Below are positions 1 through 64,000 of a DNA stretch of 64,000 nucleotides, piece after piece; position 1 is the first letter of the stretch; the number at the start of each line of letters is the position of its first letter. Origin of the DNA: Elusimicrobiota bacterium (GTDB lineage Bacteria > Elusimicrobiota > Elusimicrobia > UBA1565 > UBA9628); the NCBI GenBank assembly GCA_026388095.1, contig JAPLKL010000017.1, forward strand, positions 1-64,000, written 5' to 3'. Made by a program: the position numbers and the translations under genes. The notes under the pieces were generated by a model. That model saw nothing but the letters and a program-made list of their open reading frames with translations, made no database searches and had not been told where the DNA came from.

Positions 1-1
1 G

Positions 2-1816
<1,815 letters not shown>

Positions 1817-1822
1817 GGCGCC

Positions 1823-3322
1823 TCAGGGCAGCTGCGGGACCGAGAGCTTGACGTTGGCGATGAGGGGGTCGGGATATATCCCGAAGTACAGGACTCCGGC
1901 CGCGGCCACGGCCAGGCAGGCGTAGAGGTATGGGCCCGCGTGCAGGGCCGGGGCCTGCGTCCCGGAAGGGGCCGGCACGAAGAACATGTGATAGGCGATC
2001 TTCATGTAGTAGTAGACGGAGACCACGCTGTTGAGCACCGCGACTACGGCCAGGCTGTAGAACACCGCAGGGCTGGCCCCGCCGGAGGCGCTGCGGCCGG
2101 CGTCCAGAGCCGCCGCGAACAGGTAGAACTTCCCGATGAAGCCGGCCAGCGGCGGCAGACCGGCCAGCGAAAGCAGGAACAAAGTCATGAGCAGGGCCAA
2201 GGACAAGGAGCGCTGGGCGAGGCCGTCGAAGGCCGCGAGCTCATAAGACCCCAAGCCTCCGCGTGATCCATCGTCGCCCACGGCTTGCACCACGGCGAAG
2301 GCACCCAGGTTCATGGCCACGTAGACCAGGCTGTAGATAAGGACCCCCTCCAGGCCCAGCGCGTTGGCGGAAACGATGCCGATGAGGATGTAGCCGGCTT
2401 GGGCCACGGAGGAGTAGGCCAGCAGCCGCTTGACGTTGTCCTGGAAGATCGCGACGGTGTTGCCCACGGTCATGGTGAGCATGGCCAGCAGCGCCAGCAG
2501 CGTGGTGAACTCCAGGCCCGCGGCTGGGACCAGGATCATGTAGACGCGCGCCAGGGCGCCCAAAGTCGCGATCTTCGGGGCCACGGAGAGGAAGGCCGTC
2601 ACGGGCAGCGGAGCGCCCTCGTAGGCGTCCGGGACCCAGAAGTGCATGGGCGCCATGGCGGCCTTGAAGCCGAAGCCGAGCAGGATGAGCAGCATGGCCA
2701 AGCTGAACACCGGGCCCTGGGACTGCAAGGCCGGCAGCCAGAGGCCGGCGCTCGCCGGGTCGACCAGCCGGGTGGTCCCCGTGGCGCCGTAGTAGAGCGA
2801 TATCCCGTAGACCATGATCGCCGATGAGAAGGCGCCGAAGAGGAAGTACTTGATCGCGCCTTCGTTGGACTTGCGGTTGCTGCGCTCGAAGCCCGCCAGG
2901 ACGAATGAGGAGACTGAGATGAGCTCCAGGGCTACGAAGACCAGGAGCAGGTCGGTGGCCGAAACCAGCAGCATCATGCCGACGGCGGAGAAAATCAGCA
3001 GCGCGCAGAACGTCCCGGCCTGGGCCGGGGGCAGCTGTCCGTACTCGAGGCAGAGCATGACCGTCATGATGACGGACAGGAGCACCGCGAGCTTGAAGAA
3101 CTGGCTCATCGCATCGACCACCCAGAGGCCGCCGCCGGCGGGCAGTCCGCCGGGGACGGAGAGCCCGCGGGCGATGAGGACCAGGGCCACGGCCGCGGCG
3201 ACCCAGGCGAAGTGATAGAGGAGTTTGGAGGCCTTCGCCGGAACCAGGAGGTCGGCCAGCATCAGCCCCAGGCCGAGCAGGGAGAGCGCGATCTCGGGCG
3301 CCAGCAGGCCTAGGTTCTGCAT
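1823..3322 (-). CDS. nuoN: NADH-quinone oxidoreductase subunit N
   Basis: A 499-residue polytopic protein of the Mrp-antiporter-like family, one of the three proton-pumping membrane subunits of complex I. The sequence is hydrophobic throughout, and the conserved core is visible around residues 100-330, including SVSSFVLAGF, a GFGFKAAMAPMHFWVPDAYEGAP helix region and KRLLAYSSVAQAGY. Charged residues inside these helices form the proton path in the family. It is the last gene of the nuo cluster; the start lies 4 nt after the nuoM stop, so it is probably translationally coupled. The length is normal for NuoN. Confidence 0.96.
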   Translation of the reverse strand: MQNLGLLAPEIALSLLGLGLMLADLLVPAKASKLLYHFAWVAAAVALVLIARGLSVPGGLPAGGGLWVVDAMSQFFKLAVLLSVIMTVMLCLEYGQLPPAQAGTFCALLIFSAVGMMLLVSATDLLLVFVALELISVSSFVLAGFERSNRKSNEGAIKYFLFGAFSSAIMVYGISLYYGATGTTRLVDPASAGLWLPALQSQGPVFSLAMLLILLGFGFKAAMAPMHFWVPDAYEGAPLPVTAFLSVAPKIATLGALARVYMILVPAAGLEFTTLLALLAMLTMTVGNTVAIFQDNVKRLLAYSSVAQAGYILIGIVSANALGLEGVLIYSLVYVAMNLGAFAVVQAVGDDGSRGGLGSYELAAFDGLAQRSLSLALLMTLFLLSLAGLPPLAGFIGKFYLFAAALDAGRSASGGASPAVFYSLAVVAVLNSVVSVYYYMKIAYHMFFVPAPSGTQAPALHAGPYLYACLAVAAAGVLYFGIYPDPLIANVKLSVPQLP

Positions 3323-3326
3323 GGGG

Positions 3327-4787
3327 TCACTTGATGAGTCCCGCCATGTGGCCGACCGTGGCGTTGATGAGGTCCAGGGCGGGCTTCGGGTAGATGCCCA
3401 GGTAGATGGTGAGCGCCACCAAGGGCAGCAAGGCGCACAACTCCCGGGCGTCCAAGTCGGTCAGGTCCTTCCACTTCTCGTTGAACGGCCCCAGGAAGAC
3501 CTTCTCGAGCATGCGCAGGAAGAAGGCCGTGGTCACGAGCAAGCCGATGACCGAGACCGCGGTGTAGATCTTCCAGCGCGGGAAGGCGCCCACGAAGCAG
3601 AGCAGCTCCCCCCAGAAGCCGGACAGGCCCGGCAGCCCGAGGGAGGCGAAGCAGGCCAAAGACATGATCCCCGCGTAGACCGGGACCTTCGCGGCCAGGC
3701 CGCCGAAGGCCGTGATGTCGCGGGTGTGCGCCCGGTCGTAGATGACGCCCACGAGAAGGAAGAGCGCGCCGGTGATGATGCCGTGGTTGACCATCTCCAG
3801 GACCGAGCCCGCGAATCCCGTGACGCTGAGGCCCGCGATGCCCAGCAGGCAGTAGCCCATGTGGTTGATGGATGAGTAGGCCACCATCTTCTTCATGTCG
3901 CTCTGGGCCATGGCGCAGAGCGACCCGTAGACGATGCCGATGACCGCGATGACGACCAAGAAGGGCAGGAACCACTGGAATCCCAGGGGCAGCATGCCGT
4001 AGGAGACGCGCATGATGCCGTAGACGCCCATCTTCAGCAGCACCGCGGCCAGCACCACGCTCACCGCTGTCGGGGCCTCGACGTGGGCCAGGGGCAGCCA
4101 GGTGTGGAACGGGAAGGCGGGGACCTTGACCGCGAAACCCAGGTAGAAGGCCAGGAAGACGATGATCTGGAAGGTCCTGTCCCAGGTGGGGTGGGCCTGC
4201 AGCAGGACCAGCAGGTCGAAGGTGTGCGGGCTGGACTTGAAGTACACGGCCAATATGCCCAGCAGCATGAAGACCGAACCGGTCAAAGTGTAGAGGAAGA
4301 ACTTGATGGCCGCGTACTCCTTCTTCGGGCCGCCCCAGATCCCGATAAGGAAGTACATGGGCACCAAGGTGATCTCCCAGAAGACGTAGAAGAGCACCAG
4401 GTCCAAGGCGGCGAACACCCCGAGCATCCCGACTTCAAGGATCAGGAACCAGAAGAAATACTCCTTGATGCGGTTCTTGATGTTCAAGGAGGCGATCAGC
4501 GATACGAAGGTCATCAGAGTCGTCAGCAGGAGCAGGGGGAAGGACAGGCCGTCGACGCCCAAGAAGTACTGCACCCCGACGGATGGGATCCAGGGCAGGC
4601 GCTCGACGAACTGCATATCCGAGGTCTGCCGGTCGAAGTAGAAGAACAGCGCCGCGCTCAGCACCAAGGCGAGGCCGGAGAACAGCAGCGAGACAATCTG
4701 CACCGCGCGCTCTTTCTCCTTGGGCAGGGCGAGCACCAGCAGGGCCCCGGCCAGGGGCAGGAAGGTGATGAGGCTGAGGATGTTCAT
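3327..4787 (-). CDS. nuoM: NADH-quinone oxidoreductase subunit M
   Basis: A 486-residue antiporter-like proton-pumping subunit of complex I. Family features are clear: LYYVFWE-type helix (VLFYVFWEITLVPMYFLIG), KVPAFPFHTWLPLAHVEAPT and the lysine helix KKMVAYSSINHMGY. About 14 membrane segments are expected. A Shine-Dalgarno AAGGAG lies just before the ATG; an earlier ATG in the spacer runs into a stop after two codons, which fixes this start. It lies 10 nt after nuoL and 4 nt before nuoN. Confidence 0.97.
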   Translation of the reverse strand: MNILSLITFLPLAGALLVLALPKEKERAVQIVSLLFSGLALVLSAALFFYFDRQTSDMQFVERLPWIPSVGVQYFLGVDGLSFPLLLLTTLMTFVSLIASLNIKNRIKEYFFWFLILEVGMLGVFAALDLVLFYVFWEITLVPMYFLIGIWGGPKKEYAAIKFFLYTLTGSVFMLLGILAVYFKSSPHTFDLLVLLQAHPTWDRTFQIIVFLAFYLGFAVKVPAFPFHTWLPLAHVEAPTAVSVVLAAVLLKMGVYGIMRVSYGMLPLGFQWFLPFLVVIAVIGIVYGSLCAMAQSDMKKMVAYSSINHMGYCLLGIAGLSVTGFAGSVLEMVNHGIITGALFLLVGVIYDRAHTRDITAFGGLAAKVPVYAGIMSLACFASLGLPGLSGFWGELLCFVGAFPRWKIYTAVSVIGLLVTTAFFLRMLEKVFLGPFNEKWKDLTDLDARELCALLPLVALTIYLGIYPKPALDLINATVGHMAGLIK

Positions 4788-4797
4788 GCCATTCTCC

Positions 4798-6771
4798 TTA
4801 ACGCCAGGCGATCATGAAAGCGAGCGTGCTCAAGACGGCCGCCGTCCAGAGCAGGTACTCCTGGACCATCCCCCGCCGGATGAGCCAGCGCAAAGAGCCG
4901 CCCAGGGACACGCTCAGGCCTCCGGTCTCGTCCACCATCCGGTCGATGAAGAGCGAGTCGAAGAGTTGCCCGAGCTGCGCGGCCGCCAGCGTGAGCAGAC
5001 CCCAGCCGTCGACGAAGATCCGGTCGATGACCTGCGCATCGATCCAGAAGGCCAGGCGCGCGACGCGGTCGCCCAGGTCCACCAGGGCCAGGAAGATGTC
5101 GTCGAGGTAGTAACGGCGGTCCAGGAGGTTGCGCAGGGGCGCCAAGCGCCGCTTGAGGTCTTCCGCCACGCGGAAGTTCGGCCCGCCGTAGAGCCAATAG
5201 GACAGCAGGAAGGAACAGAACGCGGCGGCCGTCACCATCCAGCCCAGCCCCGGCGGCGCCTCGTGCAGATGTGGGGCCAAGCCCGCGGGCGCCTCGAAGT
5301 GCACCAGACGCTCGAAGATGTGGTCGTGCTCCATGATGGCGCCGCTGAAGACGGAGAGGATGGCCAGTATACCCAGGGGCACGGTCATGGTCAACGGCGA
5401 CTCATGGGCATGGCGGTAGCGCTCGAGGTCGCGCTCCGTCCCCGTGAAGGTCATGAAGACCATTCGGAACATGTAGAAGGCGGTCAAGGCCGCGCTCAGG
5501 GCCAGGATCGCGAAGAGCTGAGGATCGAACTCGTAGACCCTTTCCAGGATCATGTCCTTGGAGTACCAGCCGGAGAAGAACGGGAAGCCCGCGATGGCGA
5601 GCGTCCCGACGAATGTGGCGGCGAAAGTGAACGGCATCTTCTTGGAGAGATTCCCCATCAGGCGCATGTCGTTGGTATGCACGGCGTGGATGACCGAGCC
5701 CGCGCAGAGGAACAAAAGCGCCTTGAAGGCGGCGTGGGTGGACAGATGGAACAGCCCCGCGGTGAAGCCCCAGCAGCCCAGGGCGCACATCATGAAGCCC
5801 AACTGCGAGACCGTGGAAAAAGCCAGGACCCGCTTTATGTCGTAGGAGACTACGGCCATGGTGGCGGCCAGAAAGGCCGTGAGCGCGCCGACCCAGGCCA
5901 CGGTGAACATGGCGGTGGGGCTGGCGGCATAGATGAAATAGCATCGTGCCACCAGGTAGATGCCGGCGGCGACCATTGTGGCGGCATGGATGAGGGCCGA
6001 GACCGGGGTCGGGCCTTCCATGGCGTCGGGCAGCCAGATGAAGAGCGGGAACTGCGCGGACTTGCCCGCCGCGCCGCAGAGGATGCCCAGGCCGATGGCC
6101 GTGGCGGCTCCGGCCGGCATGTAGCCGCGCTCGACGAACTGCGCGATCTGCGGGATTTGGAAGCTGCCCACCAGGGAGAAGATGAGCAGCAGCGCCACGA
6201 AGAGCCCGAGGTCGCCCAGCTTCGTGGTGATGAAGGCCTTCTTGGCCGCGTAGGCCGGCTCCGGGCGCTCGAACCAGAAGCCGATGAGGATATAGGAGGA
6301 GAATCCAACGAGCTCCCAGCAGCAGAAGGTGACCAGGAGGTTGCTGGAGACCACGAGTCCGAGCATGGCGGCCGTGAAGAAGGAGAGGTAGGCGTAGTAG
6401 CGCTTGAAGCGCGCGTCGCCGTGCATGTAGGCCAGCGAATAGACCTGCACCAGGAAGCTCACCATGCACACCACCATGAGCATGGCCGCGGCCGGCCCAT
6501 CGATGAGCACGCCGATGGGCATGTCATAAAGGAAGGGCCTGCCGGCCACGGTGGCCCCAAAGGAGAACCAGTTCCAATCCATCTGATAGGGGAGATGGAC
6601 GGAGCCGGCCACCGCGCCATAGAAGATCGCCGCGGACTGGATCAGGCACCAGCCGATGGCGGCGATGCCGACATAAGGCATGGGCGAGTGCGGGTCCTCC
6701 GGCGCGGCCAGGAGGATGATGAACGAGGTCACCAGCGGGATCAACGGGATGAGGTAGACGTGTTCGAGCAT
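4798..6771 (-). CDS. nuoL: NADH-quinone oxidoreductase subunit L
   Basis: A 657-residue protein, the largest antiporter-like subunit of complex I. In this family it has about 16 membrane helices plus a C-terminal amphipathic helix that runs along the membrane arm. Conserved blocks include FCCWELVGFSSYILIGFW, KSAQFPLFIWLPDAMEGPTPVSALIHAATMV and KRVLAFSTVSQLGFM. The C-terminal 150 residues hold the lateral helix and an anchoring helix. The start is 2 nt after the nuoK stop. Nothing appears truncated. Confidence 0.97.
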   Translation of the reverse strand: MLEHVYLIPLIPLVTSFIILLAAPEDPHSPMPYVGIAAIGWCLIQSAAIFYGAVAGSVHLPYQMDWNWFSFGATVAGRPFLYDMPIGVLIDGPAAAMLMVVCMVSFLVQVYSLAYMHGDARFKRYYAYLSFFTAAMLGLVVSSNLLVTFCCWELVGFSSYILIGFWFERPEPAYAAKKAFITTKLGDLGLFVALLLIFSLVGSFQIPQIAQFVERGYMPAGAATAIGLGILCGAAGKSAQFPLFIWLPDAMEGPTPVSALIHAATMVAAGIYLVARCYFIYAASPTAMFTVAWVGALTAFLAATMAVVSYDIKRVLAFSTVSQLGFMMCALGCWGFTAGLFHLSTHAAFKALLFLCAGSVIHAVHTNDMRLMGNLSKKMPFTFAATFVGTLAIAGFPFFSGWYSKDMILERVYEFDPQLFAILALSAALTAFYMFRMVFMTFTGTERDLERYRHAHESPLTMTVPLGILAILSVFSGAIMEHDHIFERLVHFEAPAGLAPHLHEAPPGLGWMVTAAAFCSFLLSYWLYGGPNFRVAEDLKRRLAPLRNLLDRRYYLDDIFLALVDLGDRVARLAFWIDAQVIDRIFVDGWGLLTLAAAQLGQLFDSLFIDRMVDETGGLSVSLGGSLRWLIRRGMVQEYLLWTAAVLSTLAFMIAWR

Positions 6772-6773
6772 TC

Positions 6774-7085
6774 TTATCCCTTCAGCAGGTGGAAGTCCTC
6801 GACGTACGCGGTCGCGGAGTTGCGATAGATGGCCAGGACCAGAGCCAGGCCGACCACCACTTCGGCCGCGGCCACGGTGATGATGAAGAGAGCTACGGTC
6901 ATCCCGCCGACCCCGGCCGGGTGCAGATAGTGGTTGAAGGCCGCCAAGTTGATGTTGGCGGCGTTGAACATCAGCTCGATGGACATGAGGATGCCGATGA
7001 CGTTGCGGCGGGTCAGCGCGCCGAAGAGGCCGATCAGGAACAGCGCAGCGCCCAGGACGAGGTAGTGGCCGAGGCTCAGGCTCAT
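6774..7085 (-). CDS. nuoK: NADH-quinone oxidoreductase subunit K
   Basis: A 103-residue, three-helix membrane subunit of complex I, homologous to mitochondrial ND4L. The helices are visible at about residues 5-22, 28-48 and 60-84. The second and third carry glutamates (SIELMFNAANIN and AAAEVVVGLAL) that are part of the family's membrane proton path. The ATG overlaps the nuoJ stop as ATGA, which fixes the start. The 103-residue length is normal for NuoK. Confidence 0.95.
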   Translation of the reverse strand: MSLSLGHYLVLGAALFLIGLFGALTRRNVIGILMSIELMFNAANINLAAFNHYLHPAGVGGMTVALFIITVAAAEVVVGLALVLAIYRNSATAYVEDFHLLKG

Positions 7086-7573
7086 GAGATATCCTTGCGC
7101 GAGAAGAAGACCGCCCCCAACAACGCCGCGAGCAGCACCAAGGAGATCACCTCGAAGGGCACGGCGTAATCGCCCAGCATCAGCAGGCCGATGGCGCGCG
7201 TAGTGGCCGCCGCGGGGACCAAGGCGGAGGCATGACGGTAGAGGCCGCCGAGGCGCCAGAGGCCCGCGCCCGTGATGGCGCAGACCAGCAGCGCCGCAGC
7301 CCACTGCTGGTTGACCTGGCGCAGATGCAGGTCCGAGGTGCGGCCCAGCAGCATGACCACGAAGACGATGAGGATGGCGATGCCGCCGACGTAGATGAGC
7401 AGCTGTCCGGCGAAGAGGAAGTCCGCGCCGAGGCAGGCGAAGAGGCCCGCGACCCCCGATAGGCTCAAGCCCAGGGCCAGGGCCGAGTGCACCGTGTTGC
7501 GCAGGCTCACGACCAGCACGGCGCCGGTCAGCGCCACGGCGGCCATGCCGTAGAAAGCGATCGCCTCTATCAT
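7082..7573 (-). CDS. nuoJ: NADH-quinone oxidoreductase subunit J
   Basis: A 163-residue polytopic subunit of complex I (ND6 homologue) with five predicted membrane segments. The conserved glycine/tyrosine helix is seen as LLIYVGGIAILIVFVVML at about residues 58-75; in the family this is the pi-bulge helix that moves during turnover. The start overlaps the nuoI stop by 4 nt (ATGA), and the stop overlaps the nuoK start in the same way. Confidence 0.95.
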   Translation of the reverse strand: MIEAIAFYGMAAVALTGAVLVVSLRNTVHSALALGLSLSGVAGLFACLGADFLFAGQLLIYVGGIAILIVFVVMLLGRTSDLHLRQVNQQWAAALLVCAITGAGLWRLGGLYRHASALVPAAATTRAIGLLMLGDYAVPFEVISLVLLAALLGAVFFSRKDIS

Positions 7574-8082
7574 CTTCTGGCCTCCACGTCTCTGACCGGG
7601 ATATGGCTCTCCAGGTCGCGGAAGGCCTTCTTCTTGGGGTCCCAGACGCGGCCAGCCAGCGGGAAACCCGGTTTCCAGCAGCGCACCATCTCGTCGCGGT
7701 TGGAGAAGGCAAACTCGTAGTCGAGGCCGTGCCAGACGGATTTGGGCTTGGTGGGGCAGGCTTCCTGGCAGAGCCCGCAGAAGTTGCACTTGCCCAGGTC
7801 CAAGGTGTACCACTCGACCTTGGGCACCCGCTTCTTGGTCTCCGGATGGACCTGGCTCTCGAGGGCTATGCACGCCGACGGACAGGCCTTGGCGCAGAGG
7901 CTGCAGGCGATGCACGTGGCCGGGTCGAAGAGCAGGGCCCCGCGGAAGGCGTCGTAAGGGACGAGCTTCTCGGTCGGGTACTGCACCGTCACCGAGGGCT
8001 TGAAGAGATAGCGCAAAGTGATCCAGAGCCCCTCCACGAAGGCCCAGGTCGAGCGGAAGACCAGGCGGAAGTAGGCGATCAT
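7570..8082 (-). CDS. nuoI: NADH-quinone oxidoreductase subunit I, 2x[4Fe-4S] ferredoxin-like
   Basis: A 170-residue electron-transfer subunit on the inner face of the membrane. Two complete cluster motifs are visible: CIACSLCAKACP near residue 57 and CNFCGLCQEACP near residue 99. These bind clusters N6a and N6b, which pass electrons toward N2 in NuoB. The ATG overlaps the nuoH stop (ATGA), which fixes the start. Because NuoEFG are absent from this cluster, these centres may be where an outside donor such as ferredoxin feeds in; that is inference. Confidence 0.97.
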   Translation of the reverse strand: MIAYFRLVFRSTWAFVEGLWITLRYLFKPSVTVQYPTEKLVPYDAFRGALLFDPATCIACSLCAKACPSACIALESQVHPETKKRVPKVEWYTLDLGKCNFCGLCQEACPTKPKSVWHGLDYEFAFSNRDEMVRCWKPGFPLAGRVWDPKKKAFRDLESHIPVRDVEARR

Positions 8083-9371
8083 CCCGGCCCCCAGCCGCGC
8101 ATGTGCAGGTAGACCAGGACCCCGGCGAAGCCGATGTTGGCGAACGACCAGGGCAGCAGGAACTTCCAGTTGAAATCCATGAGCTGGTCCACGCGCAGGC
8201 GCGGGAAGGTCCAGCGGAACCAGAGGAAGACGAACATCATGAGCATGGCCTTGCTGGTCATCCAGATCCAACTGGGGATGGAAAGCCAGGCCGGGATGAA
8301 GGTCGGATGGGGCAGGGGCGCGGCGCCGCCGCCCAGGAAGAAGACGGCCAGCAGGAAGGAGGCGAGCAGCACGTAGCCGTACTCCATGAGGAAGAACAGG
8401 GACCATTTCATGCCGGAGAACTCGGTGTGGAAGCCCGCCACCAGCTCGGACTCGGCCTCGGGTATGTCGAAGGGGGTGCGGTTGGTCTCGGCCACCGAGG
8501 CGATGAGGAAGAAGATGAAGGCCAGTTGGCCGGCCACCGGGTAGAAGATGAACCAGCGCGGGAAGAAGCCCAGCCAGTAGCCGGCCTGCGCCCGGTCGAT
8601 GGCCGCGAGGTCCAGCGAGCTGGCGAACATGAGCACCGGCACCACGGAGAAGCCGCGGGGCAACTCGTAGCTGACGATCTGCGCGGCCGCGCGCAGGCCG
8701 CCCAGCAGCGAGTACTTGTTCCCCGAGGCCCAGCCCGCCATGACCACGCCGATGACCGAGATGCTGGCGAAGGCGAAGACGTAGAGCACGCCCACGTCGA
8801 TGCGGGCCGCAGCCAGCTCGTCGCCGAATAGGACCGGGGCGAAGGCCATGACGCAAGGCGCGATGGCCACGATGGGAGCCAGTAGGTGCATGACCTGGTC
8901 CGCGGCCGCGGGAGTGACGTCTTCCTTGAGCAGGAGCTTGATCGTGTCGAGGATGGTCTGGGCCCAGCCGTGGAAGCCGCCCGCGTACATGGGCCCCATG
9001 CGCGACTGGATGTGGGCCGAGATCTTGCGCTCCCACCAGACCGCCCAGAGGCCGTTGGCCACGATGACGCCGATCACGCAGGTGAGCTTGACCAGGACCC
9101 AGACCCAGGCCACCACGGCCGCGGGCAGGCCCGAGCGCCCCAGCAGGGCCAGGAGCTTCTCCCCCCAGGCCGCCAGTTCGCCCACGCCAGCGCCCACCGC
9201 AGCGATGCCCAGGACGATGCCCGCCAGCCACAACGCGCCGGCCCGGTAGCGCGGCAAAGACCAGGGGTTGCGCCAGAGTTCCGTGGGCCAGTACCGGGTC
9301 CCGGTCAGGAGCTTGCCTGAGCGCCGGTTGAGGACGGGCTCGGGGTAGACCGGCTTCTCAGCGGGCGTCAC
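8079..9371 (-). CDS. nuoH: NADH-quinone oxidoreductase subunit H, extended N-terminus
   Basis: A 430-residue membrane subunit (ND1 homologue) forming the quinone tunnel and the joint between peripheral and membrane arms. Conserved blocks are WERKISAHIQSRMGP, GWASGNKYSLLGGLRAAAQ and AETNRTPFDIPEAESELVAG, all in place. About 105 residues precede the ERK motif, including an extra hydrophobic segment (about residues 45-65). Many NuoH proteins have only 30-40 residues there, so the N-terminus looks extended. The start overlaps the nuoD stop by 4 nt. Confidence 0.96.
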   Translation of the reverse strand: MTPAEKPVYPEPVLNRRSGKLLTGTRYWPTELWRNPWSLPRYRAGALWLAGIVLGIAAVGAGVGELAAWGEKLLALLGRSGLPAAVVAWVWVLVKLTCVIGVIVANGLWAVWWERKISAHIQSRMGPMYAGGFHGWAQTILDTIKLLLKEDVTPAAADQVMHLLAPIVAIAPCVMAFAPVLFGDELAAARIDVGVLYVFAFASISVIGVVMAGWASGNKYSLLGGLRAAAQIVSYELPRGFSVVPVLMFASSLDLAAIDRAQAGYWLGFFPRWFIFYPVAGQLAFIFFLIASVAETNRTPFDIPEAESELVAGFHTEFSGMKWSLFFLMEYGYVLLASFLLAVFFLGGGAAPLPHPTFIPAWLSIPSWIWMTSKAMLMMFVFLWFRWTFPRLRVDQLMDFNWKFLLPWSFANIGFAGVLVYLHMRGWGPG

Positions 9372-10498
9372 CGGTCCACTTCCCCCAGCACGATGTCGAA
9401 AGAGCCGAGCACCGCGATCACGTCCGCCACCTTCTTGCCCACCAGGATATCCTGCAGGATGGCCAGGTTTATGAAGCAGGGCGCGCGCACGTGGATGCGG
9501 TAAGGGGCCGCCCCCCCGTCCGAGACCAGGAAGATGCCCAGGTCACCGCGGGAGGCCTCCACGTGGGCATAGGCCTCTCCCGGCGGCGGCTTCGGGATCT
9601 TGGGCACCTTGGCGCTGAGCTCCCCTTCAGGGAGCTTGGCCAGAGCCTGCTCGACGATGCGCACGGACTGGCGCATCTCCTGGACGCGGCAGAAGTAGCG
9701 GTCCCAGCAGGAGCCGTGCTCTCCCACCGGCACATCGAAATCGTAGGCCTCGTAGCCGCAGTAGGGCTCGGACTTGCGCACGTCGTAGCTCACCCCCGAG
9801 CCGCGCAGGTTCGGGCCGGAGAGCCCCCAGGACACCGCCGCGGACTGGGAGATGAGGCCGACCTCCTTGGTCCGGGCGAGGAAGATGGGGTTGAAGGAGA
9901 GCAAGGTGTCGTACTCGTCGACGCGCGGCTTGAAGAACTCCAGGAACTCGCGGCACTTGGATATCCAGTCCGCGTCCACGTCCGAAGCCACGCCGCCCAG
10001 GCGGATGTAATTGTAGGTGAGGCGCGCTCCGCAAAGGGCCTCGTAGAGGTCGAGGATCATCTCCCGCTCCCGGAAGACGTAGAGGAACGGCGTGAAAGCG
10101 CCGATGTCGATGCCGTAGGTCCCCAGGAAGATCAGGTGGCTGGCGATGCGGTTGAGCTCGCACATGACCACGCGCAGGGTCTGGGCCCGGGGCGGGACCT
10201 GCGTGCCGAGAAGCTTCTCGGCGCTCAGGCAGAAGGCCAGGTTGTTGGGCATGGCCGAGCAGTAGTCCCAGCGGTCGGTCAGGACCACGCACTGGGCGTA
10301 GCTGCGCGCCTCCATGAGCTTTTCGGTGCCGCGGTGGAGGTAGCCGATGTCCGGGACGGCCTTGGTGATGACCTCGCCAGCCAAGGTCAGGCCCATGCGC
10401 AGCACCCCGTGCGTGGAGGGGTGCTGGGGCCCCAGGTTGACAAACATGGTGTCCATCTCGAGGCCGGGGCCACCCACGATCAACTCTTTACTCTTCAT
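9368..10498 (-). CDS. nuoD: NADH-quinone oxidoreductase subunit D
   Basis: A 376-residue quinone-binding subunit of the peripheral arm (49-kDa / NDUFS2 homologue, related to the large subunit of NiFe hydrogenases). Visible are NLGPQHPSTHGVLR (quinone-site His), DIGYLHRGTEKLME and LTDRWDY. By alignment from memory, Arg76 in TDRWDY matches the arginine that NDUFAF7 dimethylates in mammalian NDUFS2, and an NDUFAF7-family gene begins this cluster. NuoC and NuoD are separate here, not fused. The start overlaps the end of nuoC by 11 nt. Confidence 0.97.
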   Translation of the reverse strand: MKSKELIVGGPGLEMDTMFVNLGPQHPSTHGVLRMGLTLAGEVITKAVPDIGYLHRGTEKLMEARSYAQCVVLTDRWDYCSAMPNNLAFCLSAEKLLGTQVPPRAQTLRVVMCELNRIASHLIFLGTYGIDIGAFTPFLYVFREREMILDLYEALCGARLTYNYIRLGGVASDVDADWISKCREFLEFFKPRVDEYDTLLSFNPIFLARTKEVGLISQSAAVSWGLSGPNLRGSGVSYDVRKSEPYCGYEAYDFDVPVGEHGSCWDRYFCRVQEMRQSVRIVEQALAKLPEGELSAKVPKIPKPPPGEAYAHVEASRGDLGIFLVSDGGAAPYRIHVRAPCFINLAILQDILVGKKVADVIAVLGSFDIVLGEVDR

Positions 10499-11060
10499 CG
10501 TACTGGTCCTTCGCGTGGACGTAGTCCTTGCGCAGGGGGTGGCCCTTAAGGAAATCCGGGGTCAGGATCTTGATCAGGTTGGGGTGGCCGGCGAAGCGCA
10601 CGCCGAAGAGGTCGAAGGCTTCGCGCTCCTGCCAATCCGCTGCCGCGAAAAGGCCCGTGAGGCTGGGCACCTCGGCGCGGTCGCGGGGCACCTCCAGGCG
10701 CAGGAAGACCTTCCCGTTCTCCCCGAGGTTCCCGAACGACCAGAGCAGGTCCAGGACCGGGCGATAGTTGACCCCTGGACCGGGGACGGGGGCCAGGGGC
10801 GGAGCGGCGGGCTTGCGCGACAAGGGGTTCGGGTTGCTTCTGCACACGAAGCCGCTCATGCTCGTGGGCCCCAGCCAATCCACGGCGGTGACCATCTCGA
10901 GGTAGGTGAAGCCCAACTCGTCCTTGAGCAGGCGCGCGGCCAGCAGAAGGTCGGTCGGGGCCGCCAGCCGCACGGTGGGGTAGTCCTTGACCGGGGTAGC
11001 GGCCGCGGCCTTGGGCAGCGCCTTCAGGAGCCTCGCGACGACGTCTGAGCCGGCGCTCAT
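10488..11060 (-). CDS. nuoC: NADH-quinone oxidoreductase subunit C
   Basis: A 190-residue peripheral-arm subunit (30-kDa homologue) with no cofactor, which supports NuoD and NuoB. The signature region is clear near the C-terminus: [20 protein letters not shown] followed by [13 protein letters not shown]. The start ATG overlaps the nuoB stop (ATGA), and the stop lies inside the beginning of nuoD, so the three genes are tightly coupled. The middle (about residues 75-95) has a Pro/Ala-rich insertion not needed for the fold. Confidence 0.95.
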
Positions 11061-11617
11061 GCCTCTTCTCCAGCCGGGGTGCGGCTGCCTTTCTCCGCCT
11101 GCAAGGTCGCGCCGCCGCCGCGCTCCAGCTTCATGCGCATGATCTTCTTCTGCAGCTCCATGACCCCGTACATGAGGGCCTCGGGACGGGGCGGGCAGCC
11201 CGGGATGTACACGTCCACGGGCACGATCCGGTCCACTCCCTTGACCACGGCATAGGAGTCGTAGTAGGGCCCTCCGCAGTTGGCGCAGCTGCCCATGGCC
11301 ATGACGAAGCGAGGCTCCGGCATCTGATGGTAGATCTCGACGATGGGCGCGGCCATCTTTTTGGTGACCGTGCCCGCGATCAGGAGGAGGTCCGCCTGCC
11401 GGGGGCTCGGCCGGGGGATCACGCCGAAGCGGTCGAAATCGAAGCGGCCGGCGTAGGCCACCATCATCTCGATGGCGCAGCAGGCCAGGCCGAAGGTCAG
11501 CGGCCAGAGCGAGTACTTGCGGCCCAGGTCTATGATGTAGTCGGTGCTGGTGAGCACCACCTGGCCGCCCGGGACGGCCTTGGCGACCAGCGGGAACTTG
11601 TCGAGGACTATTCCCAA
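11057..11617 (-). CDS. nuoB: NADH-quinone oxidoreductase subunit B, likely TTG start
   Basis: A 186-residue subunit binding cluster N2, the last iron-sulfur centre before quinone. The four ligands are visible: the tandem pair in [10 protein letters not shown], the Cys in MAMGSC and the Cys in [10 protein letters not shown]. No ATG exists at the expected N-terminus. A TTG at 11617 opens a normal-length protein and overlaps the 3' end of nuoA by 10 nt. The same frame stays open further upstream, but that part is out-of-frame nuoA sequence. Function is certain; the start codon is less so. Confidence 0.93.
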
Positions 11618-11970
11618 ACCAGGGCCCCCTTGCGCCAGGCGAAGATCAAGCCGATGAAGAGGATGGCCAGGAAGACCGCCATCTCCGCCAGGGCCAGCGG
11701 CCCGACCTCTTTGACCGTCACCGCCCAGGGATAGACGTAGAGGATCTCCACGTCGAAGACCACGAAGAGCAGGGCGAAGACGTAGAAGCGGATGTTGAGC
11801 TTGACTTCGCTGGAACCCGTGGGCTTGATGCCGCATTCATAGGTGGTGAGCTTGCGGGCGTAGGGCAGGCTGGGGCGCAGGAGCTTGGCCGCGATCAGGG
11901 CGCCGGCGCCGAAGGCGACGCCGGCAGCAACGAAAAGGAATATGACGACGTAGGGGCTCAGCACGAACAC
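11608..11970 (-). CDS. nuoA: NADH-quinone oxidoreductase subunit A
   Basis: A 120-residue three-helix membrane subunit of complex I (ND3 homologue). The conserved loop [13 protein letters not shown], where the Cys sits in the quinone-site loop of the family, is followed by [22 protein letters not shown]. The start overlaps the 3' end of the methyltransferase gene midA by 13 nt, so the whole cluster is probably one transcript beginning at or before midA. Confidence 0.96.
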
Positions 11971-13031
11971 ACCCTCTTGGTCTGCACGAGGACCTTGAAG
12001 GCTTCGCCCATGCCTTCCGGATGGACGAGGGTCTTGAGCCTGGCCCGCTCGGTCACGGTCGCCGCATCCGACCCGGCCGGCAGCCAGTCCAGGAGGCCGC
12101 AGTCAAGGAGGAACCGGGCCATGGAGGTGAAGGACGCGCAGGCCAATCCCAGCTTTTCCCCCTCCGTGATGAGGGCGGAGAAGTCGACCGGCGCGGTGAG
12201 GTCGCGCGTCCCGGGGTCGGCGAGGATGCGGTCATCTATGGTATGGCGCCGGTAGCTGCGCGGGGCGTTGACGTCTCCGGGCCCGAAGCGCTTGCCGTAG
12301 TCGATGGTCGCCAGATACCCGCACTCCATGCGCTGAGCGACCTGGCCCAGCCACGGCCGGGCTTCCAGGCAGACGGCGTGCCTTTGCCCTTCCTCAAGAG
12401 AGGCGGCCAGGGCCTGGGCATGGGGTTCCAGAGCCCGGGTCGACAGGGCGCCCAGGACCGCGGCTCCGGAGCCGTCGGTGTAGAGCTCCTGGACGCGGCC
12501 GCGGCGCTTCTCCAGGACATGAAAGGGCAGGGCGTCGACCAGCTCGTTGGAGAGGAAGACCCCCCGGAAGACCGGCGCTTCGTTGAGACGCTCGCAGCCC
12601 AGGACGCGCCCGGGCATGTCCTCGAATCCGGCCAGGCTCTCCAGCAGGCGGGCGCGGCTGCGCTCCACCAGGACCCAGCAGAGCTCGGCCTCCAGGTCCG
12701 GGCGCTCCCGCCGCAGGCCTTCGCGCAACTGGTGTGCCAGAAGTCCCGCGCCGGAGCCCATCTCCACGACGGTGTAGGGCGGTGGGACGCTGCGGGAGCG
12801 CAGTCCGTCGAGCCAGCGCGCCAGGGCCCGGGACAGCGCCCAACCGAAGGCGGGATGCAGCTCCGGCGCCGTGTAGAAGTGCTCGGCCGGACGGCGCCGG
12901 GAGTAGAATCCCCGTTCTGGATGGTACAGGGCCGTCTCGCAGAAATCCCGGAATGTGCGCAGACCCTTGCCTTCCGCCGACGGCGGCGGGCAAGGGTGGC
13001 TTGCGGTCTTGGCGCGCTCCAGGGTTCCCAT
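11958..13031 (-). CDS. midA: MidA/NDUFAF7-family SAM-dependent protein arginine methyltransferase
   Basis: A 357-residue protein of the SAM methyltransferase family COG1565 (MidA; NDUFAF7 in mitochondria). Visible signatures are the N-terminal substrate region FCETALYHPERGFYS, the SAM-binding loop VVEMGSGAGLLA (about residue 88), FLSNELVDALPFHVLE, and TIDYGKRF near residue 244. The human enzyme dimethylates an arginine of NDUFS2, the NuoD homologue, and is needed for complex I assembly. Here the gene overlaps nuoA by 13 nt, so the same role on NuoD is a strong inference. No promoter is obvious in the 70 bp separating it from the upstream histone gene. Confidence 0.88.
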   Translation of the reverse strand: MGTLERAKTASHPCPPPSAEGKGLRTFRDFCETALYHPERGFYSRRRPAEHFYTAPELHPAFGWALSRALARWLDGLRSRSVPPPYTVVEMGSGAGLLAHQLREGLRRERPDLEAELCWVLVERSRARLLESLAGFEDMPGRVLGCERLNEAPVFRGVFLSNELVDALPFHVLEKRRGRVQELYTDGSGAAVLGALSTRALEPHAQALAASLEEGQRHAVCLEARPWLGQVAQRMECGYLATIDYGKRFGPGDVNAPRSYRRHTIDDRILADPGTRDLTAPVDFSALITEGEKLGLACASFTSMARFLLDCGLLDWLPAGSDAATVTERARLKTLVHPEGMGEAFKVLVQTKRVCSC

Positions 13032-13040
13032 TACATCCCG

Positions 13041-13064
13041 GCGGCCGGACCTGAGCCCGGCCGC
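13041..13064 (-). promoter_or_regulatory. Hairpin 10 nt before midA start
   Basis: A perfect 8-bp GC-only stem (13041-13048 with 13057-13064) around an 8-nt loop lies between the histone stop and the midA ATG. No T-run follows on the minus strand, so it is a weak intrinsic terminator at best. It could stabilise a processed end or limit read-through from the histone promoter into midA-nuo. Confidence 0.4.
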
Positions 13065-13100
13065 GAGACTCTTTGCTGTCCGTCTCTGAACGGTGGGATG

Positions 13101-13283
13101 CTACTGCAGGTCTTCGGCGCCGAGGGTCTTCTTCTTTCCATCGGCCTTCACGCGCTCGATGGAGGCGCCGATCATGGCGTTGATCTTGGTGGAAAGGGCT
13201 TCCACGTAGTCGCCGCCGGTCCTGAACCCGGCGTCCTTGACCATCTTCTTGACCTTGCTGACCACGACGAGAACCTCGGACAT
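13101..13283 (-). CDS. Bacterial histone-fold DNA-binding protein
   Basis: A 60-residue protein that resembles bacterial histones such as Bdellovibrio Bd0055. The helix plan fits a histone fold: alpha1 at about residues 6-17 (VVSKVKKMVKDA), loop GFRTGG, long alpha2 at about 25-49 (YVEALSTKINAMIGASIERV and on), loop DGKKKTLG, and a very short alpha3 (AEDLQ). The KKKTL loop matches the basic loop 2 that contacts DNA in histones. Archaeal histones are slightly longer with a full alpha3; the shortened alpha3 is typical of the bacterial group. A strong Shine-Dalgarno (AGGAGG) lies 6 nt before the ATG, with a near-perfect sigma70 promoter upstream, so it is probably abundant. It may shape the nucleoid. 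midA-nuo follows on the same strand. Confidence 0.82.
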   Translation of the reverse strand: MSEVLVVVSKVKKMVKDAGFRTGGDYVEALSTKINAMIGASIERVKADGKKKTLGAEDLQ

Positions 13284-13327
13284 GTATCCTCCTGGAAAAT
13301 TTCGGCGTTGTTCAAGAAAGGCGATAT

Positions 13328-13356
13328 ATATAATGAAATACGGAAGGAAGTGTCAA
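13328..13356 (-). promoter_or_regulatory. Strong sigma70-type promoter of the histone gene
   Basis: On the minus strand a perfect TTGACA (13351-13356) is separated by exactly 17 nt from TTATAT (13328-13333). Transcription should start near 13321, giving a leader of about 38 nt that includes the AGGAGG ribosome site. It is one of the best -35 matches in the window. Confidence 0.8.
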
Positions 13357-13389
13357 ATTTCGTGCTAAAACGGATGGCCACCCCAACGG

Positions 13390-13443
13390 AACCGGCGCCC
13401 CCTTATAGGGGGCGCCGGTTGCGCCTCGCCGAAGGCGAGGCGC
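13390..13443 (-). terminator. Two tandem perfect hairpins after the TPR gene
   Basis: Two perfect inverted repeats lie back to back between the TPR gene stop (13449) and the histone promoter. The first is a 13-bp stem (13390-13402 with 13408-13420, 5-nt loop); the second is a 10-bp stem (13421-13430 with 13434-13443, loop GAA). Neither has a T-run. They probably end or protect the TPR transcript and insulate the histone promoter. Confidence 0.55.
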
Positions 13444-13448
13444 TCGGG

Positions 13449-14186
13449 TTATTTGTCGGCTGGAAGAAGGTCCTTCAAGCCCGCAGCCTGGGCCGGTTCC
13501 AGCTCCACGGCCCGCGTCGCGTCCTGGCCGGCCTGCCGGCGCCGGCGCAGCGCGAGGCTGACGCGGGCGCGCAAGGCGAAGAAGGCGCCGTTCTTGGGAT
13601 TCAGCAGGATGGCCCGGTCCATGTCCGCGAAGGCCTCGGCCGCGCGGTGCAGGGCCAGCAGGGCCGCGGCGCGGTTGGCGTAGGCTGGGGCGAGGTCCGG
13701 GGCGAGCTTGAGCGCGCGGCCCAAATAATCCAAGGCGGTCTCGCTCTGCCGGTTGCGCACCGCGAGGAAGCCGAGCTCGTTGTAGGGGAGCGCGTTCTTC
13801 CGGTCGAGGCGCACCGAGGCGTAGAGCGCGTCGGCCGCCGCATCGTCGGCGCCCGCGTCGGCTAGGCGGAGGGCCCGCCGGTAGTAGGCGTCGCTCATGG
13901 ACGGCGCCAGCGCCGGCCTGAGCCCGGGCTTGAGCCGGACCGCGGCCTCGAAGTCCGCGATGGCTCCCTCGTGGTCGCCCAGCTTGTATCGGGAGGTGCA
14001 GCGGTTGGCCAGGGCACTGGCGTCTTCGGGACGGCGCTTGAGGGCCGCGTCGAAGGCCGCGGCGGCCTCCTGGTAGCGGCCCTGGGTCAAGAGGGCCACG
14101 CCGCGGCTGGCCTCGTCCTCGCAACGGGCCGGAGCGGCGGCGAGGGACAGGGCGGCTGACAGGACTGCGATGGATCGAAGAATCAA
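13449..14186 (-). CDS. Secreted TPR-repeat protein, TTG start beside tRNA-Met
   Basis: A 245-residue protein with a Sec signal peptide at residues 1-22 (MILRSIAVLSAALSLAAA) followed by about six tetratricopeptide repeats, for example ASRGVALLTQGRYQEAAAAF and PYNELGFLAVRNRQSETALD. TPRs bind partner proteins; no catalytic domain is present. The only start that keeps the signal peptide is TTG at 14186, just 5 nt past the 3' end of tRNA-Met on the same strand. No ribosome site fits in that gap, so the mRNA may be released by tRNA 3' processing. The partner protein is unknown. Confidence 0.8.
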   Translation of the reverse strand: MILRSIAVLSAALSLAAAPARCEDEASRGVALLTQGRYQEAAAAFDAALKRRPEDASALANRCTSRYKLGDHEGAIADFEAAVRLKPGLRPALAPSMSDAYYRRALRLADAGADDAAADALYASVRLDRKNALPYNELGFLAVRNRQSETALDYLGRALKLAPDLAPAYANRAAALLALHRAAEAFADMDRAILLNPKNGAFFALRARVSLALRRRRQAGQDATRAVELEPAQAAGLKDLLPADK

Positions 14187-14191
14187 AATCG

Positions 14192-14264
14192 TGGCGCGGG
14201 GTGGAATCGAACCACCGACCTATCGCTTATGAAACGACCGCTCTAACCCCTGAGCTACCGCGCC
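14192..14264 (-). tRNA. tRNA-Met (CAT)
   Basis: A 73-nt cloverleaf on the minus strand. The acceptor stem GGCGCGG/CCGCGCC pairs fully, the D arm is GCTC/GAGC, the anticodon loop is TTCATAA and the T arm is GGTGG/CCACC. The CAT anticodon could also be tRNA-Ile2 after lysidine modification. CCA is not encoded. Confidence 0.93.
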
Positions 14265-14275
14265 TAGCGGCGGCC

Positions 14276-14284
14276 ATTATATCA
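14276..14284 (-). promoter_or_regulatory. Extended -10 promoter of tRNA-Met
   Basis: On the minus strand TGATATAAT (a perfect -10 with an upstream TGn) ends 12 nt before the tRNA-Met 5' end. No good -35 is visible, as expected for an extended -10 promoter. It lies back to back with the promoter of the response-regulator gene. Confidence 0.65.
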
Positions 14285-14298
14285 AAAACCGTTTATTG

Positions 14299-14326
14299 TT
14301 TGCATTTACAGATAATTTGATATCAT
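14299..14326 (+). promoter_or_regulatory. Promoter of the response regulator gene
   Basis: An AT-rich stretch has TTTGCA (14299-14304), a 16-nt spacer and TATCAT (14321-14326) preceded by TGA, an extended -10. The predicted start near 14333 leaves a 26-nt leader that contains the ribosome site AAAGGAG at 14342-14348. Confidence 0.5.
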
Positions 14327-14358
14327 TATGTCCAGTCCATCAAAGGAGAATCCGACCC

Positions 14359-15030
14359 ATGGCAGCCAAGAAAAAAATCACCGTCCTGATCGCTGACGAC
14401 CAGACCCTTTTCCGAGAGGGCATAAAGGACCTGCTCGATGGCGAGAAGGCGCTGCAGGTGGTGGGCGAGGCGGCCGACGGGGTCGAGGCCCTGCGCATGG
14501 TCAAGAAGCTCAAGCCCAACGTGATCCTGCTCGACATCAAGCTGCCCCACATGGACGGCATCGAGGCCACGCGCCAGATCCATCGCGACTGCCCGGACAC
14601 CAACGTCCTCATCCTGTCCTCCTATGAGGACGAGTCCCACGTGATGGAGGCCATCCAGGCTGGCGCCAACGGCTACCTCTCCAAGATGCTGCCGGCCGTG
14701 GAGTTGGTCAACGCGCTGAAGGCCTTCGCCAACGAGGGTGTGATGATCCCTCAGCCGGTGATGACCAAGCTCATCGAGGGTCTGCGCTCGATGGGCGGCG
14801 CCTCGGCCGAGGCCTCCTTGGTGGCCCTGACCAAGACCGAGATCAAGGTGCTGGCCCTGCTGGGCCGCGGCCATTCCAACAAGGAGATCGCGGCCCACCT
14901 CGAGTGCAGCGTCAAGACGGTCAAGAACCACCTCAACAGCGTCTTCCAGAAGCTCAGCGTGAGCAACCGCACCGAGGCCGTGGTCAAGGGCATCGACCTG
15001 GGCCTCATCTCGCCCGAGAAGAACGACTAG
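14359..15030 (+). CDS. NarL/LuxR-family response regulator
   Basis: A 223-residue two-component regulator. The receiver domain spans about residues 6-125, with acidic pair Asp13-Asp14, phospho-acceptor Asp59 (VILLDIKLPHMDG) and a conserved Lys in the LSKML loop. The C-terminal LuxR-type helix-turn-helix (about 157-215) reads LTKTEIKVLALLGRGHSNKEI and SVKTVKNHLNSVFQKL. It should dimerise and bind DNA when phosphorylated. The ATG at 14359 is chosen over an upstream ATG because AAAGGAG precedes it and the domain begins right after. No sensor kinase lies nearby, so it is an orphan regulator. Confidence 0.93.
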   Translation: MAAKKKITVLIADDQTLFREGIKDLLDGEKALQVVGEAADGVEALRMVKKLKPNVILLDIKLPHMDGIEATRQIHRDCPDTNVLILSSYEDESHVMEAIQAGANGYLSKMLPAVELVNALKAFANEGVMIPQPVMTKLIEGLRSMGGASAEASLVALTKTEIKVLALLGRGHSNKEIAAHLECSVKTVKNHLNSVFQKLSVSNRTEAVVKGIDLGLISPEKND

Positions 15031-15104
15031 CCGACGGCCGTTCTCCTTCCGACCGGCGCTGAAACGCGTACTTTTGGAATATCTTTTTCTTAATACCGCG
15101 GTCA

Positions 15105-15133
15105 TTGACTTTCCCCCCCTCCCAGCCTAAACT
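15105..15133 (+). promoter_or_regulatory. Promoter of the sedolisin gene
   Basis: TTGACT (15105-15110), a 17-nt spacer and TAAACT (15128-15133) form a good sigma70-type promoter. The predicted start near 15140 gives a leader of about 24 nt before the ATG at 15164. Confidence 0.6.
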
Positions 15134-15163
15134 TCTCAGGATAGCCTGACCGTCCCTGTTCCT

Positions 15164-18100
15164 ATGTCCAAGATTCGCCGTCTCATCGGCGGCGGCGCGA
15201 TGTCGCTGTGCTGCCTGACCTGGCTCCGGCCGGGCCCTGTATGGGCCGCGGAGAGCCGGGTCGCCTTGCGGGGCCATGTCTTGCCGCTGGCGCGCATGGC
15301 GACCAGGCTCGGCAGGCTTCCCACCGACGAAAATGTGGATCTGGGCTTGGTGGTGCGTCTCGACGAGGACCTGCTGAACCAGACGCTGGCGCAGTTGTAC
15401 GGACCGAACGCCCCGGCGCAGAAGCGCTTCCTCAGTCCCGCTGAATTCGCCCGGAAGTTCGACCTGGCCGCCAAGAGGCAGAAGCTCAAGGATTTCGCTC
15501 AAGCAGCCGGACTCGTCGTCGATGCGGCCGAGGATCGGCCGGAAAGCCAAATCGTCAAGGTTTCGGGCACCGCCGGCCTCGTGGAGAAAGCCTTCGGCGT
15601 CCAACTGCAGCGCTTCCGGGGCGCCGACGGGCGGCTGTTCCGCGCGCACGAGACGGAACCGCTGGTCCCCGCCTCTTTGGCTGCGCATCTGCGCGCCGTG
15701 TCTGGACTCTCCAACCTCCGAGGCGTCATGAGGCCTCACCTGCGCCGCCACCAGCCCGCCTCGCAGCCCTCCGGGGAGACGGGGATATCGTCGCCCCGCG
15801 CCGCTCGCCCCTCCACGCTGACTGGGACCGGCCCCAGCGGCGGCCTGGCCCCTGCCAACATCAAGACGATCTACGGCTTGAGCGGGGCGTTGACCGGTTC
15901 CGGCCAGACCGTGGCCGTCATTGAGTTCGACGGGTACAGACCCGGGGATATCCCCCTCTATGAGTCGCAATTCAGCCTGGCCAGCCCGCCGGTGACCTTC
16001 GTGTCGGTCGACGGCCAGCAGAATCTCTGCGGCCCGAATCAGGACACGAACTGCAATTCCGTGTCGCCGGCCAGCGACGGGGGCATGATCGAGGTGGCGC
16101 TTGATATCGAACTGCTGATCGCGCTGGCGCCCGGCGTCTCTGGGATCCTGGTCTACACGCCCCCCAATACGACGGCGGGCTTGCTGCATGCCTACAACAA
16201 GATGGCCACGGACAACACGGCCAAGGTCATCAGCGTCTCCTGGGGCGCGGATATCGATTCTGTGGGAGGGGCTGCCCTGACCGCAGAGTCCCAGATCTTC
16301 GCGCAGTTGGCGACCCAGGGGCAGTCGGTCTTAGCCGCCTCGGGAGACTGCGGCTCCTATGATCAGCCTAATGGATCCGGTGGTTGCATCACAAACAATG
16401 GGTATCGAGTCGATGACCCCGCCTCCCAGGCGTACGTCACCGGGGTAGGAGGAACCAGCCTGTCAGGGACGCTTTCACCCCTCTCGGTGACTGAAACGAC
16501 ATGGAACAGGCTTTCTGCTGGACGCGGAGCCGGAGGCGGGGGCATAGCCAATTACGTCGAGGGTGCGACGACCTATTGGCCCATCCCAGGCTACCAGAGC
16601 GGGGTCGCCGGGAAGTATTCCACGGTGTATCGCAACGTCCCGGACGTGGCGCTCAACGCGGACCCCGACTCCGCCCCTTACAGCATCTGCGTCGGAGGGA
16701 CCTGCAACGACACCTCCTACTACACGACCCTCATCGGCGGCACCAGCGCAGCGACCCCCCTCTGGGCGGCTCTGACCGCTTTGGCCAACCAGAAGCTAGT
16801 GGCCAGTGGATTCGGGGTCGTGGGATTCGCCAATCCCTCCCTCTACCAGGTGGCGGGAGGCTCCTACGGCAGCACTTTCAACGACATCACCAGCGGCGGC
16901 AACGGCCTATCGGGAGTCTATCAGGCCGGGACCGGCTACGACAACGTCACGGGCTGGGGTTCGTTCAAGGGGGACGCCCTGATCAACGCGATCTACGCGC
17001 TCTCCGCGCCGGCGTCGGCGCCGCAGAACTTCACGGCGACCACGCTCGGGACCAGTTCCATCACCTGGACCTGGGACAGCGTGGCGGGGGCCTCATCCTA
17101 CCATGTCTACTACTCCAGCAATACCGCCCAACTCGCCGCCAATGTCGGTGCCACCCGCGCCACCTTGGATTTCCCCCCCAACACCGTCTCGGGCGTCATG
17201 GTCAAGGCCGCCAACGCCGCGGGCGAAGGGCCCGGCGGGACTTCACCGAGCACCGCCACCTTCGCGCTGGCCCTGACCTCCACCAACAGCACCTTCGCGC
17301 ATATCTCGAGCATCACCGTGTCCTGGAACACGTGCGCGGCCAATGCCTGCGCTGGCTATGTCCTGCAGGCTTCCCCAAACGCCGACTTCTCGGCGCCGGT
17401 CTTCTCCAGCGTCACTCCCAACTATGCCCTCGGCCGGCTCCAAGTCTCGGGGCTCAGCAAGCTGACCAAATACTACCTCCGTGTGGGGACCCTCAACTGG
17501 TCCCGCGGCGCGAACTACTACACCTTGCCTCAGACTACCACGACCCTCACGGACCTGGTCGCCCCCGGCCCCGGTTCGCCGGAGTTCTCGGGAATCACGG
17601 CCTCGGCCATAGTCTTCAATTGGACCCGCAACGGTAATCCCTATCCCGCGACCTACCAGGCCGACTGCTCCAGCATGGCCACCTATGTTCCTTCTACCAG
17701 CCAGTCCGGCAGCGAGCTCTACAGCGCGACCTTCTCGAACCTCATCCCCAACACCAGCTATTACTTCCGGGTGCGGGCCGTGGGTGGCGGGGCCTATCTG
17801 AACACCGACCCGGCCGCCCCGCCCGCGACCTTGGCCGCGGCGCCGGCAGCCGCGGCCGTCCCATTCGCCGCCGTCTACAAGACCTCCATGACCGTGGCTT
17901 GGTCGGACAACGGCAACGCGCTGGACACCCTCTACAAAGCCGAGGCCTTGGACTCGGGTTCGACCGTCGTGACCTCGTCGGTCACCCGCAACCGGACCGC
18001 GACGCTGACGGGACTGGACAAGAACACGCTCTACTCGGCGCGGGTCTGGGCCCTGAATCGGACGGACGGCACGAAGGTGGGGCCGTACGCCATCGGCTCG

Positions 18101-19723
18101 ACCTACACCTTGGTCGACCAGCCGGTGCTTGGGCTCGAGCCCTTCTCCAGCCTGGGCTTCGACGGCTTCACCTTCTCATTCACCGGCAACAACCCCTCGG
18201 GCACCCGGTACATAGTGCAGGTCACGACGGCCACGGGAGCCGTGACGGTGGCCGCTTCTTCCAACACCGCCAACGCCTCCGCCTCGTTCTCGGGGCTGCT
18301 TTCCAACGCGACCTACTACGCTGCGGTCGCGGCCCTCAACCAAGCCGGCTCCCCCACTCCCTTCACTGTCGCCAAGGCCACGGCCACGCAGGTCGCCACA
18401 CCCTTGCCGCTGACCAGCCCGGTCACCGTTCGCAGCAGCACGACGTTGGGCTTCGCTTGGGGTTCCGGGACCCTCGCCCCCGGCACCACGTACCTGGCGG
18501 AAGTCTCCAGCTTTTCGTCGACCTTCAGGTTCGGCGTCGTCAGCTCGTCGACATTGAACACCTGGACTCTCGCCTCTGGGCTGCAGCCCAACACCAGCTA
18601 TTACGCCCAGGTGCGGGCCCGGAGCGCCAGCTCGGACCCGGATGGCCTGCCCCTGGGCTTGGGGACCTTGGCCGCCACGCTGCCGACCCCGCCGGCCGCG
18701 GCCGCTTTCCAGTGGGTCTACTACACCAGCGCGACCGCGGTCTGGAAGCCTCTGCCCATAGCCCCCTCCAGCACCACCTGCGAAGGCTACCGCCTGGAGG
18801 TCTCGACCTCGCCGGGCTTCACCGGGGTCGTCTACTCCAGCACGGTCGCCAACGGTGTCTCCACGGCCGCGGTGGACGGCCTCGCCTTTGCCACGGCCTA
18901 TTACGCGCGCGTGGCGTCGCTGAGCCCGGAAGGCCAGCCCAGTTGGCTGTCCTTCGGCTCGACGACCACGGCCTTGCCGCCGGTCTCCTCCGGGACCGTG
19001 ACCGGCACGGGGGCTTTGACGCTGGTCCTGTCCACCGCCGTCTTCCCGGGACTGACCGCCGTCCGGGTGTCCATCCCGGCCGCGGCCTTCCCCGTGGGTA
19101 CCAAAATCAGCGCCTGGGCTGAGCTGAGCACGGACCTTTATCAGGCGCGCTCCAACGAGGTCGCGGGCCTGACGCCGTTCGGAGCCGGCGTGGGCATCGA
19201 GCTCTCGGCCGGCGGACTGCAGCCCAACCCTCCCTGGTGCGTAGCCTTGGTCATGGGCTACGATTCGGACCAGGTGCCGCTCGGCCAGGACCAGAGGGCC
19301 ATGCGCCTGTTCCGCTACGATACGGTTGCTGGGCAATGGACCTTGGAATCGTCCTCCAAGGTCGATGTCGCGGGCCGCACGCTCATGGCCTGCGTCTCCC
19401 ATTTCTCGCTCTTCGCGCCGTTCTTCATCACCGCGGCCAGCGACCTCTCCTCCGTGCACGTCTTCCCGCAGCCTTGGGAGATCGGCGACGCGGCCAGCCC
19501 TTACTGGGCGAGCGCCCTGCAGTTCTCCAACCTGCCCGCCGACGCGCGAGTGAGAATCTTCACCGTGACCGGGGAACTGGTGGACGAGGGCACGGCCGCC
19601 GGCGGCGCGCTTTCTTGGGACGGCAACAATCGCTACGGCCACAAGGCGGCGTCCGGCACGTACCTCGTGTCCATCGAATCGGGCGGCCAGAAAGAGGTCC
19701 GGCGGGTGGTGCTCATCCGATGA
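15164..19723 (+). CDS. Giant secreted sedolisin (S53) protease with Fn3 repeats and FlgD-like C-terminus
   Basis: A 1519-residue exported protease. Residues 1-28 are a signal peptide. A pro-kumamolisin activation domain (about 35-195) precedes the S53 catalytic domain (about 220-610). The Ser-Glu-Asp triad is visible: Glu310 and Asp314 (IEVALDIELL), oxyanion Asp395 (AASGDCGS) and Ser528 (GGTSAATPLWAAL); the metal-site region follows near DNVTGWGSFKGD. Sedolisins are acid-active endopeptidases matured by removal of the pro-domain. Seven or so fibronectin type III-like repeats fill about 620-1290, followed by a beta domain and, in the last 85 residues, a FlgD-like/gliding-type domain (FTVTGELVDEG, YGHKAASGTYLVSI). 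That domain is common on surface proteins and may be a sorting signal. The stop overlaps the PorV-family gene (ATGA). Confidence 0.92.
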   Translation: MSKIRRLIGGGAMSLCCLTWLRPGPVWAAESRVALRGHVLPLARMATRLGRLPTDENVDLGLVVRLDEDLLNQTLAQLYGPNAPAQKRFLSPAEFARKFDLAAKRQKLKDFAQAAGLVVDAAEDRPESQIVKVSGTAGLVEKAFGVQLQRFRGADGRLFRAHETEPLVPASLAAHLRAVSGLSNLRGVMRPHLRRHQPASQPSGETGISSPRAARPSTLTGTGPSGGLAPANIKTIYGLSGALTGSGQTVAVIEFDGYRPGDIPLYESQFSLASPPVTFVSVDGQQNLCGPNQDTNCNSVSPASDGGMIEVALDIELLIALAPGVSGILVYTPPNTTAGLLHAYNKMATDNTAKVISVSWGADIDSVGGAALTAESQIFAQLATQGQSVLAASGDCGSYDQPNGSGGCITNNGYRVDDPASQAYVTGVGGTSLSGTLSPLSVTETTWNRLSAGRGAGGGGIANYVEGATTYWPIPGYQSGVAGKYSTVYRNVPDVALNADPDSAPYSICVGGTCNDTSYYTTLIGGTSAATPLWAALTALANQKLVASGFGVVGFANPSLYQVAGGSYGSTFNDITSGGNGLSGVYQAGTGYDNVTGWGSFKGDALINAIYALSAPASAPQNFTATTLGTSSITWTWDSVAGASSYHVYYSSNTAQLAANVGATRATLDFPPNTVSGVMVKAANAAGEGPGGTSPSTATFALALTSTNSTFAHISSITVSWNTCAANACAGYVLQASPNADFSAPVFSSVTPNYALGRLQVSGLSKLTKYYLRVGTLNWSRGANYYTLPQTTTTLTDLVAPGPGSPEFSGITASAIVFNWTRNGNPYPATYQADCSSMATYVPSTSQSGSELYSATFSNLIPNTSYYFRVRAVGGGAYLNTDPAAPPATLAAAPAAAAVPFAAVYKTSMTVAWSDNGNALDTLYKAEALDSGSTVVTSSVTRNRTATLTGLDKNTLYSARVWALNRTDGTKVGPYAIGSTYTLVDQPVLGLEPFSSLGFDGFTFSFTGNNPSGTRYIVQVTTATGAVTVAASSNTANASASFSGLLSNATYYAAVAALNQAGSPTPFTVAKATATQVATPLPLTSPVTVRSSTTLGFAWGSGTLAPGTTYLAEVSSFSSTFRFGVVSSSTLNTWTLASGLQPNTSYYAQVRARSASSDPDGLPLGLGTLAATLPTPPAAAAFQWVYYTSATAVWKPLPIAPSSTTCEGYRLEVSTSPGFTGVVYSSTVANGVSTAAVDGLAFATAYYARVASLSPEGQPSWLSFGSTTTALPPVSSGTVTGTGALTLVLSTAVFPGLTAVRVSIPAAAFPVGTKISAWAELSTDLYQARSNEVAGLTPFGAGVGIELSAGGLQPNPPWCVALVMGYDSDQVPLGQDQRAMRLFRYDTVAGQWTLESSSKVDVAGRTLMACVSHFSLFAPFFITAASDLSSVHVFPQPWEIGDAASPYWASALQFSNLPADARVRIFTVTGELVDEGTAAGGALSWDGNNRYGHKAASGTYLVSIESGGQKEVRRVVLIR

Positions 19724-20751
19724 TCTCCGGCCTTTGCGCAGTCCTGCTGGCCCTGGCCCCTGAGGCCGGCGCCCTGCAGAAGAACGTGGGCGGGGCGGCC
19801 GCGGAATTCCTGCGTCTGGGCGCGGGCGCGCGGGCTCTGGGCATGGGCGAGGCCTACAGCGCGGTCGCGGAGGGCCCGGACGCCGTGTATTGGAACCCCG
19901 CGGGCCTGGCGCGCATGTCCAGGCCCGAGGTCTCCTACACCCGTTCGGAGATGCCGGCGGGGCTCCATGCGGATTTCGGCGCCGTGGCCGCGCCCGTCCG
20001 CCTGCTGCGCGGCACCGTGGCTTTCGCCGTCACGAGACTGTCCCAGGATAGCCTCGATCTGGTCGACGCCTCGAACCGGACCCTCGGCAGCTTCGCCCCC
20101 CATTCCGAGGTCTACGCCTTGGCCTACGGCCATAAGTTCTCGGGCGGCGATCCGACGGATGAGGCGCGCGATTATTTCGGTGACAAGTGGAACGTCCCCC
20201 ACGTGGAGCGCCCCCTAGGCTATGAGCAGGAGCCGTGGACCGGAGAGATCTCCGCCGGCCTGTCGGTGAAACTCATTAGCGAAGACCTAGGCACCCGCCA
20301 AGCCGCCACTTGGGCCGTCGACGGGGGCGGCCTGTTCCGTCCGGTGGATTGGCACGAGTTCATCCTGGCGGCGGCCGTCCGCCATGTCGGCGGCAACATC
20401 CACTTCATCTCCGATTCCGAGCCCCTGCCCGCGGAGTTCGCGGGCTCTTTGGCCTACGAAGTGCGCCTGCAGGACCGTTGGCGCCTCCTGCCCGCCCTGG
20501 AGGTGGATGTCCCCTATGCCGGCAATGTCTACGCCAAGGCCGGCTTCGAGGCCGAGCACCGCATCACCTCGGGGGTCGAGGCCGCGCTGCGTCTGGGCTA
20601 CTCCAGCCGCACGGTCCCGGACCTGGGCCTCGTCTCAGGATTCGCGGCGGGGGTGGGACTGCGCGTGCAACGGTTCTCCTTTGACACGGCCTTCCAGCCC
20701 ATGGGGGTGCTGGGTCAGACCTTCCGCTTGGGCGTGGGTTGGCGGTTCTAG
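19720..20751 (+). CDS. PorV/UPF0164-family outer-membrane beta-barrel protein
   Basis: A 343-residue protein with an N-terminal export signal (about 1-18) and the family signature AAAEFLRLGAGARALGMGEAYSAVAEGPDAVYWNPAGLARM at about residues 24-66. The rest alternates polar and apolar residues as in outer-membrane barrels and ends on a Phe (VGWRF), the usual barrel-assembly signal. Some family members (PorV) shuttle type IX secretion cargo; others have no known role. The start ATG overlaps the protease stop, so the two proteins are made together and may act together in surface display. That link is inference. Its stop overlaps the convergent transglycosylase gene by 4 bp. Confidence 0.85.
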   Translation: MISGLCAVLLALAPEAGALQKNVGGAAAEFLRLGAGARALGMGEAYSAVAEGPDAVYWNPAGLARMSRPEVSYTRSEMPAGLHADFGAVAAPVRLLRGTVAFAVTRLSQDSLDLVDASNRTLGSFAPHSEVYALAYGHKFSGGDPTDEARDYFGDKWNVPHVERPLGYEQEPWTGEISAGLSVKLISEDLGTRQAATWAVDGGGLFRPVDWHEFILAAAVRHVGGNIHFISDSEPLPAEFAGSLAYEVRLQDRWRLLPALEVDVPYAGNVYAKAGFEAEHRITSGVEAALRLGYSSRTVPDLGLVSGFAAGVGLRVQRFSFDTAFQPMGVLGQTFRLGVGWRF

Positions 20752-22370
20752 CGGGAGCGGCTCGGCATGTAGGGCGAGAGATCCACTTCCGCGCCGGTCA
20801 AATCGGCATAGAAGCCCATGACCCGCTGCACGTAGGTCTTGGTCTCCTTGATGTTGGGGACGCGGCCGACGCGGTCCACCCGCCCTTCGCCCGCGTTGTA
20901 GGCGGCCACAGCCAGCACCTTGTTGCCGCCGTATTTGTCCAGCAGGTACTTGAGGTGCTTGGCCATGCCCTTGAGGTTCTGGGCCGGGTCGGTGGAATCC
21001 TTGACTCCCAGCATGGCCGCGGTCTGCGGCATGAGCTGGCCCAGGCCGACGGCGCCCTCCGAGGAGGTCTTCCGCGGGTCGCCCCATGGATTCTCCTGCA
21101 TGACCATGGCTTCCATGAGGTCGGCGTCGATCCCGGTCAGCCCCGCCATCTTCTGAATGAGGGGCCGGTAGCGCGCGACCTTGGGATTGCCGCGGGCCAG
21201 GTCGGCCAAGCCAAGAGCGCCCTCCTGGATCTCGGCCGCGACTTCCTTGGCCAAAGACTGCGCCGGGGCCGCCACGGCCTGGACCGAGCGTTTGGGAAGG
21301 GTGCCGCGGAAGGCTTTCTCGAAAGCCGCCAGGAGATTCTTGACCCCCGGGTCGTTGGGGATGCCGCGGCTCTTGATGACCGCGGCCGGGCCGACCTGAT
21401 AGGCCGCCAGGGCGCGGTGGATGTCCCCGTCGAACTGCTTCAAGAGTTGCGCCAGCAGGCGCGTCCCGACGCGGATGTTCACGGCCGCGTCCGAGATGTC
21501 CTTGGTCTTATAGCCGTAGGCCCTGACCACCCCGGCGGAGAGGCCCATGAGGTTGCGGTCGCAGGCGTCGGCGGAGCCGCAGTTGGCCTTGGCCGCGATG
21601 AGGGCCCGGACTACGTCCGGGGAGACTCCGTATTCATCCGCGATCGGGACGATGACGCCCTCATAGAGTCCACCGGGCTGCTGGGCCGGATCCGGGGACA
21701 TGTCGCGCACCTCGGCCTGAGGCGCGACCGGGACGGGTGCCGTTTCAGGGGCCTTTGGCGCCGGCTGCAAACGGGCCGGGACAAAGGGTCTGGCCACGGG
21801 GGCTGCGGTCTGAGCAGGGAGATTGGGGAGATTGGCGGCCGCCAGCACGACCGGGGCGCCTAAAGGGGAAGCTGCTGAGCCGCGGCCGTTGTCGTAGGCC
21901 TGGGTGAAGCTGGCGGACCGGAAAGCCGGCGTGTCGACTAGGCCCATGGCCTTGAAGGCGGGCTTCCAGGTCTCGGCCTTCTTGGGCTGGAGATAGCCTG
22001 GTACGGTCTGGAAAGGGTCAGGCCGGGCCTGGCTGTCCGGGCTCTCGATGGTCAGGGCGTTTCCCCAGAGCTTGAGGAGTCCGGCGCGGGCTTCCTCACG
22101 CTTGGCTGCGGGCGCGGTCTGATTCCATTGGGCCGCTTCGTAGCGCAAAGTCGCGCTCTGGTCCGAGGTCGACGGGATGAGGGCCCCTTGGACGCGGGAG
22201 CCGAGCAGGACGCGCGCGAACTCCTCGGTGGGGCCGAGCTTGTCGCCCACCACGGTCCCTTCAGGGATGCGGACGGATATCTTGACCAAAGCAGTGGTCG
22301 CCGAGAACGAGGGGGACGCGCAGAGCGCCAGCCCCACAGCGACCGTTGCCCAACCGAGCTTGCCCTTCAT
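20748..22370 (-). CDS. Periplasmic lytic transglycosylase with a second, degenerate SLT domain
   Basis: A 540-residue exported murein enzyme. The ATG at 22370 is chosen because a clear signal peptide follows (MKGKLGWATVAVGLALC). The C-terminal domain (about 405-520) is an active-looking SLT fold: catalytic Glu about 426 in MVMQENPWG, GLGQLMPQTA and VAAYNAGEGRV. It should cleave peptidoglycan glycan strands with anhydromuramic product. A second SLT-like stretch lies upstream (about 240-350: YGVSPDVVRALIAAKANCG, IHRALAAYQVGPAAV), where the usual catalytic Glu of the IRQES motif is Lys. That copy is probably non-catalytic and may bind substrate. The N-terminal 200 residues are not recognised. 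Confidence 0.85.
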   Translation of the reverse strand: MKGKLGWATVAVGLALCASPSFSATTALVKISVRIPEGTVVGDKLGPTEEFARVLLGSRVQGALIPSTSDQSATLRYEAAQWNQTAPAAKREEARAGLLKLWGNALTIESPDSQARPDPFQTVPGYLQPKKAETWKPAFKAMGLVDTPAFRSASFTQAYDNGRGSAASPLGAPVVLAAANLPNLPAQTAAPVARPFVPARLQPAPKAPETAPVPVAPQAEVRDMSPDPAQQPGGLYEGVIVPIADEYGVSPDVVRALIAAKANCGSADACDRNLMGLSAGVVRAYGYKTKDISDAAVNIRVGTRLLAQLLKQFDGDIHRALAAYQVGPAAVIKSRGIPNDPGVKNLLAAFEKAFRGTLPKRSVQAVAAPAQSLAKEVAAEIQEGALGLADLARGNPKVARYRPLIQKMAGLTGIDADLMEAMVMQENPWGDPRKTSSEGAVGLGQLMPQTAAMLGVKDSTDPAQNLKGMAKHLKYLLDKYGGNKVLAVAAYNAGEGRVDRVGRVPNIKETKTYVQRVMGFYADLTGAEVDLSPYMPSRSR

Positions 22371-22477
22371 GCCTACAGGGTACCGGCCCGAAGGTCCTAT
22401 GTCCTGGGCCACGAGCCCTGGATCCAGGTAGGCCTTTGGACCTAGGCGCGGCTGCCGTCAGGAATGTAGAATTAGGC

Positions 22478-23866
22478 GTGGCCCGTCCGAGCATCCGGCG
22501 CCTGAGCTTGCTTCTGGCGATCCTTCTCAGCCCCTCCGCCCACGCCGTGGAGCAGGACACCCCTTGGCTGCGGTTCTCGGAGATGATGCGGCAGCTCTCT
22601 CGGGACCCCGTATTCGTGGAGACCGTGATCCGGCATCTCGGCCGCGGCCCCGCCGCTTCGGCCATGCTAGGCCCGGCGGACCGGGAGCGCCTGCGGGCGC
22701 TGATCCGCAAGCGCGATTGGGATTCTCTGGACCGTTTCCCGGTCATGACCGTGGCCGGAATCGGCCGCGCCATGATCGTGGCCAAGCCCGTGGCCCGGCG
22801 GCACCGGTCGACGGCGCCTGCGGAAGCCGCCCGGGCCGGACTCGCAGACGCCGTCGAGGACCTGGGCATCCCGACCGGCGAGCCGCCGCCGCGGGCCAAG
22901 GACCTCATCCGCGGGCTCGGGCACGGCGTCGAATCCGGCGCTGTCTACGACGTGGAAGCGGCCAAGTTCTATCCGGACAGCCGGCGGCTGGCCGAGCTCC
23001 TCAACCGCTTGGCCCTCAACCCTCCTCCGGGCCAGCCCGGCCCGCGCCTGCAGGTGCGCCTGGGCGAGCGGCGGACTCAGACCGCCGAGGGGCTCGTCGG
23101 CATGCTGGCGGCCCGGGGCCATGAGGTCAGCGTGCGCGATGCGCGCTACTTCGCCAACTTCGGCAATCTGCGCTACCGCAGACGTGACGTGATCACTCCG
23201 TTCTGGATAGACACCCGGCTGCCCCTGCCCAACCGCCGAGAGACCCTCATCATCCCGGCCACCCACTCCCAGCACGAGCTTCGCATCCGAGGCTCCCAGG
23301 TCAACGCGGACGTCTTCTTCTATTTCGGCATCGACGGGGAGGCCGCTTTCCGGGCTTTTGCGGTCAAGGACCAGGCCTGGATCCTGGGCCGCAACGCATG
23401 GATCTACAGGGGCGAGAAGGCTCTGGAGGCCGTGCGCCTGGCCGCCGCCATCCGCAGGACCTACGCCTCCATCCAGCGCGAGCATCCGGCTCTGCCCTTC
23501 GGCGGCTACTATGCCCTGGGGGTATGCAACGATGTCAGCGCCATGATAGAGCTGCGACTGCACGGCCGCGCCACCCTCTATCCGCTGACGCGCGACCCTG
23601 AGCTTTTTCCCAAGGACGAGGAGGTGGGACGTCTGGCTAGGGCGCTGCCCAGCGACCGCCGGGGGCTCCCGGACCTGGACCGTGTGCTCGGCGCTATGCC
23701 GACCGATGACCTGGCCAGGCTCCCCTTCCCGGGCTTGCGCGCGGACCTGGCCGCAATCCGGGCCCAGCAGCGTCAGGGACCGCCAGCGGCCCGCAGAGGG
23801 CGAGTCCTCTGGCCGGCAGCAGCCCTGGTGGCCGTTCTCTTCTGGCTCTGGCGCCGCCAGCGTTGA
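22478..23866 (+). CDS. Unknown exported protein with C-terminal membrane anchor
   Basis: A 462-residue protein, not recognised. A GTG at 22478 is chosen because it opens directly on a signal peptide (VARPSIRRLSLLLAILL then SAHA). The only other hydrophobic segment is at the C-terminus (LWPAAALVAVLFWLWRRQR), so the body should sit outside the cytoplasm, anchored at the end. Distinct motifs include IIPATHSQHELRIRGSQVNA (about residue 265) and GGYYALGVCNDVSAMIEL (about 345), which could line an active site. A TAGAAT lies 5 nt before the GTG with no ribosome site, so the mRNA may be leaderless. No function is proposed. Confidence 0.7.
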   Translation: MARPSIRRLSLLLAILLSPSAHAVEQDTPWLRFSEMMRQLSRDPVFVETVIRHLGRGPAASAMLGPADRERLRALIRKRDWDSLDRFPVMTVAGIGRAMIVAKPVARRHRSTAPAEAARAGLADAVEDLGIPTGEPPPRAKDLIRGLGHGVESGAVYDVEAAKFYPDSRRLAELLNRLALNPPPGQPGPRLQVRLGERRTQTAEGLVGMLAARGHEVSVRDARYFANFGNLRYRRRDVITPFWIDTRLPLPNRRETLIIPATHSQHELRIRGSQVNADVFFYFGIDGEAAFRAFAVKDQAWILGRNAWIYRGEKALEAVRLAAAIRRTYASIQREHPALPFGGYYALGVCNDVSAMIELRLHGRATLYPLTRDPELFPKDEEVGRLARALPSDRRGLPDLDRVLGAMPTDDLARLPFPGLRADLAAIRAQQRQGPPAARRGRVLWPAAALVAVLFWLWRRQR

Positions 23867-23873
23867 CCCCGGC

Positions 23874-24068
23874 CTACTTCGCGGCGGGCGCGGCGGCGGG
23901 CTCGGGCGCGGGCAGCGGCCCGTTGATAACGCACTTGGTGCCTTCCTGATGAGAGCCCTTCGGGCAGTTGAGCGGTTCGGCGGGGGGGGTGCTGTTGCCG
24001 CCCGAGCAGGCCCCGACCAAGGTGGCGGTCCCGATGATCATCGCCAGCATCAGCGCATTCTTCATCAT
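23874..24068 (-). CDS. Small lipoprotein with a CPxG...CV motif
   Basis: A 64-residue protein with a lipoprotein signal ending in the lipobox LVGAC at residue 21. The mature part is only about 44 residues: a short motif CPKGSHQEGTKCV and a Pro/Ala-rich tail. The same CPxG...CV pattern appears twice in the exported protein at 60416-61264. AAAGGAG precedes the start. It follows the PAP2 gene by 9 nt and is probably in that operon. Function unknown. Confidence 0.75.
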   Translation of the reverse strand: MMKNALMLAMIIGTATLVGACSGGNSTPPAEPLNCPKGSHQEGTKCVINGPLPAPEPAAAPAAK

Positions 24069-24077
24069 GGCTCTCCT

Positions 24078-24773
24078 TTATTTCGCTAGGGAAGCTCTCA
24101 GGCTCTCTATCTGCGCCTGGAAGGCGGGGTCCTTGCTGAATCGAGCGTAAAGCATGTCGCCCAGAAGCTTGCCAGCCTCTATGTCCGAGGGATGGTGCAC
24201 GCCCCCGATGACCCGGTTCAGGGCGGCTTTGCCTGCCGCAGTGAGGAATTCCGGGGTGCGGGCCGGGACCAGCTCGCTGAGCATCAGGGCGTAGACGCTT
24301 GAGAGGGCGGCGTGGCCGCTGGGATAGGAGAGCCCTCCGATACGGCCCAGGCAGGGGTGGAGGCTGGAGTCATGCCGGTACGGGCGCGGCCGCTGGTTCT
24401 GGTCCTTGAGCCGGCCCACGGCCACGTCCACGTCGTCTTGGACCTGGCGCAGGAAATCGGCCGCCTCCTGGGGCAGCGGCTTGACGAAGGGGCTGATGTC
24501 GCCGAAGAACTCGTCGAAGTATGCGTGCTCCTGGGCCTGCGCCGCGGCGCACTGCTGCTTGGTGCGCCGCTTCTCCCAGTCGTGCAGTTGGATGAGGTCG
24601 GCCTTGTCCAGGGCGGAGCCCGGGACCGGGGCCGGCGGCAACTGCAGGGTCTGCAGGGCAGCCTCCGACAGATACAGGGCCGGCTGCTTGCGCTGCGGTC
24701 CCTTGGCCGCGGCGATGCCCGCGGCCAGCAGGATGCAGAGGACTGCGTTGCGCAGGACTTTGGTTCTGGTCAT
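24078..24773 (-). CDS. Exported PAP2-family acid phosphatase
   Basis: A 231-residue protein with an N-terminal signal peptide (about 1-23). The three PAP2/class A acid phosphatase motifs are present: KDQNQRPRPY (KX6RP) near residue 122, YPSGHA near 149 and RVIGGVHHPSDIEAG near 187. These give a vanadate-type active site with a phospho-histidine intermediate. Only one hydrophobic segment is present, so it is a soluble periplasmic phosphatase, not a multi-pass lipid phosphatase. It starts 4 nt after the acyl-CoA dehydrogenase stop. The physiological substrate cannot be read from sequence. Confidence 0.88.
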   Translation of the reverse strand: MTRTKVLRNAVLCILLAAGIAAAKGPQRKQPALYLSEAALQTLQLPPAPVPGSALDKADLIQLHDWEKRRTKQQCAAAQAQEHAYFDEFFGDISPFVKPLPQEAADFLRQVQDDVDVAVGRLKDQNQRPRPYRHDSSLHPCLGRIGGLSYPSGHAALSSVYALMLSELVPARTPEFLTAAGKAALNRVIGGVHHPSDIEAGKLLGDMLYARFSKDPAFQAQIESLRASLAK

Positions 24774-24777
24774 GGAA

Positions 24778-26013
24778 TCAGCCCAGCAGCTTGGCGGTCG
24801 CCGCCTCCTTGATGACCATGGCCGCGATTTCGTTGCGCTGGATCTGGTTGGTCCCCTCGTAGATCTGCGTGATCTTGGCGTCGCGCATGTACTTCTCCAC
24901 GGGGAAGTCCCGCATGTAGCCGATGCCGCCGCACATCTGCACGCAGTCCGTGCTCACCTTCATGGCTGTATCCGAGCAGAGCACCTTGCACATGGCCGAT
25001 TCCTTGGTGTAGCGCCGGATCTTGAGCCGGTTCATCTCGTCGAACACCACGGTGCCGTTGGTCATGGCCGTGTCGATGGCCGGCTTCATCGCGGCATCCA
25101 TGGCCTTGGTGGTGGAGTAGAGCAGGGCCCGGCTGGCCTCGATGGCCGTGGCGCAGTCGGCGACCATGTGGCTTATGGCTTGGTGGCTCACCACGGCTTG
25201 GCCGAACTGCTTGCGCACCCGCACGTAGGCCAAGGTCTCGTCGAGAGCTCCTTGGGCGATGCCCAGGCCTTGCGCGGCCACGCCGGGCCGGGACATGTCG
25301 AAGGTGGTCTGGGCCACGAAGAGGCCGTAGCCTTCCTTGTAGAGCAGGTTCCCCTTGGGGATGCGGCAGTTCTGGAACACCAACTCGTAGGTGGGGTTGG
25401 CGCGGATGCCCATCTTGTGCTCTTTCTTGCCGAAGGTGAACCCCGGCGTGCCCTTCTCGACTACGAAGGCGCCGATGCCGCGGGCGCCCCGGGCCGGGTT
25501 GGTGGTGGCGAAGACCACGTACACTTCGGAGACCTCCCCCCCGGAGATGAACACTTTCGAGCCGTTGAGCACGTAGTGGTCGCCGTCGAGTTTGGCCGTG
25601 GTCTTCATGGCCGTGGCGTCGGAACCGGCTTCGGCTTCGGTGATGGCGAAGGCGGCGAGCTTCTGTCCCGAGGCCAGATTGGGGATCCAGCGCTGGCGCT
25701 GGGCCTCGCTGCCGAAGAGCAGGATCGGGATGGTGCCCAAGCCCGAGCCGGCCACGCACAGGGCGATGCCGGCGCAGCCCCGGGAGAGCTGCTCGACGGC
25801 CAGGCAGAGGTCCAGAGTCCCCCCTCCCATGCCGCCGTACTTCTCGGGCAGGTAGACCCCTAAGAGGTCGGCCTTGCGGATGTCCTCGACCACCGGCCAG
25901 GGGAACTCCTCGGTCCGGTCGTACTGCTCGCGCACCGGCCGGATCTTCTCGCGGGCCAGCTCGTAAGCGACCTCGATGATGGCCTTCTGCTGCTCGTTCA
26001 GGTCGTAATCCAT
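24778..26013 (-). CDS. Acyl-CoA dehydrogenase (short-chain type)
   Basis: A 411-residue flavoprotein that oxidises acyl-CoA to trans-2-enoyl-CoA and passes electrons to ETF. The family blocks are EAEAGSDATAMKTTA (FAD site), QMCGGIGYMRDFPVEKYMRD and IYEGTNQIQRNEIA; the Glu in YEGT is the catalytic base of butyryl-CoA-type enzymes. A purine-rich GGGAAGGGG sequence precedes the ATG at 26013. It lies downstream of rnc in the fatty-acid cluster, an odd place for a beta-oxidation enzyme. It may adjust acyl chains or work in reverse; that is open. Confidence 0.93.
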   Translation of the reverse strand: MDYDLNEQQKAIIEVAYELAREKIRPVREQYDRTEEFPWPVVEDIRKADLLGVYLPEKYGGMGGGTLDLCLAVEQLSRGCAGIALCVAGSGLGTIPILLFGSEAQRQRWIPNLASGQKLAAFAITEAEAGSDATAMKTTAKLDGDHYVLNGSKVFISGGEVSEVYVVFATTNPARGARGIGAFVVEKGTPGFTFGKKEHKMGIRANPTYELVFQNCRIPKGNLLYKEGYGLFVAQTTFDMSRPGVAAQGLGIAQGALDETLAYVRVRKQFGQAVVSHQAISHMVADCATAIEASRALLYSTTKAMDAAMKPAIDTAMTNGTVVFDEMNRLKIRRYTKESAMCKVLCSDTAMKVSTDCVQMCGGIGYMRDFPVEKYMRDAKITQIYEGTNQIQRNEIAAMVIKEAATAKLLG

Positions 26014-26032
26014 GGTTGTTCCCCTTCCCTTC

Positions 26033-26710
26033 TCAAGATTCTGGAGCGTCCAGCTTCTGCAGGGCGTCGCGCGCGGCCGCCTGCTCGGCCTCCTTCTTGC
26101 TCTTGCCTTCGCCGTGGCCGAGGACCCGCTTGCCGAAGTGGACCCGGACTTTGAAGGTCTTGTCGTGGTCCGGCCCCTCGGAGCTGGTGGTCTCATAGTT
26201 CGGCGGGGCCTTGTACTTCTTCTGCAGGACCTCCTGCAGCACGCTCTTGTAATCGGCCTCGGCCGCCGGCCGGTGGCGGTCGAGGCAGCCGCGGATGAAG
26301 GCTGCGGCCGGCGCGTAGCCTCCATCCATATAGATGGCCCCGATGAGCGCCTCCAAGGCGTTGGACAGGAGGCTCGCCCGGGTGCGGCCGCCGGAAGAAT
26401 CCTCCCCCACGCCCAGCAGCAGGTGCGCCCCGAGGCCGATCTCTGTGGCCCAGTGCGCCAGACTCGGCCGCGAGACCAGGTGGGCCTTCCTCTTGGACAG
26501 CCCTCCTTCTGCGTCGTCCGGATGCCGGACGTAGAGTTCGTGGGCGACCACCGCGGAGAGGATGCTGTCGCCCAGGAACTCCAGCCGCTCGTTGTAGACG
26601 GCAGACTGGCTTTCCGAGGCGTAGGACTTGTGCGACAGCGCTTCCTTGAGCAGCTGCTGGTCGCGGAAGTGGTAGCCGATGACGTCTTCCAAAGGCGGGA
26701 GATGGCTCAC
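26033..26710 (-). CDS. rnc: Ribonuclease III
   Basis: A 225-residue double-strand RNA endonuclease that processes rRNA and other structured RNAs. The nuclease domain shows the signature ERLEFLGDSIL near residue 42 and the second acidic site NALEALIGAIYMDGGY near 117. A dsRNA-binding domain fills about 155-220 (YKSVLQEVLQKKY to GEGKSKKEAEQAAARDAL). The start is GTG at 26710 with a weak ribosome site. The acpP-rnc order is common in bacteria. A strong hairpin separates the two genes and could be a self-cleavage site for RNase III. Confidence 0.95.
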   Translation of the reverse strand: MSHLPPLEDVIGYHFRDQQLLKEALSHKSYASESQSAVYNERLEFLGDSILSAVVAHELYVRHPDDAEGGLSKRKAHLVSRPSLAHWATEIGLGAHLLLGVGEDSSGGRTRASLLSNALEALIGAIYMDGGYAPAAAFIRGCLDRHRPAAEADYKSVLQEVLQKKYKAPPNYETTSSEGPDHDKTFKVRVHFGKRVLGHGEGKSKKEAEQAAARDALQKLDAPES

Positions 26711-26726
26711 GCGGGGCTCAGACGGC

Positions 26727-26757
26727 CCAGACCGGCGGGAAAACCCCGCCGGTCTGG
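26727..26757 (-). terminator. 13-bp hairpin between acpP and rnc
   Basis: A perfect 13-bp stem (26727-26739 with 26745-26757) and 5-nt loop lies 19 nt after the acpP stop. No T-run follows on the minus strand. It could be a partial terminator that lowers rnc relative to acpP, or an RNase III processing site. Confidence 0.55.
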
Positions 26758-26776
26758 ACTGTTCAGGCGTCCGGGC

Positions 26777-27028
26777 CTACTTCTTGGCGTGTCCGTTGAT
26801 GTAGTCGACGGCCTGGCCGACGGTCTGGATCTTCTCGGCCTGGTCATCGGGGATCTCCATGTCGAACTCTTCCTCGAGGGCCATCACCAGCTCCACGGTG
26901 TCGAGGGAGTCGGCGCCCAGGTCGTTGACGAAATGGGCCTCCGGCTTGACCTCTGAGGCATCCACCCCGAGCTGCTCGACGATGATCTTCTTGACGCGGT
27001 CTGCGACGCTGACGCTGGTATCCGCCAT
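26777..27028 (-). CDS. acpP: Acyl carrier protein
   Basis: An 83-residue acidic helical protein that carries growing acyl chains on a phosphopantetheine arm. The attachment site is Ser41 in [14 protein letters not shown]. The length and acidic helix II are typical. It sits between fabG and rnc, 36 nt after the fabG stop, with a purine-rich AGGAGAAAGG ribosome site. Confidence 0.97.
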
Positions 27029-27064
27029 TTCCTTTCTCCTCCTATGCTTTCGACTGGGACTGCG

Positions 27065-27829
27065 CTACATGTACATCCCGCCGTTGACCCCGAGCACCTG
27101 CCCGGTGATGTACGACGAATCTTCGCCGGCCAAAAAGAGCGCCGCGCGCGCGATGTCATCCGGCTCGCCCATGCGCCCGAGCAGGATGGCCTCCAGGAGC
27201 TTCTTCTTGGCCTCTTCCGGTATGGCGTCCGTCATGCGCGTGCGGATGAAGCCCGGCGCGATGGCGTTGACCAGGACGCCGCGCGAGGCGAACTCGCGGG
27301 CGCAGGACTTGGTGAGCGCGATGACGCCGCCCTTGGAGGCGCAGTAGTTGGCTTGACCGGCATTGCCCATTTGGCCAACGATGGAGGCGATGTTGATGAT
27401 GCGCCCCGCGCGGGCCTTGAGCATGGGTCGAGCCACGGCCTTGGTGAAATTAAAGGTGCCCTTGAGGTTGATGGCGAGGACCAGGTCCCAGTCGGCGTCG
27501 GCCATGCGCATGAGCAGGTTGTCCCGCGTGACGCCGGCGTTGTTGATCAGGATGTCCACCTTGCCGAACTTCTCGATGGCGGTCTTGACCACGGCTTCGC
27601 AGTCCTCGTACTTCGAGACGTCGGCCTTGGCCGACAGGCACGGAACCCCGGCGGCGGAGAGCTTCCCCGCGGCTTCCGCAGCCTTGGCCTCGTCCACGTC
27701 GACGACCACGATCGAGGCGCCTTCGCGCCCGAAGAGTTCGGCCATGCTGTAGCCGATGCCCTGCGCGGCACCGGTGATAATCGCGGTCTTGCCCGCCAAT
27801 CGGCGGGTCGCGACGGGGGCTTCAGGCAT
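27065..27829 (-). CDS. fabG: 3-oxoacyl-ACP reductase
   Basis: A 254-residue short-chain dehydrogenase that reduces 3-oxoacyl-ACP with NADPH in fatty acid elongation. The Rossmann motif TGAAQGIG (19-26), NNAG (96-99) and the catalytic tetrad Asn121, Ser149, Tyr162 and Lys166 are all present. The C-terminal GQVLGVNGGMYM is typical of FabG. It lies between plsX and acpP; fabH and fabD, often found here in other bacteria, are missing. Confidence 0.94.
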   Translation of the reverse strand: MPEAPVATRRLAGKTAIITGAAQGIGYSMAELFGREGASIVVVDVDEAKAAEAAGKLSAAGVPCLSAKADVSKYEDCEAVVKTAIEKFGKVDILINNAGVTRDNLLMRMADADWDLVLAINLKGTFNFTKAVARPMLKARAGRIINIASIVGQMGNAGQANYCASKGGVIALTKSCAREFASRGVLVNAIAPGFIRTRMTDAIPEEAKKKLLEAILLGRMGEPDDIARAALFLAGEDSSYITGQVLGVNGGMYM

Positions 27830-27853
27830 TGCGGTATTCCTCGCTTGGGATGG

Positions 27854-28885
27854 TCAAAGGATCTGGAGCCTCGCGGTCTCGAGGCTGAGCTTCATGGCCG
27901 CGACCGACTTCTGGATCTGGGCATCGACGCCCCGCTCCACGAGTTGCTGGGCCGCGCGCAGGGAGTTGGCGATGGCCTTGGCGTTGGACCGGCCGTGGGC
28001 GACCACGACCGCGCCGCCCACGCCCAGCAGGGGCGCGCCGCCGTGCTCGTCGGGATTGAGGCGCTTCTTGAGGCGGTTGAGCGGGCTGCGCAACAGCAGG
28101 CCACCGGCTTTGTAAAGGTGGTTGCGGCGGATCTCAGCCTTGAGGGAGTTGAGGACCGAGGCCGCCACGCCCTCGATGAGCTTCAAGGCGATGTTGCCCA
28201 CGAACCCGTCGCAGACCACCACGTCCACGGTGCCGGCCGTGATGTCGTGACCTTCCACCGGGCCGCGGAAATCGAGCCCGCTGGCTTTGAGCAGCGGGCT
28301 GGCCTCGCGCACCAAGTCGTTGCCCCGGCTTTCCTCTTCGCCGGCGGAGAGCAGGCCCACGGTCGGCTCGGCCTGGCGCAGCATGTGGCGGCAGTAGAGC
28401 GTCCCCATGGCCGCGAACTGCAGCAGATGCCAGGGTTCGCATTCGGTGTTGGCGCCCACGTCCAGGAGCACGGTGGCGCCCCGAGGCGTCGGGACGGCCA
28501 CGGCTAACGCGGGCCGCAGCACTCCAGGCAGGCGCTTGAGGTGCCCGAGCGCGGCGGTCACGGCCGCCCCGGAATGCCCGGCGGAGACCATGGCGGCGGC
28601 CCGGCCCTCGGCGACCAGCCGCGCGCAGGACAAGATGGAAGCGTCGGGCATGTCCCGGCAGGCGGCGGCCGGATCCGCGTCCATGGGGATGACCTGGGGG
28701 GCGTCGACGATCTCGAAGCGCCGGTCGCTGTGCGGGATGCCGCGGGCGGTGAGCTCGTTGCGGATGTCCGCTGCGGGCCCGACCAACAGGAATTCCAAGC
28801 CCCAGGCATTGGCCGCCGCGATGGCGCCCTCGATGTTGGGCGCCAAACCGGTGTCGCCGGCGGCGGCGTCGAGCGCGATCCGCAT
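27854..28885 (-). CDS. plsX: Phosphate acyltransferase PlsX
   Basis: A 343-residue peripheral membrane enzyme that makes acyl-phosphate from acyl-ACP, the first step of phospholipid synthesis by the PlsX-PlsY route. The N-terminus (MRIALDAAAGDTG) corresponds to the family's MDxMGGD block, and internal blocks MVSAGHSGA, LLDVGANTE and VVVCDGFVGNIALKLIEG are clear. The ATG at 28885 is 7 nt past the rpmF stop. The N-terminal block is a little divergent (AAAGD for xMGGD). Confidence 0.93.
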   Translation of the reverse strand: MRIALDAAAGDTGLAPNIEGAIAAANAWGLEFLLVGPAADIRNELTARGIPHSDRRFEIVDAPQVIPMDADPAAACRDMPDASILSCARLVAEGRAAAMVSAGHSGAAVTAALGHLKRLPGVLRPALAVAVPTPRGATVLLDVGANTECEPWHLLQFAAMGTLYCRHMLRQAEPTVGLLSAGEEESRGNDLVREASPLLKASGLDFRGPVEGHDITAGTVDVVVCDGFVGNIALKLIEGVAASVLNSLKAEIRRNHLYKAGGLLLRSPLNRLKKRLNPDEHGGAPLLGVGGAVVVAHGRSNAKAIANSLRAAQQLVERGVDAQIQKSVAAMKLSLETARLQIL

Positions 28886-28892
28886 CAAGCCG

Positions 28893-29117
28893 CTACGGCT
28901 TCTGCTGTCCGCCCTCGCCATCCGCGGCCTTCTCCTTCTTCTTGGGCGCGATGACGAGCTGGCCGTTGTACCAGCCGCAACTGGGGCAGACGGTGTGCGG
29001 GGGGCGCAGGTTCTTGCAGTTGGGGCAGGCGGAAGCGGTCGTGTGGTCCAGGCGCCAGTTCTGGGCGCGGCGGCTGTCCCGGCGGGACCGAGTGTGCTTG
29101 CGTTTTGGGTTTGGCAT
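28893..29117 (-). CDS. rpmF: 50S ribosomal protein L32
   Basis: A 74-residue ribosomal protein. The start MPNPKRKHTRSRRDSRRA is typical of L32, followed by a zinc ribbon with CPNC and CPSC pairs (residues 31-34 and 44-47). The zinc-binding form is retained. A charged 20-residue tail (KKKEKAADGEGG) is longer than usual. The yceD-rpmF-plsX order is a classic bacterial arrangement. Confidence 0.96.
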   Translation of the reverse strand: MPNPKRKHTRSRRDSRRAQNWRLDHTTASACPNCKNLRPPHTVCPSCGWYNGQLVIAPKKKEKAADGEGGQQKP

Positions 29118-29138
29118 ATCTCTCCTGGTGCGAAATCT

Positions 29139-29561
29139 TCAGACTGCGCAGCCGCAGGCTTCGACGTTGCGGTTGGCCCCGCACTTCGGGCAGAGCCCCT
29201 TGCAGTCGCTCCGGCAGCGGGCGTGGTCGGGCAGGGCCAGGACCAGCGCCTGCCGCACCTCTTCCGTCGCGTCGAGGGTCGTCGCCCCCGCGGGCACCTC
29301 CCCCTCGACATTGGTGCGGAAACGCTGACGAGCCGGGCCCAGGCACCGGACGCAGGCGAGTTGCCACTCGCCCTCGACGGTGCCCGAGTATGCGGCCCCG
29401 GACCCGTGCCGTGCGACGCTCAACTGCACATCGAGCGGGCTGGTCAGGAGGACCGCGGAATCGGCCAGCAAAGGCTGCGTCTCAGCCGCTTCCAGGCGGC
29501 GCTCCAAGGCCACTACGGCCTGTTCACGCAACCCGATCAAGTCGAACTGCAAGTTGGTCAT
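29139..29561 (-). CDS. yceD: YceD/DUF177-family protein (23S rRNA accumulation protein)
   Basis: A 140-residue DUF177 protein, a family linked to 23S rRNA accumulation and almost always encoded just before rpmF. Visible marks are CVRCLGPARQ near residue 70 and the C-terminal cysteine cluster CRSDCKGLCPKCGANRN, likely a zinc site. It is the first gene of the lipid/ribosome cluster; the start is ATG at 29561 with no good ribosome site. Confidence 0.88.
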   Translation of the reverse strand: MTNLQFDLIGLREQAVVALERRLEAAETQPLLADSAVLLTSPLDVQLSVARHGSGAAYSGTVEGEWQLACVRCLGPARQRFRTNVEGEVPAGATTLDATEEVRQALVLALPDHARCRSDCKGLCPKCGANRNVEACGCAV

Positions 29562-29585
29562 TTTAGCTACTTTCCGAGAGGAAAG

Positions 29586-30551
29586 TCAATTAAAACCGAC
29601 AGTTTCCCGGATGAAGTACGGGGGCTTGTCCTTGATGTCGAAATAGACCCGGATGAGGATCTCGGCCACCAGGCCCAAGAGGAGCAGCTGGAGGCCGGCC
29701 AAGGCGAAGAAGATGGAGACCTGGAAGAGGGGTTGGTCCTTGACGAAGACGTGGTCGTGGAACTTGTGATACAGGGTGTAGGCGGCCATGAGGATGCCGA
29801 TTCCGCACATGGCCAGGCCGCTGCCGCCGAAGAGGTAGATGGGCTTGGCCATGTAGGCGTCCATGAACTTGACGGTGATGAGGTCGAGGACGACCTTGAA
29901 GGTCCGGCCCAGGCCGTATTTGGAGACGCCTTGGGTGCGGGGCCGATGGTTGACCGGGACCTCGACGATGCGGGCGCCTAGGAAGCCGGCGAAGGCGGGG
30001 ATGAAGCGGTGCATCTCGCCGTAGAGGCGGACGGACTTGAGGTACACGCTGCGGTAGAGCTTGAGAGTGCAGCCGTAGTCGTGCAGGCGCACGCCGGTGA
30101 TCCAGGATATGAGGCCGTTGGCGATGCGCGAGGGCAGGATGCGGGTCAGTCCGGGGTCTTGGCGGTCCTTGCGCCAGCCGCTGACCACGTCGTAGCCTTC
30201 GCCGAACTTGGTCAGGAGCATGGGGATGTCGCGGGGGTCGTTCTGGCGGTCGGCGTCGAGCATGGCGATGATCTCGCCCTGGGCCTGGGCGATGCCGGCG
30301 GAGAGGGCGGCGGTCTGTCCGACGTTGCGCCCCAGGCGCAGGCCTTTGAAGCCGGGGTAGCGCTTGACCAGGGCCTGGATGCCGGCGTAGGAGGCGTCGG
30401 TGGAGCCGTCGTCTACGAGGATGACCTCGCAGGGCTTGTGGAGGCCCCCCAAGACGCCGGAGAGCTCCTCGCCGAGGCCGGGGAGGCTCTCTTCCTCGTT
30501 GTAGACGGGGATGATGACGCTCAGGTACGGCTTGGCTGTCGGGTCGGGCAT
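29586..30551 (-). CDS. Membrane GT2 glycosyltransferase (dolichyl/undecaprenyl-phosphate sugar synthase type)
   Basis: A 321-residue family-2 glycosyltransferase. The GT-A domain has LSVIIPVYNEEESLPG, DDGSTD (nucleotide site) and the metal-binding motif DADRQNDP. Two C-terminal membrane segments (about 235-258 and 275-300) match the GtrB/ArnC type, which moves a sugar from a nucleotide onto polyprenyl phosphate at the inner face. It should supply a lipid-linked sugar for envelope glycans. The exact sugar cannot be told. A TGATAGAAT promoter lies 9 nt before the ATG. Confidence 0.88.
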   Translation of the reverse strand: MPDPTAKPYLSVIIPVYNEEESLPGLGEELSGVLGGLHKPCEVILVDDGSTDASYAGIQALVKRYPGFKGLRLGRNVGQTAALSAGIAQAQGEIIAMLDADRQNDPRDIPMLLTKFGEGYDVVSGWRKDRQDPGLTRILPSRIANGLISWITGVRLHDYGCTLKLYRSVYLKSVRLYGEMHRFIPAFAGFLGARIVEVPVNHRPRTQGVSKYGLGRTFKVVLDLITVKFMDAYMAKPIYLFGGSGLAMCGIGILMAAYTLYHKFHDHVFVKDQPLFQVSIFFALAGLQLLLLGLVAEILIRVYFDIKDKPPYFIRETVGFN

Positions 30552-30560
30552 CGGTTGAGG

Positions 30561-30569
30561 ATTCTATCA
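30561..30569 (-). promoter_or_regulatory. Extended -10 promoter of the GT2 gene
   Basis: On the minus strand TGATAGAAT ends 9 nt before the start codon. Transcription would begin near 30554, leaving about 3 nt of leader and no room for a ribosome site. Confidence 0.5.
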
Positions 30570-30616
30570 AAAATCATGGAACCTTTTCCGGTCGGACTCG
30601 TATATGTAGTAGGACT

Positions 30617-30688
30617 TGCGGGGTAGTTCAACTGGTAGAACGACCGCCTGTCAATCGGAGGATGCGGGTTCGAGTCCCACCCCCGCAG
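30617..30688 (+). tRNA. tRNA-Asp (GTC)
   Basis: A 72-nt cloverleaf. The acceptor stem TGCGGGG/CCCCGCA pairs fully, the D arm is GTTC/GAAC and the anticodon loop is CTGTCAA. The anticodon stem pairs only at its three middle positions (27-43 A-A and 31-39 C-T do not pair) and the T stem has one mismatch, so folding is weaker than usual. Confidence 0.82.
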
Positions 30689-30697
30689 GTCCGTCGT

Positions 30698-30741
30698 AAA
30701 CCATGGGGATCCGGCACAGGCGGCGGCATGGTTTTAATTTT
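30698..30741 (+). terminator. Possible terminator after tRNA-Asp
   Basis: An 8-bp inverted repeat (AAACCATG at 30698-30705 with CATGGTTT at 30727-30734) encloses a GC-rich loop and runs into TTTTAATTTT. It could end the tRNA-Asp transcript. The loop is long, so support is moderate. Confidence 0.45.
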
Positions 30742-30818
30742 CATTGGCCCGGCACTTGACGGTCGGGGGTTTTGGTGCTATCCTGGATTTCGACAGGCGG
30801 CGAAGTTGAACTACCCCA

Positions 30819-30838
30819 GGCCCCGGGAAACCGGGGCC
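30819..30838 (-). terminator. GAAA-type tetraloop hairpin after the GT4 gene
   Basis: A perfect 8-bp GC stem (30819-30826 with 30831-30838) closes a GAAA loop, read on the plus strand. It lies 16 nt past the stop of the convergent GT4 gene. No T-run follows on the minus strand; on the plus strand a short TCGTCTTT follows. Confidence 0.5.
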
Positions 30839-30854
30839 GTCGTCTTTAAGAAAG

Positions 30855-32012
30855 TTAAGCCCTGGCACCGAGCAGGCGCAGATAAAGCTCTTCCTGCTGC
30901 CGGACCATGCCGTCGATGTCGAACTCCTGGCCGATGGAAGCGGCTGCCGAGGCGCCCATCCTCTTGCGCAGGGCATCGTCCATGAGCAGGTCCTTGACGC
31001 GCTGGGCCAAGGCCGCGGCATCCCTCTGCGGCACCAGGACTCCGTTCTCTCCGTTGCGTATGAGGTCCTTGACCCCATCGGTGGCATAGCAGACCGGGAC
31101 CACTCCCGACTTCATCGCCTCCACCAGCGCGCGCGGCAGGCCCTCCCATAAGGAAGTCAGCACGAACACATCCGAGGCCGCCAGAAGCTCCGCCACGTCC
31201 CGCCGCCAGCCCGGCAGCAGGAAGCGCGGCTTCAGTCCCCCCACGCCAGCCTCAAGCTCGCGGCGCAGCGGTCCATCACCAACGAAGACGAAGGCCGCGT
31301 CGGGTTGTGACTGAGCCACGATCCGGGCCGCGGTCAAGAAATCCTCTGGATTCTTCTGAGGCTTGAAATTCCCCACGCTCAGCACCAAGCGGGCATCCGG
31401 CTTAAGACCCAGGCTCTTCTTCTTCTCAGCCGCATCGCAGCGCGCCGGGAAATCCCCCAGCTTCACCCCGGAGCGGATGAGCACGTAGTCCTCGGGATTG
31501 CCCAAGCCATAGCCTTTGGCGGTGAACTCGTTTTCTCGGGACACGAACACCAAAGCCGTGGACAATGCGCCCGCCAGACGCTCAACCAAGACGTAAAGCC
31601 ACTTCTTCGGCCAGGACTGGCCGTCATGGAAGCCGAAGCCGTGGAAAGTATGCACCACCACCGGCACGTCCGCTGCCCAGGCGGCCAGCCGACCCAATAT
31701 CCCTGCCTTCGAGCTGTGCGTATGAACCACCGCCGGCTTCTCTTTAAGGAAAAGTCGGCGAAGTCCCAGGAAAGCCAGGAGGTCGCGCCAAGGATCTATC
31801 TCCCGGACCAGATTCTTCACGAACCTCCACCGCGGCCCGTCGTTCGGCCACGACTGCAGCTCCGAGTCCAGCACCCCCCCCGCGCCGCAGAGCAGCGACG
31901 CATCGAAGCGGCGTGGGTCGAGATGGCGCACCGTGTGCAAAGTGTTCTGCTGGGCCCCGCCCAGGTCCAGGCGGGTGATGAGGTGGACGACTCTGATCCG
32001 CTCGGGACTCAC
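30855..32012 (-). CDS. GT4-family glycosyltransferase
   Basis: A 385-residue GT-B enzyme. The N-terminal domain begins VVHLITRLDLGGAQQN with the family's glycine-rich acceptor loop; HTFHGFGFHDGQ lies near residue 123. The C-terminal nucleotide-sugar domain has VLSVGNFKPQKNPEDFL, LLPGWRRDV and LTSLWEGLPRALVEAM with the conserved E-x7-E. It transfers a sugar from a nucleotide donor, probably for cell-surface polysaccharide. The GTG at 32012 overlaps the SpoIID-gene stop (GTGA), so the two are coupled. Confidence 0.9.
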   Translation of the reverse strand: MSPERIRVVHLITRLDLGGAQQNTLHTVRHLDPRRFDASLLCGAGGVLDSELQSWPNDGPRWRFVKNLVREIDPWRDLLAFLGLRRLFLKEKPAVVHTHSSKAGILGRLAAWAADVPVVVHTFHGFGFHDGQSWPKKWLYVLVERLAGALSTALVFVSRENEFTAKGYGLGNPEDYVLIRSGVKLGDFPARCDAAEKKKSLGLKPDARLVLSVGNFKPQKNPEDFLTAARIVAQSQPDAAFVFVGDGPLRRELEAGVGGLKPRFLLPGWRRDVAELLAASDVFVLTSLWEGLPRALVEAMKSGVVPVCYATDGVKDLIRNGENGVLVPQRDAAALAQRVKDLLMDDALRKRMGASAAASIGQEFDIDGMVRQQEELYLRLLGARA

Positions 32013-34039
32013 GGTTGCGGCTTCTTCTTTCCGCTCTCGGAAAGACCGGTCAGCTTCAGGGCCGGGAAGTAATGCGCCAGGATGTCCGGCCACCTGCGGC
32101 CCAGCCGCGCCTGGCCCAGCATGCCCGCGCGGCACAGTCCCACCCCGTGGCCGGTGCCCGCGCCCCAGATGATGAAGCGGTCCGCCTGCGCGCCCGCCAT
32201 GAGCGGCTGCACCGTGAAGAGCGTCGAGCGCAAAGAGCCCGGCGAGAGCACGCTCGCCATCGCCTGTGCCCCCTCCAAGGTCAAGGAGCCGCGCGAGCCC
32301 ACGACCTCCAGCACCCGCACCCGGCCCGTGGCCGTGCGCGCGCGCACGAGCAGCTGACGCACCGGCCCGATGTCGCGGCTGCGCTTGGCGCGCTCCGTGA
32401 TGTCCGCGGCCGGGATGATGCGCATCCAGCGCGATTCCGCCGGCGCCGTCGTGCCGGTGGCCTCGCAGTAGCGGTCCGGCCCCGGATACTCGTGGGTCCA
32501 GAGCTCGAGCTTCTCCGGCGAATCCCCTATGGCCGCCGGATGCTCTCCGTCCGAGACCGAGACCATGGCTTCCGCGCCGGGCTCCTGCGCGGCCCGGCCG
32601 TCCTCCGTCACCCCCCCGCAGTCGTCGTGCTCCAGGGCCAGCGCCGCCGTCCCGTCCTTGGTCAGGGTGATGCCGGCCGTGGCCCGGACCGCAGCGGCCG
32701 CGTCCCGCATCTCCGCGCTGAGGCCCAGGTACTTCTGGCAGGCTTCCGAGTCGCAGATGTCCGCGCGCTCCGGGTTCCCGCCGGCGTGGGCTTTGAACCA
32801 CAAGGCGCGGGAGCGCGACACCACGGCTTGGGCTTTGTACGCCTCGCTGTCGCTCTGCAGCGGCAGGGCCGCGGAGACCACGCCGTAGAGGTACTCCTCC
32901 AGGCCCACCACGTTGATCAGCTGGAAGCCGCCGGTCGCCGGCCTGACCTCCACCGCGCCGCGCACCTCCCGATCCCCCTGGTCGAAGCCAGCCCCGTCCG
33001 CGAAGCGCGCGCCCGAGAGCAGGACCGAGGCCGCCGGGCCGCCCGGGACGATACGGAAGCTCTGCGTGGTGGTGTGGACGATGTTGCGCGAGTCGTCGCG
33101 CAGTTCGACCAGGTCGTGCTCGGGCCGGAAATCGACCTCCCAACGGCGCAGGGCCTTGCCGCCGTCCTGGATCACCTCGCCCGACAAGGCCAGCACCTTG
33201 AAATCGGAGTTGGCCGTGAAATAGATGCGCGCCGCGGCGGCCGGGCGCCCGCCCGGAGCCGTGAACAGGCCCACGCGCAGCGCCGGCCCAGGCTCCGGCA
33301 GGGCCTCATCCGCGGCCGGCTGCGGCCCCAGCATGGGGCGCTCGATGCGCCGGATCCGCAGTTCCGACTCCGAATCTCCCTTGAGCGACGGCCTTAGCCT
33401 CTTGCTCTCCCGCGCGGCCCGGGGGTCGGCCGGGTCGCGGTCCAGCAGATTTTTGTACGAGTACCAGGCCTCCCGGTCCTTTCCGTCGTTGGCCTGCAGG
33501 CCGGCCAAGTCCTGCAGGCATTCCAGGTTCCTGTCATCGAGGCTCGCGCATTGGCGCAGGTAGGCCATGGCCCGGACCTTGTCGCCCAGGCTCGTCGCCG
33601 CTTGGGCCGCCTCATAGTTGGCCGCGGCCATGACGTATGGGCTCTTCAGGGCCGAGGTCTGATCGAAGGGGTTCTGCTCGAGCAGCGCCCGCAGGGGCGC
33701 CAGGGCCTGGCGGGGCTGGGCGGACATGAGGGCCGTCACGGCCAGGCCTAGTTGCGACTCGGCGCGGTCTGCGGTGGTGGCGGACCGGTCCGTTCCCCGG
33801 AGGAACGAGTCGCGGGCCTCGGGCAGGCGTCGCAAGGCGGCGTAGGCCCAGCCGAGCTGGTTCCAGACGAAGCCGCGGGCGTCAGGCTGCAGGGAGGCTT
33901 TGACCCAGGCGCTGAGCGCCTCGTCGTGGCGCCCCCGGTCGCGCGCGAGGATCGCCAGGTCAACGTCGGCCGCGCCGGCCGTCGCGGGGCCGCAGATGAG
34001 CAGGACGAGCGCCAAACCCCAGCCGTCCGCGCGCCTCAT
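32009..34039 (-). CDS. Exported TPR-SpoIID domain protein, catalytic Glu apparently lost
   Basis: A 676-residue protein with a signal peptide (about 1-23), TPR-like helical repeats (about 25-210) and a SpoIID/LytB domain (about 330-660). Diagnostic blocks are LEEYLYGVVSAALP, AYKAQAVVSRSRAL and, near the end, IIWGAGTGHGVGLCRAGMLGQA. SpoIID enzymes cleave peptidoglycan stripped of peptides. In the active family the first block reads GVVxSEMP with the catalytic Glu; here it reads GVVSAALP, so the Glu is Ala. It is therefore probably a glycan-binding or activator protein. It overlaps both neighbours by 4 nt. Nothing else suggests sporulation. Confidence 0.85.
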   Translation of the reverse strand: MRRADGWGLALVLLICGPATAGAADVDLAILARDRGRHDEALSAWVKASLQPDARGFVWNQLGWAYAALRRLPEARDSFLRGTDRSATTADRAESQLGLAVTALMSAQPRQALAPLRALLEQNPFDQTSALKSPYVMAAANYEAAQAATSLGDKVRAMAYLRQCASLDDRNLECLQDLAGLQANDGKDREAWYSYKNLLDRDPADPRAARESKRLRPSLKGDSESELRIRRIERPMLGPQPAADEALPEPGPALRVGLFTAPGGRPAAAARIYFTANSDFKVLALSGEVIQDGGKALRRWEVDFRPEHDLVELRDDSRNIVHTTTQSFRIVPGGPAASVLLSGARFADGAGFDQGDREVRGAVEVRPATGGFQLINVVGLEEYLYGVVSAALPLQSDSEAYKAQAVVSRSRALWFKAHAGGNPERADICDSEACQKYLGLSAEMRDAAAAVRATAGITLTKDGTAALALEHDDCGGVTEDGRAAQEPGAEAMVSVSDGEHPAAIGDSPEKLELWTHEYPGPDRYCEATGTTAPAESRWMRIIPAADITERAKRSRDIGPVRQLLVRARTATGRVRVLEVVGSRGSLTLEGAQAMASVLSPGSLRSTLFTVQPLMAGAQADRFIIWGAGTGHGVGLCRAGMLGQARLGRRWPDILAHYFPALKLTGLSESGKKKPQP

Positions 34040-34521
34040 CGGCGGCCCTTGACCAGCGCGTGAGGCTGGCCCTCCCCTCGGCCGGGCACGTCCTCGGGCA
34101 CCGCCTCCTCCTCCTCGGTCGCGGGGTAGAGCGGGGCGTATTTCACCTTCTTGTGGGGGACAGCGAGTTCTACTTCGGCGAGCAGGAGGACCGCTTTGCG
34201 GCGGGTGCGCGCGCTGTTGAGGGACAGGGTCGCGTCCGCCTTGCGCCGCAGGGCCGAAACGTCGAAGCCCTCGGCCTCGGCCTGGGCCAGCAGCGCCAGG
34301 ACCCGATCGTGGCGGCGCACCAACTCGGACGAGTCGCGCTCATCCTTGAGCCGCATGATCTCCTCCCCGCCGGCGCCGGCCTGGCCTTGGGGCGGGTAGC
34401 GCCAATCACGGTACCAGCGCCGCGGGTATCCCTGTAGGCGACCGGCGGAGTAGATCACGGCGACCGCCGCCGCGGCCAGGGCCAGATTACGCCAAGTGCA
34501 GAGTTTGAGGAGCAGTTCCAC
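34036..34521 (-). CDS. Unknown small membrane-anchored protein
   Basis: A 161-residue protein starting with GTG at 34521. One N-terminal membrane segment (about 10-26, WRNLALAAAAVAVIYSAG) is followed by a charged helical region (about 52-118) and an acidic Pro-rich tail (ATEEEEAVPEDVPG). No family is recognised. It overlaps the SpoIID-domain gene by 4 nt, so the two are co-translated and may form a membrane complex. Anchor-plus-helix layout would suit a scaffold. Confidence 0.7.
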   Translation of the reverse strand: MELLLKLCTWRNLALAAAAVAVIYSAGRLQGYPRRWYRDWRYPPQGQAGAGGEEIMRLKDERDSSELVRRHDRVLALLAQAEAEGFDVSALRRKADATLSLNSARTRRKAVLLLAEVELAVPHKKVKYAPLYPATEEEEAVPEDVPGRGEGQPHALVKGRR

Positions 34522-34559
34522 GCTTCGACCACCGGTGAGATTCTACACTTTTCGGTGCT

Positions 34560-35195
34560 TTAACGAGCGGGATCGGGCGGTTCGTCCTTCTTGCGGTTAC
34601 GAGGCGAGTCCGGCCCTTCCAGATCCTCGGGCAGACCTTCCGGCGCCTCGGGAAGCACCACACCTTCGGTCCCCCGCGGGGGCGGCGTCTTGTCGAGAGG
34701 GTTGATCTTGAGCAGGATCTTGTGGACGCGCAGCGGGATCGCGACCGTCTCCTTGGCCCAGGCCTCGATCTCCTGCGCCAGGAACCAGGCATCGATCTTG
34801 ATTTCGGCGATCTTGATGTGGTTGTACGTCATCTGGATGGGCGCGAGCAAGGTCAGCACCTCCTGCTGGAACTGGCTGCCGCTGCGGCTGACCTTGATGG
34901 CCGCGTCTACGGCGTCCGGCTGGACTTCGGTGGTGCGCTCGACCTTGGCGAGCCAGGCGGGCACGAATTCGAAATCCCGGATGATGGTCTTGATGTCCCG
35001 GCGCAGGAGCTTCAGGTCGTCGGGGAAGTCCCGGTCCGGAGGCCTGACCTTGAGGCTGGTCTGGTTCTTGTACCAGGCCTCCAGGCGCTGGGCGCGGGCC
35101 TGGATCTCGTCGCAGCGGGCGTGCGTCGCCTTGAGCTTGGTGGTGAAATCGTCGAGCGTCTGCTGGGCCTGCTGAAGCCTTCTAGTCTGGTCCAT
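34560..35195 (-). CDS. Unknown helical protein
   Basis: A 211-residue protein, mostly alpha-helical, with a coiled-coil start (TRRLQQAQQTLDDFTTKLKA) and no signal peptide or membrane segment, so it should be cytoplasmic. The last 45 residues are Pro-rich and charged. A TGGTATTGT extended -10 lies 6 nt before the ATG with no ribosome site, so it may have its own leaderless mRNA inside the operon. Family unknown. Confidence 0.7.
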   Translation of the reverse strand: MDQTRRLQQAQQTLDDFTTKLKATHARCDEIQARAQRLEAWYKNQTSLKVRPPDRDFPDDLKLLRRDIKTIIRDFEFVPAWLAKVERTTEVQPDAVDAAIKVSRSGSQFQQEVLTLLAPIQMTYNHIKIAEIKIDAWFLAQEIEAWAKETVAIPLRVHKILLKINPLDKTPPPRGTEGVVLPEAPEGLPEDLEGPDSPRNRKKDEPPDPAR

Positions 35196-35246
35196 TTTGC
35201 CACAATACCAAATTCCGCTGCCCTATGGCGCCCTGTGCGGCTGCGG

Positions 35247-37292
35247 TCACTCGAGGAGCTGGTCGAGGAGCTGGGCGTCGTCCGCCGGCTTGGCCGGCTT
35301 CTGTGCCCCTCCCGCGCGCTTCCGGGGCGCCTTGCGACCGGCCTTGCTCGTCTGCTTGGGAGCTGCGGCGGCCTCGTCTCCGCCAGCGGCCGGCTCTTGG
35401 GCTGCGCCGGATCCGGCGACGGCCGCCGGCGGCCCGCCGACCGCTTCTGCGCCCGCGACGGGTAGGCCGCTGGCCAACGCCTTCGGTTTGACGCGGACCT
35501 TCTGGCTCTTGCCGGCGGGGGCCGGCGGCTCGCCGAAGAGGAGGGCTTTGGCCGCAGCGTCGCCGTTGTATGGCGCCACGGTCTTCGCTCCGAGATCGGC
35601 TTGGAACATGTAGACGGCCTGCTTGCCGGTCCCGGGCTCGCTGCCGTAGAAGTTCACCTGGAAGGTCCCCTCACCCAGCTTCTCGGCCATCCAGGAGAGC
35701 GCCGGATTGCCTCCCGGAGCGGCGGACGCCTCCAGGCGTTGGCCCACGAGCGTGGCCTTGTCGCTGCTCGGCCAGCTCTTCACCAGATCGATGGCACCTT
35801 GTTTGAGCTTGTCGAGTTGGGCCTCGGGAGAAGGCGCTTGGGGCGTGATCTCGGCCGGCGGAGGCAGCGGGGTGCTCGCGGCCGGGTTGGCGCGGCGCGG
35901 CGGGGCTTTGAGTCCCGGGATGAGCCCGGCCTGGAAGGCCAGCACGCCTCCGGCGACGAGCCCGAAGCATACCAAGGACATGACCAGGCCTTTCTTCCCC
36001 GATTTCGGCTTGACCGGGCCAGCGGCGATGTCGACGATGGCCGGCTTGGGGGCCGCGCCAGCCTTGACGGGCGCCGGGGCGACAGGCGCCGGAGCGCTGG
36101 GAACCGGGGCGGTGGGCGCTAGGCTCGGCAGCAGCGAGGGCGGTGCCAACGGAGCGCCGCTCTTGGCGGGCGAGGAGAACAGCGCCCCTCCCTTAGGGAA
36201 GTCCGACTTTGGGGCGGCGCCGGAGGCGGCCCCGCCGAAAGAGGAGGCCAGGGCGGGCGCGGCTGGTTGTGCGGGGAAGAGCGGCGCGGGCGGCGCGGCC
36301 AGCGCCGGAGGCGTCGCATCGAGCCGAAGTGGCGGCGGCCCGTCGAGACTGACCGGCACCGGCACAGGCCCCGGCGCCGCCGGCGACGGAGGCAAGGGCG
36401 CCGGCGCGGGGAATCTCTCGATGACGGGCGGCGGCTCGGCAGCGCGGTCGTCCTGACGGGCGAAAGGGGATGCGCCGGGCGTCATGGACGGTGCGGCGGG
36501 ATCCTGGAGCGCAGGCGAAGGCATGGGCTGGAGCGGCTCCGGCTTGGCGGGCCCCGCGATCGAGGGCAGCGCGGGGGCGGCGGCCCGCTGGGACTTGAGG
36601 TGCGCGATGTCCTCCATGAGGTCCGCGACGGTCTGACGCTGCTTCTCCAGTGACGACTCGATGTCCTTGACCGAGCCGCTCACGCCGGAGATGGAGGTCT
36701 TGACCTCCTGGACCGTGGACTCGACGCCGTGCACGGCGTCCTCAACGCCTTTGATGTCGCTTTCCACGGACTTGACCTCGGTCTCGACCGACTTCTCCGC
36801 GGCCACAGCGGTGTCGATGGCATCGCGCAGTTGGGCCACGGCGGCCAGCCTCTGCTCGAACTCGCCGAGCTTCCCCTGCAGGTCGACTTCGATGCCTTTG
36901 CGCACGTCGATTTCCCGGTGCAGGCTGAGCAGTTCGGTCTCTTTGGACTGCAGCCCCTCCTGTAGCTGGGCCATGGTGCTTTCCAGGAGCGCGACCTTCT
37001 CCTGAAGACTGCCGAGCGCGGCCAGGTCCTTGAGCGTCGGCTCCGGCGGCAGGCCGGCGTAGACGGCGCTCGCTGGAGAGCTGCTCTTCCCCGCCGTGGC
37101 CAACTGGGAGGCCTTGACCAATGAGATGGAGAGTCCGGGCACCATTCCGGCGCGCTGCCAATCCCCCATCCTGGTGCCCTTGCGACCCTCGGGGCAGACC
37201 AAGGCCTCTGCGGAATATCCGGGCAGCTGCGCGAGGTCGTCGGCGTCGAGCGGCCCGCAGACCTCGTTGTTCTGGAATATCCAATATTTCAT
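35247..37292 (-). CDS. GYF-like domain, coiled-coil membrane protein
   Basis: A 681-residue protein. The ATG at 37292 is chosen because the N-terminus then begins MKYWIFQNNEVCGPLDADDLAQ, resembling GYF_2/DUF4339 domains that bind peptides. Residues about 90-250 form a long coiled coil with runs of VESxxxGVEDAV-type heptads. A Pro/Ala-rich linker leads to one membrane segment (about 493-512, GLVMSLVCFGLVAGGVLAFQ) and a C-terminal region of about 170 residues. The large coil is cytoplasmic if the C-terminus is outside. It heads the operon that ends with SpoIID and GT4 genes. Role unknown; an envelope scaffold is possible. Confidence 0.75.
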   Translation of the reverse strand: MKYWIFQNNEVCGPLDADDLAQLPGYSAEALVCPEGRKGTRMGDWQRAGMVPGLSISLVKASQLATAGKSSSPASAVYAGLPPEPTLKDLAALGSLQEKVALLESTMAQLQEGLQSKETELLSLHREIDVRKGIEVDLQGKLGEFEQRLAAVAQLRDAIDTAVAAEKSVETEVKSVESDIKGVEDAVHGVESTVQEVKTSISGVSGSVKDIESSLEKQRQTVADLMEDIAHLKSQRAAAPALPSIAGPAKPEPLQPMPSPALQDPAAPSMTPGASPFARQDDRAAEPPPVIERFPAPAPLPPSPAAPGPVPVPVSLDGPPPLRLDATPPALAAPPAPLFPAQPAAPALASSFGGAASGAAPKSDFPKGGALFSSPAKSGAPLAPPSLLPSLAPTAPVPSAPAPVAPAPVKAGAAPKPAIVDIAAGPVKPKSGKKGLVMSLVCFGLVAGGVLAFQAGLIPGLKAPPRRANPAASTPLPPPAEITPQAPSPEAQLDKLKQGAIDLVKSWPSSDKATLVGQRLEASAAPGGNPALSWMAEKLGEGTFQVNFYGSEPGTGKQAVYMFQADLGAKTVAPYNGDAAAKALLFGEPPAPAGKSQKVRVKPKALASGLPVAGAEAVGGPPAAVAGSGAAQEPAAGGDEAAAAPKQTSKAGRKAPRKRAGGAQKPAKPADDAQLLDQLLE

Positions 37293-37347
37293 AGCTGAGC
37301 TCTTGGCTGACCCATCGCTGGGATGAACGGTCCTCGGCGCTCCGTCA

Positions 37348-37375
37348 ATTATATCAGCGGTCTGGAAAAAATCAA
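37348..37375 (-). promoter_or_regulatory. Promoter of the GYF/SpoIID/GT4 operon
   Basis: On the minus strand TTGATT (37370-37375), a 16-nt spacer and TATAAT (37348-37353), with TGA before the -10, make a strong promoter. The start near 37341 gives a leader of about 49 nt. Confidence 0.7.
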
Positions 37376-37411
37376 TGACAAATTTGTTAAATCCCTGGAA
37401 GGAGCGCAAGT

Positions 37412-37441
37412 TGCATTCCAGGCCGTGCCATTGCTATAATC
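37412..37441 (+). promoter_or_regulatory. Promoter of tRNA-Lys
   Basis: TTGCAT (37412-37417), an 18-nt spacer and TATAAT (37436-37441), preceded by TGC (extended -10), end 8 nt before the tRNA 5' end. Confidence 0.75.
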
Positions 37442-37449
37442 CTGACTGC

Positions 37450-37522
37450 GGGCTATTAGCTCAATTGGTAGAGCAGGACCCTCTTAAGGTCAAGGTTATA
37501 GGTTCGAGTCCTATATAGCCCA
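37450..37522 (+). tRNA. tRNA-Lys (CTT)
   Basis: A 73-nt cloverleaf: acceptor GGGCTAT/ATAGCCC, D arm GCTC/GAGC, anticodon loop CTCTTAA, T arm ATAGG/CCTAT and discriminator A. CCA is not encoded. The top pair of the anticodon stem (27-43) is G-A. Confidence 0.95.
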
Positions 37523-37541
37523 GATTTTGGCTCGCCAGGCT

Positions 37542-37590
37542 CAGGACCGATCGGTCAGACTCTGATCTGGCCTTCGGTCCTGGATTTTTT
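37542..37590 (+). terminator. Terminator-like hairpin between tRNA-Lys and tRNA-Leu
   Basis: A 9-bp inverted repeat (CAGGACCGA at 37542-37550, TCGGTCCTG at 37574-37582) is followed by GA and six T. It looks like an intrinsic terminator for tRNA-Lys, but its T-run ends only 2 nt before tRNA-Leu, which has no visible promoter of its own. Confidence 0.65.
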
Positions 37591-37592
37591 CG

Positions 37593-37674
37593 GGGCGGGT
37601 GGCGGAACTGGCAGACGCGCACGGCTTAGGACCGTGTGCCGCAAGGCATGGGGGTTCAAGTCCCCCCCCGCCCA
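37593..37674 (+). tRNA. tRNA-Leu (TAG)
   Basis: An 82-nt type II tRNA with a long variable arm. Acceptor GGGCGGG/CCCGCCC, anticodon stem CACGG/CCGTG, loop CTTAGGA and discriminator A are all in place. It lies 26 nt before the trigger factor gene on the same strand. Confidence 0.95.
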
Positions 37675-37700
37675 GACCGCCCGCTCCATAGGGAGGATTC

Positions 37701-38975
37701 ATGGGACTCTTCACGACTTCGGACAAGGTCCGGTTCAAGCTGGTCAAGGAGGACGCCTGCACGGCCACGTTCTCCGTCGAGGTCCCGGCCGCCCAGGTGG
37801 AGGCCGAGAGCCATAACGCCCTGCTGCGCTTCCAGCAGCGCGCGCGCCTGCCGGGCTTCCGGCCGGGCAAGGCCCCCTTGGACATGGTCCGGCAGCAGTT
37901 CGGCGCCCATCTACAGGAAGAGGTCATAGATCACTTCGCGCGCAAGCACGTGCCGGAAGCCTTGCGCGAGCTCAAGCTCAGCCCCGTCGCCGCCCCGGTC
38001 ATCACGGACGTCTCCCGGGAGGCCGGCAAGCCCCTGCAGTTCCAGATCCGGGTGGAGGTCCCGCCCCGCGTCGCGCCCAAGGATTATGCCGGTATCAAGC
38101 TGACCCGGCAGGCCTATCCGGCCACGGACGAGCTGGCCGCGGCCCGGCTGGAGGAGTTGCGCGAGGCCCATGCCCGTCTCGACCCGGCGGCCGAAGAGTC
38201 GGTCGGCAAGGCCCACTACGTGGTCGTCGACTACTCCGCCTCCCGCAACGGCAAGCCGCTGCCCGACGCCAAGGGCGCGGGCGAGCTCGTCGACATGTCC
38301 TCCGAGCAGACCGTGGCCGGCCTGAGCGAAGGACTGCTGGGCCTCAAGCGCGGCGAGGGCAAGGCGATCTCCGTCAAGCTCGGCGGCCAGGATACCGTGC
38401 TCAACGTCACCGTCAAGGAGATCAAGACCAAGATCCTGCCTCCCCTGGACGCGGATTTCGCCAAGGACATGGGCTTCGAGACCCTCGACGAACTCAAGGC
38501 CAAGCTCAAGGAGGTCATCGCCGAGGAGGGCCGCACGCGCACCGAGCGGGAGCTCGCCGAACAGCTGGAGGCCGGCCTCCTGAAATCCAACCGCATCCCG
38601 GTGCCACCGTCTTTGGTAGAGGCCCAGCTCGATCATATGCTCGAGCGTCTGCAGCGCCAGCTCCTCGGCGGCCGCGGCGAGTTCTCCGCCAAGCAGCTCG
38701 AGGAGCTCAAGACCAAGCTCCGGCCGCAGGCCGAGGACCGCGTGCGCATCTCCCTGCTCCTGCCCGCCATCGCGCAGCGTGAGAAGCTCGAGGTGGCCGA
38801 AGCGGAGGTGCAGGCCGAGTTGGAGAAGAGCCTCGCCGCCGCGGAGACCGAGGAGAAGAAGACGGACGTCCGCGAGGCCTTCCGCTCGCGCCGCGACGAG
38901 ATCCTGGGCATGCTGCGAGACCGCAAGACCCTGGATTTCCTGCGCGCCAAGGCCGCCGTGACCGACAAATGCTGA
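37701..38975 (+). CDS. tig: Trigger factor, ribosome-associated chaperone/prolyl isomerase
   Basis: A 424-residue chaperone that meets nascent chains at the ribosome exit. The N-terminal ribosome-binding domain has the signature GFRPGKAP near residue 51. The FKBP-like isomerase domain follows (about 155-240, with VVVDYSASRNGKPL), then the helical cradle (about 250-420). GGGAGG precedes the ATG. The stop overlaps the clpP start by 7 nt, as part of a tig-clpP-lon unit. Confidence 0.95.
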   Translation: MGLFTTSDKVRFKLVKEDACTATFSVEVPAAQVEAESHNALLRFQQRARLPGFRPGKAPLDMVRQQFGAHLQEEVIDHFARKHVPEALRELKLSPVAAPVITDVSREAGKPLQFQIRVEVPPRVAPKDYAGIKLTRQAYPATDELAAARLEELREAHARLDPAAEESVGKAHYVVVDYSASRNGKPLPDAKGAGELVDMSSEQTVAGLSEGLLGLKRGEGKAISVKLGGQDTVLNVTVKEIKTKILPPLDADFAKDMGFETLDELKAKLKEVIAEEGRTRTERELAEQLEAGLLKSNRIPVPPSLVEAQLDHMLERLQRQLLGGRGEFSAKQLEELKTKLRPQAEDRVRISLLLPAIAQREKLEVAEAEVQAELEKSLAAAETEEKKTDVREAFRSRRDEILGMLRDRKTLDFLRAKAAVTDKC

Positions 38976-39571
38976 TACCAACGATCCTGGAGCGCTGGAA
39001 CCAGGGCGCGGCCATCGGCTACGACATCTTCTCGCGCCTTCTGAAGGACCGCATCGTCTTCGCCGGAGGCGACGAGGGCGCGGTGACCACGGACTCCGCC
39101 AACCTCCTCATCTCCCAACTGCTCTACCTCAACGGGGAGGACCCGGAGAAGGACATCAGCCTTTACATCAACTCCCCGGGCGGCATGGTCTCCGCGGGCC
39201 TGGCCGTCTACGACACCATGCAGTACATCAAGGCACCCATCTCGACGATGTGCATGGGCATGGCCATGTCCTTTGGAGCCGTGCTCCTGGCCGCGGGGAC
39301 CAAGGGCAAGCGCTTCATCCTGCCCCGGGCCCGGGTCATGATCCACCAGCCCCTCATCCGCGGCGGCCTCTCCGGTCAGGCCTCGGACATCATCATCGAG
39401 GCCGAGGAGATGACGAAGACCAAGGACAAGCTCGCCGCCATCTTGCACAAACACACCGGCCAACCCCTGGCCAAGCTGACCCAGGACATGGAGCGCAACT
39501 ACTACATGTCGGCGGAGGAAGCCCAGGCTTACGGCATCGTGGATCACCTCCTGCCGGCCCGCAAGCCATGA
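38969..39571 (+). CDS. clpP: ATP-dependent Clp protease proteolytic subunit
   Basis: A 200-residue serine protease that forms the tetradecameric ClpP barrel. The triad is visible: Ser101 (MGMAMSFGAVLL), His126 (ARVMIHQP) and Asp173 (LTQDMERNYYMSAEEA). The Ser motif reads AMSFG where most have AASMG, a small difference. A hexameric AAA+ partner such as ClpX or ClpA is required for protein targets; none lies in this window. It overlaps tig upstream and lon downstream (ATGA). Confidence 0.96.
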   Translation: MLIPTILERWNQGAAIGYDIFSRLLKDRIVFAGGDEGAVTTDSANLLISQLLYLNGEDPEKDISLYINSPGGMVSAGLAVYDTMQYIKAPISTMCMGMAMSFGAVLLAAGTKGKRFILPRARVMIHQPLIRGGLSGQASDIIIEAEEMTKTKDKLAAILHKHTGQPLAKLTQDMERNYYMSAEEAQAYGIVDHLLPARKP

Positions 39572-41979
39572 GCGTGGAGCCCGCCGCCAAACGCCCGGCG
39601 CGCCTGCCGCTGTTGGCGGTGCGCGACCTGGTGGTCTTCCCGCACATGGTCCTGCCCCTCTCCGTGGGCCGGGTCAAGTCCATCAAGGCCCTGGAAGCGG
39701 CCATGGGCGGCAGCGGCAAGCTCCTGGCCGTGGTGGCCCAGAAGGACGTGACCGTCGAAGACCCCCAGCCCTCGGACGTCTTCGCCGCCGGGGTGCTCTG
39801 CGAGGTGGTCCAGTACCTCAAGATGCCGGACGGCACGCTCAAGGTGTTCCTACAGGGGCTGGCGCGGCTGACGACCGGCCGCCTGGAGTTCGCCGCGGAG
39901 CGGGGGTACTGGGAGGCCGAGCTGGACTATCCAGAGGTCCCGGAGCCGGTGACGCCGGAGATCCAGGCCCTGATGCGCCACGTCGTGGAGACGGCGGAAC
40001 AGCACTTCAAGCTCAGCCGACGCGGCGGCGCCGACGCCTTGGGCGTGCTGGCGAACCTCACGGACCCCTCGCAGCTCGCCGACACCGTGGCGGCGCATGC
40101 CGTGGTCAAGAACCCCGACCGCCAAGCCCTCCTCGATGTGCTGCGGCCCTCGGAGCGGCTGCTCAAGCTCCTGGAGTTCCTGAAAGCCGACATCGAGATC
40201 CTGACTTTGGAGCGCAAGATCCACACCCGGGTCAAGAGCCAGATCGAGAAGAGTCAGAAGGAGTACTACCTGACGGAGCAGATGAAGGCCATCCAGAAGG
40301 AGCTCCGCCAGAAGGACGATTTCGCCCAGGAGATCGAGGACCTGCGCAAGGCCATACAGGCCGCGGGCATGCCCAAGGCCGCGCTGGAGGCCTCCCTCAA
40401 GGAAGCGGCGCGCCTCGAGAAGATGATGCCCTACTCCCCGGAGTCCACGGTGGCGCGGACCTACCTCGACTGGATGACCGGCCTGCCCTGGTCCAAGCGC
40501 ACCCGCGACGCGCTCGACATCCCGCGCGCCGCCGCCATCCTCGACGAGGACCACTATGACCTCAAGAGGATCAAGGACCGCATCCTCGAGCATCTCGCGG
40601 TCTGCCGGCTGGCCAAGGGATTGCGCGGCCCCATCCTCTGCTTCGTGGGCGCGCCGGGCACGGGCAAGACCTCCATCGGCCGCTCCATCGCGCGCTGCAT
40701 GAACCGCAAGTTCGTCCGCCTCTCTTTGGGCGGCGTGCGCGACGAGGCCGAGATCCGGGGCCACCGCCGGACCTACATCGGCTCCTTGCCCGGCCGCATC
40801 ATCCAGTGCCTGCGCAAGGCCGGCAGCCGCAACCCCCTCTTCCTTCTCGACGAGGTGGACAAGATGGGCATGGATTGGCGCGGCGACCCGGCCGCGGCCC
40901 TCCTGGAGGTCCTCGACCCGGAGCAGAACTCCACCTTCCTGGACCACTATCTCGACGTCGAGTTCGACCTTTCCCAGGTCCTCTTCATCTGCACCGCCAA
41001 CACCTTGGAGGGCATCCCGGTCCCCCTGCAGGACCGCATGGAGATCCTGCGCTTCTCCGGCTACACGCACAAGGAGAAGCTCCACATCGCGCGGACCTTC
41101 CTGCTGCCCCGCCAGCTCAAGGAGCACGGCTTGAAGCCCGGGCAGCTGACTGTGAGCGACGCGGCCGTCGTGCGCGCCATCGAGGATTACACGTCCGAGG
41201 CGGGCGTGCGCAGCCTCGACCGGGAGATGGCCAGCCTGGCGCGCAAGGCGGCCAAGCGTTTTGCCTCGGGTGACGCCGGCCCGGTCCGGGTCGAAGCCGA
41301 CAACCTCCACGACATCCTGGGCGTGCCCAAGTTCCACCATGACCGGAGGACCTTCAACGCGCTGGGCGTGGCCACGGGGTTGGCCTGGACCGAGGTCGGC
41401 GGCGTGACCATGGCGGTGGAAGCCGTGACCGTGCCGGGCAAAGGAGAGCTCAAGCTCACCGGCAAGCTCGGCCAGGTCATGTCCGAATCCGGCCAGGCCG
41501 CGTTCTCCTACGTCAAGTCTCTGGCCCAGTCCTTGGGCGCGGCCCCGGATGCCTTCAAGGACGCGGACTACCACGTGCACGTGCCCGAGGGCGCCACCCC
41601 CAAGGACGGCCCTTCGGCCGGAGTCGCCATCGCGACGGCCCTGGCCAGCCTGGTCTCCGGCCGGCCGGTGCTTCCCGGCGTGGCCATGACCGGGGAGATC
41701 ACGTTGCGGGGCCGGGTCCTGCCCATCGGCGGCCTCAAGGAGAAGACCTTGGCTGCCCACCGCGACGGGATCAAGACCGTGCTCTACCCCGATGGCAACC
41801 AGAAGGACCTCGAGGACATCCCGGAGGACGTGCTCGCGGAGCTGAAGATGCTCCCCATCTCTCACTTCCGCGAGGTCCTGGAGCTGGCCCTGGCCCCGGC
41901 TGCGCAGGCCGGAGCGCTCCCCGGTGCCGTGCGCGGCGCCGATCATGACGCCTCGGCCTCCATTCCCGCGCAGTCGTGA
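39568..41979 (+). CDS. lon: ATP-dependent protease La
   Basis: An 803-residue AAA+ protease that degrades misfolded and regulatory proteins. Order: N-terminal substrate domain (about 12-210), coiled segment, AAA+ module with Walker [10 protein letters not shown] near residue 366 and Walker [11 protein letters not shown], then the Ser-Lys protease domain with Ser683 ([10 protein letters not shown]) and Lys726 ([10 protein letters not shown]). The ATG at 39568 overlaps the clpP stop. In many bacteria clpX sits between clpP and lon; here it does not. Confidence 0.96.
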
Positions 41980-41986
41980 GGCCCTG

Positions 41987-42727
41987 ATGCCCGAGGCCCC
42001 GGCCCTGGAGTTCCGCTCGGTCACCAAGACCTACCTCCGCTCGCATCTCGGGCGCACCACGCGCAGCCGCGGCATCGTCGACCTGGATTGGACCGTCCCG
42101 GAGGGAGAGTCCTTCGGCCTGCTGGGCCTCAACGGCAGCGGCAAGACGACGACTTTCAAGCTGGCCCTGGGCCTGCTGCGGCCGACCTCGGGCGAGGTCC
42201 GCATCCTAGGCCGCTCTCCCGCCGACGCCGTGGCTTTGGCGGCAGTGGGGTTCCTCCCGGAGCTGCCCTATTTCTACCCCTTCTTGACGCCCCGCGAGGC
42301 CCTGCGCCTCTACGGCCGGCTCTCCGGCCTGCACGAGGGCGAACTGCCGGACCGCATCTCCCGGACCTTGCGCCTGGTGGGGCTCGCCGAGCACGGGAGC
42401 CGGCGCATGGGAGAGTTTTCCAAGGGCATGGTCCAGCGGGTTGGCTTGGCCCAAGCCGTCCTGCACGACCCTCAGCTCATCATCCTCGATGAGCCGGTCA
42501 GCGGGTTGGATCCTCTGGCCGTCAAGGAGTTCCGCGAGCTCCTCGCGGAGCTGCGCGGCCGGGGCAAGACCTTGGTCGTCTCCTCCCACAGCATCTCGGA
42601 GCTGGAGAAGATCTGCGACAGGGTGGGGATTCTCAAGGAAGGCCGCCTGGTGCGAGTCATCGCCCACCGCGAATGGGAGGCCGCCTCCGAGGGGCTCGAA
42701 GGGCTCTTCGTGGAAACAGTGATATGA
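41987..42727 (+). CDS. ABC transporter ATP-binding protein
   Basis: A 246-residue ABC ATPase. Walker A GLNGSGKTTT, signature EFSKGMVQRVGLAQA, Walker B LIILDEPVSGLDP and the switch His in VVSSHSISE are all present. The ATG at 41987 follows the lon stop by 7 nt. The stop overlaps the permease start (ATGA), so the pair forms one exporter (ABC-2 type). A role in export of a lipid, peptide or drug cannot be told apart. Confidence 0.92.
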   Translation: MPEAPALEFRSVTKTYLRSHLGRTTRSRGIVDLDWTVPEGESFGLLGLNGSGKTTTFKLALGLLRPTSGEVRILGRSPADAVALAAVGFLPELPYFYPFLTPREALRLYGRLSGLHEGELPDRISRTLRLVGLAEHGSRRMGEFSKGMVQRVGLAQAVLHDPQLIILDEPVSGLDPLAVKEFRELLAELRGRGKTLVVSSHSISELEKICDRVGILKEGRLVRVIAHREWEAASEGLEGLFVETVI

Positions 42728-43494
42728 GGAACATCGCCATACTCGCTTTGACCGGCTGGCAGGAGAACCTGCGCCGCCGGTTCTATCTCCTCTCCTTGGC
42801 CTTCGCCGGCGTGTTCCTCTATATGAGCTTGATCCTGGGCGTGCTGGCGGTGGAGCAGGAGAACCGGGTCCTGCTCGACTTCGGCCTGGGCTTCATCGAG
42901 CTCATGGGCTTGGCCGGCGCCCTTTACGGCTCCACCACCATCGTGCTGCGCGAGATGGAGACCAAGACCGTCTATCTGGTCCTGACCCGGCCGGTGGGCC
43001 GCGGCGAGTACATCCTGGGACGCTTCCTGGGCCTCATGCTCTCGGTGCTGGCGTCCATGGCGCTCATGGCGGCTTTCCACCTCTGCATCCTGTGGGCGAA
43101 AGGCTGGCGCGGTCCCGAGCCTTATGCCGCGGCCTTCCTGGGAGCGTACTTGAAGGTGCTGGTCACGGCCGCTTTGACCACGTTCGTGGCGCTCTTCTCA
43201 TCCTCGGCCTTGACCGCGGGAGTCATCTCTTGCGTGGCCTGGACCTTGGGACATTTCCTCCCGGAGATCCGCTTCCTCGTCAGCCATGGGGCCTCCCGGG
43301 CCGCGGTCGCGCCTCTCTTCGCGCTCTCCTATGTCGTGCCCGACCTGCAGCTCTTCAACCTTCGCGATCGCGTCGCCGCCGTCTCTTTGGCCGCGCCGGA
43401 GGCGGGCCTGGCCTGGTGGCTGGGCTATGCGGCCATCTACAGCGCCGTGTGGCTGGCTTTAGCGTGGGGGCTGCTGCGCCGCAAGGAGTTCTGA
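42724..43494 (+). CDS. ABC-2 type transporter permease
   Basis: A 256-residue membrane protein with about six hydrophobic segments, the layout of NosY/ABC-2 permeases. The cytoplasmic motif LREMETKTVYLVLTRPVGRGEYILGR resembles the coupling region of this family (about residues 78-103). It overlaps the ATPase gene by 4 nt. Substrate unknown. Confidence 0.88.
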   Translation: MRNIAILALTGWQENLRRRFYLLSLAFAGVFLYMSLILGVLAVEQENRVLLDFGLGFIELMGLAGALYGSTTIVLREMETKTVYLVLTRPVGRGEYILGRFLGLMLSVLASMALMAAFHLCILWAKGWRGPEPYAAAFLGAYLKVLVTAALTTFVALFSSSALTAGVISCVAWTLGHFLPEIRFLVSHGASRAAVAPLFALSYVVPDLQLFNLRDRVAAVSLAAPEAGLAWWLGYAAIYSAVWLALAWGLLRRKEF

Positions 43495-43496
43495 CC

Positions 43497-44207
43497 TTGC
43501 GCTCTTTGCTGGCCGTCTGCGCCGCCTGCGCGGTCCTCAATGCCGCCTCTCTGCGGCTGCACCCGGCTCCCTGGCCTCTGCGGCAGGGCCTCGGCCCGGA
43601 CTCGGCCTTGGAGACCGCGGGCTTGGTCTCCCTGGGCATGCGGCGGCTGGCGGCCGACCTGGGGCTGGTCCGGCTCCTCATCTACTACGGCACGGCCGAA
43701 GACGGGGAGCCTGAAGACGAGGCCCAGCATCACTCCCATCTCGGTCCCGCCCATCCGGAGCTGTCGTTGGGCGGCGGTCGCTATCCGGAACTGGGCCCGC
43801 GGGCCCTGCGCATCCTCGACGCGGATCCCGCCTTCAGCTACGCCGCGCTCTTGGCCGCTGGGTCCCTGGCCTTCAACCTGCACCGGCCGGAGGAGGCCTT
43901 GCGGGTGCTGGATTACGCCCTCAGCCGCGATCCCCGCAACTCCCAGTTCCATGCCTACGTCGCGGCCATCGGGTTCCATCGTCACGGCGACGCGAAGGGC
44001 GTCATCAGCCGGCTGGAGCCGGTCCTGGGCGCTGCTGACTGCCCCGTCATGATCAAACATTTGGTGGCCTATCTCTATGCCGAGGCCGGACAGCGCCGGA
44101 AGGCCCTGGCCCTCTACCGCGAGATCCGCGAAACGAGCAAGGACGCGGGCTATCGCCGCATGGCCGAGGCGGCTCTGGGGCGGCTCGAAGACCGGCGTCC
44201 GCGCTGA
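43497..44207 (+). CDS. TPR-containing exported protein, TTG start
   Basis: A 236-residue protein. The start is TTG at 43497, chosen because AAGGAG lies 8 nt upstream and a signal-like N-terminus follows (RSLLAVCAACAVLNAA). Several TPR-like helical pairs occupy about residues 95-230 (YAALLAAGSLAFNLHRPEEA, HAYVAAIGFHRHGDAKGV). The start is 2 nt past the permease stop, so it is probably a partner of the ABC exporter. No catalytic motif is seen. Confidence 0.75.
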   Translation: MRSLLAVCAACAVLNAASLRLHPAPWPLRQGLGPDSALETAGLVSLGMRRLAADLGLVRLLIYYGTAEDGEPEDEAQHHSHLGPAHPELSLGGGRYPELGPRALRILDADPAFSYAALLAAGSLAFNLHRPEEALRVLDYALSRDPRNSQFHAYVAAIGFHRHGDAKGVISRLEPVLGAADCPVMIKHLVAYLYAEAGQRRKALALYREIRETSKDAGYRRMAEAALGRLEDRRPR

Positions 44208-44260
44208 GCGGCGAGGGGCACGCACCGCCGCGCGAAAATCTGCTATCCTATCCTCGACCC

Positions 44261-45067
44261 ATGTCCAAGCGTTGCCCTTCCTGCCGCACCGAGGTCGCCG
44301 ACGACGCGCGCGTCTGTCCGAACTGCCCATGGGAGTTCCCTGAAGAGGAGGCGGATAATCCCCCGCCGGCGGCGGTCGCCCAGAGTTGGTCCCCCCTCCC
44401 CTTGGTCATCACCGGGGTCGTGGCGGCCGCGATCGGCCTGGGCTGGTACTTCGTCGTGAAAGTCTACCATGAGGAGACCACCGAACCGACGACCCTCCCG
44501 CCGGCCGCCGCAGTCCCCGCTCCGCCGGCCCCGGCGCCGGAGCCGGCGCTGGAGCCTGTGACGACGAAGCCGGCCGCGCCCGTGTCCACCAAGCCGGGCA
44601 AGGCGGTCGCGAAGGAAGAGGGGGCGGAGGAGCCGGTCCAGACCGTGACGGTCGTCAAGGAGGCCCACCAGCCCCCGCCGAAGAAGGTCAAGCCGGTCAA
44701 GGAGTGGAAGCTGCGGGGCTTTGTCTACGACCTAGTCACACTGCAGCCGGTCCCGCGCTGCAAGATCACCCTCTCGGACGTCGACACCAACGCGAATTTC
44801 GAGACCGCGACGGACGCCAGCGGCCGTTACCGGGCCATCCTGCCGCCGCTGCCGGAGCGCGGCTACCTCATTGAGATCTCCGCCTCCGGCTACGTCAAAG
44901 CCTACCTCGACCCCGGCACCGAAGGGGTACGCAATAAGCCGGCCGGACAGCGCCAGGACCTCTGCAAGGAGTTGGGCCCCGCGGTCCTGCAGCCCGCCAG
45001 CCTCCAGCCGCACGGCGCCGACCCGCTGGTGACGGACTTCTTCATCGCCCCCGTCAACTGCAAGTAG
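44261..45067 (+). CDS. Zinc-ribbon membrane protein with CarboxypepD_reg-like domain
   Basis: A 268-residue protein. An N-terminal zinc ribbon (CPSC and CPNC pairs, residues 5-22) is followed by one membrane segment (about 47-66), a long Pro/Ala/Lys linker, and a C-terminal beta domain (about 148-230: LRGFVYDLVTLQPVPRCKIT, TDASGRYRAILPPLPERGY) of carboxypeptidase regulatory-like type. Ribbon in the cytoplasm and beta domain outside is the expected topology. TATCCT ends 6 nt before the ATG with no ribosome site. Function unknown. Confidence 0.75.
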   Translation: MSKRCPSCRTEVADDARVCPNCPWEFPEEEADNPPPAAVAQSWSPLPLVITGVVAAAIGLGWYFVVKVYHEETTEPTTLPPAAAVPAPPAPAPEPALEPVTTKPAAPVSTKPGKAVAKEEGAEEPVQTVTVVKEAHQPPPKKVKPVKEWKLRGFVYDLVTLQPVPRCKITLSDVDTNANFETATDASGRYRAILPPLPERGYLIEISASGYVKAYLDPGTEGVRNKPAGQRQDLCKELGPAVLQPASLQPHGADPLVTDFFIAPVNCK

Positions 45068-45073
45068 CCGCCT

Positions 45074-46663
45074 TCAGGGCTGCGCGGTCTCGGACTTGTC
45101 GAAGGGCCGGTCCAGGAGCTTGAGCACGGCGTCGCGATAGGCTCGCTTGGCGTCCTCGCGCCGCGCGCCGGTCTCGTAGCCCACGGTGTAAACGGCGCGG
45201 TCCTCGTCCGGGTGGAGCCAGGGCAGCTCCGAGCCGACCAAGGCCAAGGCCAGGCTGACCGGCGCCGGCCGGCCCGCGTTGAGTTTCGCGACGCGCTCCG
45301 CCACGACGCCGGCCTCGCAGTCCACTGTGTCGACCCCGCGCTGGCGGGCTGAGGCCAGCCATTCGCTGGTCACGAACAACGGGCTGGCCACGCTCTGGTG
45401 TCTGCCGCTGCGGCTGCGGCGCAGGGGCAGAGCGTTGCGCAGCGGGACGGGACCGCCCTCGGAGTCGAGGAACTCTTGGGGGACGAAGAGCCGGTCGGCG
45501 CCGGCACCGCCCGCCACCACAGACGCCGGCCCAGCGTAATAGAGGCTCTGCGCTCCCCGGTGGACCAGCTCTTCGAGCGCCAGCGCCGAGATCTCCCCGA
45601 AACCCGTGCTGCGGCATTCCACGACGACGGTGACGCCGGCCGGCAGGTCGTAATAGGACAGGCGCCAGTAGTCGTTCTCGTAGCGACCCAGGAGGCGGGC
45701 CTCCAGGGGCTTCTCGAACAGATACGGGTAGCCCATGACCACATTGCGGGCCGCGTAGGGGATGGTCCTCAGGAGTTCCCGGATGGCTGCGACCCCGGGA
45801 TGAGTGAAGGAGCACTGGGCGCACTGCAGGGTGCGGACCAAGCCGCCGCCTGGTCCCGCGCCGCCCTCGAGCAGGTCGTACTGAGCGCGCAGGTGCCGGA
45901 AGTAGTCCCGGCCGAAGAAGCCGCAATACACCAGCCGCGGCCGAAGCTCCCCCTCCGGAGCCAGGACATAGGCTTGCTTGGAGTAGCTGATGTAGGGAGC
46001 CCGCAGGCGATAGAAGACGCGGTAGCCCATCCGCCAGTAGAGAGGCAGGAGGTCCCGGAAATCGCCGAGGTAGAAATCGATGCTCCAGCGGCGCCGGGTC
46101 AGCAGCGGCCCGGTGGAGCCGAATCGGCGCTGCGCGGCGGCGAGCGGCTCACGGATGGTCTGGGTGCCGAGCAGGTTTCCCTCCACGTCCGCGCCGACCC
46201 CGGCCTCGGCGATGAAGCCCGCGGAGCGGGCCGCCGGCCGGCCCACGCGCAGCTTTGCCAGCGGCGGCCCCGGGCGCAGGCTGTGATATCGGCGCACCTC
46301 GCCGATGAGCCGGTCGATCTCGCGGGACTGCGAAGGATGGTAGCGCACCAGAACGCTGCGGAAGCCCGCCAGGATATCCGAATCCGGGTTAAGGTCGGCT
46401 TCCACGTCCCGGATGGCTTCGTCGGCGGTATGGTCGAGCAGGACCTTGACGCCCGGCAGGCCCAGCCATTCGCATTGGCGCTTGAGTTCGCTGGCCAGGA
46501 GCGGCAGGCTCTCCTTTTGGATGTTGAGCACCAGCAGGGCGATCTCCGGATCGTAGACCCGGCGCTGCCCGTCGGAGCGCGGCGCGGCGGCGGCCGTGCG
46601 CGGGGCCGCCGCCAGCAGCCAGAGCGCGCCGAGCCTGAGCCAGGTCGCGCCGCGCGAGGGCAT
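45074..46663 (-). CDS. Unknown exported protein, possible nucleoside-phosphorylase fold
   Basis: A 529-residue protein with a signal peptide (about 1-26). Most of it is not recognised. Residues about 335-460 recall the purine nucleoside phosphorylase superfamily: VVVECRSTGFGEISALALEE then LVHRGAQSLYYAGPASVV resembles the family's GGxSAAIxLEELxALGA...RxGT block, and VDTVDCEAGVVAERVAKL resembles its VDMEAAALF block. The match is by eye and weak. An exported phosphorylase-like protein would be unusual. It starts 3 nt after the thioredoxin-like lipoprotein gene, so the two are one operon. Confidence 0.6.
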   Translation of the reverse strand: MPSRGATWLRLGALWLLAAAPRTAAAAPRSDGQRRVYDPEIALLVLNIQKESLPLLASELKRQCEWLGLPGVKVLLDHTADEAIRDVEADLNPDSDILAGFRSVLVRYHPSQSREIDRLIGEVRRYHSLRPGPPLAKLRVGRPAARSAGFIAEAGVGADVEGNLLGTQTIREPLAAAQRRFGSTGPLLTRRRWSIDFYLGDFRDLLPLYWRMGYRVFYRLRAPYISYSKQAYVLAPEGELRPRLVYCGFFGRDYFRHLRAQYDLLEGGAGPGGGLVRTLQCAQCSFTHPGVAAIRELLRTIPYAARNVVMGYPYLFEKPLEARLLGRYENDYWRLSYYDLPAGVTVVVECRSTGFGEISALALEELVHRGAQSLYYAGPASVVAGGAGADRLFVPQEFLDSEGGPVPLRNALPLRRSRSGRHQSVASPLFVTSEWLASARQRGVDTVDCEAGVVAERVAKLNAGRPAPVSLALALVGSELPWLHPDEDRAVYTVGYETGARREDAKRAYRDAVLKLLDRPFDKSETAQP

Positions 46664-46666
46664 GTG

Positions 46667-47146
46667 CTAGGGCAGGCCGAAGGCGGCGGCGACCTCCGCG
46701 AGCGGGAGCTCCGTCGCTCCTGCGGGGACGCCGGAGACCTCGTTGAGGATGAGCCCCTTGTCGTCGCTGACGAAGAAATGCGGGACGCCTCCGACCGCCA
46801 AGGCGTCGTGAACGTCGAGCAAAGTGTCCGGGCCGAAGACCCGGGCATAATCGCGCAGGGCCGCCAGAGCGTCCTTCCCCACCACGAAGCGAGTCTCCAC
46901 GCCGCGCGTCCCGAGGTAGCTCCGCAGGGCGATGAGCATCGGTGTGCTTTCCCGGCAATAATGGCACCACGGCGCGACGTAGACCGTCAGGCATTTCCGG
47001 GCCCCGCAGGCCGAGAGCGAAGGGCTCTGCTGGGCCGCGTAGGTGGGCAGCCTGAGGTCGGGGAGCCGGTCACCCTCCCCGGAGCGGGCGCAGGCCGCCA
47101 GCAGGCCGGCGCAGAGAGCGGATAGGACCGCAAGGCTTATCCTCAT
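46667..47146 (-). CDS. Thioredoxin-like lipoprotein
   Basis: A 159-residue lipoprotein from the ATG at 47146 (the ATG three codons upstream overlaps the -10 TAGAAT). The lipobox LLAAC places the lipid-bearing Cys near residue 19. A thioredoxin-like fold follows with the redox motif APWCHYC and the cis-Pro region GGVPHFFVSDD. It should act as a thiol reductase or oxidase in the periplasm. Two further cysteines (ACGARKC) come just before the active site. Its operon partner at 45074-46663 contains several cysteines and may be the client; that is inference. Confidence 0.82.
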   Translation of the reverse strand: MRISLAVLSALCAGLLAACARSGEGDRLPDLRLPTYAAQQSPSLSACGARKCLTVYVAPWCHYCRESTPMLIALRSYLGTRGVETRFVVGKDALAALRDYARVFGPDTLLDVHDALAVGGVPHFFVSDDKGLILNEVSGVPAGATELPLAEVAAAFGLP

Positions 47147-47210
47147 CGATCCCATTCTACCATTTTGGCTTTCCCGTCACGGGCGGGCCGCAGATAAGCC
47201 TCGCGCGCCG

Positions 47211-49025
47211 CTAAGGCCCGGGGCCCGCGCGCCGGGCTTCCAGCTCCTCCCAGCGCCTGAACAGGGCGTCGACCTTGGCGTTGGCCGCCTCGAGGTCCTC
47301 CTGCCGCTTCATGAGCTCGGCCGCGTCGCTGGCCACGGCGGGGTCGTCCAGGGCCGCGCGCGCCGCCGCAGTCCGCGCCTCCGCCGCGGCGATGGCGGAC
47401 TCCATGCCCCGAAGCTCTTTGGCTTCCCTCGCGGAGAGTCCTGGCCGGCGCTCGGTCAGGGCGGCCGCGGCCCGGCCGCGCGGCGCAGGCGCTTCTTCCT
47501 GCGCCGCCTTCCAGTCCTCCCATTGCGAGAGTTCGGCGAAAAAACGGGCTTGGCCCCGGCCGTCGAGCGCCAGGATGCGCCGGCTGACCCGGTCCAATAG
47601 GTAGCGGTCGTGGGTCACCAGCACCAGGGCCCCCGCGAATTCCTGCATGCTGGACTCCAGGACCTCCAGCGATCGGAGATCGAGGTCATTGGTGGGCTCG
47701 TCGAGCAGGAGCAGGTCGGCGGGCCTGAGCATGAGCCGGGCGATCAGCACGCGCGCCTGCTCGCCGCCGGAGAGCCGGCTCAGCGGCATATCGAGCTGCT
47801 CCTGGCGGAACAGGAAGCGGGAGGCCCAGCCCCGCACATGGATGCGGCTGCCCTTGTACAACACGTGCTCTCCGTTCTCGCAGAGCGCCCGGTGCAGGCT
47901 GAGGCTCAGGTCGAGCTGATCGCGATGCTGGTCGAAGGTCACGACCTGCAGCGCTTCGGCCTGAAAGAGCGCGCCCGAGTCCGGCGCCAGTTGAGCGGCC
48001 AGCAGCCTGAGCAAGGTGGTCTTGCCGCTGCCGTTGGCTCCGATCAAGCCCAGCTTGTCCCCGGGCCGCAACGTGAGGTCCAGCGGGCCGAAGAGCTTGC
48101 GGCCCCCCATGGCCTTCGCAAGGCCCCGGGCCTCGACCAGGCGCTTGGTCCGGCGCTCGCTGCTCGAGAAATCGATGTCCGCGGCGCGGCCCTGGGCGTT
48201 GCGGTATTCCAGGTCGGAGAGCTCGTCGATCAACTCTCCGGCCCGGTCGATGCGGGCCTGCTGCTTCGTGGTGCGGGCCTTGGGGCCGCGGCGCAGCCAG
48301 GCGATCTCGCCGCGGACGATGTTGCGCATCGAATCCTCCCGCGCGGACTGGGCGCTGAAAAGCGCCTCGCGGTTCTCCAGGAAGCGGCTGTAGTTGCCCG
48401 GGCTGCTGAAATGCCCCTGCGCGTAGCGCGAGTCGAGCTCGATGACGCGGTTGCAGACTCGCTCCAGGAAGCGGCGGTCATGGGTGACCACCAAAAAAGA
48501 GAACTTCAGGCCGCAGAGGAAGCGCTCCAGCCAGAGCACGCCTTCGAGGTCGAGGTGGTTGGTGGGCTCGTCGAGGAGCATCAGGTCCGGCGCGCGCACG
48601 ACCTGGGCGAGTATGGCCAGACGCTTGCGCCAGCCGCCGGAGAGCCCCGCGACCTGCTGGCCGGGATCCTGGAATCCCGATTCGGCGAGCCCGGCCTCTG
48701 CGCGCATGTCGATCTCGTAGTCCTGCAGCCCGAGCCCCTGCAGGGCCTGGACCAGCTCATCGCGTACGCTCCAGCCCGCGCGCGCCGGCGCGAAACGGTC
48801 CTGCTGGTCCAGGTAGCCCGAGCGCAGGCCGCGCCGGGCGGACAGGGTCCCCTGGTCCGGGCTTTCCAGGCCTGCGAGGATCCTGAGCAGCGTGGATTTC
48901 CCCGCGCCGTTCGGGCCGATAAGGCCGGTGCGTTCTCCATCGATGAGGCCGAAGGACAGGCCCGTGAAGAGCGGACGGGAGCCGAAACTCTTGGAGAGGT
49001 CCTGGCAGCTCAGTAGTATGGCCAC
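47211..49025 (-). CDS. ABC-F family ATPase (Uup-like)
   Basis: A 604-residue soluble protein with two ABC domains and no membrane part. Domain 1: Walker A GPNGAGKST, signature LSGGWRKRLAI, Walker B LMLLDEPTNHLDL. Domain 2: GANGSGKTT, LSGGEQARVLI, LLLLDEPTNDLDL. A linker of about 80 residues joins them, and a charged coiled-coil tail (about 500-600) matches the Uup C-terminal DNA/ribosome-binding domain. ABC-F proteins act on ribosomes. The start is GTG at 49025, sharing one base with the stop of the GH130-like gene. Confidence 0.92.
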   Translation of the reverse strand: MAILLSCQDLSKSFGSRPLFTGLSFGLIDGERTGLIGPNGAGKSTLLRILAGLESPDQGTLSARRGLRSGYLDQQDRFAPARAGWSVRDELVQALQGLGLQDYEIDMRAEAGLAESGFQDPGQQVAGLSGGWRKRLAILAQVVRAPDLMLLDEPTNHLDLEGVLWLERFLCGLKFSFLVVTHDRRFLERVCNRVIELDSRYAQGHFSSPGNYSRFLENREALFSAQSAREDSMRNIVRGEIAWLRRGPKARTTKQQARIDRAGELIDELSDLEYRNAQGRAADIDFSSSERRTKRLVEARGLAKAMGGRKLFGPLDLTLRPGDKLGLIGANGSGKTTLLRLLAAQLAPDSGALFQAEALQVVTFDQHRDQLDLSLSLHRALCENGEHVLYKGSRIHVRGWASRFLFRQEQLDMPLSRLSGGEQARVLIARLMLRPADLLLLDEPTNDLDLRSLEVLESSMQEFAGALVLVTHDRYLLDRVSRRILALDGRGQARFFAELSQWEDWKAAQEEAPAPRGRAAAALTERRPGLSAREAKELRGMESAIAAAEARTAAARAALDDPAVASDAAELMKRQEDLEAANAKVDALFRRWEELEARRAGPGP

Positions 49026-50503
49026 TAGGACAGGGCGGCGAGGATCTCCGCCAGCGGGATCAGGGCGAAGCCGGTGACGCGGTCCGACATCCCATAGGGC
49101 AGGACCAGTTGGCCGCCGTGCACGAGCGCGCCGCAGGTGTAGAGGACGTTGGGCACGTAGCCTTCCCGCTCGATGCCTTCGGGGCGCATCAGGGGTTGGC
49201 GCAGGCGGCCGATCACCTTGGAGGGGTCCTTGCGGTCCAGAAGGAACGCGCCGAGGCAATACTTCCGCATGGGGCCCACGCCGTGGCTCAAGACCAGCCA
49301 ACCCGCCTCCGTCTCGACGGGACAGCCGCAGTTCCCCGTCTTGATGAACTCCCAGGGATGGCGGGGAGAGAGGAGAAGGCTGGCTTCGTTCCAAAAATGC
49401 ACGTTGTCGGAGTACATCAGATAGATGTTCTCCCCGTCCTGCCGGGAGAGCATGGCGAAGCGTCCGCCGATCTTGCGCGGGAAGAGAGCCATCCCCTTGT
49501 TGCGCACGCCGGGGCCGTTCAAGGTGGAGAACTTGAAGTGCCGGAAGTCCTCCGTGGCGAACAACTGCGGCAGGACGTTGCGCCCGTCGTAGGCGGTGTA
49601 GGTGGCGTAATAGGCCGTTTTCCCCGCATCGTCTTGATGCGCCGTCAGACGCACGTCCTCCAGTCCGTTGCTCTGCATGGGAGTTACGGGGAAGATGATC
49701 CTCTCGGAAAGCTCCTGCTCCGGCGGGAACCGGATCTCGTAGTTGGATTGCGCTAAGAGCCAAAGTCCCTTGGCGGTCTCGTGGTCTCCGATCTTTTGGC
49801 CGGGCGCCGTCTCGCGAAGGACTTCCTTGAGCCCCTTCTTGAGGTCTTTGATGGTGAAAAAATCCCCCAGCCGGCCCAGCACGCGCTGCACCCACTCCCC
49901 GGCCAGGCCCATCTCCGCGGCCTTCCGCCCGAAGAGGTCCTTGTGGTAGGTCGAGTTCTCGATCAGCTCGGGTTCGGTCAAGAACCGCGAGGCCGGGTCC
50001 ACGGCGATGCCGTTGTGGGCGTCGATGACTCCGCTGCGGAAAGAGATGGAGGAGATGTGCCCCTCTCCAGTCGAGCGGAGGCTCAAGAGGAAGCGCAGGC
50101 TCCCCTTGGGCAGCCGCGATTGGTCCGGATGAGGCAGGATGGAGGGGTTGAAGAGCGCCGCGGATTCAGGCGAATACTCGAGCATGAAATAAGAGCCGAT
50201 CAAGAGCCTGCGCTCCGGCGAGAGCTCGCGGCCCGGGGGCAGGAAATGCTCCAGGTAGTGGAATCTCCTCAGGAGGCGCTTGGTCAGCCAGCGATGGCGG
50301 GAGGAGAACTCCGCTAGGACCGGGGCCAGGACGCTCCGGACTTCCTGCTCCGGAAGCGCCAGGACCCGGCGGATGATCCTGACGTATTCCTCGTCGGATG
50401 CGAAGCCCAGGTGCCGCAGGACCACCCGGGTCTGGTCGGGCATGAGCCGGACCTCGGTGCGGCGGACGCTGATATTCTGGGGAACACCGGGACGTCGTTT
50501 CAT
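49025..50503 (-). CDS. Glycoside hydrolase family 130-like enzyme
   Basis: A 492-residue protein. The second half resembles GH130 mannoside phosphorylases/hydrolases: SNGLEDVRLTAHQDDAGKTA, ATYTAYDGRNVLPQLF, RNKGMALFPRKIGGRFAMLS and SHGVGPMRKYCLGAFLLD are five-bladed propeller strands with the family's Arg/Lys phosphate-site residues. GH130 members split beta-mannosidic bonds, often with phosphate. The N-terminal 170 residues are helical and extra. ATG at 50503 overlaps the upstream glycosyltransferase stop (ATGA), so one enzyme may build what the other trims or recycles. Substrate not known. Confidence 0.82.
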   Translation of the reverse strand: MKRRPGVPQNISVRRTEVRLMPDQTRVVLRHLGFASDEEYVRIIRRVLALPEQEVRSVLAPVLAEFSSRHRWLTKRLLRRFHYLEHFLPPGRELSPERRLLIGSYFMLEYSPESAALFNPSILPHPDQSRLPKGSLRFLLSLRSTGEGHISSISFRSGVIDAHNGIAVDPASRFLTEPELIENSTYHKDLFGRKAAEMGLAGEWVQRVLGRLGDFFTIKDLKKGLKEVLRETAPGQKIGDHETAKGLWLLAQSNYEIRFPPEQELSERIIFPVTPMQSNGLEDVRLTAHQDDAGKTAYYATYTAYDGRNVLPQLFATEDFRHFKFSTLNGPGVRNKGMALFPRKIGGRFAMLSRQDGENIYLMYSDNVHFWNEASLLLSPRHPWEFIKTGNCGCPVETEAGWLVLSHGVGPMRKYCLGAFLLDRKDPSKVIGRLRQPLMRPEGIEREGYVPNVLYTCGALVHGGQLVLPYGMSDRVTGFALIPLAEILAALS

Positions 50504-52791
50504 CTCGATGGCAGCGAGGCCGGGCTCTTGAAGGCGGCCATCTCGTTGTGGATCTGCTGCATCTCCGCCAACGAGACGAGGAACGCCAATGTGGACTCGG
50601 CGCCCTGGTTCTGGTTCACCCGGTCCAAGTGCAGGCCATCCCGGCATCCGCCGGTATTGGCGTCATAGAGGAACAGGCCCAGGTCGTTGCGCCCCAGGAA
50701 CCAGTCGAAGGCGCGGCGCGCTTGGCTGAACCAGTAATCGTCCGAGGTGCAGCGATAGGCCTCCAGACAGGCCGACACCATGGCCTGGGCTTCGATGGGC
50801 TGTTGGTCGAAAAGGGCGCGCTGCCCGCCGCGCTTGTAGAAGCCATTGGAGCCGATGGGCCGGAAATAGCCCCCTTCGGCGGTCTGGATCTTGGCCAGCC
50901 AGCGCAGGGTATTCAGGCCCCGTTCGAGCACGTCGGGCCGGGCGGTCCACCGGCCGCTCAGGATCAGCGCATGGGAAAGCTGAGCGTTCATGTAGGTGAC
51001 CGCATCCTCGAACCATGGCCACTCCGGCGTGGCGGTGCGCTCGTGGAGCCCCATCAAAAGGTCCGTCAGGGTGGCCCGCACCTGGCTCACCTGCCGGTCT
51101 CCATTGAACCGGCGCAGGTATTCCTGGGCGCCGATCAAGGCCAGGGCCCAGGCGCGGGGCGAGCTGAAGCCCGTGACCGGAGACAACGCTTGGGCGAAGA
51201 TCTGCCCGGCCAAGGTCTGGAAGCCCGGGTTCTTGGACCGGCCCACGCAGGTCCCCAGGGCCAGCAGGGCGCGGCCGCAGCAGTCTTCCGATATGGTCTC
51301 ATCTTTCCAGGACCGGTCGAACTCCATGAAGTTCCGGAACCGGTTGAGTTTTGGGTCGAAGGCGTATTGCAGGAAGGCGGCGTAGGTGGTGGCAACGTTG
51401 ATGAGGTGGGGCGAGTCTTCCCCCAGTTCCTCCAGCAGCACCGTCAGGATCAGGGCCCGCGCGTTGTCGTCCGTGCAGTAGCCGGTGGAGAAGTTCGGCA
51501 CGGCCACGATGGCATGCTGGAAGATGCCCGTGGAATCGGTCATCCGGTAGAGGTGCTCCAACTTCAGATCCGGAAGTTCGGTGAGCTGCTTGTCGAGAGT
51601 CTTCACCGTGAAGAGTTTCCGGGTCAGGCCGGCCCGCTCAGTGCGCGCGTTCTCAAAGGACCGCATGTAGCAACGGGCTACGTTGGCCCACACCATATCC
51701 CGTCCTATCTTATAGGCGCTCTGGCTCATGGCGTTGCGACGGGCATCGTCCGTCAACAGTCCCGTCACCGCGCGGGCGATGGCGTCCGGGTCGTTGAATG
51801 GGACCAGGACCCCGCGGTCGTCGGCCAACAGCTCCTGAGCATACCAATAGGGCGTGGACACCACGGCCTTGCCCGCGCCGAAGCAGTACGCCAAGGTCCC
51901 GGAGGTGATCTGGGTCTCGTTGAGATAGGGAGTGATGTAGATGTCCGCGGCGCCGATGAACTCCTTGAGCTCGGGCAGGTCGACGAAGCGGTTGTAGAAG
52001 ATCACGTTCTTCTGGACGCCGTTCTTCTCGGCCAGCAGCTCGAGGCCGAGGCGGTAGGACTCGCCCTGGTCCCGCAGGAGGTTGGGATGGGTGGCCCCCA
52101 GGATGATGTAGATCACGTCGGGGTGCTTGGCCACGATCTTGGGCAGGGCGTTGAGCACGTTCTCGATGCCCTTGTTGGGGGAGAGCAGGCCGAAGGTCAA
52201 GAGCACAGGCTTGCCCTCCACGCCGAAAAGGCCCTTATAGGAGCCGGAGTCCACGAGGGAGGTTTCCGGGATTCCGTGCGGGATCATGTCGATCTTGGCC
52301 GCAGGGGCCTTGTACACGTCCCTCAGGAAGCCCGCGCCTTTCTGCGACATCACCACCAGCCTGGTGGAGAGGTGGACCAGCTCCCGCATCACCCGCTTCT
52401 GATCGGCGTTGGGATCCTTGAGCACGGTGTGCAAGGTGGTCACGATGGGGATGTCCACCTCCCGCAGCAGGGCCAGGAGGTGCCCTCCGGCCGTCCCCCC
52501 ATAGATGCCGAACTCGTGCTGGACGCAGACCACGTCCACGTCGCTGATGCCCAGGAAATCAGCCGCCCGGCGGTAGGAGGCCAGGTTCTGCTCCTCGATC
52601 TCGAAGCGGACTTCCGGCGGATAGTCGTAGCCGCCCGCCACGTCGTTGACGGGCACGGCGAAGCACTGCACCTGGGGGAACTGGGCTGCCACGGAGGAGC
52701 ACAGGTCCGTGGTGAAGGTGGCGATGCCGCAGAGCCGGGGCAGGTAGTCGCCCACGAAAGCGACTTTCCGGATCTCGCTGCGGGGCGTCAT
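50500..52791 (-). CDS. Two-domain protein: GT4 glycosyltransferase plus (alpha/alpha)-barrel domain
   Basis: A 763-residue protein. Residues about 8-385 are a GT-B glycosyltransferase (VAFVGDYLPRLCGIATFTTD, VVCVQHEFGIYGG, LLTFGLLSPNKGIENVL, ITPYLNETQITSGTLAYCFG). Residues about 400-750 are helical with conserved aromatic and acidic residues (DNARALILTVLLEE, EDCCGRALLALGT, FEDAVTYMNAQLSHALI, EAQAMVSACLEAY), as in six-hairpin glycosidases. One chain may thus both transfer and process a sugar. It starts the GT-GH130-ABC-F operon; GAGGAGG precedes the ATG. Confidence 0.85.
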   Translation of the reverse strand: MTPRSEIRKVAFVGDYLPRLCGIATFTTDLCSSVAAQFPQVQCFAVPVNDVAGGYDYPPEVRFEIEEQNLASYRRAADFLGISDVDVVCVQHEFGIYGGTAGGHLLALLREVDIPIVTTLHTVLKDPNADQKRVMRELVHLSTRLVVMSQKGAGFLRDVYKAPAAKIDMIPHGIPETSLVDSGSYKGLFGVEGKPVLLTFGLLSPNKGIENVLNALPKIVAKHPDVIYIILGATHPNLLRDQGESYRLGLELLAEKNGVQKNVIFYNRFVDLPELKEFIGAADIYITPYLNETQITSGTLAYCFGAGKAVVSTPYWYAQELLADDRGVLVPFNDPDAIARAVTGLLTDDARRNAMSQSAYKIGRDMVWANVARCYMRSFENARTERAGLTRKLFTVKTLDKQLTELPDLKLEHLYRMTDSTGIFQHAIVAVPNFSTGYCTDDNARALILTVLLEELGEDSPHLINVATTYAAFLQYAFDPKLNRFRNFMEFDRSWKDETISEDCCGRALLALGTCVGRSKNPGFQTLAGQIFAQALSPVTGFSSPRAWALALIGAQEYLRRFNGDRQVSQVRATLTDLLMGLHERTATPEWPWFEDAVTYMNAQLSHALILSGRWTARPDVLERGLNTLRWLAKIQTAEGGYFRPIGSNGFYKRGGQRALFDQQPIEAQAMVSACLEAYRCTSDDYWFSQARRAFDWFLGRNDLGLFLYDANTGGCRDGLHLDRVNQNQGAESTLAFLVSLAEMQQIHNEMAAFKSPASLPSR

Positions 52792-52871
52792 GTCGCGAGC
52801 CTCCTCATCAGACTATTGTGCCTTATCGGGGAGTGTCGAGGGAACTCATCTCGCGTCCGCGGACGAGCGGG

Positions 52872-53882
52872 TCAGATTCCGCCGACGCTGACCTGGCGGA
52901 CCAGGGCCGGCCCGGCGGAGAGGAAATCCTCGGCCCGGCGGAGGGCGGAGGCCAGATCGGGCGCGGCATGGACCGCCTTGAAGAAGGTGTGCCCGAAGGA
53001 GAAATTGCGCGCGAAGTACGGCGCGATGACCTTGAGCCGGACCAGGGCCGGGGCCGGCGCGAAGTCCTCGGCGACATAGTCGCAGAGCCTGCGCCAGACT
53101 GCGGCGTGGTCCACGCGCAGCCCGGGATCGCGCCAGCGCGCGAAGACCCAGGGGCAGGCCGCCGCCATGCGCCCGATCATCACCCCGGAAACCGGCGCCA
53201 GCAGCCCGGCGTGCTCGCGGAGGTCTTCCGGGCCGCCGATGTCCCCGCTGGCGATGATGGGCAGGCGCGCCTGTCGGGCCAGCTCGCCGTAGAGGGCGTG
53301 GCGGGCGCTGCGCTTGAACTTCTCCTCGAAGAAGCGCGGATGGACCGTCAAGGCGTCGACCCCTTCGTCGGCCATCAGGCGCAGCCGGTCTTCCAGCCGG
53401 CCGCGCCAGCCTTCGCACTGCCGGCCCAGCCGGATCTTGGCGAAGAGCGGCCCCGAGAAGCATCGCCGCATCACCCGCAGGACTTCCCGCAAGCGGGGCG
53501 CGTCCTCGAAAAGATCCGAGCCGCATCTTTGGCGGACCGCGGCGTGGGCGGCGCAGGCCGCGTTGAGGTCGAGGCCGTCGGGCCGCAGGGCGGAGAGCCG
53601 GTCGATGATCTCCGGCAGTCGGACGGTGTCGGTCACCATCAACTGATAGACGACCTTCCCCTCCCGGGGGCGGCGCTTGAGGCAGGGGGAGAGCTCGCGG
53701 TCCTCGCGCAGGATCATCCGGGCCGAAAGCATCTCCGTGAACAGCGCTCCGTAGCCCCCGAAATCGGAGAGCAGGCGGCGGAACGCGCTGTGCGTGATCG
53801 CGGCCATCGGGGCGCAGAACAGCGGCGGGTCGAACACGACCCCGTGGAGGGTCAGCGGCGCAAGCCGTGGCGCTTCATCCAT
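52872..53882 (-). CDS. dus: Divergent tRNA-dihydrouridine synthase family protein
   Basis: A 336-residue flavoenzyme-like TIM barrel. The Dus N-terminal block appears as FCAPMAAITHSAFRRLL (usual APMAGVTDxPFR), and the catalytic-Cys block as LDLNAACAAHAAVRQRCGS (usual DxNxGCPxxKVxxxxxGS). The Cys is kept, but the neighbouring Gly, Pro and Lys are not. Later blocks (LTVHPRFFEEKF, IIASGDIGGPEDL, VMIGRMAAACPWVF) match FMN binding. It may reduce uridine in tRNA, or have a changed substrate. The ATG at 53882 lies opposite ssb, and the two share a palindromic -10. Confidence 0.78.
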   Translation of the reverse strand: MDEAPRLAPLTLHGVVFDPPLFCAPMAAITHSAFRRLLSDFGGYGALFTEMLSARMILREDRELSPCLKRRPREGKVVYQLMVTDTVRLPEIIDRLSALRPDGLDLNAACAAHAAVRQRCGSDLFEDAPRLREVLRVMRRCFSGPLFAKIRLGRQCEGWRGRLEDRLRLMADEGVDALTVHPRFFEEKFKRSARHALYGELARQARLPIIASGDIGGPEDLREHAGLLAPVSGVMIGRMAAACPWVFARWRDPGLRVDHAAVWRRLCDYVAEDFAPAPALVRLKVIAPYFARNFSFGHTFFKAVHAAPDLASALRRAEDFLSAGPALVRQVSVGGI

Positions 53883-53907
53883 ATGTGATCGCTTACGGCC
53901 TGATTGT

Positions 53908-53915
53908 AGTATACT
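53908..53915. promoter_or_regulatory. Shared palindromic -10 between dus and ssb
   Basis: The palindrome AGTATACT supplies a TATACT hexamer in both directions, for ssb (plus, 53910-53915) and dus (minus, 53908-53913). No clear -35 is seen on either side. RNA polymerase could bind only one way at a time, which would tie the two genes together. Confidence 0.45.
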
Positions 53916-53972
53916 GCACTGCATAGCCCAAGCACTTTCCAGCGGACGCTGCCGCAGGGCAACGGAGGCAAC

Positions 53973-54410
53973 ATGGGGAATCTGAATAAAGTCATGCTGA
54001 TCGGCCGGTTGACCAGAGAGCCGGAGATCAAGACGTTCAGCAACGGCGGCAAGGTGGCGAACATCGGCTTCGCCGTCAACAACCGCCGCAAGAACCAGCA
54101 GTCCGGCCAGTGGGAGGACGTCCCGGTCTGGGTGGACCTCAAGGCCTTCAACCGAGAGACCGGCAGGAAGCTCGCCGACCTTGTCGCGCAGCATCTCCAC
54201 AAGGGCCAGCAGGTCTACTTCGAGGGACACCTGGTCCTGGAGGAGTGGGAAGGCAAGACCGACGGCAAGAAGCAGTCGAAGATGGTCGTCTACGTCGACG
54301 ACTTCCAGTTCCTGGAGAAGCGGGAAGGGGATGGGAAGGGGCCGGCCGGCCAACGCGCCCCGGGCCAGGCCGCCGAGTCCGACCCTGCCATCGAAGAAGC
54401 CCCGTTCTGA
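53973..54410 (+). CDS. ssb: Single-stranded DNA-binding protein
   Basis: A 145-residue protein with one OB fold (about 1-112: MGNLNKVMLIGRLTREPEI, FAVNNRRKN, VDLKAFNRETGR, YFEGHLVLEEWE). It coats single-stranded DNA in replication and repair as a tetramer. The short disordered tail ends EEAPF, a variant of the usual DDDIPF tip that recruits partner proteins. GGAGG precedes the ATG. Confidence 0.95.
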   Translation: MGNLNKVMLIGRLTREPEIKTFSNGGKVANIGFAVNNRRKNQQSGQWEDVPVWVDLKAFNRETGRKLADLVAQHLHKGQQVYFEGHLVLEEWEGKTDGKKQSKMVVYVDDFQFLEKREGDGKGPAGQRAPGQAAESDPAIEEAPF

Positions 54411-54437
54411 TTTTTTCCACTATTATGAGCCGCCGCG

Positions 54438-54446
54438 TGCTATAAT
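54438..54446 (+). promoter_or_regulatory. Extended -10 promoter of the cold-shock gene
   Basis: TGCTATAAT is a perfect extended -10. The start near 54453 gives a leader of about 69 nt before the csp ATG, room for the structured leaders often found on cold-shock mRNAs. Confidence 0.65.
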
Positions 54447-54521
54447 AGAGGAAAGGAAGACGCATTCCTTAATCACAGACGCAGGTCTGCAGACGACGCA
54501 AAATAGAGGGATACAAACATA

Positions 54522-54725
54522 ATGGCTACAGGGAAAGTGAAGTGGTTCAATGATCAGAAGGGCTTCGGCTTCATCACGCCGGATGACGGCGCCAAGGACC
54601 TTTTCGTCCATCACTCGTCCATCACCGGTGACGGATTCAAGACTTTGGCTGAGAATCAGGCCGTTGAGTTCGAGACCGAGCAATCCGATAAGGGGCCTCG
54701 CGCCAGCAACGTCAAGAAGCTTTAA
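54522..54725 (+). CDS. csp: Cold-shock domain protein
   Basis: A 67-residue OB-fold RNA/DNA chaperone. RNP1 (KGFGFITP) and RNP2 (LFVHHSSI) motifs are both complete, and the start [18 protein letters not shown] is textbook. It keeps mRNA single-stranded during growth or cold. It is monocistronic, with its own promoter and terminator. Confidence 0.97.
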
Positions 54726-54744
54726 GCTTCCGACGGCCTAACAG

Positions 54745-54780
54745 ACCGCCCGCACCAGGAAGGTGCGGGCGGTTCTATTT
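54745..54780 (+). terminator. Intrinsic terminator of csp
   Basis: A perfect 12-bp GC-rich stem (54745-54756 with 54762-54773), 5-nt loop and a TCTATTTAT tail. It lies 20 nt past the csp stop and 17 nt before the convergent mreB stop, so it may serve both. Confidence 0.85.
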
Positions 54781-54796
54781 ATGCGCTACGGACGGC

Positions 54797-55852
54797 TTAT
54801 GACCCGCGGTAGCGGTACGAGGAGGCGACGAAGTCCGAGCGCCGATCCGCGATGCTGTCGAGTTCTTCCAGGAACTTCCCCGCTCCCATGACCACGCAGC
54901 TCAAGGGGTCGGCGGCGCGATGCACCGGCAACTCGGTCTCCTGCCGGACGAGGTCGGGCAGCCCCCGCAGGAGCGACCCGCCGCCCGCCAGCATGATGCC
55001 TCGGTCCACCAGATCCGCGGACAATTCCGCCGGAGTCTCCTCCAATGTGTTCTTGAGCACGTCGAGGATGAGCTGCACCGGCTCCATCAGGGCCTGGCGC
55101 ACCTCTTCCGACGTGATCAGCACCGTCTTGGGCAGGCCGGTGGCTTGGTCCCGGCCCTTGACCTCCATGGTCTTCTCCTCCTTGAGCGGGAAGACCGAGC
55201 CGATCTGAATCTTGACGTCCTCGGCGGTCGTTTCCCCGATCAGGAGGCTGTACTTCCTGCGCAGATGCATCATCACGGCCTCGTCCATCTCATCGCCCGC
55301 GATGTCGATGGATTTCGAGACGACCATGCCGCCCAGCGAGATCACCGCCGCCTCGGTGGTGCCCCCGCCGATGTCCACGATGAAGTTGCCGTGCGGCTCG
55401 GAGATCGGCAGGTCCGCCCCGATGGCCGCGGCCATCGGCTCCTCGATGAGATAGACCTCCCGGGCCCCGGCCTGCTCCGCCGACTCCTGAACCGCGCGAC
55501 GCTCGACCTCGGTGATGCCCGAGGGGATGCCTATGACGATGCGCGGATGCAGCAGGGAGCGCCGGTTGTGGACCTTGCGGATGAAGTACTTGATCATCTC
55601 CTGCGTCACCTCGAAGTCGGCGATGACGCCGTTCTTCAGCGGCCGCACCGCGGAGATCCATGATGGGGTGCGCCCCAACATGCGCTTGGCCTCCGCTCCC
55701 ACGGCCAGCACGCGCCGGGTCTCCCGGTCGATGGCCACCACCGACGGCTCCCGGAGCACGATGCCCTGGTTCTTCACGTACACCAAAGTGTTGGACGTGC
55801 CCAGGTCGATGCCCATATCGTTGGAGAAGAGGCTGAAGAGGAAATTGAACAT
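54797..55852 (-). CDS. mreB: Rod shape-determining actin homologue MreB
   Basis: A 351-residue bacterial actin that forms membrane filaments guiding cell-wall synthesis in rods. Phosphate loops are clear: [15 protein letters not shown] (phosphate 1), [18 protein letters not shown] (phosphate 2), adenosine motif [16 protein letters not shown]. The hydrophobic start [12 protein letters not shown] fits an N-terminal membrane-binding helix. The stop is followed by no mreC within the window, so mreB stands alone. The promoter lies so close that the mRNA is probably leaderless. Confidence 0.96.
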
Positions 55853-55859
55853 TTCGCCA

Positions 55860-55888
55860 AGTATGACATGTGCTCTTCCGGATGTCAA
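55860..55888 (-). promoter_or_regulatory. mreB promoter giving a near-leaderless mRNA
   Basis: On the minus strand a perfect TTGACA (55883-55888), a 17-nt spacer and CATACT (55860-55865). The -10 ends 7 nt before the mreB ATG, so transcription should begin at or next to the start codon. No ribosome site is present. Confidence 0.7.
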
Positions 55889-55921
55889 TTGATGTATTAT
55901 GTCTAAGGCACGAGAGCGCCC

Positions 55922-56392
55922 ATGGAACCGCTGGAATACACGATCGCCCGGCACGAGTTCTTCCGGGATTTCAAGCCGCACCATCTGAAGATTTTCCAGG
56001 ATTGCGTCAGCGATGCCCACTACGGCCGCGACCAGCTGATCCTGCGCCAGGGGCAGGGCGCGGAGCGCTTCTTCATCATCCGCAAAGGCGAGGTCCGACT
56101 GGAGATGACCATCCCGGAGGGCGGCTGCCTGCCTATCCAGACCGTGGGGCCGGGCGAGATCGTGGGCTGGTCGTGGATCGTCCCGCCCTATAAGTCGACG
56201 TTCGATGCCCGGGCCGTGGAGCACCTCCATGTCATCGTCTTCGACGCGGGCGAACTGCGCCGCAAGTGCGAGCAGGACTTCGAGCTTGGCTACCGGGTTC
56301 TGCAGAAGTTCACGTTGGCCCTTTCCACCCGGCTTGACGCGGTCCGGGCCAAGCTCCTGGAGTATCACGTCCGCGTGGAGCGCGGCTACTAA
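55922..56392 (+). CDS. Cyclic nucleotide-binding domain protein
   Basis: A 156-residue protein with one cNMP-binding beta roll (about 12-120): [20 protein letters not shown] and [20 protein letters not shown]. The usual FGE phosphate-binding stretch reads VGWSW, so nucleotide binding is uncertain. A C-terminal helix follows, but no helix-turn-helix or enzyme domain, so it is not a CRP-type regulator. It is divergent from mreB; TATTAT at 55895-55900 may be its -10. Role unknown. Confidence 0.8.
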
Positions 56393-56484
56393 ATCGTCGC
56401 CGGAAAGCAAAGGCCGACCCGGTTCCTGGAATTCGAGAAGTTATTCTAAGCTGTCGCCTTCCTGCCCCCGGCGTTATCTTTCGC

Positions 56485-56513
56485 TTGACGCCTCAGCGCG
56501 CATCGGGTATAAC
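56485..56513 (+). promoter_or_regulatory. RRM gene promoter giving a leaderless mRNA
   Basis: TTGACG (56485-56490), a 17-nt spacer and TATAAC (56508-56513). The -10 ends 5 nt before the ATG at 56519, so the first transcribed base should be at or near the A of ATG. Confidence 0.75.
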
Positions 56514-56518
56514 AAATC

Positions 56519-57025
56519 ATGAGCGCTAATCTGTTTGTCGGCGGCCTCCCTTATGAGACCACGCAGGAAGAGCTGATGCAATTGTTCGCCGCCTGCGGCA
56601 AGGTCAGCACGGTCAAGCTCATCATGGACGGGCTCACCGGCCGTTCCAAAGGCTTCGCCTTCGTCGAGATGTCCACTGAGGCCGAGGCTCAAGCCGCGGT
56701 CGCCAAGCTCAACGGCACGGCCATGGGCGAACGTCAACTGTCCGTCAGCGAGGCCCGAGCGCAGGAGCGGCGCCCTGAGGTCGCGCGCGGGGCGAGACCC
56801 GGCGGCGAGCTCATAAGGCCTGATTCCGTCGAGAGGCGTTCCGGCCCCAAAGACCGTCGGCGCCAGCAGCCCGCCGTCGCGGACGCGCCTGGACCGGCAG
56901 ACAAACCAAGGCCCACGCATAAACAGGCGAGACCCGTTCGCAAGCCCAAGGATTTCGGCGGCCGGAAAAAGCGGGACGGCAAACGCGCGCGCCCTGGCCG
57001 GCGAGATGTCCGGCGGCGCTTTTAA
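56519..57025 (+). CDS. RNA-recognition-motif protein with long basic tail
   Basis: A 168-residue RNA-binding protein. One RRM (about 3-80) shows RNP2 LFVGGLPY and RNP1 SKGFAFVEM with the aromatic residues that stack on bases. Bacterial RRM proteins of this short kind are known in cyanobacteria and some other phyla. The remaining 85 residues are rich in Arg, Lys and Pro, likely disordered, and would strengthen RNA binding. The gene has a strong promoter and no ribosome site. Confidence 0.9.
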   Translation: MSANLFVGGLPYETTQEELMQLFAACGKVSTVKLIMDGLTGRSKGFAFVEMSTEAEAQAAVAKLNGTAMGERQLSVSEARAQERRPEVARGARPGGELIRPDSVERRSGPKDRRRQQPAVADAPGPADKPRPTHKQARPVRKPKDFGGRKKRDGKRARPGRRDVRRRF

Positions 57026-57116
57026 AAACCTCCGTCGTGGATCGCCTGATGCCGTGCGGTGTCCAATGAGTTGAGACGGACATAGGTATTTCCCCCTCAT
57101 GCCGGGCCTCAAGTTG

Positions 57117-57125
57117 TGATATCAT
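57117..57125 (+). promoter_or_regulatory. Extended -10 promoter of the 57185 gene
   Basis: TGATATCAT, identical to the extended -10 of the response-regulator gene. The start near 57132 gives a leader of about 53 nt. The 160-bp gap 57026-57184 is AT-richer than its surroundings. Confidence 0.5.
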
Positions 57126-57184
57126 TAGCAGGCGATTATTCATCTTGAGCACCAGGACTGAAACAAAAGCGGACCTTCTAGCCC

Positions 57185-57703
57185 ATGAACGAATGGACAC
57201 CAGCAAGAGTTCTTGAGCGCGCGGCCGATGGGCCGATGCGTGCCGCCATTTTTAGCAGCGTCCTTGACCGGGCTGATAAGGATACCCGAGATCAGGTGCG
57301 CAAGCGCATAGCGGCGGCTCGAGGATTCCGCAGGATATTTGTAGACCGACTCCCGAACGCTGAACTTGCCGCTCATTTGGCCGGCCTCTCACATCTAGAG
57401 AGCCTATCCGACATTCTGAAAGATGGTTTGAGAGCGTTTCATATACATGAGCGGGCGAAGTTGATGCGCGAATTCCTTGACCTCTGCGGCATCCCCAACA
57501 AGGATGGACTCGCGGAGAAACCTGACATCTCCTCCCTCACGGTTGAAAAGATCGTCGCGGCCGCACAAAAACTTATTGGCCCTTTCCAAGAGCAGGATAT
57601 CATCCTTTACGTTGCCTCTGCGGCTGTCTGCGTTGAAGGCTGGGGAGAGCTTTTTGGAGCAGCCGCAGATCAGCTGTTAGTCGAGCGCGCTGCGCGCAAG
57701 TAG
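57185..57703 (+). CDS. Unknown protein, lower GC than neighbours
   Basis: A 172-residue helical protein with no signal peptide, membrane segment or known motif. It starts MNEWTPARVLERAADGPMRA. Codon use differs from the rest of the window (many codons ending in A or T, such as GTT, ATT and AGA), and the GC content is clearly lower by eye. It lies between an AT-rich gap and a bidirectional terminator next to tRNA-Asn. This suggests recent transfer. Function unknown. Confidence 0.65.
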   Translation: MNEWTPARVLERAADGPMRAAIFSSVLDRADKDTRDQVRKRIAAARGFRRIFVDRLPNAELAAHLAGLSHLESLSDILKDGLRAFHIHERAKLMREFLDLCGIPNKDGLAEKPDISSLTVEKIVAAAQKLIGPFQEQDIILYVASAAVCVEGWGELFGAAADQLLVERAARK

Positions 57704-57761
57704 GGGCTCAGTGGCGCCCCCCCCTAAACTCTGTGCGGAAACCCCGACGGAGAAAAAAAGG

Positions 57762-57791
57762 AGCGGCGGCTGACTTCAGCCGCCGCTTTTT
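57762..57791. terminator. Bidirectional intrinsic terminator
   Basis: An 11-bp perfect stem (57762-57772 with 57777-57787), 4-nt loop, five T on the plus side (57787-57791) and a run of seven A just before (57753-57759). It ends the 57185 gene on the plus strand and the tRNA-Asn transcript on the minus strand. Confidence 0.88.
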
Positions 57792-57808
57792 GCAGCACCG
57801 ACAAAATG

Positions 57809-57880
57809 CTCCGGGCGTAGGACTCGAACCTACAACCTTGCCGTTAACAGCGGCCTGCTCCACCATTGAGCTAGCCCGGA
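57809..57880 (-). tRNA. tRNA-Asn (GTT)
   Basis: A 72-nt cloverleaf on the minus strand: acceptor TCCGGGC/GCCCGGA, D arm GCTC/GAGC, anticodon loop CTGTTAA, T arm GTAGG/CCTAC, discriminator G. CCA is not encoded. Confidence 0.95.
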
Positions 57881-57891
57881 ATGATGCGTTA

Positions 57892-57900
57892 ATTCTAGCA
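57892..57900 (-). promoter_or_regulatory. Extended -10 promoter of tRNA-Asn
   Basis: On the minus strand TGCTAGAAT ends 11 nt before the tRNA 5' end. It overlaps the region just after the epimerase gene stop. Confidence 0.6.
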
Positions 57901-57926
57901 GAAATCCGCACCGGCGTCCAAGGCCG

Positions 57927-58820
57927 TCAGCTCAACTCGGCGCGCAGGACCGCCTCCAGGTCCGGCTGCCTGAAGGCGTAGCCCGAGTCCAGGGCCTTGC
58001 GGGGAGAGGCCCTCTGCCCCAGCAGGAGGGCGTCGGCCATCTGGCCGAAGGCCAGGCGCAAGGCGAAGCTCGGGACCCTCAGCGCCGCCGGCCGGCCCAA
58101 GACCCGGCCCAGGGTCCGGCAGAATTCCTCGTTGGTCACCGGCTTGGGCGAGACGGCGTTGACCGCGCCCGAGACATCCGCAGCCAGCAGATGCGCGACG
58201 AGCCCGGCGAAGTCCTCGCGCGAGATCCAGGACAGCCATTGGCGGCCGTCGCCCAGAGGCCCCCCCAGCCCCAGCCGGAACAGCGGGACCAGGCGCGAGA
58301 GCATCCCACCGCCTGCGCCGAGCACCACGCCCAGGCGCAGGCAGACCGTGCGCACGCCCAGCGCCGCGGCTTTGAGGGCCTCGAGCTCCCAGTCGCGGCA
58401 CAACTCCGCCAGGAAGCCCTCGCCGTATGGGGCCGACTCGTCTACGGCCTGGTCTCCGGTCTCGCCGTAGCAGCCCACGGCAGAGGCGTTGATGAGGACC
58501 GCGGGTTTCGCCCCGACTTTCTCCAGGCCGGCCACCAAGGCTCGGGTCGGCGCCAGCCGGCTCTCCCTCAGCACGGTCCGGCGCGCTCGGCTCCAGCGCG
58601 AGTCCGCGATGCCTTCGCCGCAGAGGTTGATCCAGGCGGAGCAGTCCCCCGCGGCCCGCAGCCATTCAGGCGCCATGCCGGCTCCGTCCCAGCGCACCTG
58701 ACCCGGGGCGGCCGCCGCTGGCCGCCGGGTGAGGATGACCGCCTCGTGCCCGAGCGCGCCCAGCCGAGCGCAGAGAGCGCGGCCGATGAAGCCGCTGCCT
58801 CCCGCCACCAGGACCTTCAT
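57927..58820 (-). CDS. TIGR01777-family NAD(P)-dependent epimerase/reductase (YfcH-like)
   Basis: A 297-residue extended short-chain dehydrogenase. The nucleotide motif VLVAGGSGFIGRAL opens the protein; the family's WINLCGEGIADSRWS is near residue 64, and NASAVGCYGETGD carries the Tyr-containing catalytic region. The C-terminal DUF1731-like part (VPSFALRLAFGQMADALLLG) is typical of YfcH/SDR39U1. Substrate is not known for the family. TATAAT (minus, 58829-58834) lies 8 nt before the ATG, leaving almost no leader. Confidence 0.9.
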   Translation of the reverse strand: MKVLVAGGSGFIGRALCARLGALGHEAVILTRRPAAAAPGQVRWDGAGMAPEWLRAAGDCSAWINLCGEGIADSRWSRARRTVLRESRLAPTRALVAGLEKVGAKPAVLINASAVGCYGETGDQAVDESAPYGEGFLAELCRDWELEALKAAALGVRTVCLRLGVVLGAGGGMLSRLVPLFRLGLGGPLGDGRQWLSWISREDFAGLVAHLLAADVSGAVNAVSPKPVTNEEFCRTLGRVLGRPAALRVPSFALRLAFGQMADALLLGQRASPRKALDSGYAFRQPDLEAVLRAELS

Positions 58821-58828
58821 GCGAGTCT

Positions 58829-58834
58829 ATTATA
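58829..58834 (-). promoter_or_regulatory. -10 element of the epimerase gene
   Basis: A perfect TATAAT on the minus strand, 8 nt before the ATG, so the leader would be about 2 nt. No -35 is evident. Confidence 0.45.
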
Positions 58835-58856
58835 CACCGGCGGCGCGGAAATTCCC

Positions 58857-58885
58857 TTGATTTTTCACGCACTAAGGGCTATCCT
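58857..58885 (+). promoter_or_regulatory. pilT-like gene promoter giving a leaderless mRNA
   Basis: TTGATT (58857-58862), a 17-nt spacer and TATCCT (58880-58885). The -10 ends 6 nt before the ATG at 58892, so transcription should begin on the start codon. Confidence 0.65.
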
Positions 58886-58891
58886 TTCGTC

Positions 58892-59950
58892 ATGCCAAAA
58901 TTAGAATTCGACCTGGCCACTTTGTTGGGGGACGTGTCCGCCCGGGGCGGCTCGGACCTCCACCTCATCCACGGCGTCCCTCCCATCGCGCGCATCTCCG
59001 GCGACATCGGGGCCCTGCCTTACACGGTCATGACTTCCGAGGGAATCCAGGAGATCCTGCAGCCCTACCTTGACGACTATCAGCGCGACCTGCTCAAGAA
59101 GGAGTTCCGGGTCAACTGCGCGCATACCATCAACGACGGCCGCTTCCGTTTCAGCGTCTACATGGCCCTGGGCACTTGGGGAGCGTCGATCCGGGTCCTG
59201 CCCACCAAGAACTATCCCCTCTCCGCGCTGGGCCTGCCTCCCGTGGTGGGCACCTTCGTGCATAAGAAGTCGGGCATCATCTTCACCACCGGCGCCACGG
59301 GCAGCGGCAAGAGCACGACCATGGCCGCCATGCTGGAGTGGTTCAACCAGACCGGCCGCCCCGGCAAGATCATCACCATCGAGGACCCCATCGAGACTAT
59401 CTTCAAGCCCTGCCGCTCCGTCTTCGTCCAGCGCGAGGTGGGGGTGGACACCCCCTCCTTCGACGCCGGCATCATCGACTCCCTGCGGCAGGACCCGGAC
59501 GTGATCTGCATCGGCGAGATGCGCGACCAGAAGTCCATCTACGCGGCCATGCTCGCCGCCGAGACCGGGCACCTGGTCCTGACCACGCTGCACACCCGCG
59601 ACGCCTCCAAGACGGCCCAGCGCATCGTCACCGGCGTCTCCGCCGCCGATCAGGACATCGTCCGGGAGCAGCTGGCCATGACGCTCGAGGCCGTCATCTC
59701 CCAGGAACTCCTGCCCCGGGCCGACGGCAAGGGGCTGGTCGTCTCCTGCGAGATCCTCGTCACCACGAACGCCGTGCGCTCGATGATCCGCGAGAACAAG
59801 CTGGACATGATCAACGACGCGATCCAATCCGGAAGCCAGCTCGGGATGATGTCAAAGGATGCCTCCATCAAGAACCTTTTCGCCAAGAAGATCATCACAC
59901 GCGAGGTGGCCATGGAGCACATGCGCAATCCCGAGACCCTCGGGCACTGA
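58892..59950 (+). CDS. pilT: PilT-like type IV pilus retraction ATPase
   Basis: A 352-residue hexameric secretion ATPase. Walker A GATGSGKSTT is near residue 133; the Asp box IEDPIE, Walker B DPDVICIGEMRD and the His box TGHLVLTTLHT follow. The C-terminal AVRSMIRENK corresponds to the AIRNLIRE motif needed for PilT retraction. It should depolymerise a type IV pilus for twitching or uptake. No pilin or pilB lies in the window. It is followed 15 nt later by a cNMP-binding protein gene. Confidence 0.92.
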   Translation: MPKLEFDLATLLGDVSARGGSDLHLIHGVPPIARISGDIGALPYTVMTSEGIQEILQPYLDDYQRDLLKKEFRVNCAHTINDGRFRFSVYMALGTWGASIRVLPTKNYPLSALGLPPVVGTFVHKKSGIIFTTGATGSGKSTTMAAMLEWFNQTGRPGKIITIEDPIETIFKPCRSVFVQREVGVDTPSFDAGIIDSLRQDPDVICIGEMRDQKSIYAAMLAAETGHLVLTTLHTRDASKTAQRIVTGVSAADQDIVREQLAMTLEAVISQELLPRADGKGLVVSCEILVTTNAVRSMIRENKLDMINDAIQSGSQLGMMSKDASIKNLFAKKIITREVAMEHMRNPETLGH

Positions 59951-59965
59951 GCGCCCGCGCTGGTT

Positions 59966-60415
59966 ATGGCCGACGCGCCGGTGCGCATCGTCTGCGACGA
60001 CAACTTCGCCAAGTTCCTGGCCGGAGCGCTGCGCTTGGAGAGCTTCTTCCCCGAGTTCCTGGCCAGCCACGTCGAGAAGTGCTTCCCGCGTAGCGGCCTC
60101 TACGCCTACCCCGACGGCTACCATGTCGTCGAGCAGGGCGACCGGGGCCGCGACATCTACGTCATCTACAACGGCTGGGTCGAAATCATCCAGAGCCTGG
60201 GCTGCGCCGCTGCGGACTTGGCGCGCCTGGGGCCGGGCGACATCCTGGGCGAGATCGCGCTGTTGCGCGACGGGGTGCGCGTGGCCACGGCCGTGGCCGG
60301 CGACGAGGCGCAGATCTTCCGGCTGGCCTTCGAGGACATGCAGTACCTGCTCCAGAACAACCCGCCGCTGTGCGAGCACCTCAACGCGCTGGCGGCCAAG
60401 CGCCTGGGCGGCTAG
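59966..60415 (+). CDS. Cyclic nucleotide-binding domain protein beside pilT
   Basis: A 149-residue protein with one cNMP-binding domain (about 35-140). The phosphate-binding cassette is well kept: LGPGDILGEIALLRDGVRVATAVAG has the Gly-Glu and the Arg that hold the cyclic phosphate. No output domain is attached, so it probably acts by binding a partner. Its place right after pilT suggests control of pilus retraction by cAMP or cGMP; that is inference. Confidence 0.85.
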   Translation: MADAPVRIVCDDNFAKFLAGALRLESFFPEFLASHVEKCFPRSGLYAYPDGYHVVEQGDRGRDIYVIYNGWVEIIQSLGCAAADLARLGPGDILGEIALLRDGVRVATAVAGDEAQIFRLAFEDMQYLLQNNPPLCEHLNALAAKRLGG

Positions 60416-61264
60416 ATGGGGCGCTGGGCCTCTGGCTGGATCGTCGCCGCGTCTTTGCTGGCCCTGCTCGCCCGGGGCCTCGCGGCCGATGAGGTGGAGT
60501 GCCCGGAGGGCACCGAGCGCATCCATACGGACAACCCTTACGATCCCTTCCAATGCGTGAACAAGGGCGACCGCCGCAAAGGCGGTCTTTCGCCGGCTCT
60601 GGGCCCGACGGGGTTCACCGCCAAGCCCCGCTGTCCCCCGGGCTCTCGCCCGGTGATGACCCCGACGTCGCTGCAGCCCTATCGTTGCGTCATGAGCTCC
60701 CGGACCCCCGCTGAGCCTGATATGACTCCCGACCTGGACACGGCGGGCCGGACCCGATCCTGGGCGGTCCCGCCTGAGTCCGCACAGAGGGGCGGCGCTC
60801 CCGGCGGCCGCCTGTCAGGTCCCCGAGGGTTGACGGAGCGTTCCTTCACCCGCTACGCCATCTCCGGCGGGCTCTCCTTCGACTACCCCAAGGACTGGCA
60901 TCTCACCGAGGCTTGGACCGACGAGCCGCCCACCATCTACGTGGTCTACGACACGGGCGGCGGCAAACAGGTGACCATGACGCTGACCGCCGCGGAGCCG
61001 GGGCAGGCCGGCTACCAGAGCCTGGATCTCGCCATCCTTATGGAGAAGGAATGGCAGAACGCCGCGCTGGACAAGAACGAAGGCCGGGTGGCGGGACTGC
61101 GGACCAAGTTCGCGACGGTCCCGGGCGCCAGCCGCAGCGCTTACGTGGACCGCGGCGGCGGACGCTACCTCACCCTGAACTACAGCGCCCCGGGGGAGCT
61201 GTACGAATTCTATCTCCCCGCTTTCCAGCGCCTGCTCAAGTCATTGCGCCTGAGCCCGCGCTGA
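60416..61264 (+). CDS. Unknown exported protein with two CPxG...C motifs
   Basis: A 282-residue protein with a signal peptide (about 1-24) that starts directly after the cNMP gene stop. Two short Cys motifs follow: CPEGTERIHTDNPYDPFQCV (about 28-47) and CPPGSRPVMTPTSLQPYRCV (about 73-92). After a Pro/Arg-rich linker, the last 135 residues form a beta/alpha domain (FSYPKDW-type: ISGGLSFDYPKDWHLTEAW) like the PsbP/DUF1795 group that binds to outer-membrane or secretion components. Function unknown; co-transcribed with pilT. Confidence 0.75.
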   Translation: MGRWASGWIVAASLLALLARGLAADEVECPEGTERIHTDNPYDPFQCVNKGDRRKGGLSPALGPTGFTAKPRCPPGSRPVMTPTSLQPYRCVMSSRTPAEPDMTPDLDTAGRTRSWAVPPESAQRGGAPGGRLSGPRGLTERSFTRYAISGGLSFDYPKDWHLTEAWTDEPPTIYVVYDTGGGKQVTMTLTAAEPGQAGYQSLDLAILMEKEWQNAALDKNEGRVAGLRTKFATVPGASRSAYVDRGGGRYLTLNYSAPGELYEFYLPAFQRLLKSLRLSPR

Positions 61265-61271
61265 ATACAAG

Positions 61272-61304
61272 CCGCCCAGACAGGCTGCGCGCCCGTCTGG
61301 GCGG
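61272..61304. terminator. Hairpin between convergent genes
   Basis: A perfect 10-bp stem (61272-61281 with 61295-61304) with a GC-rich loop sits 7 nt past the 60416 gene stop and 13 nt before the YtxH gene stop. T-runs are weak on both sides. Confidence 0.55.
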
Positions 61305-61317
61305 ATTCCAAGAGGCC

Positions 61318-61578
61318 TCAGCTGTGCTTGTCGGCCTCCGCGTAAGCCTGCTTGCCGGCCTTGAGGGCGGCCGCGATGGCTTCCTTCTTGTGCAGGCCGT
61401 CTTCCTTGATCTTGGCCAGCAGATCTCCGCCTTCCTCGCGCTTCTCCTTGAGCCAGTCGCCGATCTGCTCGCGGGTGTCCTTACCGGATTTGGGCGCAAA
61501 AAGGACGCCCAGGCCCGCGCCGATGGCGGCGCCGACCATGAACAAAATCAGGCTCGAGCCTCTGTCCTCACTTGACAT
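61318..61578 (-). CDS. YtxH-domain membrane protein
   Basis: An 86-residue protein with one N-terminal membrane segment (about 8-27: SLILFMVGAAIGAGLGVLFA) leading into APKSGKDTREQI, the hallmark of YtxH proteins. A charged amphipathic helix follows. Such proteins are often stress-linked; no enzyme activity is known. Confidence 0.88.
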   Translation of the reverse strand: MSSEDRGSSLILFMVGAAIGAGLGVLFAPKSGKDTREQIGDWLKEKREEGGDLLAKIKEDGLHKKEAIAAALKAGKQAYAEADKHS

Positions 61579-61651
61579 ATCCTATTCCTCCCCGAAATCG
61601 CGCGGCTTAACAGATATTCCGTCATTGTTATAACAGGTTGGCAAGAGGCTG

Positions 61652-62851
61652 TCAAGAGGAAGGCGCGCCGGGGTCGCTCGGGGCCGCTTTTCTGAGTTGG
61701 CTGTCCTTCTCGGCTAGGGCGCGCTCGTAGTCGGCCTTGAGGCGGTCCAAGGACTCAGCCTGCCGCTGCCGGGCTTCTTTCTCGCGGGACAGCTCCTCGT
61801 CGAACTTCTTAAGGAACCGCCCCTCCTTGTCGGCCCAGCTCTGGAGGAGACGCTTCTCGGCGTCGGCGTAGCGGGCCTCGGCTTCGCTGCCCTTGCGCTG
61901 GAACTCGGCCTCGAGCTCCTGGCGCCGGGCCGCGAGCTGCGCCTCGAGCTCCTGCGTGCGGTCCGCCAGGGCCCGGGCCTTCTCCTCGAACTGGCCGTCG
62001 ATGGTCCGGTCGAGCCGTTCGCGCGCCGCCTTGGTCCGGGCCCAGAGCCCGTTCTCGAGCTCGGACCAGTGGGCTTGCAGGTCGGCCTCGCGCTTGGCGG
62101 ACTGCTCGGCCAGGCGTGACTCCCGGGCCTGGTACTCGCGCCGCAGGGTCTCCTCGGCGCGCAGCAGGCGCGACTCCCCCTCTCGCGCCGAGAGCTCGGC
62201 GACCTTCTTGAGTTCCTGGACCTGCTCGCGCAGAGCGGAGATCTCGCGGTCCTTGTCCGCGATCTCCAGCTCCCGCCTCTTGATGGAGGCGTCGATCTCG
62301 CGGTCGCGCTGCTGGCGCAGCTGCTCCAGCATCTGCCAGTCGTGCTGCGCGGTGCGGGCGATCTCCTCCTTCGCGCGGCGCGCCGCCAGCAACTCGACCT
62401 CGCGGGCATCCAGGCTCTTTCTGAGCCGCTCCAGGGCCTTGGCCTGGGCCTCGCACTTCTCCCGGTAGGCGCGGGCCATCTGCTGGAGCTCGGCGTGCAG
62501 GCGCGCCAACTCGGTCTCCATGAGCGCGCGGCTTTCCTCGATGCGGGCCCGTTCCTCGGCCCTCACCTCGAGACGCACGGCTTCGCGCCAGCGCGCCTCG
62601 CTCTGGGTGCGCTCCTGGCGTTCTTTGTCCCAGGATTCGGCCTGCTTGTGCCATCGGTCGACCTGCTCGCTCAGCTCGGCGACCTTGGCCTCGGTGGCCT
62701 TGCGCTTGGCAGCCTCGTCCTGCACTTCGGCCTTGGCGCCGGCGTTGACGTCCTGCAGGTCCCGGATGGTGGCCAGGGCACCTCGGATGGCCAGGCGCGC
62801 GGCCTCCAGGCTGTTGATCTCGCGCAATGCCTCTTCGTCCCACTGGTTCAT
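61652..62851 (-). CDS. Long coiled-coil protein
   Basis: A 399-residue protein almost wholly predicted as coiled coil, from about residue 40 to 385, rich in Glu, Arg, Ala and Gln with heptad spacing (AEERARIEESRALMETELAR, DKDREISALREQVQELKK). No signal peptide or membrane segment, so it is probably a cytoplasmic fibre-forming protein. A TATATT about 30 nt before the ATG may be its -10. Function unknown; cytoskeletal or polar scaffold roles are possible. Confidence 0.75.
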   Translation of the reverse strand: MNQWDEEALREINSLEAARLAIRGALATIRDLQDVNAGAKAEVQDEAAKRKATEAKVAELSEQVDRWHKQAESWDKERQERTQSEARWREAVRLEVRAEERARIEESRALMETELARLHAELQQMARAYREKCEAQAKALERLRKSLDAREVELLAARRAKEEIARTAQHDWQMLEQLRQQRDREIDASIKRRELEIADKDREISALREQVQELKKVAELSAREGESRLLRAEETLRREYQARESRLAEQSAKREADLQAHWSELENGLWARTKAARERLDRTIDGQFEEKARALADRTQELEAQLAARRQELEAEFQRKGSEAEARYADAEKRLLQSWADKEGRFLKKFDEELSREKEARQRQAESLDRLKADYERALAEKDSQLRKAAPSDPGAPSS

Positions 62852-62940
62852 GAGCTGCCGTGCGGCGGCCGCCGCCAGCGTGTAGAATATAACCGAGAGG
62901 CATTACGGAATCATTACCCTGTTGCCTTGGAACGGACTAA

Positions 62941-63879
62941 ATGCATAAAATAGCTCACTGTGATGGGGAGGCTCCCGTGAAACCAGAAGCGGCTTCGCAG
63001 AAGTTCGACGTGGTGCGTCTGGCCGACGGCCTGTTCAAGGTGAAGCTCAACCAGGGCCGGGGCTTCTTCAAGATCGGGGTGGAGAAAAAACCCGGCGAAG
63101 CCAACTCCTTCTTCCTGGAGATCAATGGCGCCCGCAAGTTCGAGATCGGCAACGACTGCGACACCTGCCACTTCTGGTTCAAATGCCTGCATGAGCCACG
63201 CCTCTCCCGCAAGGTCGTCAATCTGCCTAAGGCCTTCCAGGTCCCCCGGCCGCTGGACGAGAACATGGTCCAGGACCTGGGCCCTATCCTCGAGCTCCAG
63301 GAGAAGGGCGAGTTCGAAGTGTTCGAGACGTCCATCAACGTCACCGGCCCCTACGACAGCGAGGACGAGGGCTCCTATTTCTTCAACAGCGAGTTCATGG
63401 ACCTCTGGGACATCTCGGACCCGCGCGAGGAAGGACTGCTCTCGGGCTGGGAGCATTACGAGGGGCAGCGGCCCCGCATCTTCCGGCACGCGGACTGCAA
63501 CGTCGTGGAGAGCCAGTTTGATTTCGTCGTCCCTCTGGTCCCGCGCGGGATGCTCAAGGATGAGAACGTCAAGGTCTACCAGTCCATGATCGCCAACGGC
63601 GACCGGCCGCGGATCCTGCTGCTGGGCCTCTACCATCGCGGCATCCCCGAGGTGGTCCGGCGCGGACGCAGCAAGATCCTGCATAGCTTCTTCGCGGGCT
63701 TCGTCCTCGACGGACATCACAAGCTGGCGGCCTACCGCCGCGCCGGGGTGCCGGCCAAGTTCCTCGTGGTGCTCTCCCAGAAGGCCAGCAAGTACTTCCT
63801 GCTGCGCGACGAGGGCGTCGCGCCGCGCCCCAGGTTCGAAGAGCGCCTCGCGGCTCTGGCCGCGCCAGCCGCCGGCTGA
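62941..63879 (+). CDS. Unknown protein with Cys cluster and ParB/Srx-like DGHHKL motif
   Basis: A 312-residue protein without signal peptide or membrane segment. A Cys cluster NDCDTCHFWFKC lies near residue 72. Near residue 258 the stretch FVLDGHHKLAAYRRAGVPAK resembles the active-site loop of the ParB/sulfiredoxin fold, where such His/Arg loops bind nucleotide phosphates. The rest is not recognised. The similarity rests on a short motif. No ribosome site is evident. Confidence 0.65.
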   Translation: MHKIAHCDGEAPVKPEAASQKFDVVRLADGLFKVKLNQGRGFFKIGVEKKPGEANSFFLEINGARKFEIGNDCDTCHFWFKCLHEPRLSRKVVNLPKAFQVPRPLDENMVQDLGPILELQEKGEFEVFETSINVTGPYDSEDEGSYFFNSEFMDLWDISDPREEGLLSGWEHYEGQRPRIFRHADCNVVESQFDFVVPLVPRGMLKDENVKVYQSMIANGDRPRILLLGLYHRGIPEVVRRGRSKILHSFFAGFVLDGHHKLAAYRRAGVPAKFLVVLSQKASKYFLLRDEGVAPRPRFEERLAALAAPAAG

Positions 63880-63880
63880 C

Positions 63881-63908
63881 TTGCGTTTTCAAAGAAACCG
63901 GCTATACT
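63881..63908 (+). promoter_or_regulatory. Promoter at the window edge
   Basis: TTGCGT (63881-63886), a 16-nt spacer and TATACT (63903-63908) form a good promoter directed out of the window. Transcription should begin near 63915. Confidence 0.65.
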
Positions 63909-64000
63909 AGAGGTGTCCTCCTAGGCCTAAGGACCTATTGCTGGCTTGGGTCTTAGGACTCTGAGCAAGTAGGACTGCGGGGGCTAGAATCTAGGTATGC
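63909..64000 (+). other. Start of a structured transcript running out of the window
   Basis: The 90 nt after the promoter hold no convincing open frame. CCTAAGGAC (63927-63935) can pair with GTCTTAGG (63950-63957) with one bulge, and repeats of the pieces CCTA and TAGG continue to the edge. It could be a leader or a small RNA gene. No known RNA family is recognised from this part. Confidence 0.4.

Follow-up and report, generated by a model that had tools for sequence, protein, structure and literature searches.

A predicted small histone of the bacterial dimer group encoded close to complex I genes in Elusimicrobiota

Background

Can a reading frame of 60 codons in an Elusimicrobiota genome encode a histone, and of which type would it be? 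The question is raised by a locus in a 64-kb stretch of DNA (the window), for which an earlier note had proposed, from the letters alone, a bacterial histone like Bd0055 of Bdellovibrio with its own consensus promoter. The note added that histones are known from few bacterial phyla. Elusimicrobiota members, including the "bacterial dimer" group, are already on record in the parts of Hocher 2023 (PMC10627809), Schwab 2024 (PMC11390915) and Hu 2024 (PMC11317129) used here, so the window histone does not lengthen the list of histone phyla. No experimental work on any Elusimicrobiota histone was found.

Gene and histone fold

The coding sequence of the alpha3-truncated histone occupies positions 13101..13283 of the minus strand, stop codon included, and is translated into the 60-aa protein MSEVLVVVSKVKKMVKDAGFRTGGDYVEALSTKINAMIGASIERVKADGKKKTLGAEDLQ. 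The frame is taken as a real gene because an ortholog of full length is encoded by 97 of the 341 Elusimicrobiota genomes, many columns are invariant across 80 distinct sequences, and most of the changes relative to the two nearest relatives (8 of 11 and 10 of 16) affect the third position of a codon. The letters and coordinates given earlier for the frame and for AGGAGG, TTGACA and TTATAT are all correct on recheck. A second histone copy in the source genome was rejected, the sole candidate (E 0.39) being noise.

Phmmer against all PDB chains yields just four matches below E 0.01, each a prokaryotic histone: HBb/Bd0055 (8fvx, 8.5e-8; 8cmp, 9.4e-8), HLp of Leptospira (9qt0, 4.5e-7) and HTkC of Thermococcus (9f2c, 1.1e-4). 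A 47-sequence profile returns the same families (HBb 1.6e-11, HTkC 7.9e-9, HLp 1e-8), and neither the single-sequence nor the profile search of PDB chains gives a significant match to any unrelated fold. Hmmscan of the protein matches no family of Pfam or NCBIfam, and PF00808 (CBFD_NFYB_HMF) gives no match at its curated cut-off in hmmscan or in the genome search. This is no argument against a histone, since the PF00808 model fails to reach so divergent a family.

The AlphaFold2 monomer built from the alignment is of moderate confidence (pLDDT 82, pTM 0.55) and has helices at residues 8-17, 24-48 and 56-59, i.e. a long central alpha2 and two strap loops. Alpha3 (56-59) is a single turn, and the chain ends at residue 59-60 in 80 of 80 orthologs. 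VIA-align places HLp and HBb chains on top (Z 6.9-7.1, rmsd 1.5-2.0 over 56-59 residues), with tetrameric HLp and dimeric HBb tied on structural score, followed by HTkC (Z 6.7); histones of archaea and eukaryotes come next, with Z about 5. The comparison with Bd0055 suggested earlier thus gives a monomer Z of about 7, and that with archaeal HMfA/HMfB (PDB 1B67, 5T5K) a Z of 5.3. A Z below 8 is weak by itself for a small helical protein, which is offset here because sequence and structure searches point to the same families. The top sequence and structural matches are all histones, and no non-histone family matches better. Judged by these matches and by the fold model, the 60-aa protein is a genuine small alpha3-truncated histone; the identity, helix plan and shortened alpha3 proposed in the earlier note are all borne out.

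Dimer type or FtF tetramer

HBb is the best PDB match of the window histone, by single sequence as well as by profile, and this sequence clustering would place it in the "bacterial dimer" (HBb) group. Its positions equivalent to the HBb dimer interface are hydrophobic. The strongest competing assignment is an FtF tetramer wrapping about 60 bp, as HLp of Leptospira perolatii (PDB 9QT0). HLp ties for the best structural match and shares with the window histone the fold, a very short alpha3 and an L1 (GFxTxGD) of equal length, whereas L2 is one residue longer in the Elusimicrobiota orthologs.

The residues of the dimer-dimer contact speak against a tetramer. According to the definitions of dimer and FtF types, the FtF dimer-dimer residues R48 and N52 are absent from bacterial dimer histones, and FtF tetramers require R49, N53 and R55 in HLp numbering. 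At the position of HLp R49 (44 here), K is found in 75 of the 80 orthologs and R in five, the window histone among these, a point in favour of the tetramer for this protein. The position of N53 (48 here) is D/E/A in nearly all orthologs (D/E in 66/80, N in 1/80; D48 in the window histone). The clamp position in the pattern of HLp R55 is K in most orthologs. Compared with the RKTxxxxD motif and its RD clamp, the window histone has K51-K52-T53...D58, position 51 being K in 76 and R in four of 80. Other Elusimicrobiota also have HLp-like histones as distinct paralogs in which R-x3-N-x-R is complete, many of them alongside the dimer type. A tetramer is therefore unlikely, and the dimer type is retained.

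These paralogs form a second histone type among the weaker phylum matches, e.g. L139 (KRAAANGRKTVRSHDF); this protein carries the FtF pattern, and its best match is HLp (E 4.9e-10). HLp-like FtF paralogs (such as KRAxANGRKTVRxHDF) lie in the middle of each of the loci L131-L133, L135 and L137-L141, mostly in genomes that also carry the dimer type. The parts of the published histone surveys covered here list no FtF histones from Elusimicrobiota. A third histone-like protein, again with an R-x3-N-x-R pattern, occurs in L134, L136 and L142 (e.g. MAELIVSKSGTKKAVKGCNVSGDFYKALDKEVRDIINRAVSRAKSNGRKTVRPGDL).

Conserved residues and loops

HBb of Bdellovibrio bacteriovorus (PDB 8FVX, 8CMP, 9EZZ, 9F0E) has the same single histone fold with a short alpha2 and a one-turn alpha3, and shares the N-terminal MxEVLVVxSKVKK with S9-K10, K12 and K16, the KT of L2 and D58. 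Among the 80 distinct orthologs, on which all conservation counts are based, S9, K12, K16, R21, T53, G55 and D58 are found in 80/80, and K10 and E57 in 79/80; the equivalents of the HBb DNA contacts S9, K10, K12, K16, K52 and T53 are kept in 79-80 of 80. Strict invariance of KKTLGAED was rejected as an artefact of seeding the first search with this motif. The counts are not bound to that seed: they also draw on the profile search of the phylum, for which the motif is not required and which reveals variation at K51, L54 and A56.

The likeness to Bd0055 claimed in the earlier note stands for the overall group but not for the loops. L1 of the window histone is one residue shorter than in HBb and L2 one longer; R21 replaces N22, K51 replaces R51 of the RD clamp, E57 (79/80) replaces R57, V replaces T8, and the chain ends at 59-60. 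Because N22, R57 and T8 are exchanged, the geometry of DNA contacts must differ from that of HBb. In HMMER alignments R21 aligns with HBb N22 and with the R of MRVS in HTkC, at a position which we take to be that of R19, the sprocket arginine, in HMfB. HTkC of Thermococcus kodakarensis (PDB 9F2C) is an archaeal FtF histone sharing the fold and the L1 arginine at the sprocket position; it is a tetramer and its similarity is lower. HMfA and HMfB, the archaeal nucleosomal histones, share the common fold, but have a longer alpha2 and alpha3 and polymerise into hypernucleosomes. Like the window histone, HMfB has an arginine at the sprocket position and, following KT, an AED motif.

In the parts of the literature used here, the sprocket arginine is described as not conserved among bacterial histones (Hocher et al., PMC10627809) and as missing in HBb, and in HBb simulations N22 makes the most DNA contacts, with R57 the second strongest (PMC11317129). 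No description of the invariant R21, the K51 clamp, the longer L2 or E57 was found in the parts of PMC10627809, PMC11390915 and PMC11317129 covered.

Distribution and HU

The 50 orthologs retrieved from genome contigs are all from Elusimicrobiota as far as titles tell, three being titled only "bacterium", and Candidatus Obscuribacterium magneticum is among the carriers. The profile search of the 341 Elusimicrobiota genomes gives matches in 99; the 97 full-length orthologs score at least 98 bits, and other matches at most 34 bits, except for one partial match at 64 bits. The dimer type is absent from nearly all genomes of families f7, f8 and f21. Mobile origin was rejected, with no relatives in phage, plasmid or viral contig collections.

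HU is encoded in 315 of the 341 genomes (185 of the 192 good ones) and once in the source genome (C48). Replacement of HU by the histone is rejected on these counts; since HU is present, in the source genome as elsewhere, the histone adds to it.

Gene neighbourhood

Within window positions 8079-13283, one strand carries, in this order, the histone, Methyltransf_28 and nuoABCDH. The gene of the Methyltransf_28 (PF02636, NDUFAF7-type) methyltransferase (11958..13031, minus strand) is the next gene, 69 bases downstream, and nuoA (PF00507; 11608..11970, minus strand) is the first complex I gene. Upstream lie the gene of a TPR-repeat protein (13449..14186, minus strand), found at the same place in a few relatives, and tRNA-Met (CAT) (14191..14264, minus strand), a same-strand neighbour in many relatives of the order. 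At 15164-19723 on the plus strand, a 1519-aa reading frame appears by eye to encode a secreted kumamolisin (S53)-type protease-like protein with repeated fibronectin-III-like segments.

In 64 of the 74 histone genomes of the class, covering 12 of 13 families, the histone gene is followed on the same strand by nuoA at a distance of 110-1272 bases. In the other classes of the phylum this holds for none of 23 genomes. In some families nuoA follows the histone directly, and in some a UbiE-type gene lies between them (one example tested). This linkage departs from the parts of Schwab et al. (PMC11390915) used here, in which alpha3 histones are described as single-gene operons. No description of histone-nuoA synteny was found in the parts covered of that paper, PMC10627809 and PMC11317129. 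Many genomes of the class (G000 and family f1, for example) have, beside the histone-linked nuoA, another copy that has diverged further (E about 1e-21); some genera have only the divergent nuoA, and part of these lack the histone.

A histone that regulates the complex I operon behind it, or shares its regulation, would fit this linkage, the short gaps to Methyltransf_28 as next gene (11-69 bases) and the region 13000-13500, where no minus-strand terminator is predicted. Such a role is nevertheless improbable: the histone is retained without a strong nuoA in four genomes (G216, G219-G221), is never joined to nuoA in the 23 genomes of other classes, and many genomes of family f8 have nuo without the histone. 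Obligate coupling of histone and complex I is rejected by the genomes with one and without the other. The linkage hence looks positional, and we read the arrangement as a conserved position, perhaps with shared transcription, rather than as function.

Promoter and expression

Of the consensus promoter claimed in the earlier note, the -35 box stands and the -10 region is weak. TTGACA (13351..13356, minus strand) is perfect, and near relatives (L001, L008, L027, L029) have it in the same position. Scored against TATAAT, the -10 region (13327..13333, minus strand) is either TTATAT, at 13328-13333 with a 17-base spacer and 3/6 matches, or TATATA with an 18-base spacer and 4/6. A strict promoter scan of the region reports none. 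Promoter presence is nonetheless above chance, as -35/-10 pairs scoring at least 9 lie upstream of 20 of 50 homologs, compared with 8.5% in shuffles. The Shine-Dalgarno sequence AGGAGG was recognised correctly; it is located at 13288..13293 (minus strand), four bases before ATG, and recurs in homologs.

The CAI of the gene is 0.72, compared with 0.64 +/- 0.10 for the genes of the window (81st percentile). As a sign of high expression this codon bias is uninformative, for 38% of 60-codon segments reach the same value. High expression of the window histone is plausible by analogy with HBb.

Proposed function

The reading preferred here, with a probability of roughly 0.7, is a homodimeric nucleoid protein that, by analogy with HBb, would bind minor grooves nonspecifically and bend DNA alongside HU. 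Homology to solved histones, the monomer fold prediction and residue conservation form its basis; dimerisation, bending, the sprocket role and abundance are what we infer from them. Two chains would pair into a handshake dimer through alpha2 (L30, I34, M37) with V11 and L59. The dimer would contact DNA at the backbone of minor grooves, irrespective of the sequence, through S9-K10-x-K12 and K16 of alpha1 and through the paired loops L1 (R21-T22) and L2 (K51-K52-T53), and would bend DNA as HBb does, in company with HU. R21 probably enters the minor groove in the manner of the sprocket arginine in histones of archaea and eukaryotes. That the protein keeps the histone fold without DNA binding and serves another role is very improbable, for although some prokaryotic histone-fold groups are without DNA-binding residues (PMC11390915, in the parts used here) and the HBb contacts R57 and T8 are missing, the alpha1 lysines, R21, K52 and T53 are essentially invariant.

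The nucleoid reading may be carried further, to a version that is rather unlikely: sprocket arginine, Lys-Asp clamp, longer L2 and AED might make a distinct dimer variant that grips minor grooves in a more archaeal-nucleosomal-like manner than HBb, and the retention of the gene in front of the complex I operon in one class might tie the supply of nucleoid protein to respiration.

Conclusions

The histone group is already known; the loop features and the nuoA synteny are the part for which no description was found in the portions of the literature covered. The invariant arginine at the sprocket position offers a single-residue test of its part in bending or wrapping among the smallest histones. 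Dimer-type and HLp-like histones together with HU in one phylum provide material on how bacteria acquired histones.
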